Shown here: positions 1 through 64,000 of the stretch, piece after piece | Position numbering within the stretch: the first letter of the stretch is position 1 | Layout: every line of letters begins with the position of its first letter | Source of the DNA: Campylobacterales bacterium | GTDB taxonomy: Bacteria > Campylobacterota > Campylobacteria > Campylobacterales > Sulfurimonadaceae | DNA: 64,000 bases | Reading direction: 5' to 3' | NCBI GenBank assembly: GCA_014859655.1 | Contig: JACUTT010000003.1 | Location: 20,766 to 84,765 of the forward strand | Translations under genes and position numbers: made by a program | The notes under the pieces: generated by a model | The model's input: only the letters and a program-made list of their open reading frames with translations | Databases searched by the model: none | What the model was told of the DNA's origin: nothing

Positions 1-567
1 ATTTTCAGGCTTGAAACGCGTCTTCATAAAAGCTTCTTTATTTTCATTGACGGCCGCTATAGCTTCTTGAATGATCATACGTCCGTCGGCATCTTTGTAT
101 TCAAGAAGATTTCCCTGCAGCGCCTTGTCGCGTGAGAGAAAGTTGTTTCCCTCTTTGTCTATGACCCAGATGTAGTCCTTCTTCTCCCCCCACTCCATCC
201 GTGAAAGTGCACCGAGTATCAGAACCTTTACCGCCTGCTCATTATAGCCCTTGGAATACCTGTGGTGAAGGTACAAGGCCGTGTCGTAGGCGATATTTAC
301 CCGCGAGACGAGCTCTTTTTTCATCGGCTCTTCCATGTTCTCGTACTGTTTTTGCAAGAGCATCTGTATGGAGCGCAGCCTCTCCTGAAGCTCTTTTTTC
401 TCGCTGAGGATATACTCCTGTTTCAGCCGCTCGCTCTCGATCTTGAAATGCTGATGACGGTAGAGGATGTAAAAATAGGTGATCAGCACTGTCAGAAGTA
501 TGACCGAGAGTACCGGCACGATGATCATAAGGCGCGGGATGTTTTTCTCGCGAAGAAGACTAGACAT
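1..567 (-). CDS. Cache-domain sensor protein, N-terminal part (gene runs off the window start)
   Basis: Minus-strand reading from ATG at 567: MSSLLREKNIPRLMIIVPVLSVILLTVLITYFYILYRHQHFKIESERL...KKDYIWVIDKEGNNFLSRDKALQGNLLEYKDADGRMIIQEA. N-terminal TM helix plus sCache-like motif; overlaps the rmuC stop by 8 bp. Confidence 0.7.
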   Translation of the reverse strand, partial: MSSLLREKNIPRLMIIVPVLSVILLTVLITYFYILYRHQHFKIESERLKQEYILSEKKELQERLRSIQMLLQKQYENMEEPMKKELVSRVNIAYDTALYLHHRYSKGYNEQAVKVLILGALSRMEWGEKKDYIWVIDKEGNNFLSRDKALQGNLLEYKDADGRMIIQEAIAAVNENKEAFMKTRFKPEN

Positions 568-1957
568 CAGCGTAGCTCTTTTCAAGCAATGCGGCATCTA
601 TCTTTTTCTGCGTTTTTATTCCCAGTTTTTTCATCTCCTCTGTGCGGCGTATCAGATTGCCTCGGCCGCTTTGCAGTTTGTTCATCGCCGCGTCGTAGCT
701 CTCCTGCGTCTTGTTCAGCTGCGCGCCGATTTTGCCCATGTCCTCAACAAAGGCAACAAATTTGTCATACAGAGCAGCCGCTCTTTGTGCTATCTCCTGG
801 GCATTTTGCTCCTGGCGCTCGTTTCGCCAGATATACTCGATAGTACGAAGCGTCACCAGAAGCGTAGAAGGGCCGACGACCATGATGTTTTGGCGTATTG
901 CCTCCTGGAAGAAGTCCGCGTCGTTCTCCAGCGCAAGCATATAAGCCCCTTCTATCGGCATAAACAGAAGAATAAAGTCAAGACTCTTCACCCCGACAAG
1001 CTCCTCGTAGCGCTTCTCACTCAAGCCCTTGATGTGCGCACGGATCGAGGCTACGTGTTGCTTCTTCGCACTGTTCTTTGTCTCCTCATCCTCGGCTTTT
1101 ACATAGTGCTCATACGCGACCAGGGAGACCTTCGAGTCGATGACGATGTCTTTGTTATCAGGCAGATGCACCAGCACATCAGGACGATATAGCTTGCCCG
1201 TACCGTCTTTGTAGCTGCCCTGTGTCTCATACTCATGGCCCTCGCGAAGACCCGAGCTCTCGAGTATACGCTCGAGTATTAACTCACCCCAGTTTCCCTG
1301 GGTCTTATTCTCGCCCTTGAGCGCCTTTGTCAGGTTGTTGGCGTCGTCGCTCAGGCGCTCGTTGAGGCTTCGCAGCTGGATAATCTGGTCTTTGAGCAGG
1401 TGGCGCTCTTTGGTCTCGGTGATGTAGTTCTCTTCGATCTTCTTGCCAAAGGCATTCACCTGCTCTTTGAAGGGCTTCAAGATCGTGTCAAGTTGCATTC
1501 TGTTCTGCTCGGCGTGCACCTGTGAGCGCTGCTCGAAGATGTCGTTGGCAAGTTTTGAGAACTGAAGCTTCATCTCCTCCTCCGCGCCTTTGAGAAGTGC
1601 CAGTTTTTCGCTGTTTTGGCGGCGCTCCTCTTCCAAATGCACCCGCAGCGAAGAGGATTCCGAGAGAGAAATCGCATACTTCTCCTGCAGGCTTTTAAGG
1701 ACACTCACCTGCTCTTTATAGATGTTTTTCTCCACTTCTATGCCCGAGAGCGCGGTCTGAATCCCCAGGTTCTCTTCGCGCAAGGCTTCATATCTGCTCT
1801 CTATCTCCTCGCACTCTTTTTCTAGCTCATCTGCGGCTGCTCTCATGCCTCTCAGCTGCTGCTCGTGCATCTTCATCTTGGGAAAATAGAGCAGGTAAGC
1901 CGTAGAAAAACCCAGAAACAGGCCCGCGCCGCTGAGTGCAAAAATCATGTAGTCCAT
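560..1957 (-). CDS. rmuC: DNA recombination protein RmuC
   Basis: 465-aa ORF; N-terminal TM, long coiled coil, then RmuC core (KTQGNWGELILERILESSGLREGHEYETQ...YRPDVLVHLPDNKDIVIDSKVSL). Confidence 0.92.
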   Translation of the reverse strand: MDYMIFALSGAGLFLGFSTAYLLYFPKMKMHEQQLRGMRAAADELEKECEEIESRYEALREENLGIQTALSGIEVEKNIYKEQVSVLKSLQEKYAISLSESSSLRVHLEEERRQNSEKLALLKGAEEEMKLQFSKLANDIFEQRSQVHAEQNRMQLDTILKPFKEQVNAFGKKIEENYITETKERHLLKDQIIQLRSLNERLSDDANNLTKALKGENKTQGNWGELILERILESSGLREGHEYETQGSYKDGTGKLYRPDVLVHLPDNKDIVIDSKVSLVAYEHYVKAEDEETKNSAKKQHVASIRAHIKGLSEKRYEELVGVKSLDFILLFMPIEGAYMLALENDADFFQEAIRQNIMVVGPSTLLVTLRTIEYIWRNERQEQNAQEIAQRAAALYDKFVAFVEDMGKIGAQLNKTQESYDAAMNKLQSGRGNLIRRTEEMKKLGIKTQKKIDAALLEKSYADV

Positions 1958-2205
1958 TAGTCATCCTGAATAGTGAATGTTTTTGAGGTCAATTATACTC
2001 AAATTTGTCCTTATTAATCTAAATAGGGCACTAATATAAATACTTATGCTTATTATTAATATAATTTAAGTATAATTCCGCAAAACTAGAGAATCGCTCG
2101 GTATTTACCGATGTTTCTTTAGTAAAATTTAATTGAGACCAATATTTTGTTCATGGGAATAGTACCTTGTGGGTGGATGAATGGTTTCACACACAAAGGT
2201 ATTAC

Positions 2206-3714
2206 ATGACATTTCAAGATTTCAATTTCAATGCGAACATTATGCGTTCAATAGAAGCCGTAGGCTTCAAACAGCCAAGCCCTATCCAGGAGCAGGCTAT
2301 TCCACTTATCATGGAAGGCCACGACGTGGTTGGACAGGCGCACACAGGTACAGGCAAAACAGCAGCCTTCGGTCTTCCGGCTATCAATGCCGTTAAGGGC
2401 GACGGTGTTCAGGTTTTGGTTATCACTCCCACACGCGAACTTGCCAACCAGGTCAGCGACGAGCTTTACCTCTACGGACGCAACTCAAATGTACGTACCG
2501 TCACCATCTACGGTGGCCGTTCATACAGCCGCCAAGTAGACCTTGTCCGCCGCGGTGCACAGGTCGTTGTCGCGACTCCAGGCCGTCTTTTAGACATGCT
2601 CTCTAAAAACATGATCAAAGACTTCAACCCCTCTATGGTCATCCTTGACGAAGCGGACGAAATGCTCGATATGGGCTTCTTAGATGACATCAACGAGATT
2701 TTCAACTACCTTCCGACTGAGCGCCAGACCCTTCTTTTCTCAGCGACTATGCCTCAGCCGATCAAAAAACTGGCTGACCGTATCCTGAAAAACCCGAAGT
2801 TTATCGCGATCACCCGTGAAGAGACCTCTAACGAAAATATTTTACAAAACTACTATGTTATCGACGAAAACGAGCGTGATGATGCGATGATCCGTCTTCT
2901 TGACGCCGGCGACACAAACAAGACGGTAGTATTTTGTCGTATGAAGCGTGAGGTTGACCGTGTATCAAACATCCTTTCCGCTGCGGGCTACTCGGCGAAG
3001 GGTCTTCATGGCGACATGGAACAAGACCAGCGTGACTCTGTCATCAAGGGCTTCAAGAGCGATGCGATCGACATCCTTGTCGCCACCGATGTTGCCGCGC
3101 GCGGTATTCACATCAATGATGTCAGCCATGTTATCAACTACCACATCCCATTTGACTCTGAGTCTTATGTTCACCGTATCGGCCGTACAGGACGTGCGGG
3201 CAACAAGGGCATCGCGATCACTTTGGTAACGCCACATGAGTTCAAAGAGCTTCAGCGCATCAAGTCCAAGATCGGTGCAACAATGGAGCAGTGCTACATC
3301 CCGACGAAGAACCAGGTCGTTCAGAGCCGTTTGGGTGCACTGACCGATGAGATTTCCAAGCAGAAGATCTTTGATGAGGCACAGCAGATCGTTGCGGCTC
3401 TAGGTGACAATTTCGACCATGAGACAGCACTCTACAAGGTCATCTCTGTTCTTTTACGAAAAGAGCCGGTCAAGGGTCCTGAAAACATCGGTATCAACGA
3501 AGAGAAACTTGCGGCGATACTTGCACGTATCGACCAGCGTGGTGCGGGCAAAGGCGGCCGTTCAGGCGGTGGTTACCGCGGACGCAGCACAGGCGGAGCA
3601 CCACGTGCACGTACCGGCGGCGGAAATCGCGAAGGCGGAAGCCGTGAGGGAGGCCGTTCTGGCGGCGGTTACCGCGGTAACAGCGAAAACCGTACAGGCG
3701 GTCGTGACCGCTAG
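2206..3714 (+). CDS. DEAD-box ATP-dependent RNA helicase with Arg/Gly-rich C-terminal tail
   Basis: Motifs AHTGTGKT, PTRELA, DEAD, SAT, HRIGRTGRAG. ATG at 2206 preceded by AAAGGT is preferred to the upstream TTG start. Confidence 0.95.
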   Translation: MTFQDFNFNANIMRSIEAVGFKQPSPIQEQAIPLIMEGHDVVGQAHTGTGKTAAFGLPAINAVKGDGVQVLVITPTRELANQVSDELYLYGRNSNVRTVTIYGGRSYSRQVDLVRRGAQVVVATPGRLLDMLSKNMIKDFNPSMVILDEADEMLDMGFLDDINEIFNYLPTERQTLLFSATMPQPIKKLADRILKNPKFIAITREETSNENILQNYYVIDENERDDAMIRLLDAGDTNKTVVFCRMKREVDRVSNILSAAGYSAKGLHGDMEQDQRDSVIKGFKSDAIDILVATDVAARGIHINDVSHVINYHIPFDSESYVHRIGRTGRAGNKGIAITLVTPHEFKELQRIKSKIGATMEQCYIPTKNQVVQSRLGALTDEISKQKIFDEAQQIVAALGDNFDHETALYKVISVLLRKEPVKGPENIGINEEKLAAILARIDQRGAGKGGRSGGGYRGRSTGGAPRARTGGGNREGGSREGGRSGGGYRGNSENRTGGRDR

Positions 3715-3827
3715 TCACTTCTCGCCCATAAGCACAGCCTCGGCTGCTGCTTCTTTAAATAAAAAACCTCACCCTTCTCACTTTTTTACTCTATAATAGC
3801 ACTTATCTTACTTCCAAAGTCAACACT

Positions 3828-4202
3828 ATGATCATTTACACCCATGCCGATTTTTATGTCGAAGTCCATGAGAGCGAAATCCCCTGGCTGAAGCTCTTTA
3901 CCACACAGCCCTACAAAGAGCTCACCGACGCGCCAAAAGAAGTTCGAATGATGCTCTATGAGGCTATGGAATGTATTGAGATGCAGATGCGAGAGTATTA
4001 TCAGCCTGAAAAGGTAAATATCGCAGCCTTTGGAAACTACCTGCCCCGTCTGCATATTCATGTGATGGCGCGCTTCAAGGAAGACAGCTACTTTCCTGAG
4101 CCGATGTGGGGAGTAAAACAGCGCGAGGAAGAACTTATGTTACCGCCCTGCGAGCCTTTTTATGCTAGGGTGCAGCAGGCCCTGGTGGCTGTAGAAGGCT
4201 AA
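3828..4202 (+). CDS. HIT-family protein
   Basis: 124 aa with NYLPRLHIHVMARF histidine-triad-like motif. Confidence 0.75.
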   Translation: MIIYTHADFYVEVHESEIPWLKLFTTQPYKELTDAPKEVRMMLYEAMECIEMQMREYYQPEKVNIAAFGNYLPRLHIHVMARFKEDSYFPEPMWGVKQREEELMLPPCEPFYARVQQALVAVEG

Positions 4203-4717
4203 ACTTTTCTGCTTCGGTCATTTTGCATCGCTTCTATCAGCTCTTTGTTCTCCTCTTGCATTTTCGTAAAAGTCTTTTGCAGGGCCGCATGCAGCTGCGC
4301 ATCTTCCAAGGACGTGCCTATCTTTGCATACTCGTGAAAAAAGCTGCTATAGGGCGTGGTTCCCGAAGAGAGCAGCATCTTCAGATCAACATGCGGAAAA
4401 TAGTGGCTCCATGACGGAGATATTTTCTTCAGCACCGCTGTGTTGTTCATCCACGAGACCAAAAAAACGATGATCATGACGATAGACAAAAAGACGATAA
4501 AAAAGATGATGCTCTGCGCAATCCCCAGGGCCTCAAAGACAAGCGGGTTAAAGATCAGCGCAAACTCGACGAAGGGTAGCGAGAAGAAAAAAAGCACGAT
4601 AAGCATACTGCTGATACCGCCAAGAGGCGCCTGGTTATAAAGTATACGCTTATGAATACTTTTTTGCTTTGTAGTACTGATGCTGTCTAAAATAGTTTTT
4701 AAAGGGTATGTGGGCAT
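4199..4717 (-). CDS. Hypothetical membrane protein
   Basis: 172 aa with two hydrophobic helices; 4-bp overlap with the convergent HIT gene; no family recognised. Confidence 0.6.
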   Translation of the reverse strand: MPTYPLKTILDSISTTKQKSIHKRILYNQAPLGGISSMLIVLFFFSLPFVEFALIFNPLVFEALGIAQSIIFFIVFLSIVMIIVFLVSWMNNTAVLKKISPSWSHYFPHVDLKMLLSSGTTPYSSFFHEYAKIGTSLEDAQLHAALQKTFTKMQEENKELIEAMQNDRSRKV

Positions 4718-4763
4718 AAAAATCCTTGATAAATTGAGAGGAACGAAGAAGCAAAAGGCTAAA

Positions 4764-4814
4764 GGGCACCTCTAAAAACCCCAACTGCCTTCAGAGGGGA
4801 AAAGAGAGGTGCCC
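4764..4814. repeat. About 51-bp palindromic repeat, GGGCACCTCTAAAAACCCC family (copy 1)
   Basis: gggcacctctaaaaaccccaactgccttcagaggggaaaagagaggtgccc; flanked by TAAA on both sides. Confidence 0.85.
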
Positions 4815-4833
4815 TAAAGCAAAACGCTTTAGT

Positions 4834-5700
4834 CTAAAGTGCGGCGTGGCGTAGCATCACGTCAATGCTGACGAGAATGATCGCGCACAAAAAGAGTGTA
4901 TTAAACTCTCTAAAAACCCTTCGGGCATGGATGAGCTTAAAATCTTTTTTTAGAAGCTGAAAACTGCTCGCCAGACAGAGGATGGCGACCAGGGCCAAAA
5001 TGACCAGAATGGTCACATTGGTGACATTAAAGGTCAGCACCATAAAGTAGCCGGCCTGTATCGTAAAGAGCATCCATACAAAGGTCAGGCGCTGCAGGCT
5101 GTTTTTGCCAAACAGACGCATGGCTGTCGGATAACCAGCACCCTTGTATTCTCCGTAAAGCACCATGACAAGAAGCCAGAAATGCGGTATCTGCCAGATA
5201 AAGTAAAAAAGCCCCAGAGCTATAAATTCTACCTCTATCAGACTATGCCCAGCGGCGAGCCATCCTATAGCAGGAGGCACAACACCCAGCAAGGCACCCG
5301 GAACCACTGCCAATGCGCTCTTTTTCTTCAACGGGGTATAAAAACCGTTATACCAGATGAAGGAGAAGAGAAAAAGGTTCACACCGATCCAGCCTAGAAG
5401 ATCATAGATCAAAACAAGTGCCGCCATAATTAACACGGCACCGATAAGCAGACCTACGCGCGGAGAGTATTTTCCTGAGGCGATGGGGCGGTTTTTGGTA
5501 CGCTCCATCTCAGCATCTTCTTTGTACTCCTGGACCTGGTTGACAGTAGAAACACCCAATGCCACAAGAAGCACGGCAAAGGTCGCAATAAACATATCCG
5601 TCCCGATCTCACCCTTTGCCATGATGTAGGCAAAGAGTGCGGAGAGACTCACCGCAAAAGAGAGGACGAACTTGGTCAGAACAAAAAAATCTTTTATCAT
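4834..5700 (-). CDS. ctaB: Protoheme IX farnesyltransferase (heme O synthase)
   Basis: 288 aa, multi-TM UbiA-type; NRPIASGKYSP and LGVSTVNQVQEYKEDAEMERTKNRP; last gene of the cox operon. Confidence 0.92.
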   Translation of the reverse strand: MIKDFFVLTKFVLSFAVSLSALFAYIMAKGEIGTDMFIATFAVLLVALGVSTVNQVQEYKEDAEMERTKNRPIASGKYSPRVGLLIGAVLIMAALVLIYDLLGWIGVNLFLFSFIWYNGFYTPLKKKSALAVVPGALLGVVPPAIGWLAAGHSLIEVEFIALGLFYFIWQIPHFWLLVMVLYGEYKGAGYPTAMRLFGKNSLQRLTFVWMLFTIQAGYFMVLTFNVTNVTILVILALVAILCLASSFQLLKKDFKLIHARRVFREFNTLFLCAIILVSIDVMLRHAAL

Positions 5701-6890
5701 TTTGTATTTTGAAGATACTCAGCAATAGCTGAAACTTCTTCGTCTGACACATAAGGGAATGCCGGCATGTTACCTATGATACCCTTTTTACCATGTTTCA
5801 ATACATTACTCAAAAGTTGCGCATCATATTCTACAAGGTTTGGAGACATACCGTACATACCTTTACCATCTTCACCATGACATGAACTACATGCTGCAAA
5901 TGAAGCAGGCTGCGCACCTTTCATACCTCCGGCTACATAGGCTGCAATCTCTTGGGCATCTGCGCCTGTGGCCAAACCAGCTGGCATTGCACCCATATCA
6001 TAACCAAGTTTATTTTGACCGTTATTGATAACATCCAATACTTGCTCTGAAGTCAATGTTCTAGTTTTAAGAGTAGGTCCAACAAGCACCTTATCTGTTT
6101 CAATCGCATGACAGCTTTTACATCCATGCAGTTGCAATACAGCATCACCCGATGTAGCATAGTTGCCTTTTGGTGTATCTTCAGTACTATTGAACCACGC
6201 TTCATACTCCGCTTTTGGAAGCACAACAAGTCTCGAGTACATATAGGAGTGATCCGTGCCACAATACTCAGCACACTCAATATCATATTCGCCTACTGTT
6301 CCGACATTAAACCACAGCTTTGTTGTACGACCTGGAACCACATCCTCTTTCATACGCAAAGATGGGATATAGAATGAGTGTATAACATCATCAATTGGTG
6401 CCGTCATACTTAAGATGATATTCGTATCAACGGGTACATAGAGTGCCGATTTACCCATTGTGCCTTCTTCAATAACTTTTCCGTTCTCATCTTGTTTTTG
6501 CTTAATATATGCTCCGCCAAGTTTATGAACATGACCAGCTTCATTTGCAGGATACTCATATCTCCATTTCCATTTGCTACCTTCGACGTTGATAGCAATC
6601 CCGGAATCCGGCATTGTTCTTACTGTTTTCATCGAGTCATAGCCATACCAGAAGAAGACGATCAACATGATCGTCGGAATGACCGTCCACGTGATCTCTA
6701 GTCCCGTGTGGTGTGTGATATTTTCAATGTTTTCATTTTTAACCTTGCTTTCACGGAATTTCCATGCAAAGTAGAGCATTGGCAAGACAACAGAACAAAA
6801 CAGGACAATCGATACCCAAAAGTTAACCCAAAATGCCTGATCGATGTGTGCTGCTATGACAGCTCCACTCGTGTTAAATCCTTCTAACAT
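5697..6890 (-). CDS. coxB: Cytochrome c oxidase subunit II with two C-terminal cytochrome c domains
   Basis: CuA motif CAEYCGTDHSYM; two heme c motifs CKSCH and CSSCH. Confidence 0.93.
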   Translation of the reverse strand: MLEGFNTSGAVIAAHIDQAFWVNFWVSIVLFCSVVLPMLYFAWKFRESKVKNENIENITHHTGLEITWTVIPTIMLIVFFWYGYDSMKTVRTMPDSGIAINVEGSKWKWRYEYPANEAGHVHKLGGAYIKQKQDENGKVIEEGTMGKSALYVPVDTNIILSMTAPIDDVIHSFYIPSLRMKEDVVPGRTTKLWFNVGTVGEYDIECAEYCGTDHSYMYSRLVVLPKAEYEAWFNSTEDTPKGNYATSGDAVLQLHGCKSCHAIETDKVLVGPTLKTRTLTSEQVLDVINNGQNKLGYDMGAMPAGLATGADAQEIAAYVAGGMKGAQPASFAACSSCHGEDGKGMYGMSPNLVEYDAQLLSNVLKHGKKGIIGNMPAFPYVSDEEVSAIAEYLQNTK

Positions 6891-6899
6891 ATTGCCCCC

Positions 6900-7226
6900 T
6901 TACTTCGCAGGAGATGTTATGTGACTAACATCGCCGAATTGAAAATTATTAACATCTATAATAACAATAATAAAGAAAACAGCGACCAGAAACAACGAGA
7001 ACACACCCATCGCTCCGATAAGTTTCTCGCCTTTCAAGTGCATGTAGTACATAAGAATCATCCATGCCTTAATGGCACCGATGATCAACTGCGCAGCAAA
7101 GGTGTAGTCCGTCAAAAACATGCCCGGCTGAACAAAAGTAACCGCTGTCAAGACCAAAAGTCCGACAAGGACCTTCCAGTAACCCGCGTACTCTGATTTG
7201 TAATTTACGTTTGTATTAGTGTCCAT
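6900..7226 (-). CDS. Cytochrome c oxidase subunit IV (prokaryotic type)
   Basis: 108 aa, three TM; AWMILMYYMHLKGE; between subunits II and III. Confidence 0.85.
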   Translation of the reverse strand: MDTNTNVNYKSEYAGYWKVLVGLLVLTAVTFVQPGMFLTDYTFAAQLIIGAIKAWMILMYYMHLKGEKLIGAMGVFSLFLVAVFFIIVIIDVNNFQFGDVSHITSPAK

Positions 7227-7920
7227 TTACAACTCCTGCAATATCACCGGCACCGATCATATAGAAATAAGGGAAGACAAATACCCAGATAAGGTGTACA
7301 AGGTCCCAATAGAGTGCGATGTTAAAATGTAAAATATGGTGGTGTGGTGTTACCTTGCCCGCATTGATACGCTTGAGCAACCACAACATAATCCCGATAC
7401 CGATGATGATGTGAAAACCGTGAAGTCCCGTCATCGTAAAGTACATACCGAAAAACAAGATCTCGCCAAAAGGCTTGGAGAACTCATTGCCGGCTTGAAG
7501 GGCCTCAAGACCCAGGAAAACACCGTGCTGATACTCCGCCGTCCACTCAACCGCCTTGATACCGAGGAAGACGATCGCAAGAAGGATGGTCGCCCAGATC
7601 ATCAGCTTAGCACCTTTGACATCTCCGCTGCGCATCTTCAAGAGGCCAAGCCCCATGGTCAATGCGGAGAAGAGAAGAACGACGGTGTTGACACCGCCAA
7701 GCACTCTGTTAAGACTCGCAGATGCGTTTATAAAGTCTTGATGATGAAGCGAAAAATAGTAGGTCAAGATAAGGAACATCGCTCCAAACATCATGACCTC
7801 GGTAAACATGAACAACCAAAATCCAAGTTTACCTCCGTATGTATCGTCCTGCCAACCTTGAACCTCGTGTTCCTTCCCCTCGCGGTCTACCGCGATCTCT
7901 GGTACATATTCATGAGACAT
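7216..7920 (-). CDS. coxC: Cytochrome c oxidase subunit III
   Basis: 234 aa; GMYFTMTGLHGFHIIIG...YWDLVHLIWVFVFPYFYM. Confidence 0.93.
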   Translation of the reverse strand: MSHEYVPEIAVDREGKEHEVQGWQDDTYGGKLGFWLFMFTEVMMFGAMFLILTYYFSLHHQDFINASASLNRVLGGVNTVVLLFSALTMGLGLLKMRSGDVKGAKLMIWATILLAIVFLGIKAVEWTAEYQHGVFLGLEALQAGNEFSKPFGEILFFGMYFTMTGLHGFHIIIGIGIMLWLLKRINAGKVTPHHHILHFNIALYWDLVHLIWVFVFPYFYMIGAGDIAGVVNGH

Positions 7921-9584
7921 TAGTCAATCCTTTTCATATTTTCGTCAAACTTAACAACAGGCTCACCGTGGTGATACTCGTATGGGTTAAAGTCTACATA
8001 TGGGACTTTTGTATGGTTCTCTAATGGTGGCGGTGATGTCGGCAAATGCCACTCAAGTGTTGTTGCTCTCCATGGGTTCACACCGGCAGACTCGCCTTTT
8101 CTCCATCCCTGAATAAGGACGTAGAACATGTAAGCAAGTCCTGTGATAAAGATGATCGCTCCCCAAAATGAGATCTGGTGATAGATCTGAAACTCAGGAA
8201 GGTAGTCAAAGTAACGGCGTGGCATACCAAGGTAACCCGCGATAAACATCGGGAACCACAGTACATTGAAGCCGATGAAGTTCAGCCAAAACGCGATCTT
8301 GGCATGCGTCTCGTTATACATCTTGCCCGTAATAAGCGGGAACCAGTAGTGCATACCGGCGAAGAGCAAGAAAACAACCCCGCCCAAGATAGCGTAGTGG
8401 AAGTGTGCAACCGTGTAGTAAGTATCTTGAAGGTGGATATCAACACCGACCATCGCGATAGTAACACCCGTCAAGCCGCCAATCGCAAAAGTAACCATCG
8501 TTCCCAGCGCCCATAACATAGGCGTAGAAAGAACGATCTTGCCCTTATACATCGTAGCAACCCAGTCATAAAACTTGACACCGGTCGGTACAGCAACAAA
8601 GAAGGTCAAGAACGAAAAGATCGTTTTTGCAAGGTCTGACATACCTGAAGTGTAGAGGTGGTGACCCCATACAAGGTAACCGATACCTGCGATTGAAGCC
8701 GATGAAAGCGCGATCGTACGGTAACCGAAGACCTCTCTTCGTGAGAAAACTGGAATAATCTCAGACATAATCCCGAACGCCGGAAGGATCATAAGATAAA
8801 CCGCCGGGTGGGAGTAGATCCAGAACAGGTGCTGGAAAAGTACAGGATCGCCCCCTTTTGACGGGTCAAAAATGCCGATACCGAAAAACTTCTCCAAGAT
8901 AGCAAGAATAAGCGTGATACCAACAACCGGAGTTGCAAGAAGCTGGATCCATGCTGTTGCGTAGATACCCCAGACGAAAAGAGGCATTTTGAAAAAGTCC
9001 ATACCCGGAGCACGAAGACGGTGAATCGTTACAAGGAAGTTAAGCCCCGTAAGGATAGACGCCATACCAAGAATAAATGCAGCCACCAGCGTTGTGATAA
9101 CGTTTGTGCCTGTGTTTAAGCTGTACGGTGCATAGAATGTCCAGCCAGTATCCGCAAAGTTGAATGCACCGTCTGAAAAATTAAACAGTGAAGAGAGTGC
9201 AACAATACACCCTACGATGTACAACCAGAATGTAAACCAGTTAAGACGCGGGAAAGAGACATCTTTCGCCCCGATCATCAATGGCATAACAATGTTTCCA
9301 AATACCGCCGGTATCCCCGGAATAATAAACAAGAAGACCATAATAACACCATGTAGCGTAAACGCCTGGTTAAATGTGTCCCCGTCCATATACTGTGCGC
9401 CCGGTGCGAACAGCTCAAATCTCATCGCAAGTGCCGTAGCAACTGCAATGAAAAAGAATGTAAACATAACAGCCGCATACATAAGGCCGATACGTTTGTG
9501 GTCTACTGTAAGCATCCACTGCATAAAAGTGCTCTTGGGATGACCAATGGCACAGTGCGTTTCGTCGAAATAACTTTTACTCAT
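7920..9584 (-). CDS. coxA: Cytochrome c oxidase subunit I (A2-type signature)
   Basis: 554 aa; TVDHKRIGLMY, IYSHPAVYLMILPAFGI, WGHHLYTSGM, TVAHFHYAILGG. Confidence 0.95.
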   Translation of the reverse strand: MSKSYFDETHCAIGHPKSTFMQWMLTVDHKRIGLMYAAVMFTFFFIAVATALAMRFELFAPGAQYMDGDTFNQAFTLHGVIMVFLFIIPGIPAVFGNIVMPLMIGAKDVSFPRLNWFTFWLYIVGCIVALSSLFNFSDGAFNFADTGWTFYAPYSLNTGTNVITTLVAAFILGMASILTGLNFLVTIHRLRAPGMDFFKMPLFVWGIYATAWIQLLATPVVGITLILAILEKFFGIGIFDPSKGGDPVLFQHLFWIYSHPAVYLMILPAFGIMSEIIPVFSRREVFGYRTIALSSASIAGIGYLVWGHHLYTSGMSDLAKTIFSFLTFFVAVPTGVKFYDWVATMYKGKIVLSTPMLWALGTMVTFAIGGLTGVTIAMVGVDIHLQDTYYTVAHFHYAILGGVVFLLFAGMHYWFPLITGKMYNETHAKIAFWLNFIGFNVLWFPMFIAGYLGMPRRYFDYLPEFQIYHQISFWGAIIFITGLAYMFYVLIQGWRKGESAGVNPWRATTLEWHLPTSPPPLENHTKVPYVDFNPYEYHHGEPVVKFDENMKRID

Positions 9585-10365
9585 CTTTCTCTCCTTTATT
9601 TTGATTGCTGTCTTCTTTTCTGCCTATTTTTACCAGGAAGATGAAGAATCCAAATACGATTAACAACATTACAGCACCCACGACCTTCTCCCACATAAAG
9701 ACATACTTTTTGCCTTGAGGGTCGTAGGAGAAGCAGTAAAGCAGTGTTTTTGCTATGGTAGGACCGACTCTTCCGTCTGCCGATTCGACCAGCGCCATCT
9801 TCACGTCGAAAGGAAGCTGCTCTATCCCGTTAAGGTAGCGCGTGATCTTTCCCTCCGGCGAGAGGATGATCAATGCTGCCGCGTGGATGTAGTCAACCTG
9901 CCCCTGGGCAGTGACCGTTTTCTCAAATGAGAAACCGACCTTGTCTGCAAGCACATGCGAACTGTTGTTCTCCCCGATCACAAAGTGCCAGGCATCCGCC
10001 ACATATGAACGCGTCATAGAGGCAAGATGATTTTTACGTTTAGCCGCAGCAAGATCAGGCGTCTCGTCTTCGGCAAAACTTACCGTAAGCACCTTGTAGT
10101 CTGTGTTTTCAGCCAACTGCAATCGACCCAGCATTTTTGCCAAATCTTCGAGCTGCGGGGTACAGATACCCGCACACCTGAAATAATTCAGGGTAAGTAT
10201 CGTCGGCTTTCCGTCCATTAACTGTTTCAAAGTCACGCGGTTTGACTTTTCGTCGATGAAGGTAAGATCAAGAGGAACTGTCTCCCCCAACTTTTCGTTA
10301 ATTCCCAATGCGTTCGCATACAAGATATTAAAAGACAATAACAACAGCAGTATTACTTTTTGCAT
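9577..10365 (-). CDS. SCO1/SenC-family copper chaperone
   Basis: LTLNYFRCAGICTPQLEDLAKML (CxxxC) with C-terminal TM anchor; overlaps coxA start. Confidence 0.88.
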   Translation of the reverse strand: MQKVILLLLLSFNILYANALGINEKLGETVPLDLTFIDEKSNRVTLKQLMDGKPTILTLNYFRCAGICTPQLEDLAKMLGRLQLAENTDYKVLTVSFAEDETPDLAAAKRKNHLASMTRSYVADAWHFVIGENNSSHVLADKVGFSFEKTVTAQGQVDYIHAAALIILSPEGKITRYLNGIEQLPFDVKMALVESADGRVGPTIAKTLLYCFSYDPQGKKYVFMWEKVVGAVMLLIVFGFFIFLVKIGRKEDSNQNKGEKDE

Positions 10366-10730
10366 ATTACCTCATCCCCTCTTGTATTATTTATTTGCAT
10401 ATTACTCCATTTCTTTAATATTATTTTTATTAATCCTTGGATTTTAGGCATTAAATGCTTAAATGATTATAAAAAGATTAGTTTTATTAATGCTTGATTA
10501 ACACTTCTGTAACAATTGTGGGTTATTTCGAAATCTATTTGAGAGTCTTATACTTAAGATAAATATATAATATAATTATTTAATAGTTTATATCGTTACT
10601 ATATATGATGTATAGTTTTATTTTTTGCACTTGTTTGCTACTACTCTTGTCGATGCAAAAAGAGAAAGACAGCTTCAAAAAAAGGCTATTTCAGGGATTG
10701 TATGAGGAAGAGGGGGTGCTCTTCTGTGCA

Positions 10731-10745
10731 TTTTTAGAGGTGCCC
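10731..10745. repeat. Half-copy of the GGGCACCTCTAAAAA repeat (TTTTTAGAGGTGCCC)
   Basis: Exact 15-bp match to the reverse complement of the repeat arm. Confidence 0.75.
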
Positions 10746-10782
10746 TTAAAATAGATAAAACTAAAGCAGAGCTTAAAAAAGA

Positions 10783-11853
10783 CTATGCATTTTTGAACTT
10801 TTCATAGATAGCACGGACCTCATCGAGATGGGCGATAAAGAGTCCGCACAGCCCAGGATCAAAATGGCTTTCACTCTGCACTTTCAAATACTCAACCGCC
10901 TCTTCAAACGGCCATGACTCCTTATAGGGACGCGTACTGGTCAATGCATCAAAAACATCTGCTATAGCCGTAATGCGGCCATAAAGAGGAATCTGTTCGC
11001 CCTTGAGTCCCTGTGGATACCCACTGCCGTCAAACTTCTCATGGTGGCTTTTCGCAATGACTGCGCCGGCTTTGAGGTAGGGGTTTTGGCTTGAATGCAA
11101 GATCTTCCAGCCGATGTCGCAATGCTTCTTCATCGCATCCATCTCCGCCTCATCGAGCCTGCCTGCTTTAAGCAAGATGGCATCGCTGATGCCGACTTTG
11201 CCGATGTCATGCAAGGGGGAAGCATAAAAAACAATCTCCTGCTCCTCTTCATTCAGGCCATATTTAAGTGCCAGCAGTCTTGAATAGTGTGACACGCGCG
11301 CGACATGGCTAGCTGTTTCGGGATCCTTGTACTCTGCCGCACTGGACAAGACTTTCAGGGCCTCTTGTTCTCGCTGAAGAAGGGTTTGCGTAGCTTTGGC
11401 AACCTCTTTTTGCAGCTGATGATTAAAATCATCCAAGATCAGCTGAGAGAGCTTGAGCTTGGTGATATTACTGATGCGTGCACGGTACTCCGCCGCATTG
11501 ATCGGTTTTTTTAAAAAATCGATCGCACCCATCTTTAGCGCTTCGAGCTTGATCTTCTCGTCATCGCCTGCCGCAGTGATCATAATCGTCATGATCTCAG
11601 GATTGATCGCATGCGCTATTTTCATCAATTCTATTCCGTTAATGTCAGGCATCATGTAGTCAACCAGCAAAATATCAACAGGATTACAGGAGATATACTC
11701 CAGTGCTAACTTAGGATCAGAAAAGGTCAGCATATTGGGGTAGGTCTGCTGCGAGATTGCTTTTAGCAGTTCGAGATTAAAAGTTTCATCATCAACGGCA
11801 ACAACATGCAGCTGCTCGCGCATCTGTTTGTCCGCTCCAGCTTTACTCTGCAT
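10783..11853 (-). CDS. Response regulator: REC + HD-GYP c-di-GMP phosphodiesterase
   Basis: REC (VDDE...[12 protein letters not shown]...KKPI); HDIGKVGI...[21 protein letters not shown]. Start moved to ATG 11853 (AAGG upstream), overlapping the upstream stop. Confidence 0.93.
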
Positions 11854-14800
11854 CCTTACCCCCGCTATAGTAGTTTTTGAGATCGTCAAAAAGTCTGCTG
11901 AGCTCTTCAAGCTCCTGTGTGTAGTCCATCTTCTGCTTGTTTTTCACACCCTGCTCGATCTGTTCTGCTACTTTTGTTATGCTTTCAAAGCAGAGCGAAG
12001 AACTTGCGCCTTTGAGCTTGTGCGCCAATGCCGAAAGCTCTTCAAGCAGGCTCTGTTTTTGCGCCTGCACCATCTCGTTTAGAATATATTCTGTCGTCTG
12101 AAGGAATTTTTCAAGCAGCCCCCACATGATCTCATCGGGGAGCTCCAGCATCCTGCCTGCCTTTTGCAACGCAGCTTTGATCTCACGCACCGGCACCTGC
12201 GTTTTCTCACTTTTTCTATTTATGGAAGAGTATTTTCGCAACAGGGCTTCAAGATCACTGATATTTACCGGTTTACCCAAAAAAGCATCTATTCCCGCAT
12301 CAATAAAGCCTTTGATGTCATCCTCGGCCACGTTGGAAGTCAGCGCTACAATCAGCGGTGTCTTGTTCACAGGTGCGGCTTCGATTATCTTCTTTGCCGC
12401 CTCTACTCCGTTCATTACCGGCATATTGATGTCCATCAAGATAATATCGAAATGTTTTTGTTTCGCGTACGTGAGCGCTTCCTGCCCGTTCGCCGCGATA
12501 TAAGGCGAGATCCCGTGTTTTGCCAGAAGCTCAGTGATGAGTATCTGGTTTACCTCGTTGTCCTCGGCGACTAGGACCTGCAGATGGCTGCCGTCAAAGG
12601 GGAGACTCTTGGGGGAGTTTTTAGACAGGGTGCCGGCATGCTGGTACAAAATATTGTACAACCGCGTCGAACAGCAGTGATAGCAGTTGATCATCTGCAG
12701 GTTCGAGCTCAATGGTATCAGCTGAGACTTCGGGTCGATACAAACAAGCAGAAGCTGCTCTCCTTTGAGCTCCTCATGCAGGGCAAGGGCCTCTTTTTCG
12801 TCAAAGACGATGATGATGTTCTTATCGCTCTCGCGCAGTCTTGCAATGGAGACCATGCTGGTCTCAATGCCGAAAACACCAAGATAGCCTTTCACCTGGT
12901 CGCTGTCCTGGCTGTTTTCAAGAAGATGGATGCGCTGCTGCTTGAGCAGGTCCGAAAGCCTCTGCATCTCTGTCTGGCACTTTTGCAGCTCCAGCACGAA
13001 AGAAAAAGTGCTTCCCTCGTCCTTATGGCTGCTAAGCTCTATTTTGCTTCCCATCAGCCCGACCAGAGAGGAACTGATGCTAAGACCCAGACCTGTACCG
13101 CCGAACTCACGCGTCGTCGAGCTGTCTTCCTGGGCAAAGGCTTCAAAGATCTTCTCCTGCCGCGCTTCGCTAATGCCGATTCCCGTATCTTCTACCGAAA
13201 ACTCTATCTGCTGCGAAGCAGCACTCTCCTGGAGCAGCTTGGCACTAATCCCTACCTTCTGCCCCGGCATAGTGAACTTTAGCGCATTGTTAATCAGGTT
13301 CGAGAGCACCTGCTTGAGATGCAGTCCGTCTGCCTGCAAACACTCTGCTATAGCAAGATCCACGTCGAGATAGTAGGCAATGTTTTTGCTCTGTGCGGTG
13401 GAGAGGTAGTTCATGTAGAGCAGTTCCATCTCTTTGAAGAGGTTGACCTCGATCAGATTGATGTGCAGCTTGCCCTGCTCTATCTTGGAGTAGTCGAGTA
13501 TCTCATTGACGACCCCCAGGAGCATATTGGTCGAATTTTTGATGATGTCGAGGTAGTGGTGCTGCTCCTCGCTGAGCGAGGTCTCACTCAGCAGACCCGC
13601 AAAACCGATGATCCCGTTCATCGGCGTTCTGATCTCATGGCTCATGTTGGCCAGAAAATCGGACTTCGCATGTTTAGCCTCTTCTGCGCGAAGGCGTGCG
13701 TTTTCAAGTTCGGTGATGTCGGTCAGCGTGGAGATGTACATCTCCTCTTGGTTGAAATAGATCCGTTTGGTGCGCACACGGAAGGTCAAAATATTGCCAT
13801 TTTTGTCGAGCATATACTCCTGCTGGAGTATCTCCTCCTCATCATGCGCAAACTCCGAAAGGTGGCACTCGCTGTCGCTGCAGCCGATCCTCCTCCCCTT
13901 CTCATCGACATAAAGATCGCAGATGCAGTCAAACTCGCTTAGAAAATCGTCCACGTCTGTGAAGTCGAAGCAGTCGAAGAACTTCTTGTTTAAAAAAGTG
14001 ACCTTTCCATGCTTCGTGGTCAGGGCTACAATGCTCTCCTGGTTGTCCAAAATCTGGTGCAGCCGCCGCTGGCGCTCTTCCAAGTTTCTCTCATACTGAA
14101 TCATCGCGGTCAGGTCTTCGCGCAGCGCGAGGTACTCAAAGACCTCACCGTCCTTGTCCAAAACAGGAAAAATGGAGGCGTGGACATAGTAGCTCGAGCC
14201 GTCTTTGTTGCGGTTTTGAAGCATTCCTGTCCATGTTTTATTTGATTTTAGCTCTCTCCACATCTCTTCAAACACTGAGGATGGGGTGTCGGGATGGCGG
14301 ACGATGCTGTGCGGCTGACCCACAAGCTCCTCTTTCGAGTAGCCGCTGAGTTCGCAAAAACGGTCATTTGAGTAGATGATGATGCCGCGGGTGTCTGTCT
14401 TGGAAACCAGGATCGATTTATCGAGTGCATTTTTATACTGGCTAAGCAAAGAGATCGAAACCCTGCTCTCTTCGAGCTGTTTGCTTAGCTCCTTGGTCGT
14501 TGCCTCTACTAGATGATGCATAACTGCTGTGGATCGTCGCCTCGGTGCGCTTTGCAGAGGGTCTGATTTTTTTCTTTTTGGCACGACGCTGCTTTCACAG
14601 AGCCCCAGGATCACACTGCTGATGTTGAAAAATCGGTTCTTTCCCCCGCTTCGGGTAAACTCCCCGTAAGAGAAGAAGCCTGCCTGCGGTGCCAGCTGCG
14701 CCAATGCCGTGTACTCCGTCTGCATCTTCTTGTCACAAAACAGCTTTCTTGCTCCGCAGGAGTAGACAAAAAGCGACTCCAGCGGTTGCTGCTGCGCCCG

Positions 14801-15694
14801 GGCATAGATCTCGGCCGTGTTGTCTATGGCGGCGCTTTCGTCGCCGATGCCGAAATAGACCCTGCTCCCCTGGGGAATATGCGAGGAAAAGCACAGAGCG
14901 CCCTCCGGCGTGCTTCCTACTGCAGAACGGGCTATCTCTACCCCCTCCTGTTCAAAGACCAACGGAAACTCGATGATAGACTCGGGAATGTTTTTTATGG
15001 TCTCTTTGCCCAGATACTTCGCGTAAAGATTCAGCGCGATCTCCCCGTCGATCTCATAGATGCAGTTCCCCTGTGAGCGCGTCACCTCCATACCTTTGCC
15101 GATGCGCCTCCAGCCAAAATTGTGGTCCGTAAAACAACGAAGCTCACTCCCGCTCAGTGCTGCAGCCACGACTCCGCCGGGAATGATCTGTGTACCGTGG
15201 ATGACAAAGGGCGTATCAAACAAAAAGTTGTCCCCCGCGCTTCCTCCCACGACAAGGACCTCTTCGCCGCCGGCCTCGTTAAAGCCGCGCAAAAGCTCGT
15301 CGCCGCTGTAGTGCAGGCTATCCATAAAAAGGATGACACATTTGGTATCACTCTGCAGTAATGACGCAGCCATCTCTTTTCCGGTTTCATAAGCCCCGCT
15401 GCCGCTGCCGCTAAAAGTCTTTACCCGGCTTTTGTCAAATTCGCTGATGCTGATAAGCGTCTTTTTCTCATGTACGCTTCCCTCAAGGATCTCTCCGCAG
15501 CTCGATGTGCCGATGATATGCGCCTGGGGAAAATGGGCCTTGATGCTCCTGGTGATCTCAGCCAGTGCTTTTTTGTCCAGTACCCCGTCAAATATCTGTA
15601 CCAGTATCTGTCCCAATGAACCCGAACCCCACTCTTGCTCAAGCCAGGAAAGCATCTTCTCTGTGGTCTCATAAAGATAATTAGTGCTTCGCAT
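11843..15694 (-). CDS. FIST-domain hybrid histidine kinase (FIST-PAS-PAS-HisKA-HATPase-REC-HPt)
   Basis: 1283 aa; FIST ([21 protein letters not shown]), PAS ([21 protein letters not shown]), [33 protein letters not shown] ([16 protein letters not shown]), HPt ([13 protein letters not shown]). Confidence 0.92.
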
Positions 15695-15882
15695 TATTTA
15701 CTGTTCCCATTGGCTGATGCCCTAGTATAAATATTTAAAATCAAAACATTTTCTTATAATATACCAAAACTTTTGCTTTAATTGCCATAAAGTTGTTGTT
15801 TTTTATAAATAGGTATAATTTAACAATTTTTTAAGATTCTACCGCTATTATAATCGGTTTCGTATCAACAAAAAATACTTTA

Positions 15883-15907
15883 GGGCACCTCTAAAAACTG
15901 GGTTTTT
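15883..15907. repeat. Truncated copy of the palindromic repeat immediately 5' of a start codon
   Basis: gggcacctcTAAAAACtggGTTTTTA followed by ATG at 15909; the right arm loses homology at the start codon. Confidence 0.7.
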
Positions 15908-15908
15908 A

Positions 15909-17222
15909 ATGAAAAAAAATATTTTAGTCGTCGAAGACAATGAGCTCAATCTCGAAGTGATCCGGCTTCTCGTAAGCCAGTATGCCCAGGAGCAGGACGA
16001 GCCTATCGAAATCTTTAGCGCCAGTGATGGACAGATGGCGGTGGAGCTGTGCAAGATGCAGCAGATCGACATTATCTTTATGGACCTGATGATGCCGATC
16101 ATGGGTGGCATCGAAGCGACCAAACAGATCAAAGCCGCGCACCCCAAGACAATGATCATCGCTGTCTCCGCTTACGGGGATGAGGAGAAACAAAAACAGA
16201 TGCTGCGTAACGGGGCCGAAGATTATATGACAAAGCCTCTTAATGCCCTCCTCTTCAAAAACCGCCTGCGCAATTATCTGAAGCTGCTCAAAACCCGAAA
16301 CCACATTGGCAACAAGGCAAAGGCGCGCAACCTTTTCACCTCAAAGGCCTATAACTACCACATAGACTTCACCGTGGCCACCGATGCAGATCTTTCGGAG
16401 TTTTGGGAGGCGATACTGATGCGCTTTGACTTTCAGCGTCACATCGAACATATAAGCGATTTTGTCCGTTTCGTCTACCGTCTGGGCATGCTTCAGCTGC
16501 AAAACAGGTACAAGTTCCATATTGTGATCGAAGAAGACACCGAGCATTTCTACTTTACGCTCGACAACATCAAGATGTTGGGATGCGTCAAGATTAGCGC
16601 CCTGCTGGCGAAGCATTACGAGCAGGCAGAGTATCTGTGCAAGGAGAACATTCTGAGTTTTTCACTCGCAAAGATGCCGCCCGAAGAGCTCGAAGTACTT
16701 CTGCCGGACGCGCCTGCTATAGCCGCCCCGGCGCAAAACGCCAATGCTATCATAATGCAAACACCCAAAGATGAAGAGAAAAGGACATTTGCTATCCTCG
16801 AACCCGATGAGCTGCAAGAGTTTGAGGACTACCTTCTCAAACTCCGCTCGCTTATCCTCATGATGGAAAACAGCAGCCTTGAAGCCTCCGATATCGAAGA
16901 ACTTTGCAGCTGCTTCAATGAAATGGGTTCTATTCTCTCCATATCCAACGACAGCTACGTCCTCTCCAATGCCCTCAAACAGCTCTCTTCTGCTATAGCG
17001 CACAACCATGAGAATTTCAGCGAGAGTTCCTCCCAGCTCTTTGACTTTGTCAACGCCTTTGTCAACGACCTCATCTTCTGGAAAAACAAGATATTTTACG
17101 AGGGCGCGCCGAGCGTCGACTTCCTCAACGACTCCATCACCAGCAACGCCAACATGCTCCACTCCCTCCTGCAGCCCAGCACAAAGGGCGATGAAGAGCT
17201 TGATGACATTTTTGATTTCTAG
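15909..17222 (+). CDS. Response regulator: REC + uncharacterised middle region + helical C-terminal module (tail DDIFDF)
   Basis: REC VVEDNELNLEV...DIIFMDLMMPIMGGIEATKQI...TKPLNA; C-terminal region unrecognised but similar to the next gene. Confidence 0.85.
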   Translation: MKKNILVVEDNELNLEVIRLLVSQYAQEQDEPIEIFSASDGQMAVELCKMQQIDIIFMDLMMPIMGGIEATKQIKAAHPKTMIIAVSAYGDEEKQKQMLRNGAEDYMTKPLNALLFKNRLRNYLKLLKTRNHIGNKAKARNLFTSKAYNYHIDFTVATDADLSEFWEAILMRFDFQRHIEHISDFVRFVYRLGMLQLQNRYKFHIVIEEDTEHFYFTLDNIKMLGCVKISALLAKHYEQAEYLCKENILSFSLAKMPPEELEVLLPDAPAIAAPAQNANAIIMQTPKDEEKRTFAILEPDELQEFEDYLLKLRSLILMMENSSLEASDIEELCSCFNEMGSILSISNDSYVLSNALKQLSSAIAHNHENFSESSSQLFDFVNAFVNDLIFWKNKIFYEGAPSVDFLNDSITSNANMLHSLLQPSTKGDEELDDIFDF

Positions 17223-17341
17223 GATGCTTAGGCGTTCTTATTAGAGGGAATTTTGGTTTTTAAGTTAAGTTCAACTACTATTGCAAACTTATCTAAACAT
17301 TCAGGAACTTAGATGTACTCATATGTCAAACGGATAAAACT

Positions 17342-18634
17342 ATGAAAAAAATATTAATAGTCGACGATAATGAAAACAACAGAATGCTCCTGCGGGCACT
17401 TTTAGAAGATTATGCGGAGGACAATCAGGTAGCCTTGAGTCTTGACGAAGCCGCTAACGGCAATGAGGCATGTCTGGCTGCACAAAAGATACATTATGAC
17501 CTCATCCTGATGGATATCATGATGCCGCAGATGGACGGTATCGAAGCGACTCGGCAAATTCGCGGATTTGACGCCAAGGTAATGATCGTTGCTGTTTCGG
17601 CGGTTGATGACGGTGAACGCCAGCGCCAGATAATTCAAAACGGCGCGGAGGATTACATTCCCAAACCTATCAATGCCGACATATTTGCGGCACGTATGAG
17701 CATCTACTTTTCCCTCATCGCCTCGCGTAGCAGCGTGCACAAAAAAGATCACCTCACGCCTGAAAATCTCTTTAGCAGTGATATTTTCAGCCGTAAATTT
17801 CTTTTTTATGTGCACAACGACGATGAACTTGCCGAGTTTTGGGAGTACTACCTGCTCGAATCTCCCGAACGCAGCGAAGAGCTCAGCGATGCGACGCGAA
17901 CACTCTACGCCGTCGCTGCCGTGGCTGTCAACATGGGTGAAAAGCCGAGCATTGCGGTAGAGGAGTCCCTGGATGAGCTTTACCTCACCCTTGTGGGACT
18001 TGAAAACATCAACCCCAAAATCATTACGCTCATCATGCTTAAAAACCCCATCGTTACTGACTATAAAATGGACGCAGACAAACTCTGCATCCGCGTCCAG
18101 CGTCCCTTGACACAAGTACCTGCCACGCCTGCTTTAAAAGCAGAGCCTGTACAAGCAGCGGTTTATACCCCCGCTGAGGAGACGATTCAAGTCTATGACT
18201 ACATGGACCCCGAGGACCTGCTCGATCTCAAAGAGTACGTCGGCAAGCTCAACTCTTTGATGATGATCGTCGGCAGCGCCATCGATGGCACTGAGGTCGA
18301 AGAGATCGCTGCAAACCTGCAGCAGATCAGCAGCGTGAGCGCAGGCTATACCCAAAGCTACCCTATCTCTGTGGCACTGGGAAGATTGGGCAGCGTCATT
18401 GCAGCCCAAGTAGAGAGATTTATCGAAAAATCCAATGACCTTGCGCCGATGTGCAGCGCATTCGGACGCGACCTGGGCAGATGGATAGAGCTTATCTTTG
18501 TCAAAGGCGCGAGCAGTGTGCACTACATGGATGACACCATACTCGTCAATGCACAAACCATCGAAGATATATTGAGCATGGATGACGAACAGGCAGGATC
18601 AGCAGAGGACCTCGGGGATATATTTGATTTCTAA
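17342..18634 (+). CDS. Response regulator paralogous to 15909-17222 (tail GDIFDF)
   Basis: REC VDDNENNRMLL...DLILMDIMMPQMDGIEATRQI...PKPINA; similar C-terminal module. Confidence 0.85.
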   Translation: MKKILIVDDNENNRMLLRALLEDYAEDNQVALSLDEAANGNEACLAAQKIHYDLILMDIMMPQMDGIEATRQIRGFDAKVMIVAVSAVDDGERQRQIIQNGAEDYIPKPINADIFAARMSIYFSLIASRSSVHKKDHLTPENLFSSDIFSRKFLFYVHNDDELAEFWEYYLLESPERSEELSDATRTLYAVAAVAVNMGEKPSIAVEESLDELYLTLVGLENINPKIITLIMLKNPIVTDYKMDADKLCIRVQRPLTQVPATPALKAEPVQAAVYTPAEETIQVYDYMDPEDLLDLKEYVGKLNSLMMIVGSAIDGTEVEEIAANLQQISSVSAGYTQSYPISVALGRLGSVIAAQVERFIEKSNDLAPMCSAFGRDLGRWIELIFVKGASSVHYMDDTILVNAQTIEDILSMDDEQAGSAEDLGDIFDF

Positions 18635-18643
18635 GCTTAGGAA

Positions 18644-21600
18644 ATGAGAATGGTACGCGAACACATACGCAAGGCGGCAGCATGGGCAGGTGGCACCAAC
18701 CGCTCTATTCGTTCCTCTTTGATCGTCTGGTTTTTTCTTCTGGCAATTTTTCCCTTTGTCTCGGTTTCCTGGTATACCTATGAAAAAACCATCCAAAACG
18801 TTGAACAGATGCAGCGCGTCAAACTTGAGGACAGCTCTGTTCAGCAGGTAGAGGGCCTGTTAAAGCGTTTTTACGAGACCCATAGAGACATACAGGGATG
18901 GTCAAAATTCAAGGAGACAAAGGCTCTTTTTTCGGCACTTCACCGCGAACATAAAAACAGCGGCCTCAGTCTGAAAACCTATGTCCAAAGCCCCGCATAT
19001 GCCGCACTCACCGCCCAGCACACAGACCTTCTGGAAGTGGCTAAAAAACACTTTGCCCACATTCACGATATTTTCCTGATCGACCTTGAGGGCAACATCC
19101 TCTACACCGTCGCCAAAGAATCCGACCTGGGGACCAACCTCATCAGCGGGGACTATGCCGCCACCCGCTTTGCGGCTGCGTTTCGTAAAACCCGAGAGGA
19201 TGAAGGCGCGTATTTTTCAGATATGGAGCATTATGCGCCGAGCGCTGGTGCGATTACAGGTTTTATTACCCAGCCGCTTTATGATGCCTCAACCACAATG
19301 ATAGGAGTCATAGGCCTTAAACTAGATATGGACATACTGCTCTCTAGCACAGAGACAAAGCAGAAGAGCAGCATTTCTCATTATCTTGTCGGAGAGGATG
19401 GCCTCCTGCGCACGATGATAAATGACCCGCAGGAGCTCCTTAGTCGGCGCATAAGTTCGACACTTTTTCACAACTGGCAAAAGAACCATGCCCTGCCTCC
19501 CTCTGCGTCCCAAGAGAGGCTCAATATGGCTATTTGCTATCAGGGTCCTGATGCGCGGATGGTAATGGGACACGCTGAGTCGGTAGACCTGCTGGGCGTC
19601 AAGTGGGTGCACATAAGCGAAATAGACGAAGAGGACCTCATGGCGGTTCCTCGCACTCTTGCCTTTCTTATCAGCGGCTTGAGCCTTCTCATCGTCATTC
19701 TGGTCATGGGAATGGCAATTCTTATCTCCGGACGCATCACCCGGCCCATTGCGGCACTTTCCGAGGCGAGCCACCGTTATATGCGCGGGGAAAAAGATAT
19801 CCGCGTCGCGATACTTTCGGAAAATGAGATTGGTGAGTTTGCGATGGTGTTCAACCGCCTTATCCAGGCACAAGAAGAAAACGAGCGTGCACTTAGTAGC
19901 CTTGCCCATGAAGCAAAAGAGGCGCTCAGCTCTTTGGAAGAGCAAAAACATGCCCTTGACGCACACTCCATCGTGACGATCACGAATGTCAAAGGCACCA
20001 TCACCTATGTCAACCAAAAATTTGAAGAGATAAGCGGCTATAGTGAAGCAGAACTTCTCGGCGCCAACCACCACATTATCGAATCAGGCTTTCATCCCAA
20101 AGCCTTTTGGACAAACATGTACCACACCATCAGCCAGGGAGAGACATGGCATGCCGAGGTATGCAACAAGGCCAAAAACGGAAGGCTCTACTGGGTGGAC
20201 ACAAGCATCGTTCCTTTTTTAAACGGTGAGGGCAAACCGGTAAAATACATCGCCATCCGCACCGACATCACCGCGCGAAAAAATGCCGAAATGCTCATTT
20301 CCGAAAAAGAAGGGACCTTGCAGACACTTCTGAACTCCGTGGCAGAGGGGATATACGGGATTGACACACACGGTAACTGTACTTTTGTCAACCGCTCTTT
20401 TTTACGCATGCTCGGCTTTGAAAACGAAGAAGAGGTTCTGGGAAAGCACATCCACTCTCTCATCCACCATTCGCACGAAGACGGCTCGCCCTATCCGGCT
20501 TCGAAATGCAAGATGTACAAGGCCAACATAACCCATGCGCCTTCGCATGCCGATGACGAGGTCTTTTGGCGCCGTGACGGCAGCAGCGTAGCTGTTGAGT
20601 ATTGGTCCTATCCTATGATGCGCGAAGGGGCCTTTGTCGGGGCCGTTGCCACTTTTCTTGACATCAGCGAACGCAAAAAAGCCCAGATGGAAATTCTTGC
20701 AGCCAAAGATATTGCCGAGTCCTCCGCGCGGGCTAAGAGCGAGTTTTTAGCGACCATGAGCCATGAGATCCGCACCCCGATGAATGGGGTTTTGGGCATG
20801 CTCGGGCTGCTTTCTTACTCCCAACTGGATGAAACCCAGCGCCATCAGCTGAATCTGGCCAGCGGCAGCGCGAACTCTTTGTTGGGGCTGATCAACGATA
20901 TTCTTGACTTCTCCAAGGTCGAAGCGGGAAAAATGGAACTCGAGATGATCGAGTTCAACCTGCGCGAGGAGCTGGGAGATTTTGCCGAAGCGATCTCGTT
21001 CAAAGCCCAGGACAAGGGGCTGGAGCTCATCTTGGACACCACGCAGCTTAAACGGCAAAATGTCATCACCGACCCGGGACGCCTGCGTCAGATCTTAACC
21101 AATCTCGTCGACAATGCGGTCAAATTTACCCACCGCGGCGAGATTGTCATCAGAGTGCGGCTCGAAGAGAGCGACGAAGGCCATGGAGAGCTCTTCATTG
21201 AGGTACGCGACACCGGCATCGGAATTCCCGCTGACAAAATCGATACCCTCTTTGAGAGTTTTACCCAGGCAGATACCAGCACCACACGAAAATATGGGGG
21301 CACAGGCTTAGGCCTTGCGATCGCCAAACAGCTCTGCGTGCTGATGGGCGGTTCTATTCATGCGACAAGCACACAGTACGAGGGGAGTACTTTTCATATG
21401 AAGATCAGGGTTGGGCTTAGCAACAAGCCTGCACTGACACTTCCTGACGTCTCGGTCAAAGGCCGCTCCGTGCTCGTCGTCGATGACAACGACACCAACC
21501 GTGCGGTAGTGCGGGCACAGCTTGAACTCTGGGGCATGGAAGTGTACGAGGCCGAAGATCCTCTTATCGCCTTTGATTACTGCCGCATCCGCATTTCGCA

Positions 21601-22954
21601 GGGACACACCCCGCCTTATGACATTGCCCTGCTCGACATGCAGATGCCCAACATCGACGGGGCGGAGCTCGGCCGCGAGATCCGCGAGATCACAGCCTGC
21701 AATGACATGAAACTGGTAATGATGACCTCCCTTGGCTCACGCAACGATGCCAAGCGCTTTGCCCGGATGGGATTTAACGCCTTTTTTGCCAAACCGACAA
21801 CAACAAATGACCTTTTCAAAGCCCTGAGGGTGCTCTTGGATAATGCTGAAGCCCTCGAGGGTGCCGGCGAAATTGTTACAAAAGACTACATCAGCACCCT
21901 CGATGAAACAAGCGAAGCGGTGGAATGGCCTTCAAATACGCGCCTGCTCCTTGTTGAAGACAACCCGACCAACCAAATGGTCGCACAGGGAATGCTCGAG
22001 ATGATAGGCCTCAAGGCCGACATCGCCAATGATGGCTCTGAAGCCCTTGAATCCTTGAAATTCGGCCTTGAAACTGTCCCCTATACGCTCGTATTGATGG
22101 ACTGCCAGATGCCCAATATGGACGGCTACGAAGCCTCGACGGCCATACGCGAAGGCCGGGCGGGCGAAGCAAACAAAAATATTCCGATTATTGCGATGAC
22201 TGCCAATGCGATGAGCGGAGACCGTGAGAAATGTCTCCTCTCGGGCATGAACGACTACGTCAGTAAGCCCATCAATCTAAACGTTTTGAAAACAGCCCTT
22301 CTGACCTGGCTGCTGGGCCAAAACCCCGGACAAACCCTTCGTGACACGGTCCGCGTCACTCCGCCGAAAAAAAGCGATACCATCTGGGACCGGGCCGAAG
22401 CCCTTGGGCGTATGGGGGGCAAAGAATCGCTCTTAATGAAGATCCTTGACTCTTTTGTCGGCGAGAGCGAAAAGATGGTGGGGGAGTTGACTGCAGCGAT
22501 GGACAAGGGTGATCTCTCCGCCGTCTGCCTGCATGCCCACTCGCTCAAAGGCTCCGCCGGCAACATCAGCGCGCATAAACTTCAGGCCCTGGCAAAAGAG
22601 ATGGAATTTGCGGCAAAAAATGGCCAAAACAACGAATGCACGCAGCTGCTTACACCGCTCAAAGAGGCCCTGGGCGAATTGCTGACACATCTGAGCACGA
22701 CAAACGCGCAGCAGCCCTCCCAGTCAAAACGCAAAAAATGCCTCGACTCTTTGCAGATAGCCATTGCACTCGAAGAGCTCAAAAAACAGCTCATCGCAGG
22801 AAGCTTCATCGACACCGAACATATGAAATTGTTTACAGGCTGTGCTGACGAGGCCTTTAACGAAAAGATGCTGGTCTTGCGTCTACATATAGAACGTTTT
22901 GAAACAGCAAAGGCCTTGGCCATGATAGAAAATCTCATCTCAGGACTGGATTAA
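18644..22954 (+). CDS. Cache-HAMP-PAS-PAS hybrid histidine kinase with REC-REC-HPt
   Basis: 1436 aa; periplasmic region between TMs, [16 protein letters not shown] (HAMP), [16 protein letters not shown], two REC domains ([26 protein letters not shown]), HPt ([12 protein letters not shown]). Confidence 0.93.
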
Positions 22955-22956
22955 GA

Positions 22957-23859
22957 ATGAATAAACGCGCGGTAATTTTAGTGGTCGATGATGTCCCCAG
23001 CAATGAGCAGACCCTGGCCCATCTGCTCAAGGACGAGTACGCCCTCAAAGTTGCCACAAGCGGCTCGAGGGCCCTTGAGCTTGCAACGCAGGAGCCCCTT
23101 CCCGATCTTATTCTGCTCGATATCGAAATGCCCGATATGAGTGGCTACGAGGTCCTCAAACTGCTCAAGCTCCAAAGCTGCACGGCGAACATCCCCATCA
23201 TCTTTGTCAGCGGAAAAGATATGGCAGAGGATGAGGAGTATGGTCTCAGCCTTGGTGCAGTGGACTACATCGTCAAGCCCATACGCCCTTCTATAGCAAA
23301 GGCACGGGTAAGAACACAGATCACTCTCAAGCGCCAGCACGACATGCTTCTTGCTATGGCAACGCACGACCATCTCACCGGCCTTAGCAACCGCCATTTT
23401 ATGTGCGATGCACTCAAACGAAAGGTCTCCCACGCCAAGCGCCATGGCGAAGAACTCTGCATCGTCATGATCGACATCGACCATTTCAAAGAGGTCAACG
23501 ACACCTTTGGCCACCTTATGGGCGACGAGGTCTTGAAGGCAATAGCAAAGATATTGCAAAAGAGCGTGCGGAAAGAGGACATTGCCGCACGATTCGGGGG
23601 TGAGGAGTTTATTCTCATCCTGGACAACTGCAAGAGAGCCGATGCTGCCCTCAAGGCGGAAAAACTTCGCGCGCAGATCGAAGCCTTACGCCTTGAGGGC
23701 ATAAGCGTGACGGCCAGTTTCGGTGTCGCCGCCTTTGATGCAACACTTGAAGACCATGAGGCGCTTTTAAAGCGCGCAGACAGTGCGCTTTACCAGGCCA
23801 AAGACGAGGGCAGGAACAGAGTGGCCATCAGCAAAGAAAACACGGAGAACGAACAATGA
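22957..23859 (+). CDS. Response regulator diguanylate cyclase (REC-GGDEF)
   Basis: DLILLDIEMPDMSGYE; RKEDIAARFGGEEF (I-site RxxD plus GGEEF). Confidence 0.94.
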   Translation: MNKRAVILVVDDVPSNEQTLAHLLKDEYALKVATSGSRALELATQEPLPDLILLDIEMPDMSGYEVLKLLKLQSCTANIPIIFVSGKDMAEDEEYGLSLGAVDYIVKPIRPSIAKARVRTQITLKRQHDMLLAMATHDHLTGLSNRHFMCDALKRKVSHAKRHGEELCIVMIDIDHFKEVNDTFGHLMGDEVLKAIAKILQKSVRKEDIAARFGGEEFILILDNCKRADAALKAEKLRAQIEALRLEGISVTASFGVAAFDATLEDHEALLKRADSALYQAKDEGRNRVAISKENTENEQ

Positions 23860-24905
23860 AAAATGAATTGCACCTGGTAATTGTGGACGACGAACCCGTT
23901 AATGTACTGCTTCTTGAAGAGATCGCCAAAGAGATGGGACATGAGCCTGTCGCTTTTTTTGACCCCCGCGAGGCCCTGCAATGGTTCGAGACGCATAATG
24001 CGGACCTGCTCATCACTGACTTCAACATGCCCGGAATGAACGGTCTGGAACTGCTCAGTAGCGTCAAAACACTCCACCCGGAGCTGATGAGCATCATGAT
24101 CACGGCAAGCGGGGACCATGAGCTCAAGCTGCAGGCATTGAAAATCGGGGTCAACGACTTTTTGACCAAGCCCATTTCCGTGGCGGAGTTCCAGCTCAGA
24201 CTCGAGAATATCCTCTCTCTCCGGCAATCGATAAAACTGCAAAAAGCCTTTGCAGAGGAGTTGAAAATCGAGGTCGCCAAAGCGACGCAGGCCCTTGAAA
24301 AGAGCCAGTTCGAAGCCCTGAATACCCTCTCGCGAACTGCGGAGTACAAGGACCCTGAAACCGGGAGCCACATCGCGCGCGTCTCCCACTACTCCAAGAT
24401 GCTCGCCGAGCTCTGCGGTTTGAGCGAGCATGAGCAGGAACTGCTATTTTATGCCGCTCCCCTGCATGACATCGGCAAGGTGGGCATAGCAGATGCCATC
24501 CTGCTCAAGCCCGGAAAACTGAGCGAAGAGGAGTTTGAGATAATGAAGGAGCACAGCACCATCGGCTACAACATCCTTGAAAACAGTGCCAACCCCTACC
24601 TTCAGGCGGGCGCCGTTGTGGCAGAAAGCCACCATGAAAAGTATAACGGCAAAGGTTATCCCAAGGGACTCAAAGGCGAAGAGATCCCTCTGTTTGGGCG
24701 TATTGTTGCTCTAGGAGATGTGTTTGACGCTCTCACCTCCGTGCGCCCCTATAAAAGGGCATGGAGCTTTGAGGAGGCGATGGAGCTCATACAAAAAGAG
24801 AAGGGGGAGCATTTTGACCCCCGCCTTGTGGAGCTCTTTGTCGCCAACATCGGGCGTGTCCGCGAGATCTATGCACAATTTGAAGGAATGGATGAAAAAT
24901 GCTAA
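23856..24905 (+). CDS. Response regulator: REC + HD-GYP phosphodiesterase
   Basis: [53 protein letters not shown]. Confidence 0.94.
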   Translation: MKNELHLVIVDDEPVNVLLLEEIAKEMGHEPVAFFDPREALQWFETHNADLLITDFNMPGMNGLELLSSVKTLHPELMSIMITASGDHELKLQALKIGVNDFLTKPISVAEFQLRLENILSLRQSIKLQKAFAEELKIEVAKATQALEKSQFEALNTLSRTAEYKDPETGSHIARVSHYSKMLAELCGLSEHEQELLFYAAPLHDIGKVGIADAILLKPGKLSEEEFEIMKEHSTIGYNILENSANPYLQAGAVVAESHHEKYNGKGYPKGLKGEEIPLFGRIVALGDVFDALTSVRPYKRAWSFEEAMELIQKEKGEHFDPRLVELFVANIGRVREIYAQFEGMDEKC

Positions 24906-25194
24906 GTGCAGAACTTTTTTGGGATAAGAACAGCTGGCACACTCCTGAGAATACGCCGATAGAGGCTCAGGCGGTGCAGCTAATCCTGCTTTTTGCAGAC
25001 GTCAGCGCACTCGAAGACAGCGAGGCACTTGATGCCCTTGCACTGGCCTACCCCAAGGCCCAGATCGTCGGTGCGTCTACTGCCGGAACGATAGAGTCAG
25101 CCTCAGTGCACACAACAACGCGCAGGGAGCCTGTTTTACGATAGAGCTTGACCGGCATGAGCCGACACAAAAGGAGAGTGGCAGTGAACTATGA
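24899..25194 (+). pseudogene. Deletion scar: FIST N-terminal fragment fused out of frame to a histidine-kinase C-terminus
   Basis: Frame 1 (24899-25144) ends ...YPKAQIVGASTAGTIESASVH, FIST-like. A second frame with stop at 25192-25194 reads SLSAHNNAQGACFTIELDRHEPTQKESGSEL, like the C-termini of neighbouring kinases (SLSVRNTAFGACFSACLPLE). Confidence 0.75.
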
Positions 25195-27091
25195 TATTTT
25201 GATCGTTGAAGACTCAAAACTCATCAGCAACAACTTGAAAAAGTGCCTCGAAGAGGACGGCCACAATGTCGAACAAGCCTTTGACTTTTTCACGGCCGTC
25301 GAACAGATTCAGAGCCACCGTTTTGACTACATTCTTCTAGACCTCATCCTTCCTGATGGAGAGGGAGAGATGCTGATGCCCTATGCCAAGCACGCCGATG
25401 CCCGCGTGATCGTCATGACGACGGACCGCGACTCTTTCAGGCGCGACAGGATGTTTGGCTTCGGAATAGTCGACTACATCATCAAAGACCGCTATTTTGA
25501 TGACATCATTGAGAGCATCCGCCGCATGATCCGCCAGGTCGACTCAAACAGCCGCCAGACCCTTCTGGTGGTGGACGATTCGCATTTTATCCGCAACCAT
25601 CTTGAGCTCCTCCTGAGCAGCCGCGGCTTTTTGGTGCTCAGTGCTGCTGATGGCAAGGAGGCCTATGAATTGATGAAAAAGTACCCCATAGACGCCCTGA
25701 TCGCCGACCTTGAGATGCCGGTAATGGACGGCTTTGGCCTCATTGCCAAGGTTCGTCGCAACGAGGCCTTCAAAAATATTCCAGTGATGATCCTCACGGG
25801 AAGCAACGACAGCAACAAGATCGCCAAGGTTATCAAGCATGGTGTCAAAGACCTGATCCGAAAGCCCTACATCGTCGAGGAGGTGCTGCTAAAGATCGAC
25901 AACATGATGAACGCGGTGAGCCAGCGCCATCTGCTTGAGCGGGAGCAGTGCAAGTTTGACCTCTACCATGATGCCATCGTAAACTCCACCCTCTACATGA
26001 AGTTCTCTCCCGACCTGCACGCGGTCTACGTCAATGCACGTTTTTCCGAGCTTGTCTTTGGTCTCAAAGCAGAGAAGTTCAAACCGATTCTCTTGCGAGA
26101 TCTCATCAAAAACCCCACCATGGAGCTTTTCAGATCCCTGCAGAGACTCTCGCCAAAATCGCCTCCGGTCAACTACATCTATACCTTCGAGCGCTATGAC
26201 GCTAGCACATGCTACATCTCTGCCGCAGTATCGGGGATATTTGACGCCGAGGGGGCTCTTGTCGAGATGATCTTTATCGGGCACGATGTGACCCAGCTTC
26301 AAGAAAACGAGCAGAGCCTCTCCCTCAAGGTCGAAGAGCAGGTGCAGCTCAACCTCGAGCAGCAGCAGCTGATGTTCAACCAGGCCAAGATGGCCGCCAT
26401 GGGCGAGATGATCGGCAATATCGCCCACCAGTGGCGACAGCCTCTTAATACCCTCGCCCTGATGATACAAAACTTTGAAGATGCCCATGCCTACGGAGAG
26501 ATGACCGAAAGCTATGTTGAAGAGACCGCGCAGAAGGCGATGCACCAGATAGAGTTTATGTCCAAAACCATCGACGACTTCAGAAACTTTTTTGAGCCCA
26601 ACAAGCAAAAAGAGCGTTTTGATGTCGCCGAAGCCATCGCCAACACGATGGATATTATGGAAAAGACTCTGCATAGCCATGCTATCACGATACGCTACGA
26701 AGGGGTGCAGAAGCACAAATACCTGGCAATGGGCTACCGAAACGAACTGCAGCAGGTCATCTTAAACCTTCTGAGCAACGCCAATGACATCTTGTGTGAC
26801 AAAGAGGGCGAACGCTGGATCATGATCTCCCTTTCTCAGGATGAGAAGATGCTCTGCCTGAGCATCGAAGACAATGGCGGCGGCGTTAGTGAAACGGTGA
26901 TTGAGCGGATATTCGAGCCCTACTTCACGACCAAAGCGGAGGGAAAAGGGACAGGCGTGGGACTCTATATGTCCAAAATGATTATGGAAAAAAACATGCA
27001 AGGAAGCCTTAGCGTCCGAAACACTGCCTTCGGAGCATGCTTTAGCGCCTGCCTCCCTCTGGAGCAAAACCTTGAAAGCGAGCCAGAATGA
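25184..27091 (+). CDS. REC-REC-PAS histidine kinase
   Basis: Two REC domains (DYILLDLILPDGEGE, DALIADLEMPVMDGFG); NIAHQWRQPLNTLALMI; GKGTGVGLYMSKMI. GTG at 25184 with AAAGGAG is the preferred start. Confidence 0.88.
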   Translation: MNYDILIVEDSKLISNNLKKCLEEDGHNVEQAFDFFTAVEQIQSHRFDYILLDLILPDGEGEMLMPYAKHADARVIVMTTDRDSFRRDRMFGFGIVDYIIKDRYFDDIIESIRRMIRQVDSNSRQTLLVVDDSHFIRNHLELLLSSRGFLVLSAADGKEAYELMKKYPIDALIADLEMPVMDGFGLIAKVRRNEAFKNIPVMILTGSNDSNKIAKVIKHGVKDLIRKPYIVEEVLLKIDNMMNAVSQRHLLEREQCKFDLYHDAIVNSTLYMKFSPDLHAVYVNARFSELVFGLKAEKFKPILLRDLIKNPTMELFRSLQRLSPKSPPVNYIYTFERYDASTCYISAAVSGIFDAEGALVEMIFIGHDVTQLQENEQSLSLKVEEQVQLNLEQQQLMFNQAKMAAMGEMIGNIAHQWRQPLNTLALMIQNFEDAHAYGEMTESYVEETAQKAMHQIEFMSKTIDDFRNFFEPNKQKERFDVAEAIANTMDIMEKTLHSHAITIRYEGVQKHKYLAMGYRNELQQVILNLLSNANDILCDKEGERWIMISLSQDEKMLCLSIEDNGGGVSETVIERIFEPYFTTKAEGKGTGVGLYMSKMIMEKNMQGSLSVRNTAFGACFSACLPLEQNLESEPE

Positions 27092-29388
27092 ATACGCCAA
27101 AAAAACTTCCCATCTCTATCCTCATCGTTGACGACGAACCCTCCATCGTCGAACAGCTCTCACAGATACTTGCGCGACGGGTCGAGACCCTCTATACGGC
27201 CGGCAACGGTGCCGAGGCACTCGCGTGCTACCGCAGCTACCCCCTTGATCTCATTATCAGCGATATCGACATGCCGGTGATGGGCGGCATCGAGCTCCTT
27301 AAAAGTGTACGTGAGCAGGACAGCCGGCTTCCTTTCATCCTCTCTACGGGGCTCAAGAGCCTCGATGTCCTGATTCAGGGCATCGAGTACGGCATCAGCT
27401 CATTTTTGCCAAAACCCCTGCAAAAGAAGAGTCTGATTGCCAAAATCGAGGAGGTAGCGCGCACCAAAGAGCTCACACTTGCCCTCAAGAAAAAAAGCTT
27501 TCTGCTTGAACAATACAAGTCTATCGTGGACTCCTCAAGCATTGTCTCCAAGACCGACCGCGAGGGGATCATTACCTTTGTCAACGACATGTTCTGTGAG
27601 ATTAGCGGCTATAGCCGCGAGGAGCTTGTCGGCAGGCCGCACAGCATTGTCCGCGATCCGAAAATGCCCTCGGCAGTTTTTAAAGAGATGTGGAGGACTA
27701 TCAGCGCCAAGCAGATCTGGCGCGGTCTTATCAACAACCGGACCAAAGAGGGAGATCTCTACACGGTCAAGACTACCATCGCGCCCATACTCGATGAGGA
27801 GGGGAACATCAGCGAATACATCGGCCTGCGCGAGGATATCACGGAGCTCAACCGGGCAAAAAACGAGGCAAAGGCCGCGGCGAAGATGAAAGGGGATTTT
27901 CTGGCCAATATGAGCCATGAGATCCGCACCCCGATGAACGGGATCATCGGCTTTACCGAGCTTCTCTCCAAGAGCGGGCTGAACGAGAAGCAGCAGCGCT
28001 ACATGGAGGTCATCAACAGCAGTACACATGCACTGATGGGGATTGTCAATAACATTCTCAATTTTTCCAAGATAGAGAGCGGCAAATCAGAGCTTGAGCT
28101 CAAGCCCAACAATCCCTTTGTCGAGCTTGAGGCCATGGCCCAACTTTTTACCGTGGCTGCGCAGAAAAAGCAGATACACTTTAGTACGGTGTTTGATCCC
28201 GAGATCCCCCACTGTCTAGTTTTTGACACCCTTCGCCTCGGTCAGGTCGTCGCAAACCTCCTGAACAATGCGCTCAAGTTTACCCCCGAGGAGGGAGAGG
28301 TCCTTTTTTATGCCCGCTGCCTTTCGCGCAGCGAGGAGGCGACGCAGATACGCATCGGTATCAAGGACAAGGGCATAGGCATACCCCGTTCCAAACAGGC
28401 AAAGATCTTTGAAGCCTTTTCCCAGGCCGACAACTCCATCACCCGAAACTTCGGCGGCACAGGCCTTGGTCTCTCCATCAGCTCGCAGCTCGTCGCCTTG
28501 ATGGGCGGCGAGCTTAAGGTCAAAAGCGAAGAGGGGAAGGGAAGCGAATTCTATTTTGAGCCAAGCTTTAAAATCTGCGACGAACAGGCTCAAGACAGCG
28601 ACGCGAAAAGCCCCGATGGCCCGGTACGTTTTGTCGGAAGAGTCCTTGTCGCGGAGGACAACCGCGTTAACCAGATGGTCATCGACGAGTACCTTAGGCA
28701 GTTCAGCCTCGACACGGTCATCGTCGAAAACGGCCTCGAGGCACTAAACCGGCTCGAGCATGAGGCCTTTGACCTTATCTTCATGGATGTAAATATGCCG
28801 GTGATGGGCGGCGTCGAGGCGATGAGGCAGATCAAAGCAAAAAAACTGACAAGCCCCGTCGTGGCCCTGACCGCCAATGCGATGGAGGGAGACAGGGAGA
28901 GTTTTATCGCAAAAGGCTTCGATGCCTACCTGGCAAAACCCCTTGTCCGCGAAGAGCTTATTGCCCTTTTGTCGCTTTATCTCCTTGCCGCCGAAACACA
29001 GCCTCTCATACCAGAGGAGACAGCAGTGCCTGTGCAAAAAAGCGCTTCGACGATCTTAAACATGCAGGCCATCCGCCAGGAGCTCTCTCTGCCCTCAACC
29101 GTGATCAACAAGCTTCTAGCACTCTTTCTAAAAACCTCTCCGCCCTATATCGAAGAACTCGAAGCGGCTATTGCAAAGAGCGATTACACCGAGATAGAAA
29201 ACACCGCGCACAAGATCAAAGGTGCAGCGGGAAGCCTGCGGCTCAAATCCATAGAAGATCTGAGCAGCCGCATCGAAGCCGCCGCTCGACAGGCACAGCC
29301 TTGCGATTACGCCGCTCTTGGCAAAGAACTCGAAAAGATGCTCATCCAGGCACAGCAAGAGATCTCGGAGTTTTTGGCCACTGCCTGA
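27088..29388 (+). CDS. REC-PAS-HisKA-HATPase-REC-HPt hybrid histidine kinase
   Basis: [75 protein letters not shown]. Confidence 0.93.
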   Translation: MNTPKKLPISILIVDDEPSIVEQLSQILARRVETLYTAGNGAEALACYRSYPLDLIISDIDMPVMGGIELLKSVREQDSRLPFILSTGLKSLDVLIQGIEYGISSFLPKPLQKKSLIAKIEEVARTKELTLALKKKSFLLEQYKSIVDSSSIVSKTDREGIITFVNDMFCEISGYSREELVGRPHSIVRDPKMPSAVFKEMWRTISAKQIWRGLINNRTKEGDLYTVKTTIAPILDEEGNISEYIGLREDITELNRAKNEAKAAAKMKGDFLANMSHEIRTPMNGIIGFTELLSKSGLNEKQQRYMEVINSSTHALMGIVNNILNFSKIESGKSELELKPNNPFVELEAMAQLFTVAAQKKQIHFSTVFDPEIPHCLVFDTLRLGQVVANLLNNALKFTPEEGEVLFYARCLSRSEEATQIRIGIKDKGIGIPRSKQAKIFEAFSQADNSITRNFGGTGLGLSISSQLVALMGGELKVKSEEGKGSEFYFEPSFKICDEQAQDSDAKSPDGPVRFVGRVLVAEDNRVNQMVIDEYLRQFSLDTVIVENGLEALNRLEHEAFDLIFMDVNMPVMGGVEAMRQIKAKKLTSPVVALTANAMEGDRESFIAKGFDAYLAKPLVREELIALLSLYLLAAETQPLIPEETAVPVQKSASTILNMQAIRQELSLPSTVINKLLALFLKTSPPYIEELEAAIAKSDYTEIENTAHKIKGAAGSLRLKSIEDLSSRIEAAARQAQPCDYAALGKELEKMLIQAQQEISEFLATA

Positions 29389-29449
29389 GGCCAGGAGCCT
29401 GTCATTGACATACAGCCAATTGGGCATGAATCCGACAGACGCCTAGGCC
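29389..29449. repeat. Imperfect inverted repeat between convergent genes
   Basis: GGCCAGGAGCCTGTC ... GACAGACGCCTAGGCC; right arm shares aatccgacagac[g/t]cctag with 46418-46435. Confidence 0.6.
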
Positions 29450-29853
29450 TTTGAAATTACAAGAGCGTGCAGGGCCTCTATCATCTGTTCGATCTCTATA
29501 GGTTTTAAAATAAAATGCGAAACATCGAGCGCCTTCAATTGGAGCTGATAACAGGTCTCTTCACAGGCCGAGCTGACCATGATACATTGCCTTGGATTGA
29601 TCGCTCTGATCTCTTTTATCATCTCCAGCCCGTTCATCTCGGGCATAAGAATATCGCTTATGACCAGATCGTGCCTTCTTTTTTTGTAGAGTTTCAGGCC
29701 CTCTTTTCCGTTGCAGGCCGTCTCTACGCCGGAAAAGATCATACGGAGGATGTCACAGGTCTGTTCCCGGATCAGACGGTCGTCTTCTGCATACAAAACA
29801 CTAAACCCTTTGGCTTGTTCTGCAAGCGCGCGAACACTCTCTTTAAAATTCAT
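29443..29853 (-). CDS. Single-domain response regulator (REC)
   Basis: 136 aa; SVLYAEDDRLIREQ...DLVISDILMPEMNGLE...LKPIE. Confidence 0.9.
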   Translation of the reverse strand: MNFKESVRALAEQAKGFSVLYAEDDRLIREQTCDILRMIFSGVETACNGKEGLKLYKKRRHDLVISDILMPEMNGLEMIKEIRAINPRQCIMVSSACEETCYQLQLKALDVSHFILKPIEIEQMIEALHALVISKA

Positions 29854-32800
29854 CTTGGCTCCTTTGGCAATGGTAATGAGAGGGTAAATACCGTACCCGA
29901 GGTCCCGTCGACCTCCACTTCTATCTTGCCCTCACAATGCTCTTCTATGAGCATCTTGCTCATATAAAGCCCCAGTCCGGTTCCGTGCGCAGGGGCTTTG
30001 GTCGTAAAATAAGGAAGAAATATCTTTTGCAATGCCTCTGCTTTGATTCCTCCGGCGTTGTCGCTAAGAGAAATGGTAGCAAAGGCTTCATTCCTGCCGG
30101 CCGTGAGCGAAATGCGACGCTCTGTGATCTCATTTTCTACAAAGGCATCGATCGAGTTCCTTATGAGCGTAATAAGTACCTGCAGTACCTCGTTGGCATA
30201 GGTGAGCACCCTCACCTCCTCATCGCCATCTTGCTCAAGTGTTATCCCGTAAGCCTTGATGGAGTGATCAAGCAGGTCAGCAGCCCTGGCGATAATGGTG
30301 CGCAGCCTTATCTCCTCTTTGGGCCTGTCCGGATGAAAGAGGTCCCTGAAATCGCTAATGGTTTGCGAGAGGTAGAGGCTCTGCTCTTCTATCTTGCAGA
30401 GGTCTTCCACCAAGACCGACTCCTCCTTCTCTTGAAAGATCTCGCGCATGCGGATCTTTCCCGATATTGCGTTGATGGTGGCCAGGGGCTGACGCCACTG
30501 GTGCGCTATCATAGAGAGTATCTCTCCCATTTGCGCCTGTCGCGTCTGCATCACAAAGAGCTTGTCTTTGATCTTTCTTTCGGTGATGTCTTCTTTAAAC
30601 GAGACAAAATTGACGATTCTTCCCTTCTTGTCAAAAAGAGGGAAGATGGTCGAGCGGCAGTCGCGCAGCTCCCCGTTCTTCATCTTGTCGACAATGGTCC
30701 CCTTCCAGACAGATCTCTCCTCCTTGATTGTCCTCCACAACTCTTGATAGAGTTCTTCGGTGTGCAAGCCCGAGTTGAAGATGTTCATGTTCTTTCCGAG
30801 CAGCTCCTCCTTGCTGTAGCCGCTCTGCTCGACACCGGCAGCATTAACATACTCGATGCAGCCCTTTTCATCCGTGATGATAACAGGATAGGGGTTCTGC
30901 CCGACGACCTGCGAGAGACGAAGCAGCTCGTTTTCGGTCTTTTTACGTTCAGTGATGTCATCGCCCGAGGTCAAAATGCCGATGGCATTGCCCTTCTCGT
31001 CACTTAAAAAGGTGTTGCGCCATGCAATAAGACGCTCTTCGCCGCTTTTTGTTAACACGGGGTTTTCAAATCTGCCGACAGACTCTTTTTCATTAGAAAG
31101 GAGCCTACTGCCCACGACTTTAACCTGTTGGCGGAAACGCTCGGGAATAAAATGTTCCACCCAGTTCTTGCCGATCACCTCTTCGGCGGAGTAGCCGATA
31201 ATCTCGCATCCGCGGCGGTTGATAAGCTCGACATTTTTGTCCTTGTCCAGTACCAGGATCATAACATCAACGATGTCAAGGTATCTTTTGACCGCCTCTT
31301 TCTCTTTCAAGATCGCGTCTTCGGCCTCTTTTCGTTTGCTGATGTCGCGGACAATTGCGATATTGTACCCCCGCCCCTCATAGCTGAGCGCACGCGCATT
31401 CGCTTCTATGAGAATTTCCCTTCCGTTCTTGCAGGTCACAATAGCATAGTCTGTCATCTTCTGCTTCGCTTTGAGCTCTTGCAGATGCGAGATAAAGCCT
31501 TCGTGCGCTTTTTCATCCAAGGGACGCCTAAAGCCGCTGATCCCCATTGCTTTCATCTCCGCGAAGCTGTAGCCGAGCAGGTCGATAGCTGCCTGGTTGG
31601 CAAACTCAATCTCCCCGTCTTCGAGCGAGAGGATGAAGATCATGTCGTTGGAGCTGTTAATAAGTTCGCGGAAGAGATAGAGCTCATTGAGCTCTATTTT
31701 ACGCTGGGTGGTCTCGCGGCTGGAGCAGTAGAGGTAGTGTTCGCCTCTGATCTCAATGGCCCTTATTGCAAGCTCCACATCGATCGATTCTCCTTTTGTA
31801 TTGCGGTAGAGGGTGTTGATGAGTCTTTGCTCATCAACATTATGCCCCGCATTGCCAAGGATCACTTCCGCCTCGTGCATCGTGCTCCAGTCCATAATAC
31901 CCCGCCCTGCTGCTTCGCTCTCACTGTAGCCGAGCATCTGCAAAAAGGAGCGGCTCCAGGCGACCAGCTCTCCTTGCCGGTTAAGAACATGGATGCCCTC
32001 CGTACTCGATTTTAAAAGAGCCTCGAGCCACAGACCACTCACAAGCAGCTCTGCGTTGATCGTGTTTAGTTTTTGGCGACTGCGCACGAGGTAATACAAA
32101 AACGAAAAGAGCAGAAGGGAGATGATGAGGCCAAAGAGAGCGAAGAGAAGGGGTTCATTATCGGGGTGCTGAAGGTGCAGCTCTTCAGCACACCTAAACT
32201 CGAACCTCCACTCTCTGCCGCCTACGACTATAAGCTCGGATGCCCTCAGGTGTGCCCTGTGCTCCTTAGCGATGTCAAATGAGCGGTACAGTAAATTGCC
32301 CGAGGCCGCATCGCTCACATCATAAAGTTCAAAATCGACTCCCTCAAAGTCCTCCAGGGTTCCTGCCATGAGATCCTTCAGACGAAAGGGGCTGTAAACA
32401 TAGCCCAAAAGGGCGTCTCGGCGTTGTGCAAGGGTCTGGGTCTGCGCACCGCGTTTGTAGTGGGGCGCATACATCAAAATGCCCTGCTGCATATTCTCGT
32501 CAATCTCCTGCACCAGTTTCACCCCGCCCGAGACGGCGATAACACCCAGATCACGGGCACGCTGCATCGCTTCGCGCCGGGTCGGCTCGGAGTACATGTC
32601 GTAACCGAGGGCGGCCTTGTTGCGTGCATCCTGAGGCTCAATATAAACGATGGCGCTGTACTCCGAACGCTCTCCTGCAGGAAAAAACCCAAAGCCTTTG
32701 TACTCCTGCGCCATTTTTTTCTCAAAGTCCTTGAGCTCGGCGGGTTTAAGCATAAGGGCGTAGCCAAGCCCCTGAATCCCGGGGTAGAAGTGTTTGGTAT

Positions 32801-33098
32801 GGAGTGTTTTGTCAAAGTCTTGCCAGTCGGCGCGCGTGACATCATCGCTCGCGTTCATAAAGGCAAGTCCGGCATGGAGGGTGTACTCATAGTTGTGCAG
32901 GCGCATTTCTATACGGCTTTTTGCCTCGGCGACCTTTGTTTTGAAAAGCTGCTGCTCCTGCTGCTGATAGTGCTTTTCGGCAATCTTCCACAGACTGTAA
33001 GTCATCGCAAGCATGAGCAGCAGTATGATATAGGGTATCCACATGGGCCAAGACAGGTCTCTTTTTGTCTCATGTGTGCCAGGCTTGTCGTGCGTCAT
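29850..33098 (-). CDS. CHASE-domain, multi-PAS histidine kinase
   Basis: 1082 aa; two TM flanking a CHASE-like region (FYPGIQGLGYALMLKP), serial PAS motifs, MIAHQWRQPLATINAI, HGTGLGLYMSKMLIEEHCEG. Confidence 0.9.
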   Translation of the reverse strand: MTHDKPGTHETKRDLSWPMWIPYIILLLMLAMTYSLWKIAEKHYQQQEQQLFKTKVAEAKSRIEMRLHNYEYTLHAGLAFMNASDDVTRADWQDFDKTLHTKHFYPGIQGLGYALMLKPAELKDFEKKMAQEYKGFGFFPAGERSEYSAIVYIEPQDARNKAALGYDMYSEPTRREAMQRARDLGVIAVSGGVKLVQEIDENMQQGILMYAPHYKRGAQTQTLAQRRDALLGYVYSPFRLKDLMAGTLEDFEGVDFELYDVSDAASGNLLYRSFDIAKEHRAHLRASELIVVGGREWRFEFRCAEELHLQHPDNEPLLFALFGLIISLLLFSFLYYLVRSRQKLNTINAELLVSGLWLEALLKSSTEGIHVLNRQGELVAWSRSFLQMLGYSESEAAGRGIMDWSTMHEAEVILGNAGHNVDEQRLINTLYRNTKGESIDVELAIRAIEIRGEHYLYCSSRETTQRKIELNELYLFRELINSSNDMIFILSLEDGEIEFANQAAIDLLGYSFAEMKAMGISGFRRPLDEKAHEGFISHLQELKAKQKMTDYAIVTCKNGREILIEANARALSYEGRGYNIAIVRDISKRKEAEDAILKEKEAVKRYLDIVDVMILVLDKDKNVELINRRGCEIIGYSAEEVIGKNWVEHFIPERFRQQVKVVGSRLLSNEKESVGRFENPVLTKSGEERLIAWRNTFLSDEKGNAIGILTSGDDITERKKTENELLRLSQVVGQNPYPVIITDEKGCIEYVNAAGVEQSGYSKEELLGKNMNIFNSGLHTEELYQELWRTIKEERSVWKGTIVDKMKNGELRDCRSTIFPLFDKKGRIVNFVSFKEDITERKIKDKLFVMQTRQAQMGEILSMIAHQWRQPLATINAISGKIRMREIFQEKEESVLVEDLCKIEEQSLYLSQTISDFRDLFHPDRPKEEIRLRTIIARAADLLDHSIKAYGITLEQDGDEEVRVLTYANEVLQVLITLIRNSIDAFVENEITERRISLTAGRNEAFATISLSDNAGGIKAEALQKIFLPYFTTKAPAHGTGLGLYMSKMLIEEHCEGKIEVEVDGTSGTVFTLSLPLPKEPR

Positions 33099-33132
33099 AA
33101 GATCACTTCCTTTCCTGCTCTTTGCAGTAGTT

Positions 33133-34179
33133 CTAAAAAAATTCTATCTCGCCGGCATCAATCTCTTCGGGACAAATAAGCCCGATGACCTGTTGAATAC
33201 TCAAGGAGGTAGGTTTGTGGATATGATGAATATTTTTCATCGCCATACTCTCGACTGAAAAACGTTTGAGGTAGCCCTCTATATCGTTCCTGATCGCATC
33301 CATCAGAGCAAAAAAGTGTTGCTGGTTCTCGCTGAAGAGATCGCTGACCCTGTGTGTGTCGGCGACGATGACGGAACCGAGTTCTTCCATGCTCTGTGCA
33401 AGCGGATCAAGAAAGGGGGAGTAGAGATACAGCAGAGAGGACATTTTGCGAAAATGCTCACCGATCTTCTCGATATGGCAGAGGTTGCCGTCGCTGCCGA
33501 AACGCGAAAGCGCATCAATGCCGTCTTCCATGATCTCTAGCATCTCATCGCAGTCATTGGGGTGAAAGAGCACCTTGTCCTCCTCCTCCTCGTCACGCTC
33601 AAAATACTCCTTGACAAGAAGGTTCTCCTCGCCCTTGATGCCCTCTTCGAGGAGCAGCTCTATCTGCTGGTGTTTGACCGCCGTGGCATTGGTTTGGGCC
33701 CTGAGCATCCGAATCTGTTTTTCAAGTGTCGCTCTTTGTTCATTCAGGGTCTCAACGAGTTCGAGGTTCACCTTCTGGGCATTGGCATCGCGGCATACGC
33801 TGTAGAGCACCTTGAGCACATTTTCCTGAATGACGGGTTTGAGGATGAAGCTGCTCACCCCGCTTTGGATCAGGTTGATCAAGATGTCGGACTCATTGTG
33901 CGCGGAGATAGCGATGATCTTCTGATCGAGATTGATCTCACGGATATGCTCTATCATCTCTATGCCGTTCATGACAGGCATATTGATGTCGGTAATGACC
34001 AGGTCATAAAAGTGCTCGTTATAGCGCTCCAGACCCTCTTTGCCATTGCTTGCCATGTCGATACGGGAAAAAAACGGCTCAAAGAAAAAAGCCATCTCAC
34101 TGCGCAAAATGGGGTCGTCTTCGACATAGAGCAGATCAAGGGTGTGCGAAAAGGCGTGAATAGATTTTGCCGTTATCAT
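33133..34179 (-). CDS. Response regulator: REC + coiled coil + helical C-terminal module (tail EIEFF)
   Basis: LLYVEDDPIL...[16 protein letters not shown]...LKPV; C-terminal half weakly similar to 15909/17342 products. Confidence 0.85.
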   Translation of the reverse strand: MITAKSIHAFSHTLDLLYVEDDPILRSEMAFFFEPFFSRIDMASNGKEGLERYNEHFYDLVITDINMPVMNGIEMIEHIREINLDQKIIAISAHNESDILINLIQSGVSSFILKPVIQENVLKVLYSVCRDANAQKVNLELVETLNEQRATLEKQIRMLRAQTNATAVKHQQIELLLEEGIKGEENLLVKEYFERDEEEEDKVLFHPNDCDEMLEIMEDGIDALSRFGSDGNLCHIEKIGEHFRKMSSLLYLYSPFLDPLAQSMEELGSVIVADTHRVSDLFSENQQHFFALMDAIRNDIEGYLKRFSVESMAMKNIHHIHKPTSLSIQQVIGLICPEEIDAGEIEFF

Positions 34180-35429
34180 AAGCTTTCTCCTGTAGTATTT
34201 TTAGGCAGGGTGATCTGAAAATTGGCACCCGAAAAGAGCCGGCTGTTGGTCGCTTTGATGCTGCCTTTGAGATGGTTTTCGACGATGTTTTTGCTCATGT
34301 GCAAGCCGATTCCCGTTCCGTTTTTTTCACTTTTCGTAGAGAAGTAGGGCAAAAAGATCTTTTCAATGATATTTTCGTCTATGCCTTTTCCATTGTCAAG
34401 AACGTCGATGTAGATATACTCATCCCCCTGACGCAAAGATATCGACAGTCTCGGATGCGCAATCGCCTTTTCTCTCATCGCATCGCGCGAATTGTTCAAA
34501 AGGTTAATCAGCACCTGCATCAGCTCGCTCTCGTAAGAGGTAATGACGATAGTGCGGTCAAGATTTAAGGCCAGATCTATCTCGTGAAGCTCTTTGTCGG
34601 CCAGAACCATACGGCAGACCCGCTCGATCACTTCTGCGACATTAAAGCGACTTTCGAGTCTGTCCGGGCGGTAAAAATTACGAAAATCGTTAATGGTCTT
34701 AGAGAGGTATCCGGCCGACTCCTCAATCTTCGCAAAGGCACTGTTGAGGTCTTCTTCGAGTTTTTTATAGGGATCGGCAGCACTGAGATAAAGCTCAAGA
34801 CCAAGACGTGTGCGCAAGCCTCCGATAATGGCGGTAATGGCCGAGAGCGGCTGACGCCACTGGTGTGCTATCATCGAGATCATCTCGCCTGTCTGGCTGA
34901 GCTTTTGCTGCTGGATGGAGAGCTGACTGTGAAGCTCCGACTCTTCGTTGATCTCGCCTATCTGCTCGCGCAGAGACTGGGTGTATTTTTCAATATAGGC
35001 ATCGTTGACTATCTCTTGGGCAATACAGCGGGTAATGTTCGAAAAATTTTCGATGCTGACGGGCTTGGCGACAAAGGCAGAAACTCCCGTCTTGATGATG
35101 TCATAAAAAAGGTGGGCCTCATGCGCAGAGGCAAAGAGGATGAACTTTTGCTTATAGTCATAGTTTTTGATGTTTTTTATGAGCTCCGAAGCGCGCATAT
35201 CGCTCAGGTCAAGATCGATATAGACAAGATCAAAGCGGCCGGGCTTGTGCAGATTCAGAGCCTCCTGGGCACTGTTGCACTTCTCCGTATATTTGAAAAA
35301 AGAGCTGATCATTTCGACATAAGAGGGTGTATCTTCGCGCTCCTTGAACACTACAAGCACACTCAGCTCTTTGCAGATATCACGTAAAAGTGTGATGTCA
35401 CCCTCAGATGGATCTGTAAATCGTTTCAC
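34176..35429 (-). CDS. REC-histidine kinase (REC acidic pocket degenerate)
   Basis: LSVLVVFKERE in place of the VDD motif; DLVYIDLDLSDMRASE; VAKPVS; MIAHQWRQPLSAITAI; NGTGIGLHMSKNI. Confidence 0.88.
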   Translation of the reverse strand: MKRFTDPSEGDITLLRDICKELSVLVVFKEREDTPSYVEMISSFFKYTEKCNSAQEALNLHKPGRFDLVYIDLDLSDMRASELIKNIKNYDYKQKFILFASAHEAHLFYDIIKTGVSAFVAKPVSIENFSNITRCIAQEIVNDAYIEKYTQSLREQIGEINEESELHSQLSIQQQKLSQTGEMISMIAHQWRQPLSAITAIIGGLRTRLGLELYLSAADPYKKLEEDLNSAFAKIEESAGYLSKTINDFRNFYRPDRLESRFNVAEVIERVCRMVLADKELHEIDLALNLDRTIVITSYESELMQVLINLLNNSRDAMREKAIAHPRLSISLRQGDEYIYIDVLDNGKGIDENIIEKIFLPYFSTKSEKNGTGIGLHMSKNIVENHLKGSIKATNSRLFSGANFQITLPKNTTGESL

Positions 35430-35529
35430 GCTTGAACCTTCCTTTCTATCACAATAGTTTGATGATATTATTAAATCTTTTTGCGCACGAGAGCCGATTG
35501 AGAGCTCGCGGCAGAGTTGCTACAAATTG

Positions 35530-36300
35530 TTACACTACGGCATCCGGAAGTCTGCGTGTTATGGCCGCAAGCTCTGCTTTTATGGCCGCGTTGTACTCAG
35601 CGTAGGCAAAGGTCTCATCCTTGAATTCTGCGGCAAACTCAAGGAGTTTTGCCATTTCATAGAGGCGCATAAACTGCATATTTCCCGCGCTGCCTTTGAT
35701 GGTGTGTGCAGCGTGCTCTATCTCGGTGTAGTTTTTTTCTGCTATAGCCGCTTCGAGCTTTTCGCACAACTGTTGTGATTCGCCAAGAAAACTCTGCATC
35801 AGACGCGGTATATGCCTGGCATTTATGCCCATACTCACAGCAAGCTGCTCAAAGTCGAGCACCTCAGCTTTCGCAACAAGACTCTGCTCGGCAGCCTCGG
35901 CTGTTTTCTGGCTCTTTTTTCGCACCCTGCATTTTGCGATCTCGGGGGCTACAAAATGGTTAAAGAGTTTGGCGTTAATGGGTTTTTTGATAAAGCGTTT
36001 TGCTCCGATACCCTTCATCCTGTCGATGTCGCGAAAATTCTCGTAGGCACTGACGACAAAAAGTGTTGAAACAAAACGGCGGGAGACGGCAAGGAGCTTT
36101 TGAACAAAGGCAAAACCGTCCATCCCCGGCATCTGGATATCACTGATGATGATGTCTGCACCGTTTTGTTCTATAAAATCGAGTGCGCCCTGGCCATCGT
36201 TAAAGAGAAACATCTCCTCTTCCTTTACGCCCAGCTCCTCAAGAAGGGCCTCCATGGTCAACAATACGGTTGTGGAGTCATCTAAAACTACTATCTTCAT
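35530..36300 (-). CDS. REC-HPt phosphotransfer protein
   Basis: VVLDDSTTVLLTM...DIIISDIQMPGMDGFA...KKPIN; HPt AAHTIKGSAGNMQF. Confidence 0.9.
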   Translation of the reverse strand: MKIVVLDDSTTVLLTMEALLEELGVKEEEMFLFNDGQGALDFIEQNGADIIISDIQMPGMDGFAFVQKLLAVSRRFVSTLFVVSAYENFRDIDRMKGIGAKRFIKKPINAKLFNHFVAPEIAKCRVRKKSQKTAEAAEQSLVAKAEVLDFEQLAVSMGINARHIPRLMQSFLGESQQLCEKLEAAIAEKNYTEIEHAAHTIKGSAGNMQFMRLYEMAKLLEFAAEFKDETFAYAEYNAAIKAELAAITRRLPDAVV

Positions 36301-36320
36301 CTCGCTGTCTTTCCTTAAGG

Positions 36321-38486
36321 TTAAATTTTAGACTGTTGATACTGCAGGATAAATTTTTCCATCTCTTCTGCAGGCATGGGCCTTGCATAGAAATAGCCCT
36401 GCATATTGTGACAGCCCTTTTGAAGCAGGAACTCTTCTTGCTGCGCTGTTTCTACGCCCTCGGCGATGACATCAAACCTCATGGCTCTTGCGAGGGAGAT
36501 GATGGATTCTACAATGGCCTCGTTGTTATTGTTGCCGGGCACTTCACATATAAAAGACTGATCAATCTTGAGCTTGTGCACGGGCAGTTTTGTCAGATAA
36601 GAGAGTGAGGAGTAGCCTGTTCCGAAGTCGTCGACCGAGAGACGAATCCCCAGCTCTTTGATCTCATGAAGCATCGTGATTGCCGCGCGCGGGTGCTTCA
36701 TCGTGTAGCCTTCGGTGATCTCAAGCTCTATCCATTCGCTCCGGCAGCCGATGGCAGACATCGTGTTTTTCATGTTTTCTACAAAATCTTCTCTTTGGAG
36801 TTCAATGGCGGACATGTTGATGGCCATACGCCCGGGTCCGTACCCCTTGGCATGCCACTGTGTGATCTGTCTGCAGGCCTCTTCAAAGACATAATTGCCG
36901 ATATGATGGATAAGGCCGCAGGCTTCGGCAACCGGAATAAAATCAGCCGGAGAGATGAACTTGCCTTCGGAGTTTTTCCATCGTATCAGGGCTTCCATTC
37001 CCAAGAAGCTCTTCGTTTGGGCATCGATCTGTGCTTGATAATAGACCATAAACTCTTTGTTTTCAAGGGCATGATGGATATTTTTGGACATCAGCATTCC
37101 GGACAAGGTCTTTTCCGTCATCGCTGTGGTATAAAAACTGTAGGTACTGCGCCCCTCGTCTTTTGCGGTGTACATCGCGGTGTCTGCGTTTCGGATCAGG
37201 GTTTCGGGGCTGTTTCCGTCATCGGGGAAGATGCTGATGCCTGCACTGAGGCTCAGGTGCAGGGTGTGCTCTTTGACTTCAAAGGGTATTTGCATGCAAA
37301 AAATAAGTTTTTCCACCACCTCTGCGACTTCGCCTGCCTCAGCAATATTTTCAAGCAGCAGAAGAAACTCGTCGCCTCCAAAACGCGCAAGGGTATCGCC
37401 CTGTCTGAGTTGCTCTTTGAGGCGTTCGGCCAGAAGCTTGATGACCAGGTCTCCGACCTCGTGTCCGAGGGAGTCATTTATCTCCTTAAAACGGTCCAGA
37501 TCGATAAAAACAACTGCGGCCCTGCTTGCGTTGCGCGAGGATTTTTTAAGTGCCTGCGAAAGCCTGTCAAGAAAAAGCACCCGGTTTGGCAGCCCGGTGA
37601 GCGTATCGTAATTGGCCTGGTAAACAAGGGCCTCTTTGGCTTTTTCTATCGCAAGCGCGGCCTCTTTTTGTGCGGTGATATCGCTGTAGGTGCCCAGTAC
37701 CCCGACGATCTCGTTTTTTTCATTTCTCAGGGGTGTTTTGGAGGTGTTCAGCCAGCGTGTTTTACCATTAAGATGGGGCTGCAACTCTTCGTAATTGATC
37801 TTTTCGCTCCCCGCCTGCATTACCTCGCGGTCGTCGTCGATATAAGCCTGTGCCTTGTCCTCCCAGGAGAGTTCAAAATCATTTTTTCCCAGAAGGGCAT
37901 CTTGCGTATCGAAGCCTGCATCTTTGGCAAAAAGCGTGTTGCAGCCAAGATATCGCGAATCAACGTCTTTCCAAAATATGCGCACAGGAACGGTGTCGAT
38001 AATATTGCGCAGCAGCTCCCGGCTCTCCGCGAGGTGCGCCTTGGTCTCATCGGCGTGCAAGGAGGCTTTTTTCTTATAGTTGACCTGAATCGCGGCCGAC
38101 AAAAGGGCTTCGGAGAGCTCCTTGAGGTTCGAGGGCTTTTGCACAAACTTGTACACGCCTATCTCGATAAGCTCCATCAAGTAGGCTGACTCTTCGTGGG
38201 CCGAAAGGACGATGATGCTCTGCTCGGGGTTAAGCAGACGGATCTGGCGAGACATCTCCCGTCCGTTCATAACCGGCATCATAAGGTCCGTCAGGACGAT
38301 ATCGAAATCTGACTTTTCATACAGCGCCAGTCCTTCCTGGCCATTGTAGGCAACACTAACCGAGGCGAAAAACTCGCGAAGTGTCATCACCATCGCTTCA
38401 GAAAGGTCTCTCTCGTCTTCGACATAGAGCAAAGAGAGGCTTTGGCACTCTTTGTAGAGTGTCCGGGTGAGTTCTTTGTTAAGCAT
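36321..38486 (-). CDS. REC-PAS-GGDEF-EAL bifunctional-type c-di-GMP protein
   Basis: DIVLTDLMMPVMNGRE; RQGDTLARFGGDEF; GMEALIRW; SVDDFGTGYSSLSYL. Confidence 0.94.
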   Translation of the reverse strand: MLNKELTRTLYKECQSLSLLYVEDERDLSEAMVMTLREFFASVSVAYNGQEGLALYEKSDFDIVLTDLMMPVMNGREMSRQIRLLNPEQSIIVLSAHEESAYLMELIEIGVYKFVQKPSNLKELSEALLSAAIQVNYKKKASLHADETKAHLAESRELLRNIIDTVPVRIFWKDVDSRYLGCNTLFAKDAGFDTQDALLGKNDFELSWEDKAQAYIDDDREVMQAGSEKINYEELQPHLNGKTRWLNTSKTPLRNEKNEIVGVLGTYSDITAQKEAALAIEKAKEALVYQANYDTLTGLPNRVLFLDRLSQALKKSSRNASRAAVVFIDLDRFKEINDSLGHEVGDLVIKLLAERLKEQLRQGDTLARFGGDEFLLLLENIAEAGEVAEVVEKLIFCMQIPFEVKEHTLHLSLSAGISIFPDDGNSPETLIRNADTAMYTAKDEGRSTYSFYTTAMTEKTLSGMLMSKNIHHALENKEFMVYYQAQIDAQTKSFLGMEALIRWKNSEGKFISPADFIPVAEACGLIHHIGNYVFEEACRQITQWHAKGYGPGRMAINMSAIELQREDFVENMKNTMSAIGCRSEWIELEITEGYTMKHPRAAITMLHEIKELGIRLSVDDFGTGYSSLSYLTKLPVHKLKIDQSFICEVPGNNNNEAIVESIISLARAMRFDVIAEGVETAQQEEFLLQKGCHNMQGYFYARPMPAEEMEKFILQYQQSKI

Positions 38487-41400
38487 TTTTATCCTTTAGC
38501 GGGATGCACACGGTAAATTTTGCACCCTTGTCGGTATTGACCACGCGGATGCTCCCGTGGCAATGTTCTTCGATAATCGTTTTGCTCATGTACAGTCCCA
38601 ATCCTGTTCCGTTTTGTTTATTTTTTGTAGAGACATAGGGCAAAAACAGAGTCTCCATCACCTCTTCTGTGATACCCATAGCATTGTCTTCAACCGTAAT
38701 AACAGCATAATCATCCTGCTCATCGGTCACAATGTCGATCTGAGGCTTTTTGATACCCCGCTCTACCAGAGCATCTTTGGCATTGCTGATGAGATTGAGA
38801 AAGACCTGTTCGACTTCGCGCTCAAAGGTCACAAAGCTGCTGTCAGCCCGATACTCGAACGTGACTTCAATACTGCTTTGCTTAAGCATGTGCCTGGCGA
38901 GAGAAAATGATTTTGAGATGATTGTCGAGCTTTTGCTAAGGGTTGGCTCCTTGTCGGGCTTGAAAAAGTCCCTGAAATCGCTGATGGTTTTCGAGAGGTG
39001 CATGACCTGAGACTCGATGTCGTCATAGCTTAGGACCATCTCCTCCATGCTGGCTTTTTCGAGTATCATTTTCATGCGCTCTTTGTTGATGAGGGCCATG
39101 ATGATTGAGAGGGGCTGGCGCCACTGGTGCGCTATCATACTGACCATCTCACCCATCTGTGCCTGTCGGGACTGCATCAAGAAGAGCTTGTCTTTGATGT
39201 TGCGCTCGGTCGCGTCCTCCTGGATGGTAACAAAGCTTGTAATCGCATTGCTGCTGTCAAAAAGCGGGAAAATAGTCGACGAACAATCCCGCAAAGAGCC
39301 GTCTTTCATCTTGTTAATGAGCATCCCGCGCCAAATGCTCTTTTGCTCTTTTATGGTGGACCACATCTCCTGATAGAAGGCACTCGAATGTGACTGCGAG
39401 CGGAAAATATTCATTTTATTGCCCATGAGCTCCTCGTGGCTATAGCCGGTAGCCCTTATAGCCTCGGCATTGGCGTACTCGATATGCCCCATGGTGTCGG
39501 TTATAAAGGTGCTAAAAGGATTTTGATCGACAAGCTGAGAGAGGCGCAGGATAAGCTCTTCAGACTCACGCCTCTGGGTAATGTCCGTGATGGTGCCGGA
39601 CATTTTTTTGACATCCCCGTCGAGGTAGGCTTTTGCACGCTGACGCACCAGCTTCTGCTCGCCCTTTGCTGTGATGATACGGTGGGTGACATCATAATTG
39701 CCCCGAGGGTCTGCAAAGGCCTTTTCGATGCTCTTTTCGATATAGTCAAGATCCTCGGGATAGAGATGGCTTACAAACCAGGCCATATCAACCGTTTCGC
39801 TAAAAGGCTCCATATCGTAGATCTTGTAGGTCTCTGCGGACCAGATGACCCTTTGACTCGCATATTCAAATTCCCAGCTTCCGATGTGCGCAATCTCCTG
39901 GGCCTTGTCCAGATTCTTTTTGCTCTGCTGCAGTGTTTCTATGAGGGCGGTGTTGGAGTAGACAATGGCCGCCTGCGTCACAAGAAGTTCCAAAACAGTC
40001 ATCTTCTCCTCGCTAAACGGAGTATTGAGTTCTTTGTTCTCAAGGTAGAGCAAGGCACTTACACTGCCTTCGATGCGAATTGGAATAACCAGCGATGAGG
40101 CCGGCTTGTGGGTCTTGATATACGCGTCGCTTCTGAAGTCGCCTTTGTCTGCCGGATCTTTGATGCTGAGCGCTTGTGCCGTGTTGATCGCATAGGCGAT
40201 GAGGGTACGCGGGAGCATGTCAGTCTCTTCAATCCGCGTACTTTGCAGCCGGACTATGGCACTTGCGAAGTCGATGTCGGCCTTGATGAAAAACTCGCCC
40301 TCCTCTTTGAGTATCAGCACGGCCTTGCTGGCGGTGGCATTTTCCATGATGGTCTGCATCAGCGTACCAAGGAGCTCTTTTTTGTCCTTGGTATATGCGA
40401 TCGTCGTAAACGACTTGAGAACATGGTACACATCCGAACACTTTAAAAGCTTTTCTGCGGTCTCGACCGGAAAGAGCGGAGTCTGCGCAGGCGACAGGTT
40501 CGATGTTTTCAGATGAGACAGAACCGCCTGAGCGCCCCACTGCTCAAGGCCCAAGGAAGCCTTATTAAGATATGAATGGCTAAGATCGTTCAGTCCAAGG
40601 CGCTTAAAAAAACGGCTTGCGCACAGCGCGCCAAGCGCAATAAAAAAATTGTTTTGTCGCTTGTAGGCCTCACTGAGACTGGCGTCGTAGGCCTTGGCGG
40701 TGTCCCACTGCGAGGCCGTATTTTTCATCGTTTCGGCTTTGAGCAGCAACTTTTTAAACCTGAAAACAGCAGGAGCAGCTGCGCTATAGTGTCCGTACTC
40801 CTCAAGATCCAGACGCAGCAGCGCCTCTTCCTCTTCGCTTCGCGCTGTCTCTTTGCCCAAAAGAAGCAGCGCCCGGACAAAGTGCAGACGGATTTTGGGG
40901 AACATGATGACAGCATTGTCCGTACTGTGCACATGCTTTTGCAAATACTCCAGCCCCTCATCTATACGGCCGCACAGGAGTGCGTGCTGTGCTTTAATAA
41001 TGGCGTACCAGGCGAGCGCAGGGTAAAAATTCTCCTCTTTCCAGATCCTTACGAAGACATTTTCGTCTGCGGCCGTTGCAGAAGAGATGCCCTGAAGCGC
41101 ATTAAGATCATCGCGCAGAACATTAAGGACGGCGATCATTTTTGCGTCACCCGATGCACGTATAAAACTGCTCTCGTGAGAAATATTTTTCTGCAACTGA
41201 TGGATGTTTGTTCCGGAAAAAAAATCGCTCAAGTGCATCAAAAAATTTGCCCAGGTGCCAAAGACTATATTGCCGTTGCACTTGCTCTGGCGAAGGCTTT
41301 TGGCATACAGTGCCACATTTGAAGCCCAGGGGTTGGTATAGGGATTGATAAAATTGGCAACAAAGTTGTGCACCTTGGGGAGCATTTCCAGGTCATCGAG

Positions 41401-44256
41401 GCTGCGGTTGAGTTTGAGGGCGACGTCGCCAAACTGGCCCGCGGTTTTGTATTGCCCTCTGGCGGTAAGCTCGGCGCCGTAAAGCGCATAGCCAAAAGAG
41501 GATGTGCCGGTGTTGCCATAGCGAAAAGAGATGTCGATGATGTTAAGGTATGACCAGCGCATCAGGTTCAAATCGTGAAGATAGTAGCACACCTCCCAAA
41601 AGTGCTCAAGAAAAGACATTGTCAATTTTTTCTGCTCGTTTTTTAGAGGCGGCAGCTGCATGATCCCAGAGGGCTCATGCGCCATCGGATGAAGCGTGAT
41701 TTTTTCTTGAAGTTTTGTGACGCTACTGCTTAGCAAGGCCTGCGTAGCGGGAATCTTCAGGCCGAATTTATCAAAAAGTGCGCGTGCAAGCTCCAGCAGG
41801 GTCTCGAAATATTTGCCCTGGGTAACACAGATGTCTTTGAGCAAAGAGAAACACAAAAGCCTCTCCTCAAGCGTCTGCGCCTTGTCCGCAAGCGCGCTTA
41901 TCTGCTCAAATGCCTTCTCATGTTCGCCGTTAAGGTACAGACATTTTGCTGCAAGCTGCCGGTAGAAGAAGACGGCATTGCGCTCTTTTTTCCATAGCGC
42001 TTCATGGTACAGATGTTTCTCGATCCAGTAGGATTTTTGCAGGGCGAGTGCGTAGGCATTTTTATTCAGGGCCTCCTCCAGCGCCTTGATGTTCAGCTTG
42101 AAAAGGCGGGCCGGAAGCTTGTTGTGCACGTAGGCATTGTTGAGGTGCCCCGTGATGACAAGGTTGCTGATATCCTCTCGAAAACGTGCGGCCTTTTCAA
42201 GGTACCTGCCAATGTCAAAATGGACCTTGCGCCGCACAGAGGCATCCATAGAGTCGAAAACATACTCCTGTATCTTGTCATGGGTAAACCGGCATTTGGA
42301 GACATACTCGTCTATAAAGCCCAGCCGCTTGAGTTTTTCCATTAGCTTTGGCTCAAATCCGAGTGACTGCATCATCGCTGTGAACACAGTGATGTCAAAA
42401 TTATTGCCCAACAAGGAAAGATGCTGCAAATAAGACTGCTCGCGGCGTGTAAGCTTGGTAAAACGCGATATGTTCATCGTGGCCATCGTCAAACTGGTGC
42501 CGGACTCTTTGATCTTCTCCAAAGAAAACTTCCACTTGCCCTTTTTGAAATAAAGCTCTTTTTCATCCAGAAGATAGTTAATAAAATTGCTCAGGCAAAA
42601 AGGGTTTCCATCGGTCTTTCTGTGCACCACTGCGGCCAATTCTACCGCACTTTTTTCATTGCAGGCAAGAAGGCTTCTGAGCATATTTTTGAGGTCGTTT
42701 TCCTTGAGTGCGCCGAGTGCTATAGCAAGTTTCTCGCGTGCACCATCGCCCTCAAGGGCTGCGAGCAATGCGCTTGCGGCAGGATTGTTCTGTATCTCGT
42801 CATCGCGAAAACTGACAACAAGGTGCAGGTGCGGGTTATGCGCAAGCACGAGCGTACGCTGTAGCAGGTCCGCCGAGGCAGCATCGGCCCATTGAAGATT
42901 GTCAATGTAGATGATTGTCGGATTCTGCGATGTGGCGAAACACTCAAAAAAACTTTTGAGCGCAAGAGGAAGCCGGGCATTGAGATCGGCTGTAGGTGCT
43001 TCGGGATCGGTCTCCTTGCCGGGGAAGACGTGTTTGAGTTCGGCAAAGACATGGCTTAAGAGTTTCGCACTGTCCGGAGGCATCTGTGCAAAGTGCTGCG
43101 GACGATCCTGAGAGAGGATGGCGGTTGCTATCTGCGCAAAGAGCTGTTTAAAACAAAGATAAGGAACAGAACTTTGATAAGGCTCAAAACCTGTTTTGAC
43201 AACATGGATCTTGCGGGTATCGAAATAGCCAAAGAACTCTTCGGCAAGACGGCTCTTGCCTATGCCCGAATGGCCCGAAATGAGCACAATGAGGGGACGG
43301 GAGGCAAAGGTCTTGTCATACGCTTTTTTCAAGAGCGCAATCTCTCTGTCACGCCCAAAAAGTTCCTGGCTGAGATCAATGCCGTGGTAGTCGCGTGTGG
43401 CGATTTCAAACTCCTCGATACGCCCATCTTTGTCGATGGTTCTGACACAGCGGTTCAGGTCATAGATGAGTCCCTCGTCGCTTTGATAGCGCTGCTCGAG
43501 TTTTTTTTCGATAAGTTTTTGGACAATGGCCGAAAGAACCTGCGGGATTTTGGGATTAACCGTGTGCAGGGGCGGCGGCGTAAAGGCGATTTGCTTATGG
43601 GTGAGCTCATATTTGTCTCTTGCATCAAAAGGCGAGTGCCCCAAAAACAGATGGTAGAGGCTTACTCCGAGGCTATACAAGTCGCTGCGAAGATCGACGC
43701 AGTCTTCGGTAAGGCCCGTTTGCTCAGGGGCGATGTACAGAAGGCTTCCTGAACCGGAGGCTTGTTTCCGATGCTCATAGGATGGGTCTTTTGAAAGCCG
43801 TACCGACTGAGAAAAGTCAATAAGCTGCAGGGCCTCTGTCTGCACATTGTAGATAATGTTTTTGGGGGTAATGTCCCCGTGAAGAACCTCATTATAGTGC
43901 ACATAGCGCAGGGTCTGAGCGAGGCGAAGCGCAATCTCGAGCGCGGTGTGAATACGCAGTTCCTCAGTGGTGAGAATATCAAAAAGAGTGGACCCGCCGA
44001 TATCTTCAAAAACATGGATGTACTGCGAGGAGAAAGCGCTCGTCTCAATGAGTCTGACAACATTTTTAGAGTTGAGGCCACTCAGAAGTTTTTGTTCATT
44101 TAAAAAAAGCCGAATCATCTCTTCTGTCTGGGCAGAAGCTTTGAGCTGCTTAATAATAACAGGCTTTAGATCCGAGTTTCGCTCTGCACGGTAGACAATG
44201 GAGGTATCATTCTCATACAAGGCTTTACTGATGGTGTATTTTTGTCTCAACGGCAT
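38479..44256 (-). CDS. Giant Ser/Thr kinase-AAA ATPase-GAF-PAS-histidine kinase (1925 aa)
   Basis: Kinase motifs IIKQL, LHGDITPKNIIY, LIDFSQS; Walker A ISGHSGIGKSRL; Walker B TIIYIDNLQWAD; GAF; PAS (GYSHEELMGNKMNIFRSQ); MIAHQWRQPLSIIMAL; NGTGLGLYMSKTI. Confidence 0.92.
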   Translation of the reverse strand: MPLRQKYTISKALYENDTSIVYRAERNSDLKPVIIKQLKASAQTEEMIRLFLNEQKLLSGLNSKNVVRLIETSAFSSQYIHVFEDIGGSTLFDILTTEELRIHTALEIALRLAQTLRYVHYNEVLHGDITPKNIIYNVQTEALQLIDFSQSVRLSKDPSYEHRKQASGSGSLLYIAPEQTGLTEDCVDLRSDLYSLGVSLYHLFLGHSPFDARDKYELTHKQIAFTPPPLHTVNPKIPQVLSAIVQKLIEKKLEQRYQSDEGLIYDLNRCVRTIDKDGRIEEFEIATRDYHGIDLSQELFGRDREIALLKKAYDKTFASRPLIVLISGHSGIGKSRLAEEFFGYFDTRKIHVVKTGFEPYQSSVPYLCFKQLFAQIATAILSQDRPQHFAQMPPDSAKLLSHVFAELKHVFPGKETDPEAPTADLNARLPLALKSFFECFATSQNPTIIYIDNLQWADAASADLLQRTLVLAHNPHLHLVVSFRDDEIQNNPAASALLAALEGDGAREKLAIALGALKENDLKNMLRSLLACNEKSAVELAAVVHRKTDGNPFCLSNFINYLLDEKELYFKKGKWKFSLEKIKESGTSLTMATMNISRFTKLTRREQSYLQHLSLLGNNFDITVFTAMMQSLGFEPKLMEKLKRLGFIDEYVSKCRFTHDKIQEYVFDSMDASVRRKVHFDIGRYLEKAARFREDISNLVITGHLNNAYVHNKLPARLFKLNIKALEEALNKNAYALALQKSYWIEKHLYHEALWKKERNAVFFYRQLAAKCLYLNGEHEKAFEQISALADKAQTLEERLLCFSLLKDICVTQGKYFETLLELARALFDKFGLKIPATQALLSSSVTKLQEKITLHPMAHEPSGIMQLPPLKNEQKKLTMSFLEHFWEVCYYLHDLNLMRWSYLNIIDISFRYGNTGTSSFGYALYGAELTARGQYKTAGQFGDVALKLNRSLDDLEMLPKVHNFVANFINPYTNPWASNVALYAKSLRQSKCNGNIVFGTWANFLMHLSDFFSGTNIHQLQKNISHESSFIRASGDAKMIAVLNVLRDDLNALQGISSATAADENVFVRIWKEENFYPALAWYAIIKAQHALLCGRIDEGLEYLQKHVHSTDNAVIMFPKIRLHFVRALLLLGKETARSEEEEALLRLDLEEYGHYSAAAPAVFRFKKLLLKAETMKNTASQWDTAKAYDASLSEAYKRQNNFFIALGALCASRFFKRLGLNDLSHSYLNKASLGLEQWGAQAVLSHLKTSNLSPAQTPLFPVETAEKLLKCSDVYHVLKSFTTIAYTKDKKELLGTLMQTIMENATASKAVLILKEEGEFFIKADIDFASAIVRLQSTRIEETDMLPRTLIAYAINTAQALSIKDPADKGDFRSDAYIKTHKPASSLVIPIRIEGSVSALLYLENKELNTPFSEEKMTVLELLVTQAAIVYSNTALIETLQQSKKNLDKAQEIAHIGSWEFEYASQRVIWSAETYKIYDMEPFSETVDMAWFVSHLYPEDLDYIEKSIEKAFADPRGNYDVTHRIITAKGEQKLVRQRAKAYLDGDVKKMSGTITDITQRRESEELILRLSQLVDQNPFSTFITDTMGHIEYANAEAIRATGYSHEELMGNKMNIFRSQSHSSAFYQEMWSTIKEQKSIWRGMLINKMKDGSLRDCSSTIFPLFDSSNAITSFVTIQEDATERNIKDKLFLMQSRQAQMGEMVSMIAHQWRQPLSIIMALINKERMKMILEKASMEEMVLSYDDIESQVMHLSKTISDFRDFFKPDKEPTLSKSSTIISKSFSLARHMLKQSSIEVTFEYRADSSFVTFEREVEQVFLNLISNAKDALVERGIKKPQIDIVTDEQDDYAVITVEDNAMGITEEVMETLFLPYVSTKNKQNGTGLGLYMSKTIIEEHCHGSIRVVNTDKGAKFTVCIPLKDKNA

Positions 44257-44345
44257 ACCCTATAGCTCCACTGCGTCTATCGTCATACAGCCAAAAGACA
44301 GACGATATCAATTAAAAAGCATAAATATAGCATAAAAATACTATT

Positions 44346-44397
44346 GGGCACCTCTAAAAACCCCAGTTGCCTTCAGTTGGGGTTTTTAGAGGTGCCC
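44346..44397. repeat. Near-perfect palindromic repeat (copy 2)
   Basis: gggcacctctaaaaacccca-gttgccttcagt-tggggtttttagaggtgccc: 20-bp perfect arms, 12-nt loop. Confidence 0.9.
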
Positions 44398-44629
44398 TTT
44401 AGGCTTAGGATAAGAAATTTTAAGTTAAACTTGATGAAAGACAACTAATTCTTTTTACAAAGTAGGTTTTATTAATTTGCTCAGAAGATTCAATTATCGA
44501 GGGCGCAAACAGCTGGTTTTCAGCTTTTATCAAATTTACATTAACTAAATCGTAGGCTGTCTTTGCTAACTTACCAAGTGGCTTTTAAGAAAAAATCTTA
44601 AAGTTTATACCTAAAAGGAGTGTTCTATA

Positions 44630-45760
44630 GTGAAAAATAAAAAAAAGCTCAGCAATGCTGGAAAGTTTGTTAAAGATTTACTTTTACAAGCAGATATCCA
44701 GATTAATGGTAGTCGACCTTGGGATATGCAAGTTCACTCGCCAAAAGTTTTTGATAGGATTTTAGCAAAAGCCAATTTAGGATTAGGCGAGGCCTATATG
44801 GAAGGATTGTGGGATTGTGAACGTTTAGATCAATTTTTTAATAAAATCTTAAGGGCAAAGTTAGATCAAAAAATAGATCCAAAAAAACTTCTTATGCATC
44901 ACATTCGTGTGCGGTTTTTAAATTTACAAACCAAAAAGCGTGCATTCCAGGTGGGTGAACAGCATTATGATTTGGGCAATGATTTTTATGAATCGATGTT
45001 GGATTCACGAATGACCTATACATGCGGGTACTGGAAAGAGGCACAAACTTTAGAAGATGCTCAAGCTGCAAAGCTCGACCTTATTTGTCGTAAACTTCAA
45101 CTAAAACCAGGAATGAGAGTTTTGGATATTGGTTGCGGCTGGGGAAGCTTTATGGTGTATGCTGCTGAACATTACGATGTACACTGTGTGGGCGTAACGA
45201 TTTCAAAAGAACAGGCCCAATATGCTCAAAAAAAATATCCTCATTTGAACCTGGAGTTTCGACTTCAAGACTATCGTCAAATAAATGAAAAATTTGATTG
45301 TATTGTAAGTGTAGGGATGTTTGAGCATGTAGGACGAAAAAATCACCGCCACTACATGGAAGTAGCTCATCGCTGTTTAAAAGATGATGGACTCTTTTTA
45401 TTGCACACTATTGGGAAAAATATCGCTCATTTTGCGCCTGATCCCTGGATTGATCGTTACATCTTTCCCAATGGAGACTTGCCAGCACTCTCACAAGTCA
45501 CACGAGCTTCTGAGGGACTTTTTGTCACAGAAGATTTACATAATTTTGGTGCAGATTATGATACGACACTTATGGCATGGTATCAAAACTTTGAAGCCTC
45601 TTGGTCACAATTTGAGCCGGAGTTAGGTGAAACATTTTATCGAATGTGGCGCTATTATTTATTGTCATGTGCAGGTGCATTCAGGGCCAGAGAAATTCAA
45701 CTGTGGCAATTTGTATTTTCTAAAAATGGCGTTGAGGATGGTTACCGCAAAATCACGTGA
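44630..45760 (+). CDS. cfa: Cyclopropane-fatty-acyl-phospholipid synthase
   Basis: 376 aa; QVGEQHYDLGNDFYESMLDSRMTYTCGYW; VLDIGCGWGSF; GMFEHVGRKNHRHYM. GTG start at 44630. Confidence 0.93.
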   Translation: MKNKKKLSNAGKFVKDLLLQADIQINGSRPWDMQVHSPKVFDRILAKANLGLGEAYMEGLWDCERLDQFFNKILRAKLDQKIDPKKLLMHHIRVRFLNLQTKKRAFQVGEQHYDLGNDFYESMLDSRMTYTCGYWKEAQTLEDAQAAKLDLICRKLQLKPGMRVLDIGCGWGSFMVYAAEHYDVHCVGVTISKEQAQYAQKKYPHLNLEFRLQDYRQINEKFDCIVSVGMFEHVGRKNHRHYMEVAHRCLKDDGLFLLHTIGKNIAHFAPDPWIDRYIFPNGDLPALSQVTRASEGLFVTEDLHNFGADYDTTLMAWYQNFEASWSQFEPELGETFYRMWRYYLLSCAGAFRAREIQLWQFVFSKNGVEDGYRKIT

Positions 45761-45846
45761 CTTAAAAGCATTTTTAATGCAGTAAAAAGAGAAAGAGTTG
45801 GATATTATTGCCATAGAAGTGTTAGTACTATTTAGGGAGGACTTAA

Positions 45847-46188
45847 ATGAATAAAAAGAGAAAAGAAGAAATCTTTAGTATCATCGAAAAACAGATATTT
45901 GATCTAGAGTTAAATATAGAACGATTAAAAGATAAAATTAAGCCTGTTTCTCCGGATGTCTCTTTGGGTAGGCTCACAAGACAGGAGGCGATGCAGGAGC
46001 AAGAGTTAAATAAGAAATTATTTGAAAACTCTACCTTAAAACTTACAAAATTAAAGTACGCAAAAAATAAAGTTTTTACCGAAAATTTTGGAAATTGTGA
46101 TATTTGCGATGAAGAGATAGATATCGAACGATTAAAAATAATGCCAGAAACTGTCATTTGTATGAATTGTCTGAACGAGAAAGACTAG
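45847..46188 (+). CDS. DksA/TraR-type zinc-finger protein
   Basis: 113 aa, coiled-coil-like N-terminus, C-terminal CDIC...CMNC. Confidence 0.7.
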   Translation: MNKKRKEEIFSIIEKQIFDLELNIERLKDKIKPVSPDVSLGRLTRQEAMQEQELNKKLFENSTLKLTKLKYAKNKVFTENFGNCDICDEEIDIERLKIMPETVICMNCLNEKD

Positions 46189-46189
46189 A

Positions 46190-46553
46190 GGGCACCTCTA
46201 AAATTATCTCCACTTTTTGTTGAGTCGCGAATAAAGCCCCTTTACGCTCAAGTACAGCTTCTTATTGGCTTGTATAACGGCTTCCTGATTACCCTGTTAT
46301 CGCATGTAGCCGTTTCAGGTTATAGGCCAGACAGTGCTCAAAGAAAGAAGAAAAGCCTCTTTCCTATTGATAGGTATATTTGTTTTACTGCTTTTTGACT
46401 GTGATTAGAACAGGAGTAATCCGACAGACTCCTAGTCTAGCCCCATTTTTTAATATTCTGCTTACCTCACCTGCGATAGAATTTTCACTGCTCGTAAAAA
46501 AGCCACTCTGTAGGGCACCTCCTGCCAAAAAAGATTTTTCCTAAAAGTGCCTT
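46190..46553. mobile_element. IS remnant(s): repeat end, transposase C-terminal fragment, second IS-end-like sequence and decayed palindrome
   Basis: gggcacctctaaaat at 46190; minus-strand RGFSSFFEHCLAYNLKRLHAITG* (stop 46289-46291); aatccgacagactcctag at 46418-46435; gggcacctcct...ctaaaagtgcct at 46513-46552. Confidence 0.65.
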
Positions 46554-46609
46554 GTTATGGTCTTTTATCAGATCTCTTGCAGCCGGCAGTATCAGGAAAA
46601 GGTATTTTA

Positions 46610-48010
46610 ATGAAAAAAACAGAACCTCTTCTAAAACATGTACGATTTTTACTCACTATCGGCGATAAACCATCGGACACCGAAGAAGAGAAACGCCAGC
46701 ATGGTTTTCTGATCTATATGGGCTTGCTTATGAGTTGTGGCGGGCTTTTGTGGAGTACGCTCTGTGTTCTCAATGGCCTGTATCTGCCTGCAGTTGTTCC
46801 TTATACTTATATTTTTATTACCATTTTGAACTTTAGGTATCTGTACTGTACAAAAAACTTCATCGTGGCACAAAACATCCAGATACTGCTCTCCTTGCTG
46901 CTTCCTTTTTTCTTTCAGTTTTTATTGGGTGGCTTTGTCGCCAGCGGGGGAAATGTTCTCTGGTCGGTTTTGGCAGTATTTGGAAGCTTTACCCTGCGAA
47001 ACAAAAAGATGACAATCGTATGGCTGAGCCTTTTTGTTCTTCTGATGATAGTTAGCGGATTGGTCGATCCGCTGGCCAAACAGTTTGATACCGGTTTGCC
47101 TGAGGGCTTTATTATCTTCTTCTTTGTTCTTAACTTTATTACGACGGTATTGATTATATTTAGTCTGTACTATTATTTTGTGAGCAGCGAGGAGGATGCC
47201 CGCTTGAAGCTCCAAGAAAGCTTGCAAGAGCTTCATCTAACCCAGGACCAACTTGTAAAATCTGAAAAAATGGCCTCGCTTGGCTCTCTTGTTTCGGGAG
47301 TTGCGCATGAGATAAATACCCCACTGGGCGTTGGATTGTCCGGCATATCGCAAATTGAGCATGAGGTAAAAAAGCTGGAAACAAATTATAAAGAGCAGGC
47401 ACTGACCGAAGAAGCATTGAGGTCTTATATTTCCACCACGAGACAGCTATCGGCAACGATTCGCGACAGGCTTGATAATGCCGTTGCCCTTGTGCGATCG
47501 TTTAAAAACATCTCTTTAGACCAGCATTTTGAAGATGAGCGAGAGTTTAATCTCAAAAAGTACATTGACGATCTTCTGTTGAGTCTGCAAAATGAGCTCA
47601 AGAGCAAACGGATCAAAGTCATCAATACTATGGACGAGCATATGCTTCTTAAAAGCTATCCCGGTATCTTTTCGCAGATCATTTCAAACTTTGTTCTCAA
47701 CTCCATTAAACATGGGTTTGACGGTGAACTCAACACAGAGAGTGAAAATATTATTACGATTTCTGCCGATATCGCCGATGGCAGACTGACCATCCACTAC
47801 AAGGACAACGGTTCCGGGATTACAGATACCATAGAAAAACGAATTTTTGATCCGTTTTTTACGACAAAACGCGGACAGGGCGGAAGCGGTCTGGGCCTTC
47901 ATATCGTTTATAATCTTGTGACACAAAAACTTGGCGGCAGCTTGGATGTTCTTAGAATCTCTCCTCGAGGCCTGGGTTTCAGAATCATTTTACCGCTTAA
48001 AAAGGACTAA
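46610..48010 (+). CDS. Membrane histidine kinase
   Basis: Multi-TM N-terminus, SLVSGVAHEINTPLGVGLSGI, GGSGLGLHIVYNLV. ATG 46610 preferred over the listed ORF start. Confidence 0.88.
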   Translation: MKKTEPLLKHVRFLLTIGDKPSDTEEEKRQHGFLIYMGLLMSCGGLLWSTLCVLNGLYLPAVVPYTYIFITILNFRYLYCTKNFIVAQNIQILLSLLLPFFFQFLLGGFVASGGNVLWSVLAVFGSFTLRNKKMTIVWLSLFVLLMIVSGLVDPLAKQFDTGLPEGFIIFFFVLNFITTVLIIFSLYYYFVSSEEDARLKLQESLQELHLTQDQLVKSEKMASLGSLVSGVAHEINTPLGVGLSGISQIEHEVKKLETNYKEQALTEEALRSYISTTRQLSATIRDRLDNAVALVRSFKNISLDQHFEDEREFNLKKYIDDLLLSLQNELKSKRIKVINTMDEHMLLKSYPGIFSQIISNFVLNSIKHGFDGELNTESENIITISADIADGRLTIHYKDNGSGITDTIEKRIFDPFFTTKRGQGGSGLGLHIVYNLVTQKLGGSLDVLRISPRGLGFRIILPLKKD

Positions 48011-48013
48011 AGT

Positions 48014-49735
48014 ATGGCCAACATAACATTTATGCAAGAAAAAAAGACGGACTTTCAGCCTAAGAAAAAGGTCCAAAAGATCTTGGTTGTTGATGACGAT
48101 CAGTCCATCCATGAGATTACCAATATGGGCCTGAAGGCGATGGATTTTTCTGAGTTTGATATCGAAGTATTTAATGCCCGCAGTGCTGCTGAAGCAAAAG
48201 AGATACTCGCGCAGGAGGACAACATCGCCCTTGCCTTGATCGATGTGGTCATGGACACGCCTACAGCAGGTCTGGATCTGGTCAACTATATCAGAAACGA
48301 TTTGGATAACAAGCTTATCAGGCTTATCATACGCACGGGCCAGGCAAATGATTTTCCTCAGATGCATGTCATTCAACATTATGATATCAATGATTTTAAA
48401 GAAAAAACAGAGCTCACGCTTGAGCGCCTCTATACCACCGTCCGTACTTCGGTCAAACAGTTTGAACAGCTCATAGAGCTTCATAATAAGCACGAAGAGA
48501 CCTACCGCCAATTGACGACCAATCCGCTTACGCGTCTGCCAAATCGGATAAAACTCATTGAGGATTTTTCAAAAAAGTCAAATCAGACCCTTATTTTGAT
48601 CGATATTATCGGTTTTAGCATTATCAATGACACCAATGGCTACAGCGTCGGGGATTTTGTTCTAAAGGAGCTTGGAGGCTTCCTGACTTCGATGTACAGC
48701 AGCAGTTTTAATGTCTACCATCTCAATAACGATTTATTTGCGCTTGCAACAACAGCCGATCGTCTTGACGATCTTATCGTGACGGTCGACAAGATCAAAG
48801 ACGATATCTCAAAGCTTCACATCATCACAAATAACTTCAACAAGAGCATAGAAACGACTATAGGTGTTGCGTATCAAACAGAAGAAGACGTAATGCGAAA
48901 AGCTGAACTCGCCCTCAAAGAAGCCCGTAACACAGGAAGAAACCAGATCAAGTTTTACTCAAACGACCTAAAGATTATTCAGCAAATCAACAATACAAAC
49001 CGCTGGGCGCCTATCATCAAGTACGGACTGGAGCATGACGGCCTGATGGCCTATGCCCAGCCCATACACAGAGTTCACGACAGAAGTATCTATAAGTACG
49101 AACTCTTGGTAAGGCTAAAGCATGAGGGAACCGTATATGCCCCCCATCATTTTCTTGCAGCTGCCAAAAACAGCGGACAGCTTTACAATATATTTAAATT
49201 CATGTTTGCACAAGGATGTAAACTGGCGGCTAAAACAGCGCATCGATTTAGCATTAATATCAGCGATTGTGAGCTTAGAAACGAGGGCTTGCTACTGTTT
49301 ATCACCGCATGCATTAAAAAATATGCAGTTGATCCGAAACTGCTTTCACTTGAGATTCTTGAATATAATGCAATCAGCCATTCAGCAGAGATCAAGGAGG
49401 TCTTAATTGCGGTCCATGCCCTGGGCATTGAGCTTATCGTTGATGATTTTGGAGTCCAATGTTCAAATTTTGGACAAACAGAACACCTGCCGATAAGCAC
49501 ACTCAAAATAGATGGTTCGTATATCCAGAACGTGCACGAATCGATCAACAGTCAGATTGTAGTCAAGACTATTCAAACCTTTGCACGCGAAAAGGGATTG
49601 AAACTGATTGCAGAGTTTGTTTGCAACGAAGAGGTCTTTGAAAAGGTCAAAGAACTCGGCATAGAATACGTGCAGGGATATTACCTCTCAGAACCGGCGC
49701 CTTTTGATGCAGACAATTTGCTGCAGACTCTTTAG
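48014..49735 (+). CDS. REC(-DUF3369-like)-degenerate GGDEF-EAL response regulator
   Basis: ILVVDDDQSIHEIT, LIIRTGQANDFPQMHVIQHYDINDFKEKTELT; GGDEF position reads HLNNDLFAL; EAL residues YELLVRL, SINISDCEL, IVDDFGVQ. Confidence 0.85.
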   Translation: MANITFMQEKKTDFQPKKKVQKILVVDDDQSIHEITNMGLKAMDFSEFDIEVFNARSAAEAKEILAQEDNIALALIDVVMDTPTAGLDLVNYIRNDLDNKLIRLIIRTGQANDFPQMHVIQHYDINDFKEKTELTLERLYTTVRTSVKQFEQLIELHNKHEETYRQLTTNPLTRLPNRIKLIEDFSKKSNQTLILIDIIGFSIINDTNGYSVGDFVLKELGGFLTSMYSSSFNVYHLNNDLFALATTADRLDDLIVTVDKIKDDISKLHIITNNFNKSIETTIGVAYQTEEDVMRKAELALKEARNTGRNQIKFYSNDLKIIQQINNTNRWAPIIKYGLEHDGLMAYAQPIHRVHDRSIYKYELLVRLKHEGTVYAPHHFLAAAKNSGQLYNIFKFMFAQGCKLAAKTAHRFSINISDCELRNEGLLLFITACIKKYAVDPKLLSLEILEYNAISHSAEIKEVLIAVHALGIELIVDDFGVQCSNFGQTEHLPISTLKIDGSYIQNVHESINSQIVVKTIQTFAREKGLKLIAEFVCNEEVFEKVKELGIEYVQGYYLSEPAPFDADNLLQTL

Positions 49736-49868
49736 GCCAGCCCTTCAACAGCGATATCTTTTCAGGTAAAACAATAATTAATTCTACTATCTGCTTGTCT
49801 AGTTTCACCACGTTGTTAACAAGAAGCAAATAGAGGATTCTAGACCAAGAAAAGCACTGGGATTTAAG

Positions 49869-49887
49869 ACACCTTCGGAGGTGTTTT
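49869..49887 (+). terminator. Rho-independent terminator
   Basis: ACACCTTCGGAGGTGT followed by a T-run, downstream of the EAL gene. Confidence 0.75.
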
Positions 49888-50021
49888 TCGATAAAATTGC
49901 GAATTCTTATTCTGCAGCTTTACCTGGTGCTGCACTTACTGCTTGAATTGGCGATATTTTTTTATGAATTTGTGGGTATGCGGCTTGAAGTGCTTATTTT
50001 AGGGGTTTTGTTGAATTGTAG

Positions 50022-50098
50022 TGGTGTCAAGAGCGAGACTTGAACTCGCGACCCCCGGCTTATGAGACCAGTGCTCTAACCAGCTGAGCTACCTTGAC
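50022..50098 (-). tRNA. tRNA with CAU anticodon (probably elongator tRNA-Met)
   Basis: GTCAAGGTAGCTCAGCTGGTTAGAGCACTGGTCTCATAAGCCGGGGGTCGCGAGTTCAAGTCTCGCTCTTGACACCA; cloverleaf and encoded CCA. Confidence 0.93.
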
Positions 50099-50180
50099 GT
50101 ATTGGTTATAGAGGACGGAATTATACATTTTTAATACTTATTCTTTTCTAAAGCCTTGAAAAAGTTTTATGTGATACAAA

Positions 50181-50246
50181 TTGACTAAGTAAACCTTAGT
50201 CAAAGTGACTAAGAGTATTGACAAAAAAGCGATAATCGAGTAAAAT
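50181..50246 (+). promoter_or_regulatory. groESL promoter with adjacent palindromic operator array
   Basis: TTGACTAAG-taaac-CTTAGTCAA (50181-50203), TTAGTCA-aag-TGACTAA (50196-50212), then TTGACA (50218-50223)-N17-TAAAAT (50241-50246). Confidence 0.75.
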
Positions 50247-50274
50247 TCTTCGAAATCATTCTTAAGGATTCGCT

Positions 50275-50535
50275 ATGAACTTTCAACCATTAGGTAAACG
50301 TGTTTTAGTAGAGCGCGTCGAAGAGGCGCGCACAACGGCTTCAGGGATTTACATCCCCGACAGCGCCAAAGAGAAACCTTCTCAGGGCAAGGTGATCGCC
50401 GTGAGCAAAGAGGTGGAGGATGTTGCCGTAAACGATACGGTCGTATTTGGAAAATACTCGGGCAGCGAACTCGGCATCGACGGTAGCACCTACCTTGTCA
50501 TAGAGCTTGACGACCTGTTCGGAATCATTAAATAA
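50275..50535 (+). CDS. groES: Co-chaperonin GroES
   Basis: [40 protein letters not shown]; 86 aa. Confidence 0.97.
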
Positions 50536-50708
50536 CTGAGTTTACGCATCTTGCCCTAGCAAGGCGTGAAAGCTCAGCTTATCTGCCGTATCCGAAGGAT
50601 GCAGGTAGCTTTAGAGGGTTGTAGGGACATCTGTCCCTGCCACTTTGGGGACTTTGTTCCTAAAGTGCGTATCATCAGAAAATAATTTAACACTACAAGG
50701 AAACAACG

Positions 50709-52352
50709 ATGGCAAAAGAGATTATATTTTCAGACAAAGCACGCAACGCACTCGCCAACGGCGTTCAAAAACTTACCGATGCAGTAAAGGTGACAATGGG
50801 GCCACGCGGCCGCAATGTACTGATCCAAAAAAGTTTCGGTGCACCTGCCTTAACCAAAGACGGTGTCTCCGTAGCCCGCGAGGTTGAGCTTAAAGACGCG
50901 CTCGAAAACATGGGAGCACAACTGGTAAAAGAGGTTGCTTCTAGAACGGCTGACGAGGCGGGCGACGGTACGACAACCGCGACTGTCCTGGCCAACGCGA
51001 TCTACCAGGAGGGACTGCGCAACATAACCGCAGGCGCCAATCCTATCGAAGTCAAACGCGGTATGGACAAGGCGACTGCGGCAATCTTGGAAAACCTCAA
51101 GGCCGCATCAAAGACGGTCGGCGGCAAGACAGGGATTGCTCAGGTCGCATCTATCTCGGCAAACTCGGATACCGCCATCGGTGACATGATCGCCGAAGCG
51201 ATGGATCAGGTCGGCCAGGACGGCGTTATAACCGTCGAAGAGGCAAAAGGGATCGCTGACGAACTCGTCGTGGTTGAGGGAATGCAGTTTGACCGCGGCT
51301 ACCTAAGCCCCTACTTCATCACCAACACCGAGAAGATGACCGCAGAGATCGAGCAGCCTTTCATTCTTCTATTTGACCAGAAGATCTCCAACCTCAAAGA
51401 CCTTCTTCCGGTGCTTGAGCAGGTACAAAAGACGAACCGTCCTCTGCTTATCATCGCCGAAGATGTAGACGGTGAGGCATTGGCAACACTGGTTGTGAAC
51501 AAGCTTCGCGGTATCCTTAACATCTCTGCTGTCAAAGCGCCAGGCTTTGGAGACCGCCGCAAAGCGATGCTTCAAGACATTGCGATCTTGACAGGCGGAC
51601 AGGTCATCTCCGAAGAGGTAGGCCGTACCCTGGAAAAAACAACCCTGGCTGACCTCGGCCAGGCGGCGCGCGTTATCATCGACAAGGACAACACGGTCAT
51701 CGTCGATGGCGCAGGAACCAAAGAGGATGTCAAAGCCCGCATCGGCGAGATCAAAACGCAGATGGAGAGCACAACGTCTGAGTATGACAAAGAGAAGCTC
51801 CAGGAGCGTCTTGCCAAACTCTCAGGCGGCGTAGCCGTCATCAAAGTCGGTGCCGCTACCGAGACTGAGATGAAAGAGAAAAAAGACCGCGTTGACGATG
51901 CACTCTCAGCAACCAAAGCGGCCGTTGAAGAGGGTATCGTTATCGGCGGAGGCGCGGCACTTATCCGTGCGGCCTCCAAGGTGAAACTGACACTGGAGGG
52001 CGACCAGAAGATCGGTGCCGAGATCATCCTTCGCGCGGTCAAAGCACCGCTGAAACAGATCTCACAAAATGCCGGTTTTGATGCGGGCGTTGTAATCAAC
52101 ACCATTGAAAATGCCGCTTCAGAAAACACCGGCTTCAACGCGGCAACAGGCGAGTATGTCGATATGTTTGAAGCGGGCATCATCGACCCCTTCAAAGTCG
52201 CGCGCGTCGCACTGACCAACGCCACATCGGTAGCCTCAATGCTTCTAACCACCGAAGCCGCTATCTATGACGCAAAACACGAAGACGAAGGCCTTCCGGG
52301 ACCAAGCATGGGCGCAATGCCTGGCATGGGCGGTATGGGCGGCATGATGTAA
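50709..52352 (+). CDS. groEL: Chaperonin GroEL
   Basis: 547 aa; canonical throughout, C-terminal GMGGMGGMM. Confidence 0.98.
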
Positions 52353-52464
52353 CACCCTTATTGAGCTCCTCTATTGGGGAGTTCAATCCTCTTTTAACCA
52401 CAAAATTTAAATATTTATGTACAATTAATCACAAATTTTTATTTTATTGTATACAATCTGCATT

Positions 52465-54312
52465 ATGAAAAAAACACTTCTTTTACTACTTTTTTCACTC
52501 TCGCTCTTTGCCAATCAAAAGGCAGTGTTGCAGCTGATGTGGCAACATCAGTTTCAGTTTGCGGGCTACTATATGGCCAAAGAGCTTGGCTACTATAAAG
52601 ATGCCGGGATCGATCTTGAGATCAGGCCCTATGATTTTTCTATAAACCTCGTTTCTGCGATCGAAAACAAAGAAGTCGACTTCGCTATAGGACGCTCTTC
52701 CCTGCTCATCCATGCCTCAGAGGGAAAAGATATTGTTGCTTTGGGAGCGCTCTTTCAGCACTCCCCGCTGATGCTCATCCTCAGAGACGACAGCGGCATT
52801 AACACGATAGAGGAGCTCAAAGGTAAGCGCATCATGCTCAGCCATGAGACCAAAGATTCGGCCTCAATTCTGGCCATGCTCTCCTCAAAGGGGCTGACGC
52901 AAAAAGAGATACAGCTCCCGTCTCATAGCTTTGATCTGGAAAACCTTATCAATGGCAAAGCGGACGCTATGGCAGCCTATGTCTCCAATGAGCCCTTCAT
53001 CATGGCCGACAGAGGCATAGGCTACAAGATCTTTCATCCCAAAGATTACGGCTTTGATTTCTACAGCGATATTCTCTTTACCTCCTCAGCCTTTATCAAG
53101 AAAAATCCGAAACTGACAGAAGAGTTTTATGAGGCCACCCTCAAAGGCTGGAAGTACGCTTTTGAGCATATTGTCGAGACTGCCGAGCTTATTCACCGTC
53201 ACTACAACACCCAAAACAAAACACTGCTGCAGCTGATCAGAGAGGCTGAGAGCTTAAAGCATCTGGTCTACAGTGGCGAGAAACCCTTAGGCTACCTAGA
53301 CAAGAGTCGGCTCAAAGAGATCATAAAAGTCTACCAAGTGCTGGGAGTGGCCACCAAAGATATCGATCTTGACAGCTTCGTCTATGAGCACAACCACCCA
53401 AAAAAACTCCTCTTCTCCTTTGACTATGACGAGATCTTTTATCTTCTGCTTATTGCTGTGCTGCTGCTGATCGGTCTGGGATCGGTTGTTATCTTTATCA
53501 GTCTTGAACGGCAGTGGCTCCACACGCAAAATGACCTTAAGCGACAGATTTCATTGCAAAAAGAGAAGATCGAAAAGCAAAACAGCCTTATCATGGCCCA
53601 GTCAAAAATGGCGGCCGTAGGTGAGATGCTGAGCAATATCGCGCATCAGTGGCGCCAACCGCTCAACATTATAAGCCTCAATACCGTCAAAATGGAGACC
53701 GGTGCACTTTTGGGCAAGCCGCTCAACGATGAGGAGCTTGCCAGCGTCACCAAAGAGATCAACCGTCAGGCTCAATACCTCTCGCAGACGATTGATGACT
53801 TTAGAAGCTACTTCAACGCCGATACCCAAAGCATCGCCCCCTTCAATCTCAAAGAGGCGGTTCAAAAGGTAACCGACCTCACCAAAGATCTTTTTGCCAG
53901 CCACTTCATCGAAACCGTCATCACTGTAGACGACTACATCATAGAGCACAACGAAAGTCTCTTTGTTCAGGCCCTTTTAAATATCTACAACAATGCCGTA
54001 GATGCCATTACACAGACAAACCCGACCCAGCGCTACTTTTTTGTAGACCTCAAGCATGATGAAAAAAAGCTTATTCTGTCGCTAAAAGACAGCGGCGGCG
54101 GTATAAGCAAAGAGGTCATGGACAAGATTTTTGAGCCCTATTTCAGCACCAAGCATGCGACAAAGGGAACAGGACTTGGCCTTTACATCACCTACGAGAT
54201 TGTCACCAAACATCTCAATGGCACGGCAGAGGTACGCAATACAAGTTACAACTACAATGGCCAGAGCCTCAAGGGTGCGGAGTTTATTCTCACCCTTCCG
54301 CCCTGCCAATAA
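52465..54312 (+). CDS. NMT1/THI5-like periplasmic-binding-domain histidine kinase
   Basis: Signal peptide; LMWQHQFQFAGYYMAKELGYYKDAGIDLEIRPY; TM; NIAHQWRQPLNIISLNTVKM; KGTGLGLYITYEIV. ATG 52465 preferred. Confidence 0.88.
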   Translation: MKKTLLLLLFSLSLFANQKAVLQLMWQHQFQFAGYYMAKELGYYKDAGIDLEIRPYDFSINLVSAIENKEVDFAIGRSSLLIHASEGKDIVALGALFQHSPLMLILRDDSGINTIEELKGKRIMLSHETKDSASILAMLSSKGLTQKEIQLPSHSFDLENLINGKADAMAAYVSNEPFIMADRGIGYKIFHPKDYGFDFYSDILFTSSAFIKKNPKLTEEFYEATLKGWKYAFEHIVETAELIHRHYNTQNKTLLQLIREAESLKHLVYSGEKPLGYLDKSRLKEIIKVYQVLGVATKDIDLDSFVYEHNHPKKLLFSFDYDEIFYLLLIAVLLLIGLGSVVIFISLERQWLHTQNDLKRQISLQKEKIEKQNSLIMAQSKMAAVGEMLSNIAHQWRQPLNIISLNTVKMETGALLGKPLNDEELASVTKEINRQAQYLSQTIDDFRSYFNADTQSIAPFNLKEAVQKVTDLTKDLFASHFIETVITVDDYIIEHNESLFVQALLNIYNNAVDAITQTNPTQRYFFVDLKHDEKKLILSLKDSGGGISKEVMDKIFEPYFSTKHATKGTGLGLYITYEIVTKHLNGTAEVRNTSYNYNGQSLKGAEFILTLPPCQ

Positions 54313-54406
54313 AATTGATATTCCTAAGCCCTATTTTTCTCTTCACCCGCTATACTTTCATCATTAAATTTATGTACCGCTTCTCGGTATAGTTTCAAGG
54401 AAGAGC

Positions 54407-55048
54407 ATGCGCGTAGCACCAAGTATTTTATCGGCTGATTTCGGCAATTTGGCGGCGGATGTCAGAGCGATCTGTGAGGGCGGCTGCGACCTTGTACATG
54501 TAGATGTGATGGACGGTCACTTTGTCCCCAACCTTACCATCGGGCCCGTCGTCGTTTCAGCGGTCGCCAAAGCCGCTACAAAACCCCTCGATATCCACCT
54601 TATGGTCGAGAACAACACCTTTTTTGTGGATCTTTTCGCCCCATTGAAGCCGGGCTATATCACCTTCCACATCGAAGAGGAGAAGAACCCGCACCGCTTA
54701 GTGCAGTACATCCGCGAACTCGGTATCAAGCCCGGCATCGTCCTTAACCCGCACACTCCGGCCGAAGCGGTCGAGTACCTGCTGCACGATGTGGACATGG
54801 TCCTTGTGATGAGTGTCAACCCCGGATTTGGCGGCCAGAAGTTCATCCCCACCGTTGTTGAAAAGATCAAACGCCTTAAGGTGCTGCGCGACCGCATCAA
54901 CCCGGACTGCCTCATCGAGATAGACGGCGGCGTCAATGCGCAGAACATACAGATGCTCAGCGATGCGGGCGTCGATGTTTGCGTCGCGGGCTCGTATGTG
55001 TTCAGCCACGACTCCTACAAAACAGCGATAGAGAGTTTAAAGGTATAA
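54407..55048 (+). CDS. rpe: Ribulose-phosphate 3-epimerase
   Basis: MRVAPSILSADFGNLAADVRAI; VHVDVMDGHFVPNLTIGP; MSVNPGFGGQKFI. Confidence 0.97.
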   Translation: MRVAPSILSADFGNLAADVRAICEGGCDLVHVDVMDGHFVPNLTIGPVVVSAVAKAATKPLDIHLMVENNTFFVDLFAPLKPGYITFHIEEEKNPHRLVQYIRELGIKPGIVLNPHTPAEAVEYLLHDVDMVLVMSVNPGFGGQKFIPTVVEKIKRLKVLRDRINPDCLIEIDGGVNAQNIQMLSDAGVDVCVAGSYVFSHDSYKTAIESLKV

Positions 55049-55049
55049 C

Positions 55050-55637
55050 TTGCGTGTAAAGATCTGCGGAATCACCTCCTTACAAGATGCCCAACAGGCG
55101 ATAGATGCGGGTGCAGATGCGCTGGGTTTTGTCTTCTATAAAGACTCCCCGCGCTATATCAGCCCCAAGGATGCAAAAACCATCATCTCCCAGCTTCCCC
55201 CCTTCGTCGAAAAAGTAGGCCTCTTTGTCAATGAAGATGCCGCAAGTATCAATGAAATGGCCAAAGCCTCTGCCATCACCCTTGCCCAGCTCCATTTCGA
55301 TGTTAACAAAGCGCTCTGCAAAGAGCTCATCCTCCCCTACATCAAAGTCGTGCGTGCACAAATGCCTGAAGATGTCACTGCACATAGTGAGGAGTACCGT
55401 CTGGTGGACGCCTACTGCGAGGCCTTCGGTGGCATGGGCAAGCGGCTCAACCTTGAGTGGTTTGACGCGCTTGACTGCTCGAAGATCATACTCGCCGGCG
55501 GGCTGCGTCCCGAAAATGTCAAAGAGTGCCTTCCTTACGGCTTCTATGCGCTCGACGTCAGCTCCGGCGTGGAAAAATCAAAAGGTATAAAAGATCCGCA
55601 AAAAGTCTCTGCCTTTATCAATGCGGCCAAATGCTGA
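55050..55637 (+). CDS. trpF: Phosphoribosylanthranilate isomerase
   Basis: VKICGITSLQDAQQAIDAGADALGFVFYKDSPRYI; TTG start. Confidence 0.94.
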   Translation: MRVKICGITSLQDAQQAIDAGADALGFVFYKDSPRYISPKDAKTIISQLPPFVEKVGLFVNEDAASINEMAKASAITLAQLHFDVNKALCKELILPYIKVVRAQMPEDVTAHSEEYRLVDAYCEAFGGMGKRLNLEWFDALDCSKIILAGGLRPENVKECLPYGFYALDVSSGVEKSKGIKDPQKVSAFINAAKC

Positions 55638-56446
55638 GTAAACTCGACGCCGCCCTCTCCCAGCAGGGCATCACTAAAGAGCGTTTTCACAAGGCCCTGA
55701 GCAGGTTTGGCGAGAGCGGGTTTTTGATCGAGCTTTTGCGCGCCCAGGGACTTCCTCTGTATGAGTATCAGGGCAAGTTTATCTACAAGACGGCCATACA
55801 GCCCATTTCGCACGGCAAGTTTTGTGTTATGGATATCGAGACCAATGGCAGCAAACCGCTGCGCGGCGACACCATCATCGAGCTCGGCGCCGTGATGTAC
55901 CAAGATGGCCATGTCATCGACACCTTTGAGTCCTTTGTGCAGTGTGACAAGATCCCCATTATCATCAGCGAGCTTACCGGCATCAGCCTCGAAAACACGC
56001 GCAATGCTCCCTCACTAAAAGAGGTGATGTACGCCTTCAAACACTTTGTCGGCGATGCCGTTTTTGTCGCCCATGATGTGCGCTTTGACTACAGGTTCAC
56101 CTCTGCGATGATGGAGCGCGTCGGACTGGAGCCGCTGGCAAACCGAAAGCTCTGTACCTTTGAGCTGGCACAACGCACCATACCCAGCCACCGCTATGGC
56201 TTGAAATACCTCAACGAAACCCTCCATCTACACCATGAGGCGGACCATCACCGTGCGCTCTCGGATGCCATAACAGCCCTTGAACTGATGAAAAGATCGC
56301 TGAAGAAACTTCCAAAGAGAATCTGCACGGTTGAAGACCTGATACGTTTTTCCAAAGAGGCCCCGCGCCTGCCAAAAGTACCGATTGATGAAAATATAGA
56401 AAAAAAGTCTGAAGAGAAAGAAGTGGGTATAGAAAACAGAGCTTAA
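55631..56446 (+). CDS. DNA polymerase III epsilon-like 3'-5' exonuclease
   Basis: VMDIETNGSKPLRGDTIIELGAVM; FVAHDVRFDYRF; HRALSDAITA. ATG 55631 overlaps the trpF stop. Confidence 0.88.
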   Translation: MLSKLDAALSQQGITKERFHKALSRFGESGFLIELLRAQGLPLYEYQGKFIYKTAIQPISHGKFCVMDIETNGSKPLRGDTIIELGAVMYQDGHVIDTFESFVQCDKIPIIISELTGISLENTRNAPSLKEVMYAFKHFVGDAVFVAHDVRFDYRFTSAMMERVGLEPLANRKLCTFELAQRTIPSHRYGLKYLNETLHLHHEADHHRALSDAITALELMKRSLKKLPKRICTVEDLIRFSKEAPRLPKVPIDENIEKKSEEKEVGIENRA

Positions 56447-56467
56447 AGAAGGCTCTTTGAAGGGGAT

Positions 56468-57403
56468 TTATTCTGAATAGGCTCCGTGTGAGACAAGACG
56501 CGTATAGCGTTTTTCCATTCTCACCTCGCTGCTCATATCCTGAAGCGTTTTGATCGTATCTAAGAAGTAATCGCCCAGGGCCTTTGCCGCACCCTCTTTG
56601 TCACGGTGTGCACCGATAAGCGGTTCGTTGATCACATCGTCGATAAGGTTAAGCGCTTTGAGATCGCCGCTGGTTATCTTCATCGCCTTTGTCGCCGCTT
56701 CGGCTTTTGTAGGGTCATTCCACAAGATCGCCGAACACCCCTCGGGCGAGATGACAGAGAAGACAGAGTAGCGCATCATCGCCAGTCTGTCCGCAACGCC
56801 GATAGCCAAGGCACCACCGCTTCCGCCTTCGCCGATGACTACAGATACGGTCGGTGTATCAAGTGTGGAAAGTTCAAGAAGGTTTCGTGCGATCGCTTCA
56901 GACTGGTTACGCTCTTCTGCGCCAAGACCGGGATAGGCACCCGGAGTGTCGATCAGCATCAAAAGAGGCATTCCGAATTTTTCAGCCATCTTTGCCGCAC
57001 GGAGTGCTTTTCTGTAGCCTTCAGGGTTTGGCATGCCGAAGTTCCGCTTGAGTTTGTTCTTCGTTCCGCGTCCCTTCTGCTCGCCGATCACCATTGTCCG
57101 CTGATCGCCGATATAGCCAATATAACAGACGATCGCATTGTCGTCAGAGAAGTGACGGTCCCCGTGAAGCTCATAATGATCGCGCATCAAGAGGTTGATA
57201 TAGTCCAGGGCATAAGGACGGTCCTGGTGACGGGCAAGCTGCAGCTCCTGAAAAGGAGTGAGGTTGGAATAGGTCTTTGCGACCTCTTTGCTTAAATCTT
57301 TTTTTAAGATCTCGGCAGCGTGATCGTCGTGATGCACCTCAGCCGAGATGATCTCTTCCTGGATCTGCTTGATTTTCTGTTCAAAATCGAGATAAGTCGC
57401 CAA
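56468..57403 (-). CDS. accA: Acetyl-CoA carboxylase carboxyltransferase alpha subunit
   Basis: 311 aa; YTPGAYPG-type loop ([28 protein letters not shown]), [15 protein letters not shown]. Confidence 0.97.
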
Positions 57404-57412
57404 AGAAATCCT

Positions 57413-58630
57413 TTAGATTTTTCTAAAAATCACAACACCGTTGGTCCCGCCGAAACCAAAAGAGTTACTCATTACAACGTTCAACTCTGCCTTGCGTGAC
57501 TGGTTTGGAACGATGTCAAGATCACAGTTCTCATCCGGAGTTTCATAGTTGATCGTCGGAGGGATGATGCCGTCGCGCATCGCCATGATAGAAACAACCG
57601 CTTCGATACCGCCGGCCGCGCCGAGGCAGTGACCTGTCTGCCCCTTGGTTGAACTCATAACAGGACAGTTATCTTTTCCGCCGAAAAGTTCTTTGACCGC
57701 TGCCGTTTCGTTTTTGTCATTGACCGGAGTAGATGTGCCGTGTGCATTGATATAGTCGACTTTCGGTTCGCCGGCCATCTTATAGGCCGCCTTCATTGCG
57801 CGAAGCGGGCCGTCAAGGCTTGGTGTCGTGATGTGGTTGGCATCGCCGCTTTCGCCAAATCCGATCAGTTCCGCATAGATTCTTGCGCCACGCGCTATAG
57901 CAGAGTCATACTCCTCAAGCACCAAGGCAGCGCCGCCCTCGCCCATAACAAATCCGTCACGGCCTGTATCGAAAGGACGTGAGGCTGTCTGAGGGTCATC
58001 ATTTCGAGTCGAGAGTGCTTTCATCGCGGCAAAACCGCCGATGCCGACACCTGTGATAGCAGATTCAGCTGCAACAACCAGCATCTGCTCGGCACCGTTG
58101 CACATGATCGTCTTCGCAGCTTCGGAAATAGCGTGCGTACCCGCGGCACATGCAGTCACACAGGAGAGGTTAGGCCCTTTGATCCCGTGTTCTATCGTCA
58201 CAAAACCGCCGAGCATATTGACCAGTGCGCTGGGAATAAAGAAAGGAGAGATACGGCGGGGACCGCGCTCATGCAAGACAATGGAGTTTTTTTCGATCGT
58301 AGGCAGTCCGCCGATGCCCGAAGCAGCACTTATACCGAAGCGCTCCTTGTCAAAGCCTTCTGCAAATGCCGCATCTGCCATAGCTTCCTGGGCTGCTTTG
58401 AGGCCGAGGTGAATAAAGCGGTCTGCTTTTTTGACCTCTTTTGGCGCCATGACGGTTTCGGGATCAAAATCTTTGACTTCACCTGCAATTGTTACAGTGT
58501 GCCCTTCTGTATCAAAAAGCGTAATGTTGCTAATGCCGCATGCGCCTTCACAAATCGCTTTAAATGAACTCTCTTTGTCATTTCCGACGGCATTGATCAT
58601 GCCCATTCCCGTTACTACAACTCTTCTCAC
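57413..58630 (-). CDS. fabF: 3-oxoacyl-ACP synthase II
   Basis: MRRVVVTGMGMINAVGNDKESSF; NAHGTSTPVNDKNE; SFGFGGTNGVVIF. Confidence 0.97.
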   Translation of the reverse strand: MRRVVVTGMGMINAVGNDKESSFKAICEGACGISNITLFDTEGHTVTIAGEVKDFDPETVMAPKEVKKADRFIHLGLKAAQEAMADAAFAEGFDKERFGISAASGIGGLPTIEKNSIVLHERGPRRISPFFIPSALVNMLGGFVTIEHGIKGPNLSCVTACAAGTHAISEAAKTIMCNGAEQMLVVAAESAITGVGIGGFAAMKALSTRNDDPQTASRPFDTGRDGFVMGEGGAALVLEEYDSAIARGARIYAELIGFGESGDANHITTPSLDGPLRAMKAAYKMAGEPKVDYINAHGTSTPVNDKNETAAVKELFGGKDNCPVMSSTKGQTGHCLGAAGGIEAVVSIMAMRDGIIPPTINYETPDENCDLDIVPNQSRKAELNVVMSNSFGFGGTNGVVIFRKI

Positions 58631-58744
58631 ATCTACTCCTAAGTATATGTTTTTATATTTTTACTTTAGCAAGTGAAAATATAAAAACAGAAAAATTTGC
58701 TTAGAAAAGCGAATGCTTTTCTAAATAACAAGGAAAATCCCTGT

Positions 58745-58972
58745 TTATTTGCTTTCGATGTAGTCAAGCACATCTTTAACAGTTTGAATTTTCTCAGCTT
58801 CGTCATCCGGGATCTCAATGTCGAATTTCTCTTCAAGGGCCATTACCAGTTCGACTACGTCAAGGCTGTCAGCACCAAGATCTTCTACGAACTTCGAGTC
58901 TTCTTTAACTTCGTCTGCGCTTACGCTTAGTTGTTCAACCACTACTTCTTTGATGTCATCCAAAAGTGCCAT
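58745..58972 (-). CDS. acpP: Acyl carrier protein
   Basis: 75 aa; [33 protein letters not shown]. Confidence 0.98.
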
Positions 58973-59236
58973 GAGGGCTCCTAGCTATTATTTTATGAGG
59001 GGAATTATATCACACTTAACTTAAACAGTAAAATAAATATTTGCTAATTTTTACCCCGAATCAACACAATAATTTTGCGCCTGCATTCCCCTCTGCAGCG
59101 AGCTTTAAAAGGGAGTGTGCAGATAACTATGCTGATTGAAGAGGAAAAACATTTAAAGAGCAGAGCGTGATTTTAGGATAAAAAGAACAAGTTTCTCGAA
59201 CTTTTTAGATAAAAATCAGTTTTAAGAACAGGGCAA

Positions 59237-59983
59237 TTACGCCATGTTCATCCCGCCGTTCACCTTCAGTGTCTCTCCGGTGATGTAAGAGGAGTGGTCG
59301 CTGAGCAAAAAGGCCGTCGCATCCGCCACTTCCGAGGCATCTCCAAAGCGTCCCATCGGGATCTTGGCCGTAAAGCCGGCTTTGATCTCATCGCTGAGCT
59401 CATCAGTCATATCTGTCGCGATAAAACCCGGTGTGATGGTGTTGTAGCGGATACCGCTGGATGCGGCTTCGAGGGCAAAGCTTTTTGTCATTGCTATAAC
59501 ACCGCCTTTTGAGGCCGCGTAGTTTGTCTGTCCCGCATTTCCCGTTTCGCCGACGATGGAAGCAATGTTGACGACAGAGCCGAACTTCTTTTTGCGCATC
59601 ACCTTCATCGCTTCCCTGCATCCCGTGAACACAGAGGTCAGGTTGGCATTGATGACTGACATAAAATCTTCGTTTTTCATGCGAAGGGCCAGTTTGTCGT
59701 TGGTGATTCCCGCGTTGTTGACAAGGTAGGCCAGTTCGCCGTCCGTCTCTACGATGGTTTTGATCCCCTCTATAAAGGCCGCTTCATCGCTCACGTCAAA
59801 ACCGATCACCTCAGCCTCACCGCCCGCGGAAATAATCTCCGCCTTCACTTTTTCAGCAGCCTCTGCGCCAGAGCGATAGTTGACCCACACCTTCAAACCA
59901 AAACCTGCCAGACCCTTTGCTATTTCCGAACCTATTCCGCGGCTCGCACCCGTCACTAAAACATTTTTTCCACTGAATTTCAT
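59237..59983 (-). CDS. fabG: 3-oxoacyl-ACP reductase
   Basis: VLVTGASRGIGSEIA; NNAGITNDKLALRM; YAASKGGVIAMTKSFALE. Confidence 0.96.
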   Translation of the reverse strand: MKFSGKNVLVTGASRGIGSEIAKGLAGFGLKVWVNYRSGAEAAEKVKAEIISAGGEAEVIGFDVSDEAAFIEGIKTIVETDGELAYLVNNAGITNDKLALRMKNEDFMSVINANLTSVFTGCREAMKVMRKKKFGSVVNIASIVGETGNAGQTNYAASKGGVIAMTKSFALEAASSGIRYNTITPGFIATDMTDELSDEIKAGFTAKIPMGRFGDASEVADATAFLLSDHSSYITGETLKVNGGMNMA

Positions 59984-60030
59984 TTTTTTCCTTTTACGTT
60001 AATGTATATCATCTGGGCAAAGGCCCTGTG

Positions 60031-61518
60031 CTAGATGAGTGCTTCGTCCATCTCGTGGGGAATTGGAAGCCCCATAAGTTTCAAAACCGTCGGCGCAATG
60101 TTGTTCAGTCCGCCGCTTTTAACCTGTGAGACGTCCTTTGCATCGACAAAGCACCAGACTTTTCCGACGGTGTGGTTTGTCAGTACATTTCCCTCTTCGT
60201 CGCGCATCTCTTCACAGTTGCCGTGATCGGAGGTCAGAACAAGCGCGTAGCCCTTCTCTTTTGCCTTCCGTACGATCAGCCCGAGCTCTTTGTCGACTGC
60301 CTGCACGGCCAAAATAGATGCTTCGAGGTCTCCGGTGTGTCCGACCATGTCTCCGTTGGCAAAGTTCACCACGATAAAATCCGTTTCCTCATCCATCGCT
60401 GTCCGCACGGCCCTGCCCACTTCGGGGGCGGACATCTCAGGCTTTTCATTATAGGTGCGTACTTTTGGACTCGGTATCATAATGCGCGTCTCGTTTACAA
60501 AGGGCTCGTCTATCCCCCCGTTCATGAAGAAGGTCACGTGGGCATACTTTTCCGTCTCCGCGGTATGTAACTGCTTCAGCCCTGCCGCTGAGATCACTTC
60601 GGCCAGTGTGTTTTGCGGCGCTTCTTTGGGAAAAACAACAGGATAGGAGAAGCTCTTGTCGTACTCTGTCATCGTGGCGATATGGAGTTTTTTAAACTCC
60701 CGTACAAAGCCGTGAAAGTGCTCATCGCCCAGGGCCGTAACGATCTCACGCACACGGTCGCTGCGAAAATTGATACAGATCAGCGCGTCGCCCTCTTGCA
60801 CTCCATTGTAGCCCGCAAAAGCCACAGGCTCGACAAACTCGTCAAACTCGTCTTTTTCATAAGAGGCCTGGATATACTCCAAGGCCGAGAGTTCACTCAT
60901 AGGAGAGGCGTCCACGATCGCCCTATAGCCCGGCTCGACTCTCTCCCAGCGGTTGTCTCTGTCCATGGTATAGAACCGCCCGCCGATCGTGGCAATGGAG
61001 ATCTTCTCGTTGCAGACTTTTTCGACCTCTTCTATATACTTCGCGGCGGATACCGGCGACACGTCGCGTCCATCGGTGATCAGGTGCAAAAAGACCTCTT
61101 TGCCCTGCGCGGCGGCTATCTTGGCTACCCCTATGAGATGGGAGATGTGCGAATGCACGCCGCCGTCGCTGAGCAGACCCAGAAGATGGATGCGTTCGCT
61201 TGAAGAGAGCGTCTCTTTTAGGACCGGGTTCTCCTGGAGGGTGCCCTCTTCAAGGGCCAGCGAGATCTTGACCAGGTCCTGATACAGCACGCGTCCGCTT
61301 CCGATCGCCATATGCCCCACTTCGGAGTTGCCCATCTGCCCCTCAGGAAGACCGACACTCAGGCCGAAGGTATCGATCAGTGCGTACGGCACCTCTTTGA
61401 AGAGTCTGTCGTATGTTGGTTTTTCGGCATGAAAAAAAGCATTGAACTCCGTGCGTTCGCTGTAGCCTATCCCGTCCGTGATCACCAATATCGCTTTTTT
61501 TGCTGCCAATTTATTCAC
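60031..61518 (-). CDS. gpmI: 2,3-bisphosphoglycerate-independent phosphoglycerate mutase
   Basis: 495 aa; [37 protein letters not shown]. Confidence 0.96.
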
Positions 61519-61584
61519 CCTTTATGAATGTATTAGCGCGATTATACTAAAATGTCACTTTTATTTTTATAATTTGGATCGCCT

Positions 61585-62643
61585 ATGCTTTATTGGCTCT
61601 ACCGTCATCTTGACATCAACCTTTTTCAGTACATCACCGTTCGCGCAGGTTTTGCATTTTTTATCGCCCTTCTCATTACGCTTTTTGTCATGCCCCGCTT
61701 TATCCGATGGGCACAGGGCCGCTGCGAACAACCTATCAACGGTTATGCCCCCGATTCACACCAGTCCAAGGCCAAAACACCGACAATGGGCGGCATCGTC
61801 TTTTTGGGCGCAACCATCATCGCTACCGTTCTGACTGCTAAGCTCAACTCTGTTTTTGTCATCGGCGGAATTTTGACGATACTGTTTTTTGGCCTTATCG
61901 GACTTCAAGACGATCTCTCCAAGGTACTGAAAAACGAAAACCTCGCAGGCCTGAGTGCAAAAGCAAAACTCGCGCTACAGCTTTTGAGTGCCGGGCTCAT
62001 CGGCTCTTTTCTCTACTTCTATGCGGGTTTTAATACCGATCTCTACCTTCCCTTTTTGAAAAATCCCCTCTGCGACATGGGAATTTTTGCCATCGTCTTC
62101 TGGGCCTTTGTGATGATAGGAACCTCCAATGCCGTCAACCTGACCGACGGACTCGACGGGTTGGCAACGGTGCCTTCGATATTTGCGCTGATCTCGCTTT
62201 CGGCTATCGTCTACATCACAGGAAATGCCGTCATCAGCAAATATCTTCTGCTCCCCAATTTTCAAGTCGGAGAGGTCACGATCATCGCTGCTGCACTGAT
62301 CGGTTCTCTGGCCGGATTTTTGTGGTTCAACTGCCATCCTGCCGAAGTTTTTATGGGCGACAGCGGCTCCTTGACCCTGGGCGCTTTTATCGCCTATATG
62401 GCCATCGTCGGCAAGAGCGAGGTCCTGCTTATTCTTATCGGCCTTGTCTTTGTTATCGAGACTCTTTCGGTGATGCTTCAGGTGGGTTCGTTTAAACTGC
62501 GCCAGAAACGGGTCTTTTTGATGGCACCTATCCATCACCATTTTGAGATGAAGAACTGGGCGGAGAACAAGATCATCGTGCGTTTTTGGATCATCTCCAT
62601 GCTCTCCAATATCATCGCCCTTATCACCTTGAAGATACGCTAA
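61585..62643 (+). CDS. mraY: Phospho-N-acetylmuramoyl-pentapeptide-transferase
   Basis: [44 protein letters not shown]. Confidence 0.97.
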
Positions 62644-63894
62644 ATGAAGAAAAACACACGCCCTGCTGCTATAGCGGCAGCAGCTTTGGCATTTGGCCCC
62701 GGAAAGGTCTCCTTTTTCGGCTACGGAAAGACGACACGGGCAATGGCTAAAAAACTCGGCCCCTCGCTCTTTTATGACGACAATGTTTCCAAGCCCTTCA
62801 AAGATGAGGAGGGAAACCGCATCCGGCCCGTTGGCGAGTTCGAGGCAAAATATTCTGCCTGCGAGATCCCCTCACCGGGCATGGCTCCTTCGCACATGCT
62901 TATCCAAAAAGCAGAGCACCTCATCAGCGAGTATGACTATTTTGCACGAACAATGCCCCCCTCCGTCTGGATCAGCGGCACCAACGGCAAGACAACGACC
63001 ACGCAGATGCTCCAGAGTCTACTTGCACAGCATGGCTCTGTCGCGGGCGGGAACATAGGAACGCCCCTGGCCGAACTGGACGAAAACGCTCCTTTGTGGA
63101 TACTCGAGACAAGCTCTTTTACCCTTCACTACACCAACATTGCCGCACCGAAGGTCTATCTGCTTCTGCCCATCACGCCGGACCATCTCTACTGGCACGG
63201 CTCTATGAAGGCATATGAAGAGGCAAAACTCAAACCGCTCTCTTTGATGCAGGAGGGCGACACCGTCATTCTTCCTAAAAAGTACAAAGACTTCCCCAGC
63301 CGCGCGATGAAGATTTCCTATGAGAGCAACGAAGATCTGGCAAAGTTTTTTGACATCGACATTTCCAAACTCCGTTACAAGGGGGCTTTTTTGCAAGATG
63401 CTCTGCTTGCTCTGGGGGTGAGCCGGATCCTTTTTGACGAGTGCGACTACGAACGCATCAACGCTATGGAACTCGACGCCCACCGTCAGGAGGAGCTCTA
63501 TGACAAAGAGGGGCGCTTGTGGGTAAATGACTCCAAGGCAACCAACCTTGATGCCACGGTGCAGGCGATTTTGGCCTACCAGGACAGACCACTCTCTCTT
63601 ATCCTCGGCGGCGATGACAAGGGTGTCGACCTCAGCCCGCTTTTCGAGATGCTCCAAGGACGCGACCTGCGTATCTATACCATCGGAAAAAACGAGCCGA
63701 AACTGCTTGAACTTTCGCAGAAGTTCGAACTAAACGCCACCGCCTGCCAGACCCTTGAGCTGGCCTGCGCAAAGATAAAGGCCGAAGGAGAGACAAACCG
63801 CACCGTTTTACTCTCTCCCGCCGCCGCAAGCCTGGATCAATTCAGCTCATACAGCGAAAGAGGCGAGAAATTTAAAAAGTTTGCCTTACTTTAA
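62644..63894 (+). CDS. murD: UDP-N-acetylmuramoylalanine-D-glutamate ligase
   Basis: WISGTNGKTTTTQML; WVNDSKATNLDATVQAI; LSPAAASLDQFSSYSERGEKFKKF. Confidence 0.95.
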   Translation: MKKNTRPAAIAAAALAFGPGKVSFFGYGKTTRAMAKKLGPSLFYDDNVSKPFKDEEGNRIRPVGEFEAKYSACEIPSPGMAPSHMLIQKAEHLISEYDYFARTMPPSVWISGTNGKTTTTQMLQSLLAQHGSVAGGNIGTPLAELDENAPLWILETSSFTLHYTNIAAPKVYLLLPITPDHLYWHGSMKAYEEAKLKPLSLMQEGDTVILPKKYKDFPSRAMKISYESNEDLAKFFDIDISKLRYKGAFLQDALLALGVSRILFDECDYERINAMELDAHRQEELYDKEGRLWVNDSKATNLDATVQAILAYQDRPLSLILGGDDKGVDLSPLFEMLQGRDLRIYTIGKNEPKLLELSQKFELNATACQTLELACAKIKAEGETNRTVLLSPAAASLDQFSSYSERGEKFKKFALL

Positions 63895-63946
63895 GTTTAT
63901 TGTAACGGATTTATGGTTACTATTTCGACCTCTTAAAAATATGCAT

Positions 63947-64000
63947 GGCCTGTTAGCTCAGTCGGTAGAGCAAGTGACTGAAAATCACTGTGTCCTTGGT
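63947..64000 (+). tRNA. tRNA-Phe (GAA), truncated by window end
   Basis: GGCCTGTTAGCTCAGTCGGTAGAGCAAGTGACTGAAAATCACTGTGTCCTTGGT; anticodon loop CTGAAAA. Confidence 0.85.

Follow-up and report, generated by a model that had tools for sequence, protein, structure and literature searches.

Two adjacent genes in a 64,000-nucleotide stretch of a Campylobacterales genome (GCA_014859655.1, contig JACUTT010000003.1; the whole stretch is called the window here) encode proteins that begin with a receiver (REC) domain, and the locus raises the question of what the remainder of each protein does, in particular whether it is a CheZ-like helical phosphatase with a REC-docking tail. The preliminary description had reported two adjacent REC proteins with a common middle and C-terminal module and acidic-hydrophobic ends. 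Both open reading frames and the quoted peptides, including the two tails, were found at the coordinates given in Table 1. P0001 and P0002 are paralogous along their full length (34% identity over residues 3–437, E 9e-68), so their common middle and C-terminal regions are not a chance resemblance.

Domain assignment was done using Pfam and NCBIfam. Pfam gave Response_reg alone (residues 5–113, E 2.3e-23 in P0001; residues 4–114, E 1.4e-24 in P0002), NCBIfam gave REC and nothing further, and no CheW-like or ParP-like domain was found in either protein by Pfam. When Pfam was run on every member of the family described below, no consistent domain was detected after REC. Both proteins have the REC fold with the phospho-acceptor Asp, the Ser/Thr and the Lys, and these active-site residues are kept across the family (D59 in 52/54, S87 in 53/53 and K109 in 52/54 sequences). 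The P0002 gene ends 9 bp before a hybrid kinase gene, which is followed by REC-GGDEF and REC-HD genes.

Table 1. Coordinates of the two genes, their domains and associated features (window positions, except for the last row).
Feature	Position	Strand	Description
P0001	15909–17222	+	437 aa; REC / RsbW-like domain / P1-like helical domain / acidic-aromatic tail (predicted folds)
P0001 REC domain, residues 1–130	15909–16298	+	D59 phospho-acceptor, S87 and K109 all present
P0001 middle domain, residues 150–255	16356–16673	+	beta-alpha-alpha-beta-beta-alpha-beta-beta; predicted RsbW/SpoIIAB-like GHKL fold; without N-box and DxGxG
P0001 helical domain, residues 299–421	16803–17171	+	predicted CheA-P1/HPt-like bundle, without conserved His
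P0001 tail EELDDIFDF	17193–17219	+	
P0002	17342–18634	+	430 aa; paralogue with the same architecture
P0002 middle domain	17762–18112	+	by alignment to P0001 residues 140–258
P0002 helical domain and tail	18167–18631	+	by alignment to P0001 residues 285–437
P0002 tail AEDLGDIFDF	18602–18631	+	
Hybrid kinase dCache-HAMP-PAS-PAS-HisKA-HATPase-REC-REC-HPt	18644–22954	+	directly 3' of P0002; candidate phosphodonor
Hybrid kinase FIST-PAS-HisKA-HATPase-REC-HPt	11843–15694	-	divergent from P0001; candidate phosphodonor
Third tail-bearing REC protein	33133–34179	-	348 aa; REC and same helical module; tail GEIEFF; beside histidine kinase genes
Mini-CheZ, unnamed CheZ-like protein	L238 7066–7455		130 aa; about 40 homologues

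Using the part after REC as query, the family was found in 31 of the 100 related genomes searched. When 84,980 species genomes were scanned with the pattern GA[PS]Sx[DNH][FY], which favours close relatives, 60 family loci were obtained, all titled Campylobacterota: Sulfurimonas, Sulfuricurvum and their relatives; two of the loci are in one MAG named Arcobacter sp. and one is in a MAG named Helicobacter cetorum. The wider helical-plus-tail module, searched for as a profile, was detected in 5 of 121 genomes that sample the phylum evenly; in the genome of the window itself it was detected at exactly three places, all within the window (P0001, P0002 and the third protein of Table 1). Literature searches turned up no published account of the family. 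P0001 and P0002 are members of an unnamed Campylobacterota family of response regulators that is linked to chemosensory genes.

To predict the folds after REC, a full-length AlphaFold (AF2) model of P0001 was built on a 56-row alignment, with a mean pLDDT of 86.7; it comprised REC, an alpha/beta domain, a group of helices and a disordered tail, with the boundaries given in Table 1. A REC-less model (pLDDT 83.2) was made because the full-length Foldseek search was saturated by REC matches. No Foldseek match of the REC-less model in the PDB reached E < 0.001. Its best 11 matches were RsbW or UsfX/SigF-system anti-sigma proteins (E 0.011–0.053, probability 0.99–1.00, TM to target up to 0.71, identity about 7–11% in the best matches), followed by CheA P1 (3kyi, probability 0.97, E 0.17; also 1i5n and 2lp4) amid weaker random bundles. 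A PDB profile search with both domains returned chance matches only (designed helical bundles and ferritin) and was discarded.

In the model, residues 150–255 resemble RsbW, SpoIIAB and UsfX (HATPase_c_2) in the order of secondary structure elements and in predicted fold; from these proteins the family differs in its missing N-box and G1 box, its fusion to REC and its lack of sigma-factor neighbours. The G1 box was present in 0/49 and the N-box in 1/49 middle domains, against 13/14 and 10/14 of the control HATPase_c_2 domains. The helical domain is predicted to form a bundle like the four-to-five-helix one of CheA P1/HPt, but without their conserved His, as no position after REC has His above 34% in the family alignment, and without profile support; its invariant residues are F384, D387, W391 and F396 (P0001 numbering). 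Profile-profile tests of both C-terminal domains against HPt, CheA P1, CheZ, MCP, CheW and HATPase_c_2 gave no support, with HPt/P1 and HATPase homology below 1%. The middle domain is best described as an RsbW-like GHKL domain and the helical domain as P1-like, both predicted to be catalytically dead, on the strength of moderate fold calls. The earlier statement that no known output domain is present thus holds at the sequence level (Pfam, NCBIfam, profiles) but not structurally, where the two fold matches were obtained, neither of them CheZ.

The tail was then evaluated across the family. Of the 82 unique members that are 340 aa or longer, 81 have F as their last residue and 50 end in exactly DDIFDF; other endings are DGFEFF, DLELF, EIEFF and similar. 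We use 81/82 as the unbiased figure, since the per-position tail table was compiled from 58 sequences preselected by IFx[FY]. Linker positions -10 to -16 vary, unlike the conserved tail. An acidic tail with terminal F was present in 60/62 family members compared with 3/588 neighbouring proteins. Conservation of the tail in orthologues, on which the preliminary description had staked its reading beforehand, was therefore found. Homologues of the third tail-bearing protein, which ends in EIEFF, carry DDIFDF ends within the same genus, so the two spellings look interchangeable. One CheD-family protein (L311, G068:C1:1028900-1032000) ends in ETMEIELF, a tail of the same class; most CheD proteins seen elsewhere are without an acidic-aromatic tail of this class.

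The genomic-context survey proposed at the outset was run, and neighbour clustering around family loci recovered CheA, CheR, CheB, CheW/CZB, a HEAT protein and a ParA-like ATPase; chemosensory genes adjoin at least 32 of 52 family loci. A typical operon (L121) reads CheB-HEAT-CheR-CheY-mini-CheZ-CheY-CheA-CheW/CZB-CheW/CZB-ParA-family gene. A sister subfamily, whose tails include DLELF, belongs to a second chemosensory operon with CheA, CheR, CheD and CheB, again adjoining a PAS kinase. In the tree, P0002 is nested in the chemosensory-operon clade with four such loci (support 100/100) and P0001 groups with kinase-linked members; P0001's clade, and both the P0001 and P0002 copies, lie outside the che operon. 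The che operon of the window's genome is on another contig and has no family gene after ParA, and in a genome of the same genus a 67-aa remnant of the gene persists between ParA and grpE (L241, about 12192–12398). Together these suggest that the family gene was relocated or lost at its apparent ancestral site next to ParA in the window's genus. Chemosensory classes of Campylobacterota are among the subjects of PMC9321776.

The 130-aa protein of the operon, here called mini-CheZ, matched no Pfam family, Pfam CheZ included. It contains AxxYQDxxxQ, with DxxxQ invariant in 23 aligned members, and its invariant core QxQDxxxQQ, preceded by an A, is the same as the CheZ motifs AxxF(Y)Q and DxxxQ, with Y in epsilon-proteobacteria (PMC7750401). 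The hhalign alignment of its profile with CheZ fell precisely on the catalytic motif (probability 48, E 1.8e-4; controls below 3%). Canonical CheZ (PF04344) was not detected in the window's genome and was over the cut-off in 0/60 relatives. The mini-CheZ tail (e.g. DDEIEFF) is [DE]xxEFF-like in nearly all of about 40 homologues, and it is acidic with terminal F in 39 of 41 sequences. Counting clear matches and setting three weak ones aside, every genome with mini-CheZ also carries the family (22/22, versus 9/78 of those without it; Fisher p 2.7e-15, with kinship ignored and operons partly shared). At five loci, four of them distinct (L117 and L118, which are near-identical, L030, L038 and L056), mini-CheZ lies 13–22 bp from a gene for a tail-bearing REC protein, outside any visible che operon. 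Over 13.4 kb the oppositely oriented contigs C34 and C35 of genome G000 (L238, L239) share 99.99% identity, which is probably assembly redundancy.

The analogy drawn originally between these tails and that of CheZ has been much strengthened, by the conservation of the tail, by the chemosensory linkage of the family and by a mini-CheZ in the same operon with the catalytic motif and the same tail class. By this analogy, the tail would dock where the mini-CheZ tail does, probably on CheY-type REC domains. Our favoured reading, put forward tentatively, is that the family consists of tail-bearing response regulators built of dead kinase-type modules, whose tail and P1-like domain bind CheY-type RECs and so modulate the CheZ-like phosphatase. 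CheA or a neighbouring histidine kinase would phosphorylate the REC of a P0001/P0002-type protein, which would expose or reposition the P1-like domain and tail; the two would in turn engage CheY-type RECs, or the site used by mini-CheZ, without phosphotransfer, and the protein would compete with, recruit or shield against the phosphatase, tuning the duration of CheY phosphorylation. If the tail docks on a CheY-type REC in the manner of the CheZ peptide, and if the P1-like domain binds RECs but is dead for phosphotransfer, the protein would compete with or steer mini-CheZ under the control of its own phosphorylation.

To our knowledge, only a few kinds of REC-binding peptide are well described, namely the CheZ, FliM and WalK tails. 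The C-terminal peptide of CheZ binds CheY (Guhaniyogi 2006, as cited in PMC9087282). E. coli CheZ, which ends in VDDLLDSLGF, resembles the family in having an acidic-hydrophobic C-terminal peptide after a helical domain and a linker; the family tail is shorter and not obviously helical, which counts against docking of the CheZ type. In WalK, an acidic tail with a W motif serves to bind WalR (PMC9087282). Like the family tail it is disordered and acidic-aromatic, and it is needed for binding of the response regulator, but it is located on a kinase and has W instead of a terminal F. Two further comparisons were made by description, with the nearest functional parallels in the phylum: ChePep, which is found in Campylobacterota only and positions CheZ (PMC11237671), is phylum-restricted and CheZ-linked as the family is (PMC11237671, PMC5447363), and CheO of Campylobacter jejuni, likewise a Campylobacterota-only protein, has an accessory role in chemotaxis, binds both CheA and CheZ and was reported without a known domain (PMC9665402).

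A broader proposal, which is speculative and as a whole rather unlikely, is that the [DE]-hydrophobic-x-F terminus is a common docking code of environmental Campylobacterota chemosensory systems, carried by minimal CheZ proteins and by pseudo-kinase response regulators, and that the phosphorylated regulators compete with the phosphatase for CheY, acting as an anti-phosphatase that is assembled from dead CheA-type modules and controlled by phosphorylation. One short conserved terminal motif across several protein families of a chemosensory operon would offer a handle on the wiring of accessory regulators and phosphatase. For the chemosensory systems of free-living Campylobacterota, the results extend the accessory classes by an uncharacterised gene adjacent to the core and by a minimal CheZ missed by Pfam; they suggest that the family is a control element of bacterial sensory arrays that has been overlooked.

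The strongest competing explanation is that the family protein serves localisation, by way of ParA or the array. As an adaptor, it would be the partner of the ParA-like ATPase encoded next to it and would position the chemosensory array, its tail being an address tag that is read by an array component and shared with mini-CheZ for co-recruitment. In 17 of 22 loci ParA directly precedes the family gene, with a gap of 0–58 bp, and in other loci a REC-PAS histidine kinase is directly upstream. The tail class is common to at least two protein families and the CheD of one genome, and polar localisation of CheZ requires ChePep (PMC11237671, PMC5447363). Against this, P0001-type and kinase-linked members have no ParA nearby, and Pfam detects neither a CheW-like nor a ParP-like domain in the family protein; we regard the adaptor as possible, though on the unlikely side.

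It is improbable that the tail is instead an intramolecular latch, docking on its own REC or RsbW-like domain as an autoinhibitory element that is freed upon phosphorylation. The flexible linker, the conserved tail and the conserved REC active site speak for such a latch, but both AF2 models leave the tail undocked, at low confidence, and mini-CheZ, a protein lacking REC, carries a tail of this class too. Still less can be said for a partner-switch effector, in which the RsbW-like domain would sequester a sigma factor or STAS protein with REC phosphorylation as the switch and the helical domain and tail as accessories. RsbW and UsfX are the best structural match, but at the low identity given above; the ATP motifs are lost and the gene neighbours are CheA, CheY and ParA, not sigma factors, so that this explanation is quite improbable.

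The SSB of the window's genome has a chemically similar tip (DEDEIPF), which speaks for reading the tail as a general acidic-hydrophobic signal at the C-terminus that has nothing to do with REC docking, for example an SSB-like tip or a signal for degradation. The DNA pattern for DIFDF followed by a stop gave 44 matches in 100 genomes compared with 12 for the reversed pattern, and among the frame-checked loci every DIFDF-ending open reading frame of more than 100 aa encodes a REC or helical-module protein, that is, a signalling protein; this and the chemosensory gene context make a general signal very improbable. The loose tail pattern [DE]x[DE][LF]F was at control level in many genomes and is useful only with the reading frame checked.

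The analogy with which the locus was introduced, if taken literally as a CheZ-like helical phosphatase that acts on neighbouring REC proteins, is not supported. The helical part is not CheZ-like, since hhalign against CheZ gave 0.4% and no CheZ was among the 50 best Foldseek matches of the REC-less model. Compared with CheZ (E. coli; F3-class CheZ of Campylobacterota), the family has neither the CheZ motif nor a profile or fold match in its helical domain, and REC and the RsbW-like domain are added. CheC/CheX had no Pfam match in any member, and Foldseek points elsewhere. Although the order of helical domain, linker and tail recalls CheZ, and the invariant D387 and W391 recall the DxxxQ spacing, DxxxQ and AxxF/YQ are absent from the family helical-domain alignment, the nearest fold is CheA P1 and a CheZ-like protein is already present in the operon, so that we give a phosphatase of the CheZ type hardly any credence.

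Variant architectures were also observed among the relatives. An apparent expansion was seen in one related genome (G064), where many REC proteins, at least six of them read, combine the helical module with an ELF/EFF tail. In L052, L053, L054 and L058, some with REC and some lacking it, the helical module with an EFF/ELF tail is fused to an unassigned sensor-like domain of helical type that shows the pattern CP-x-ML-x-FF-x-K. Members in L134, L135 and L155 are truncated or split at the junction of middle and helical domain; in L155 the helical domain is apparently lost and DDIFDF is kept.
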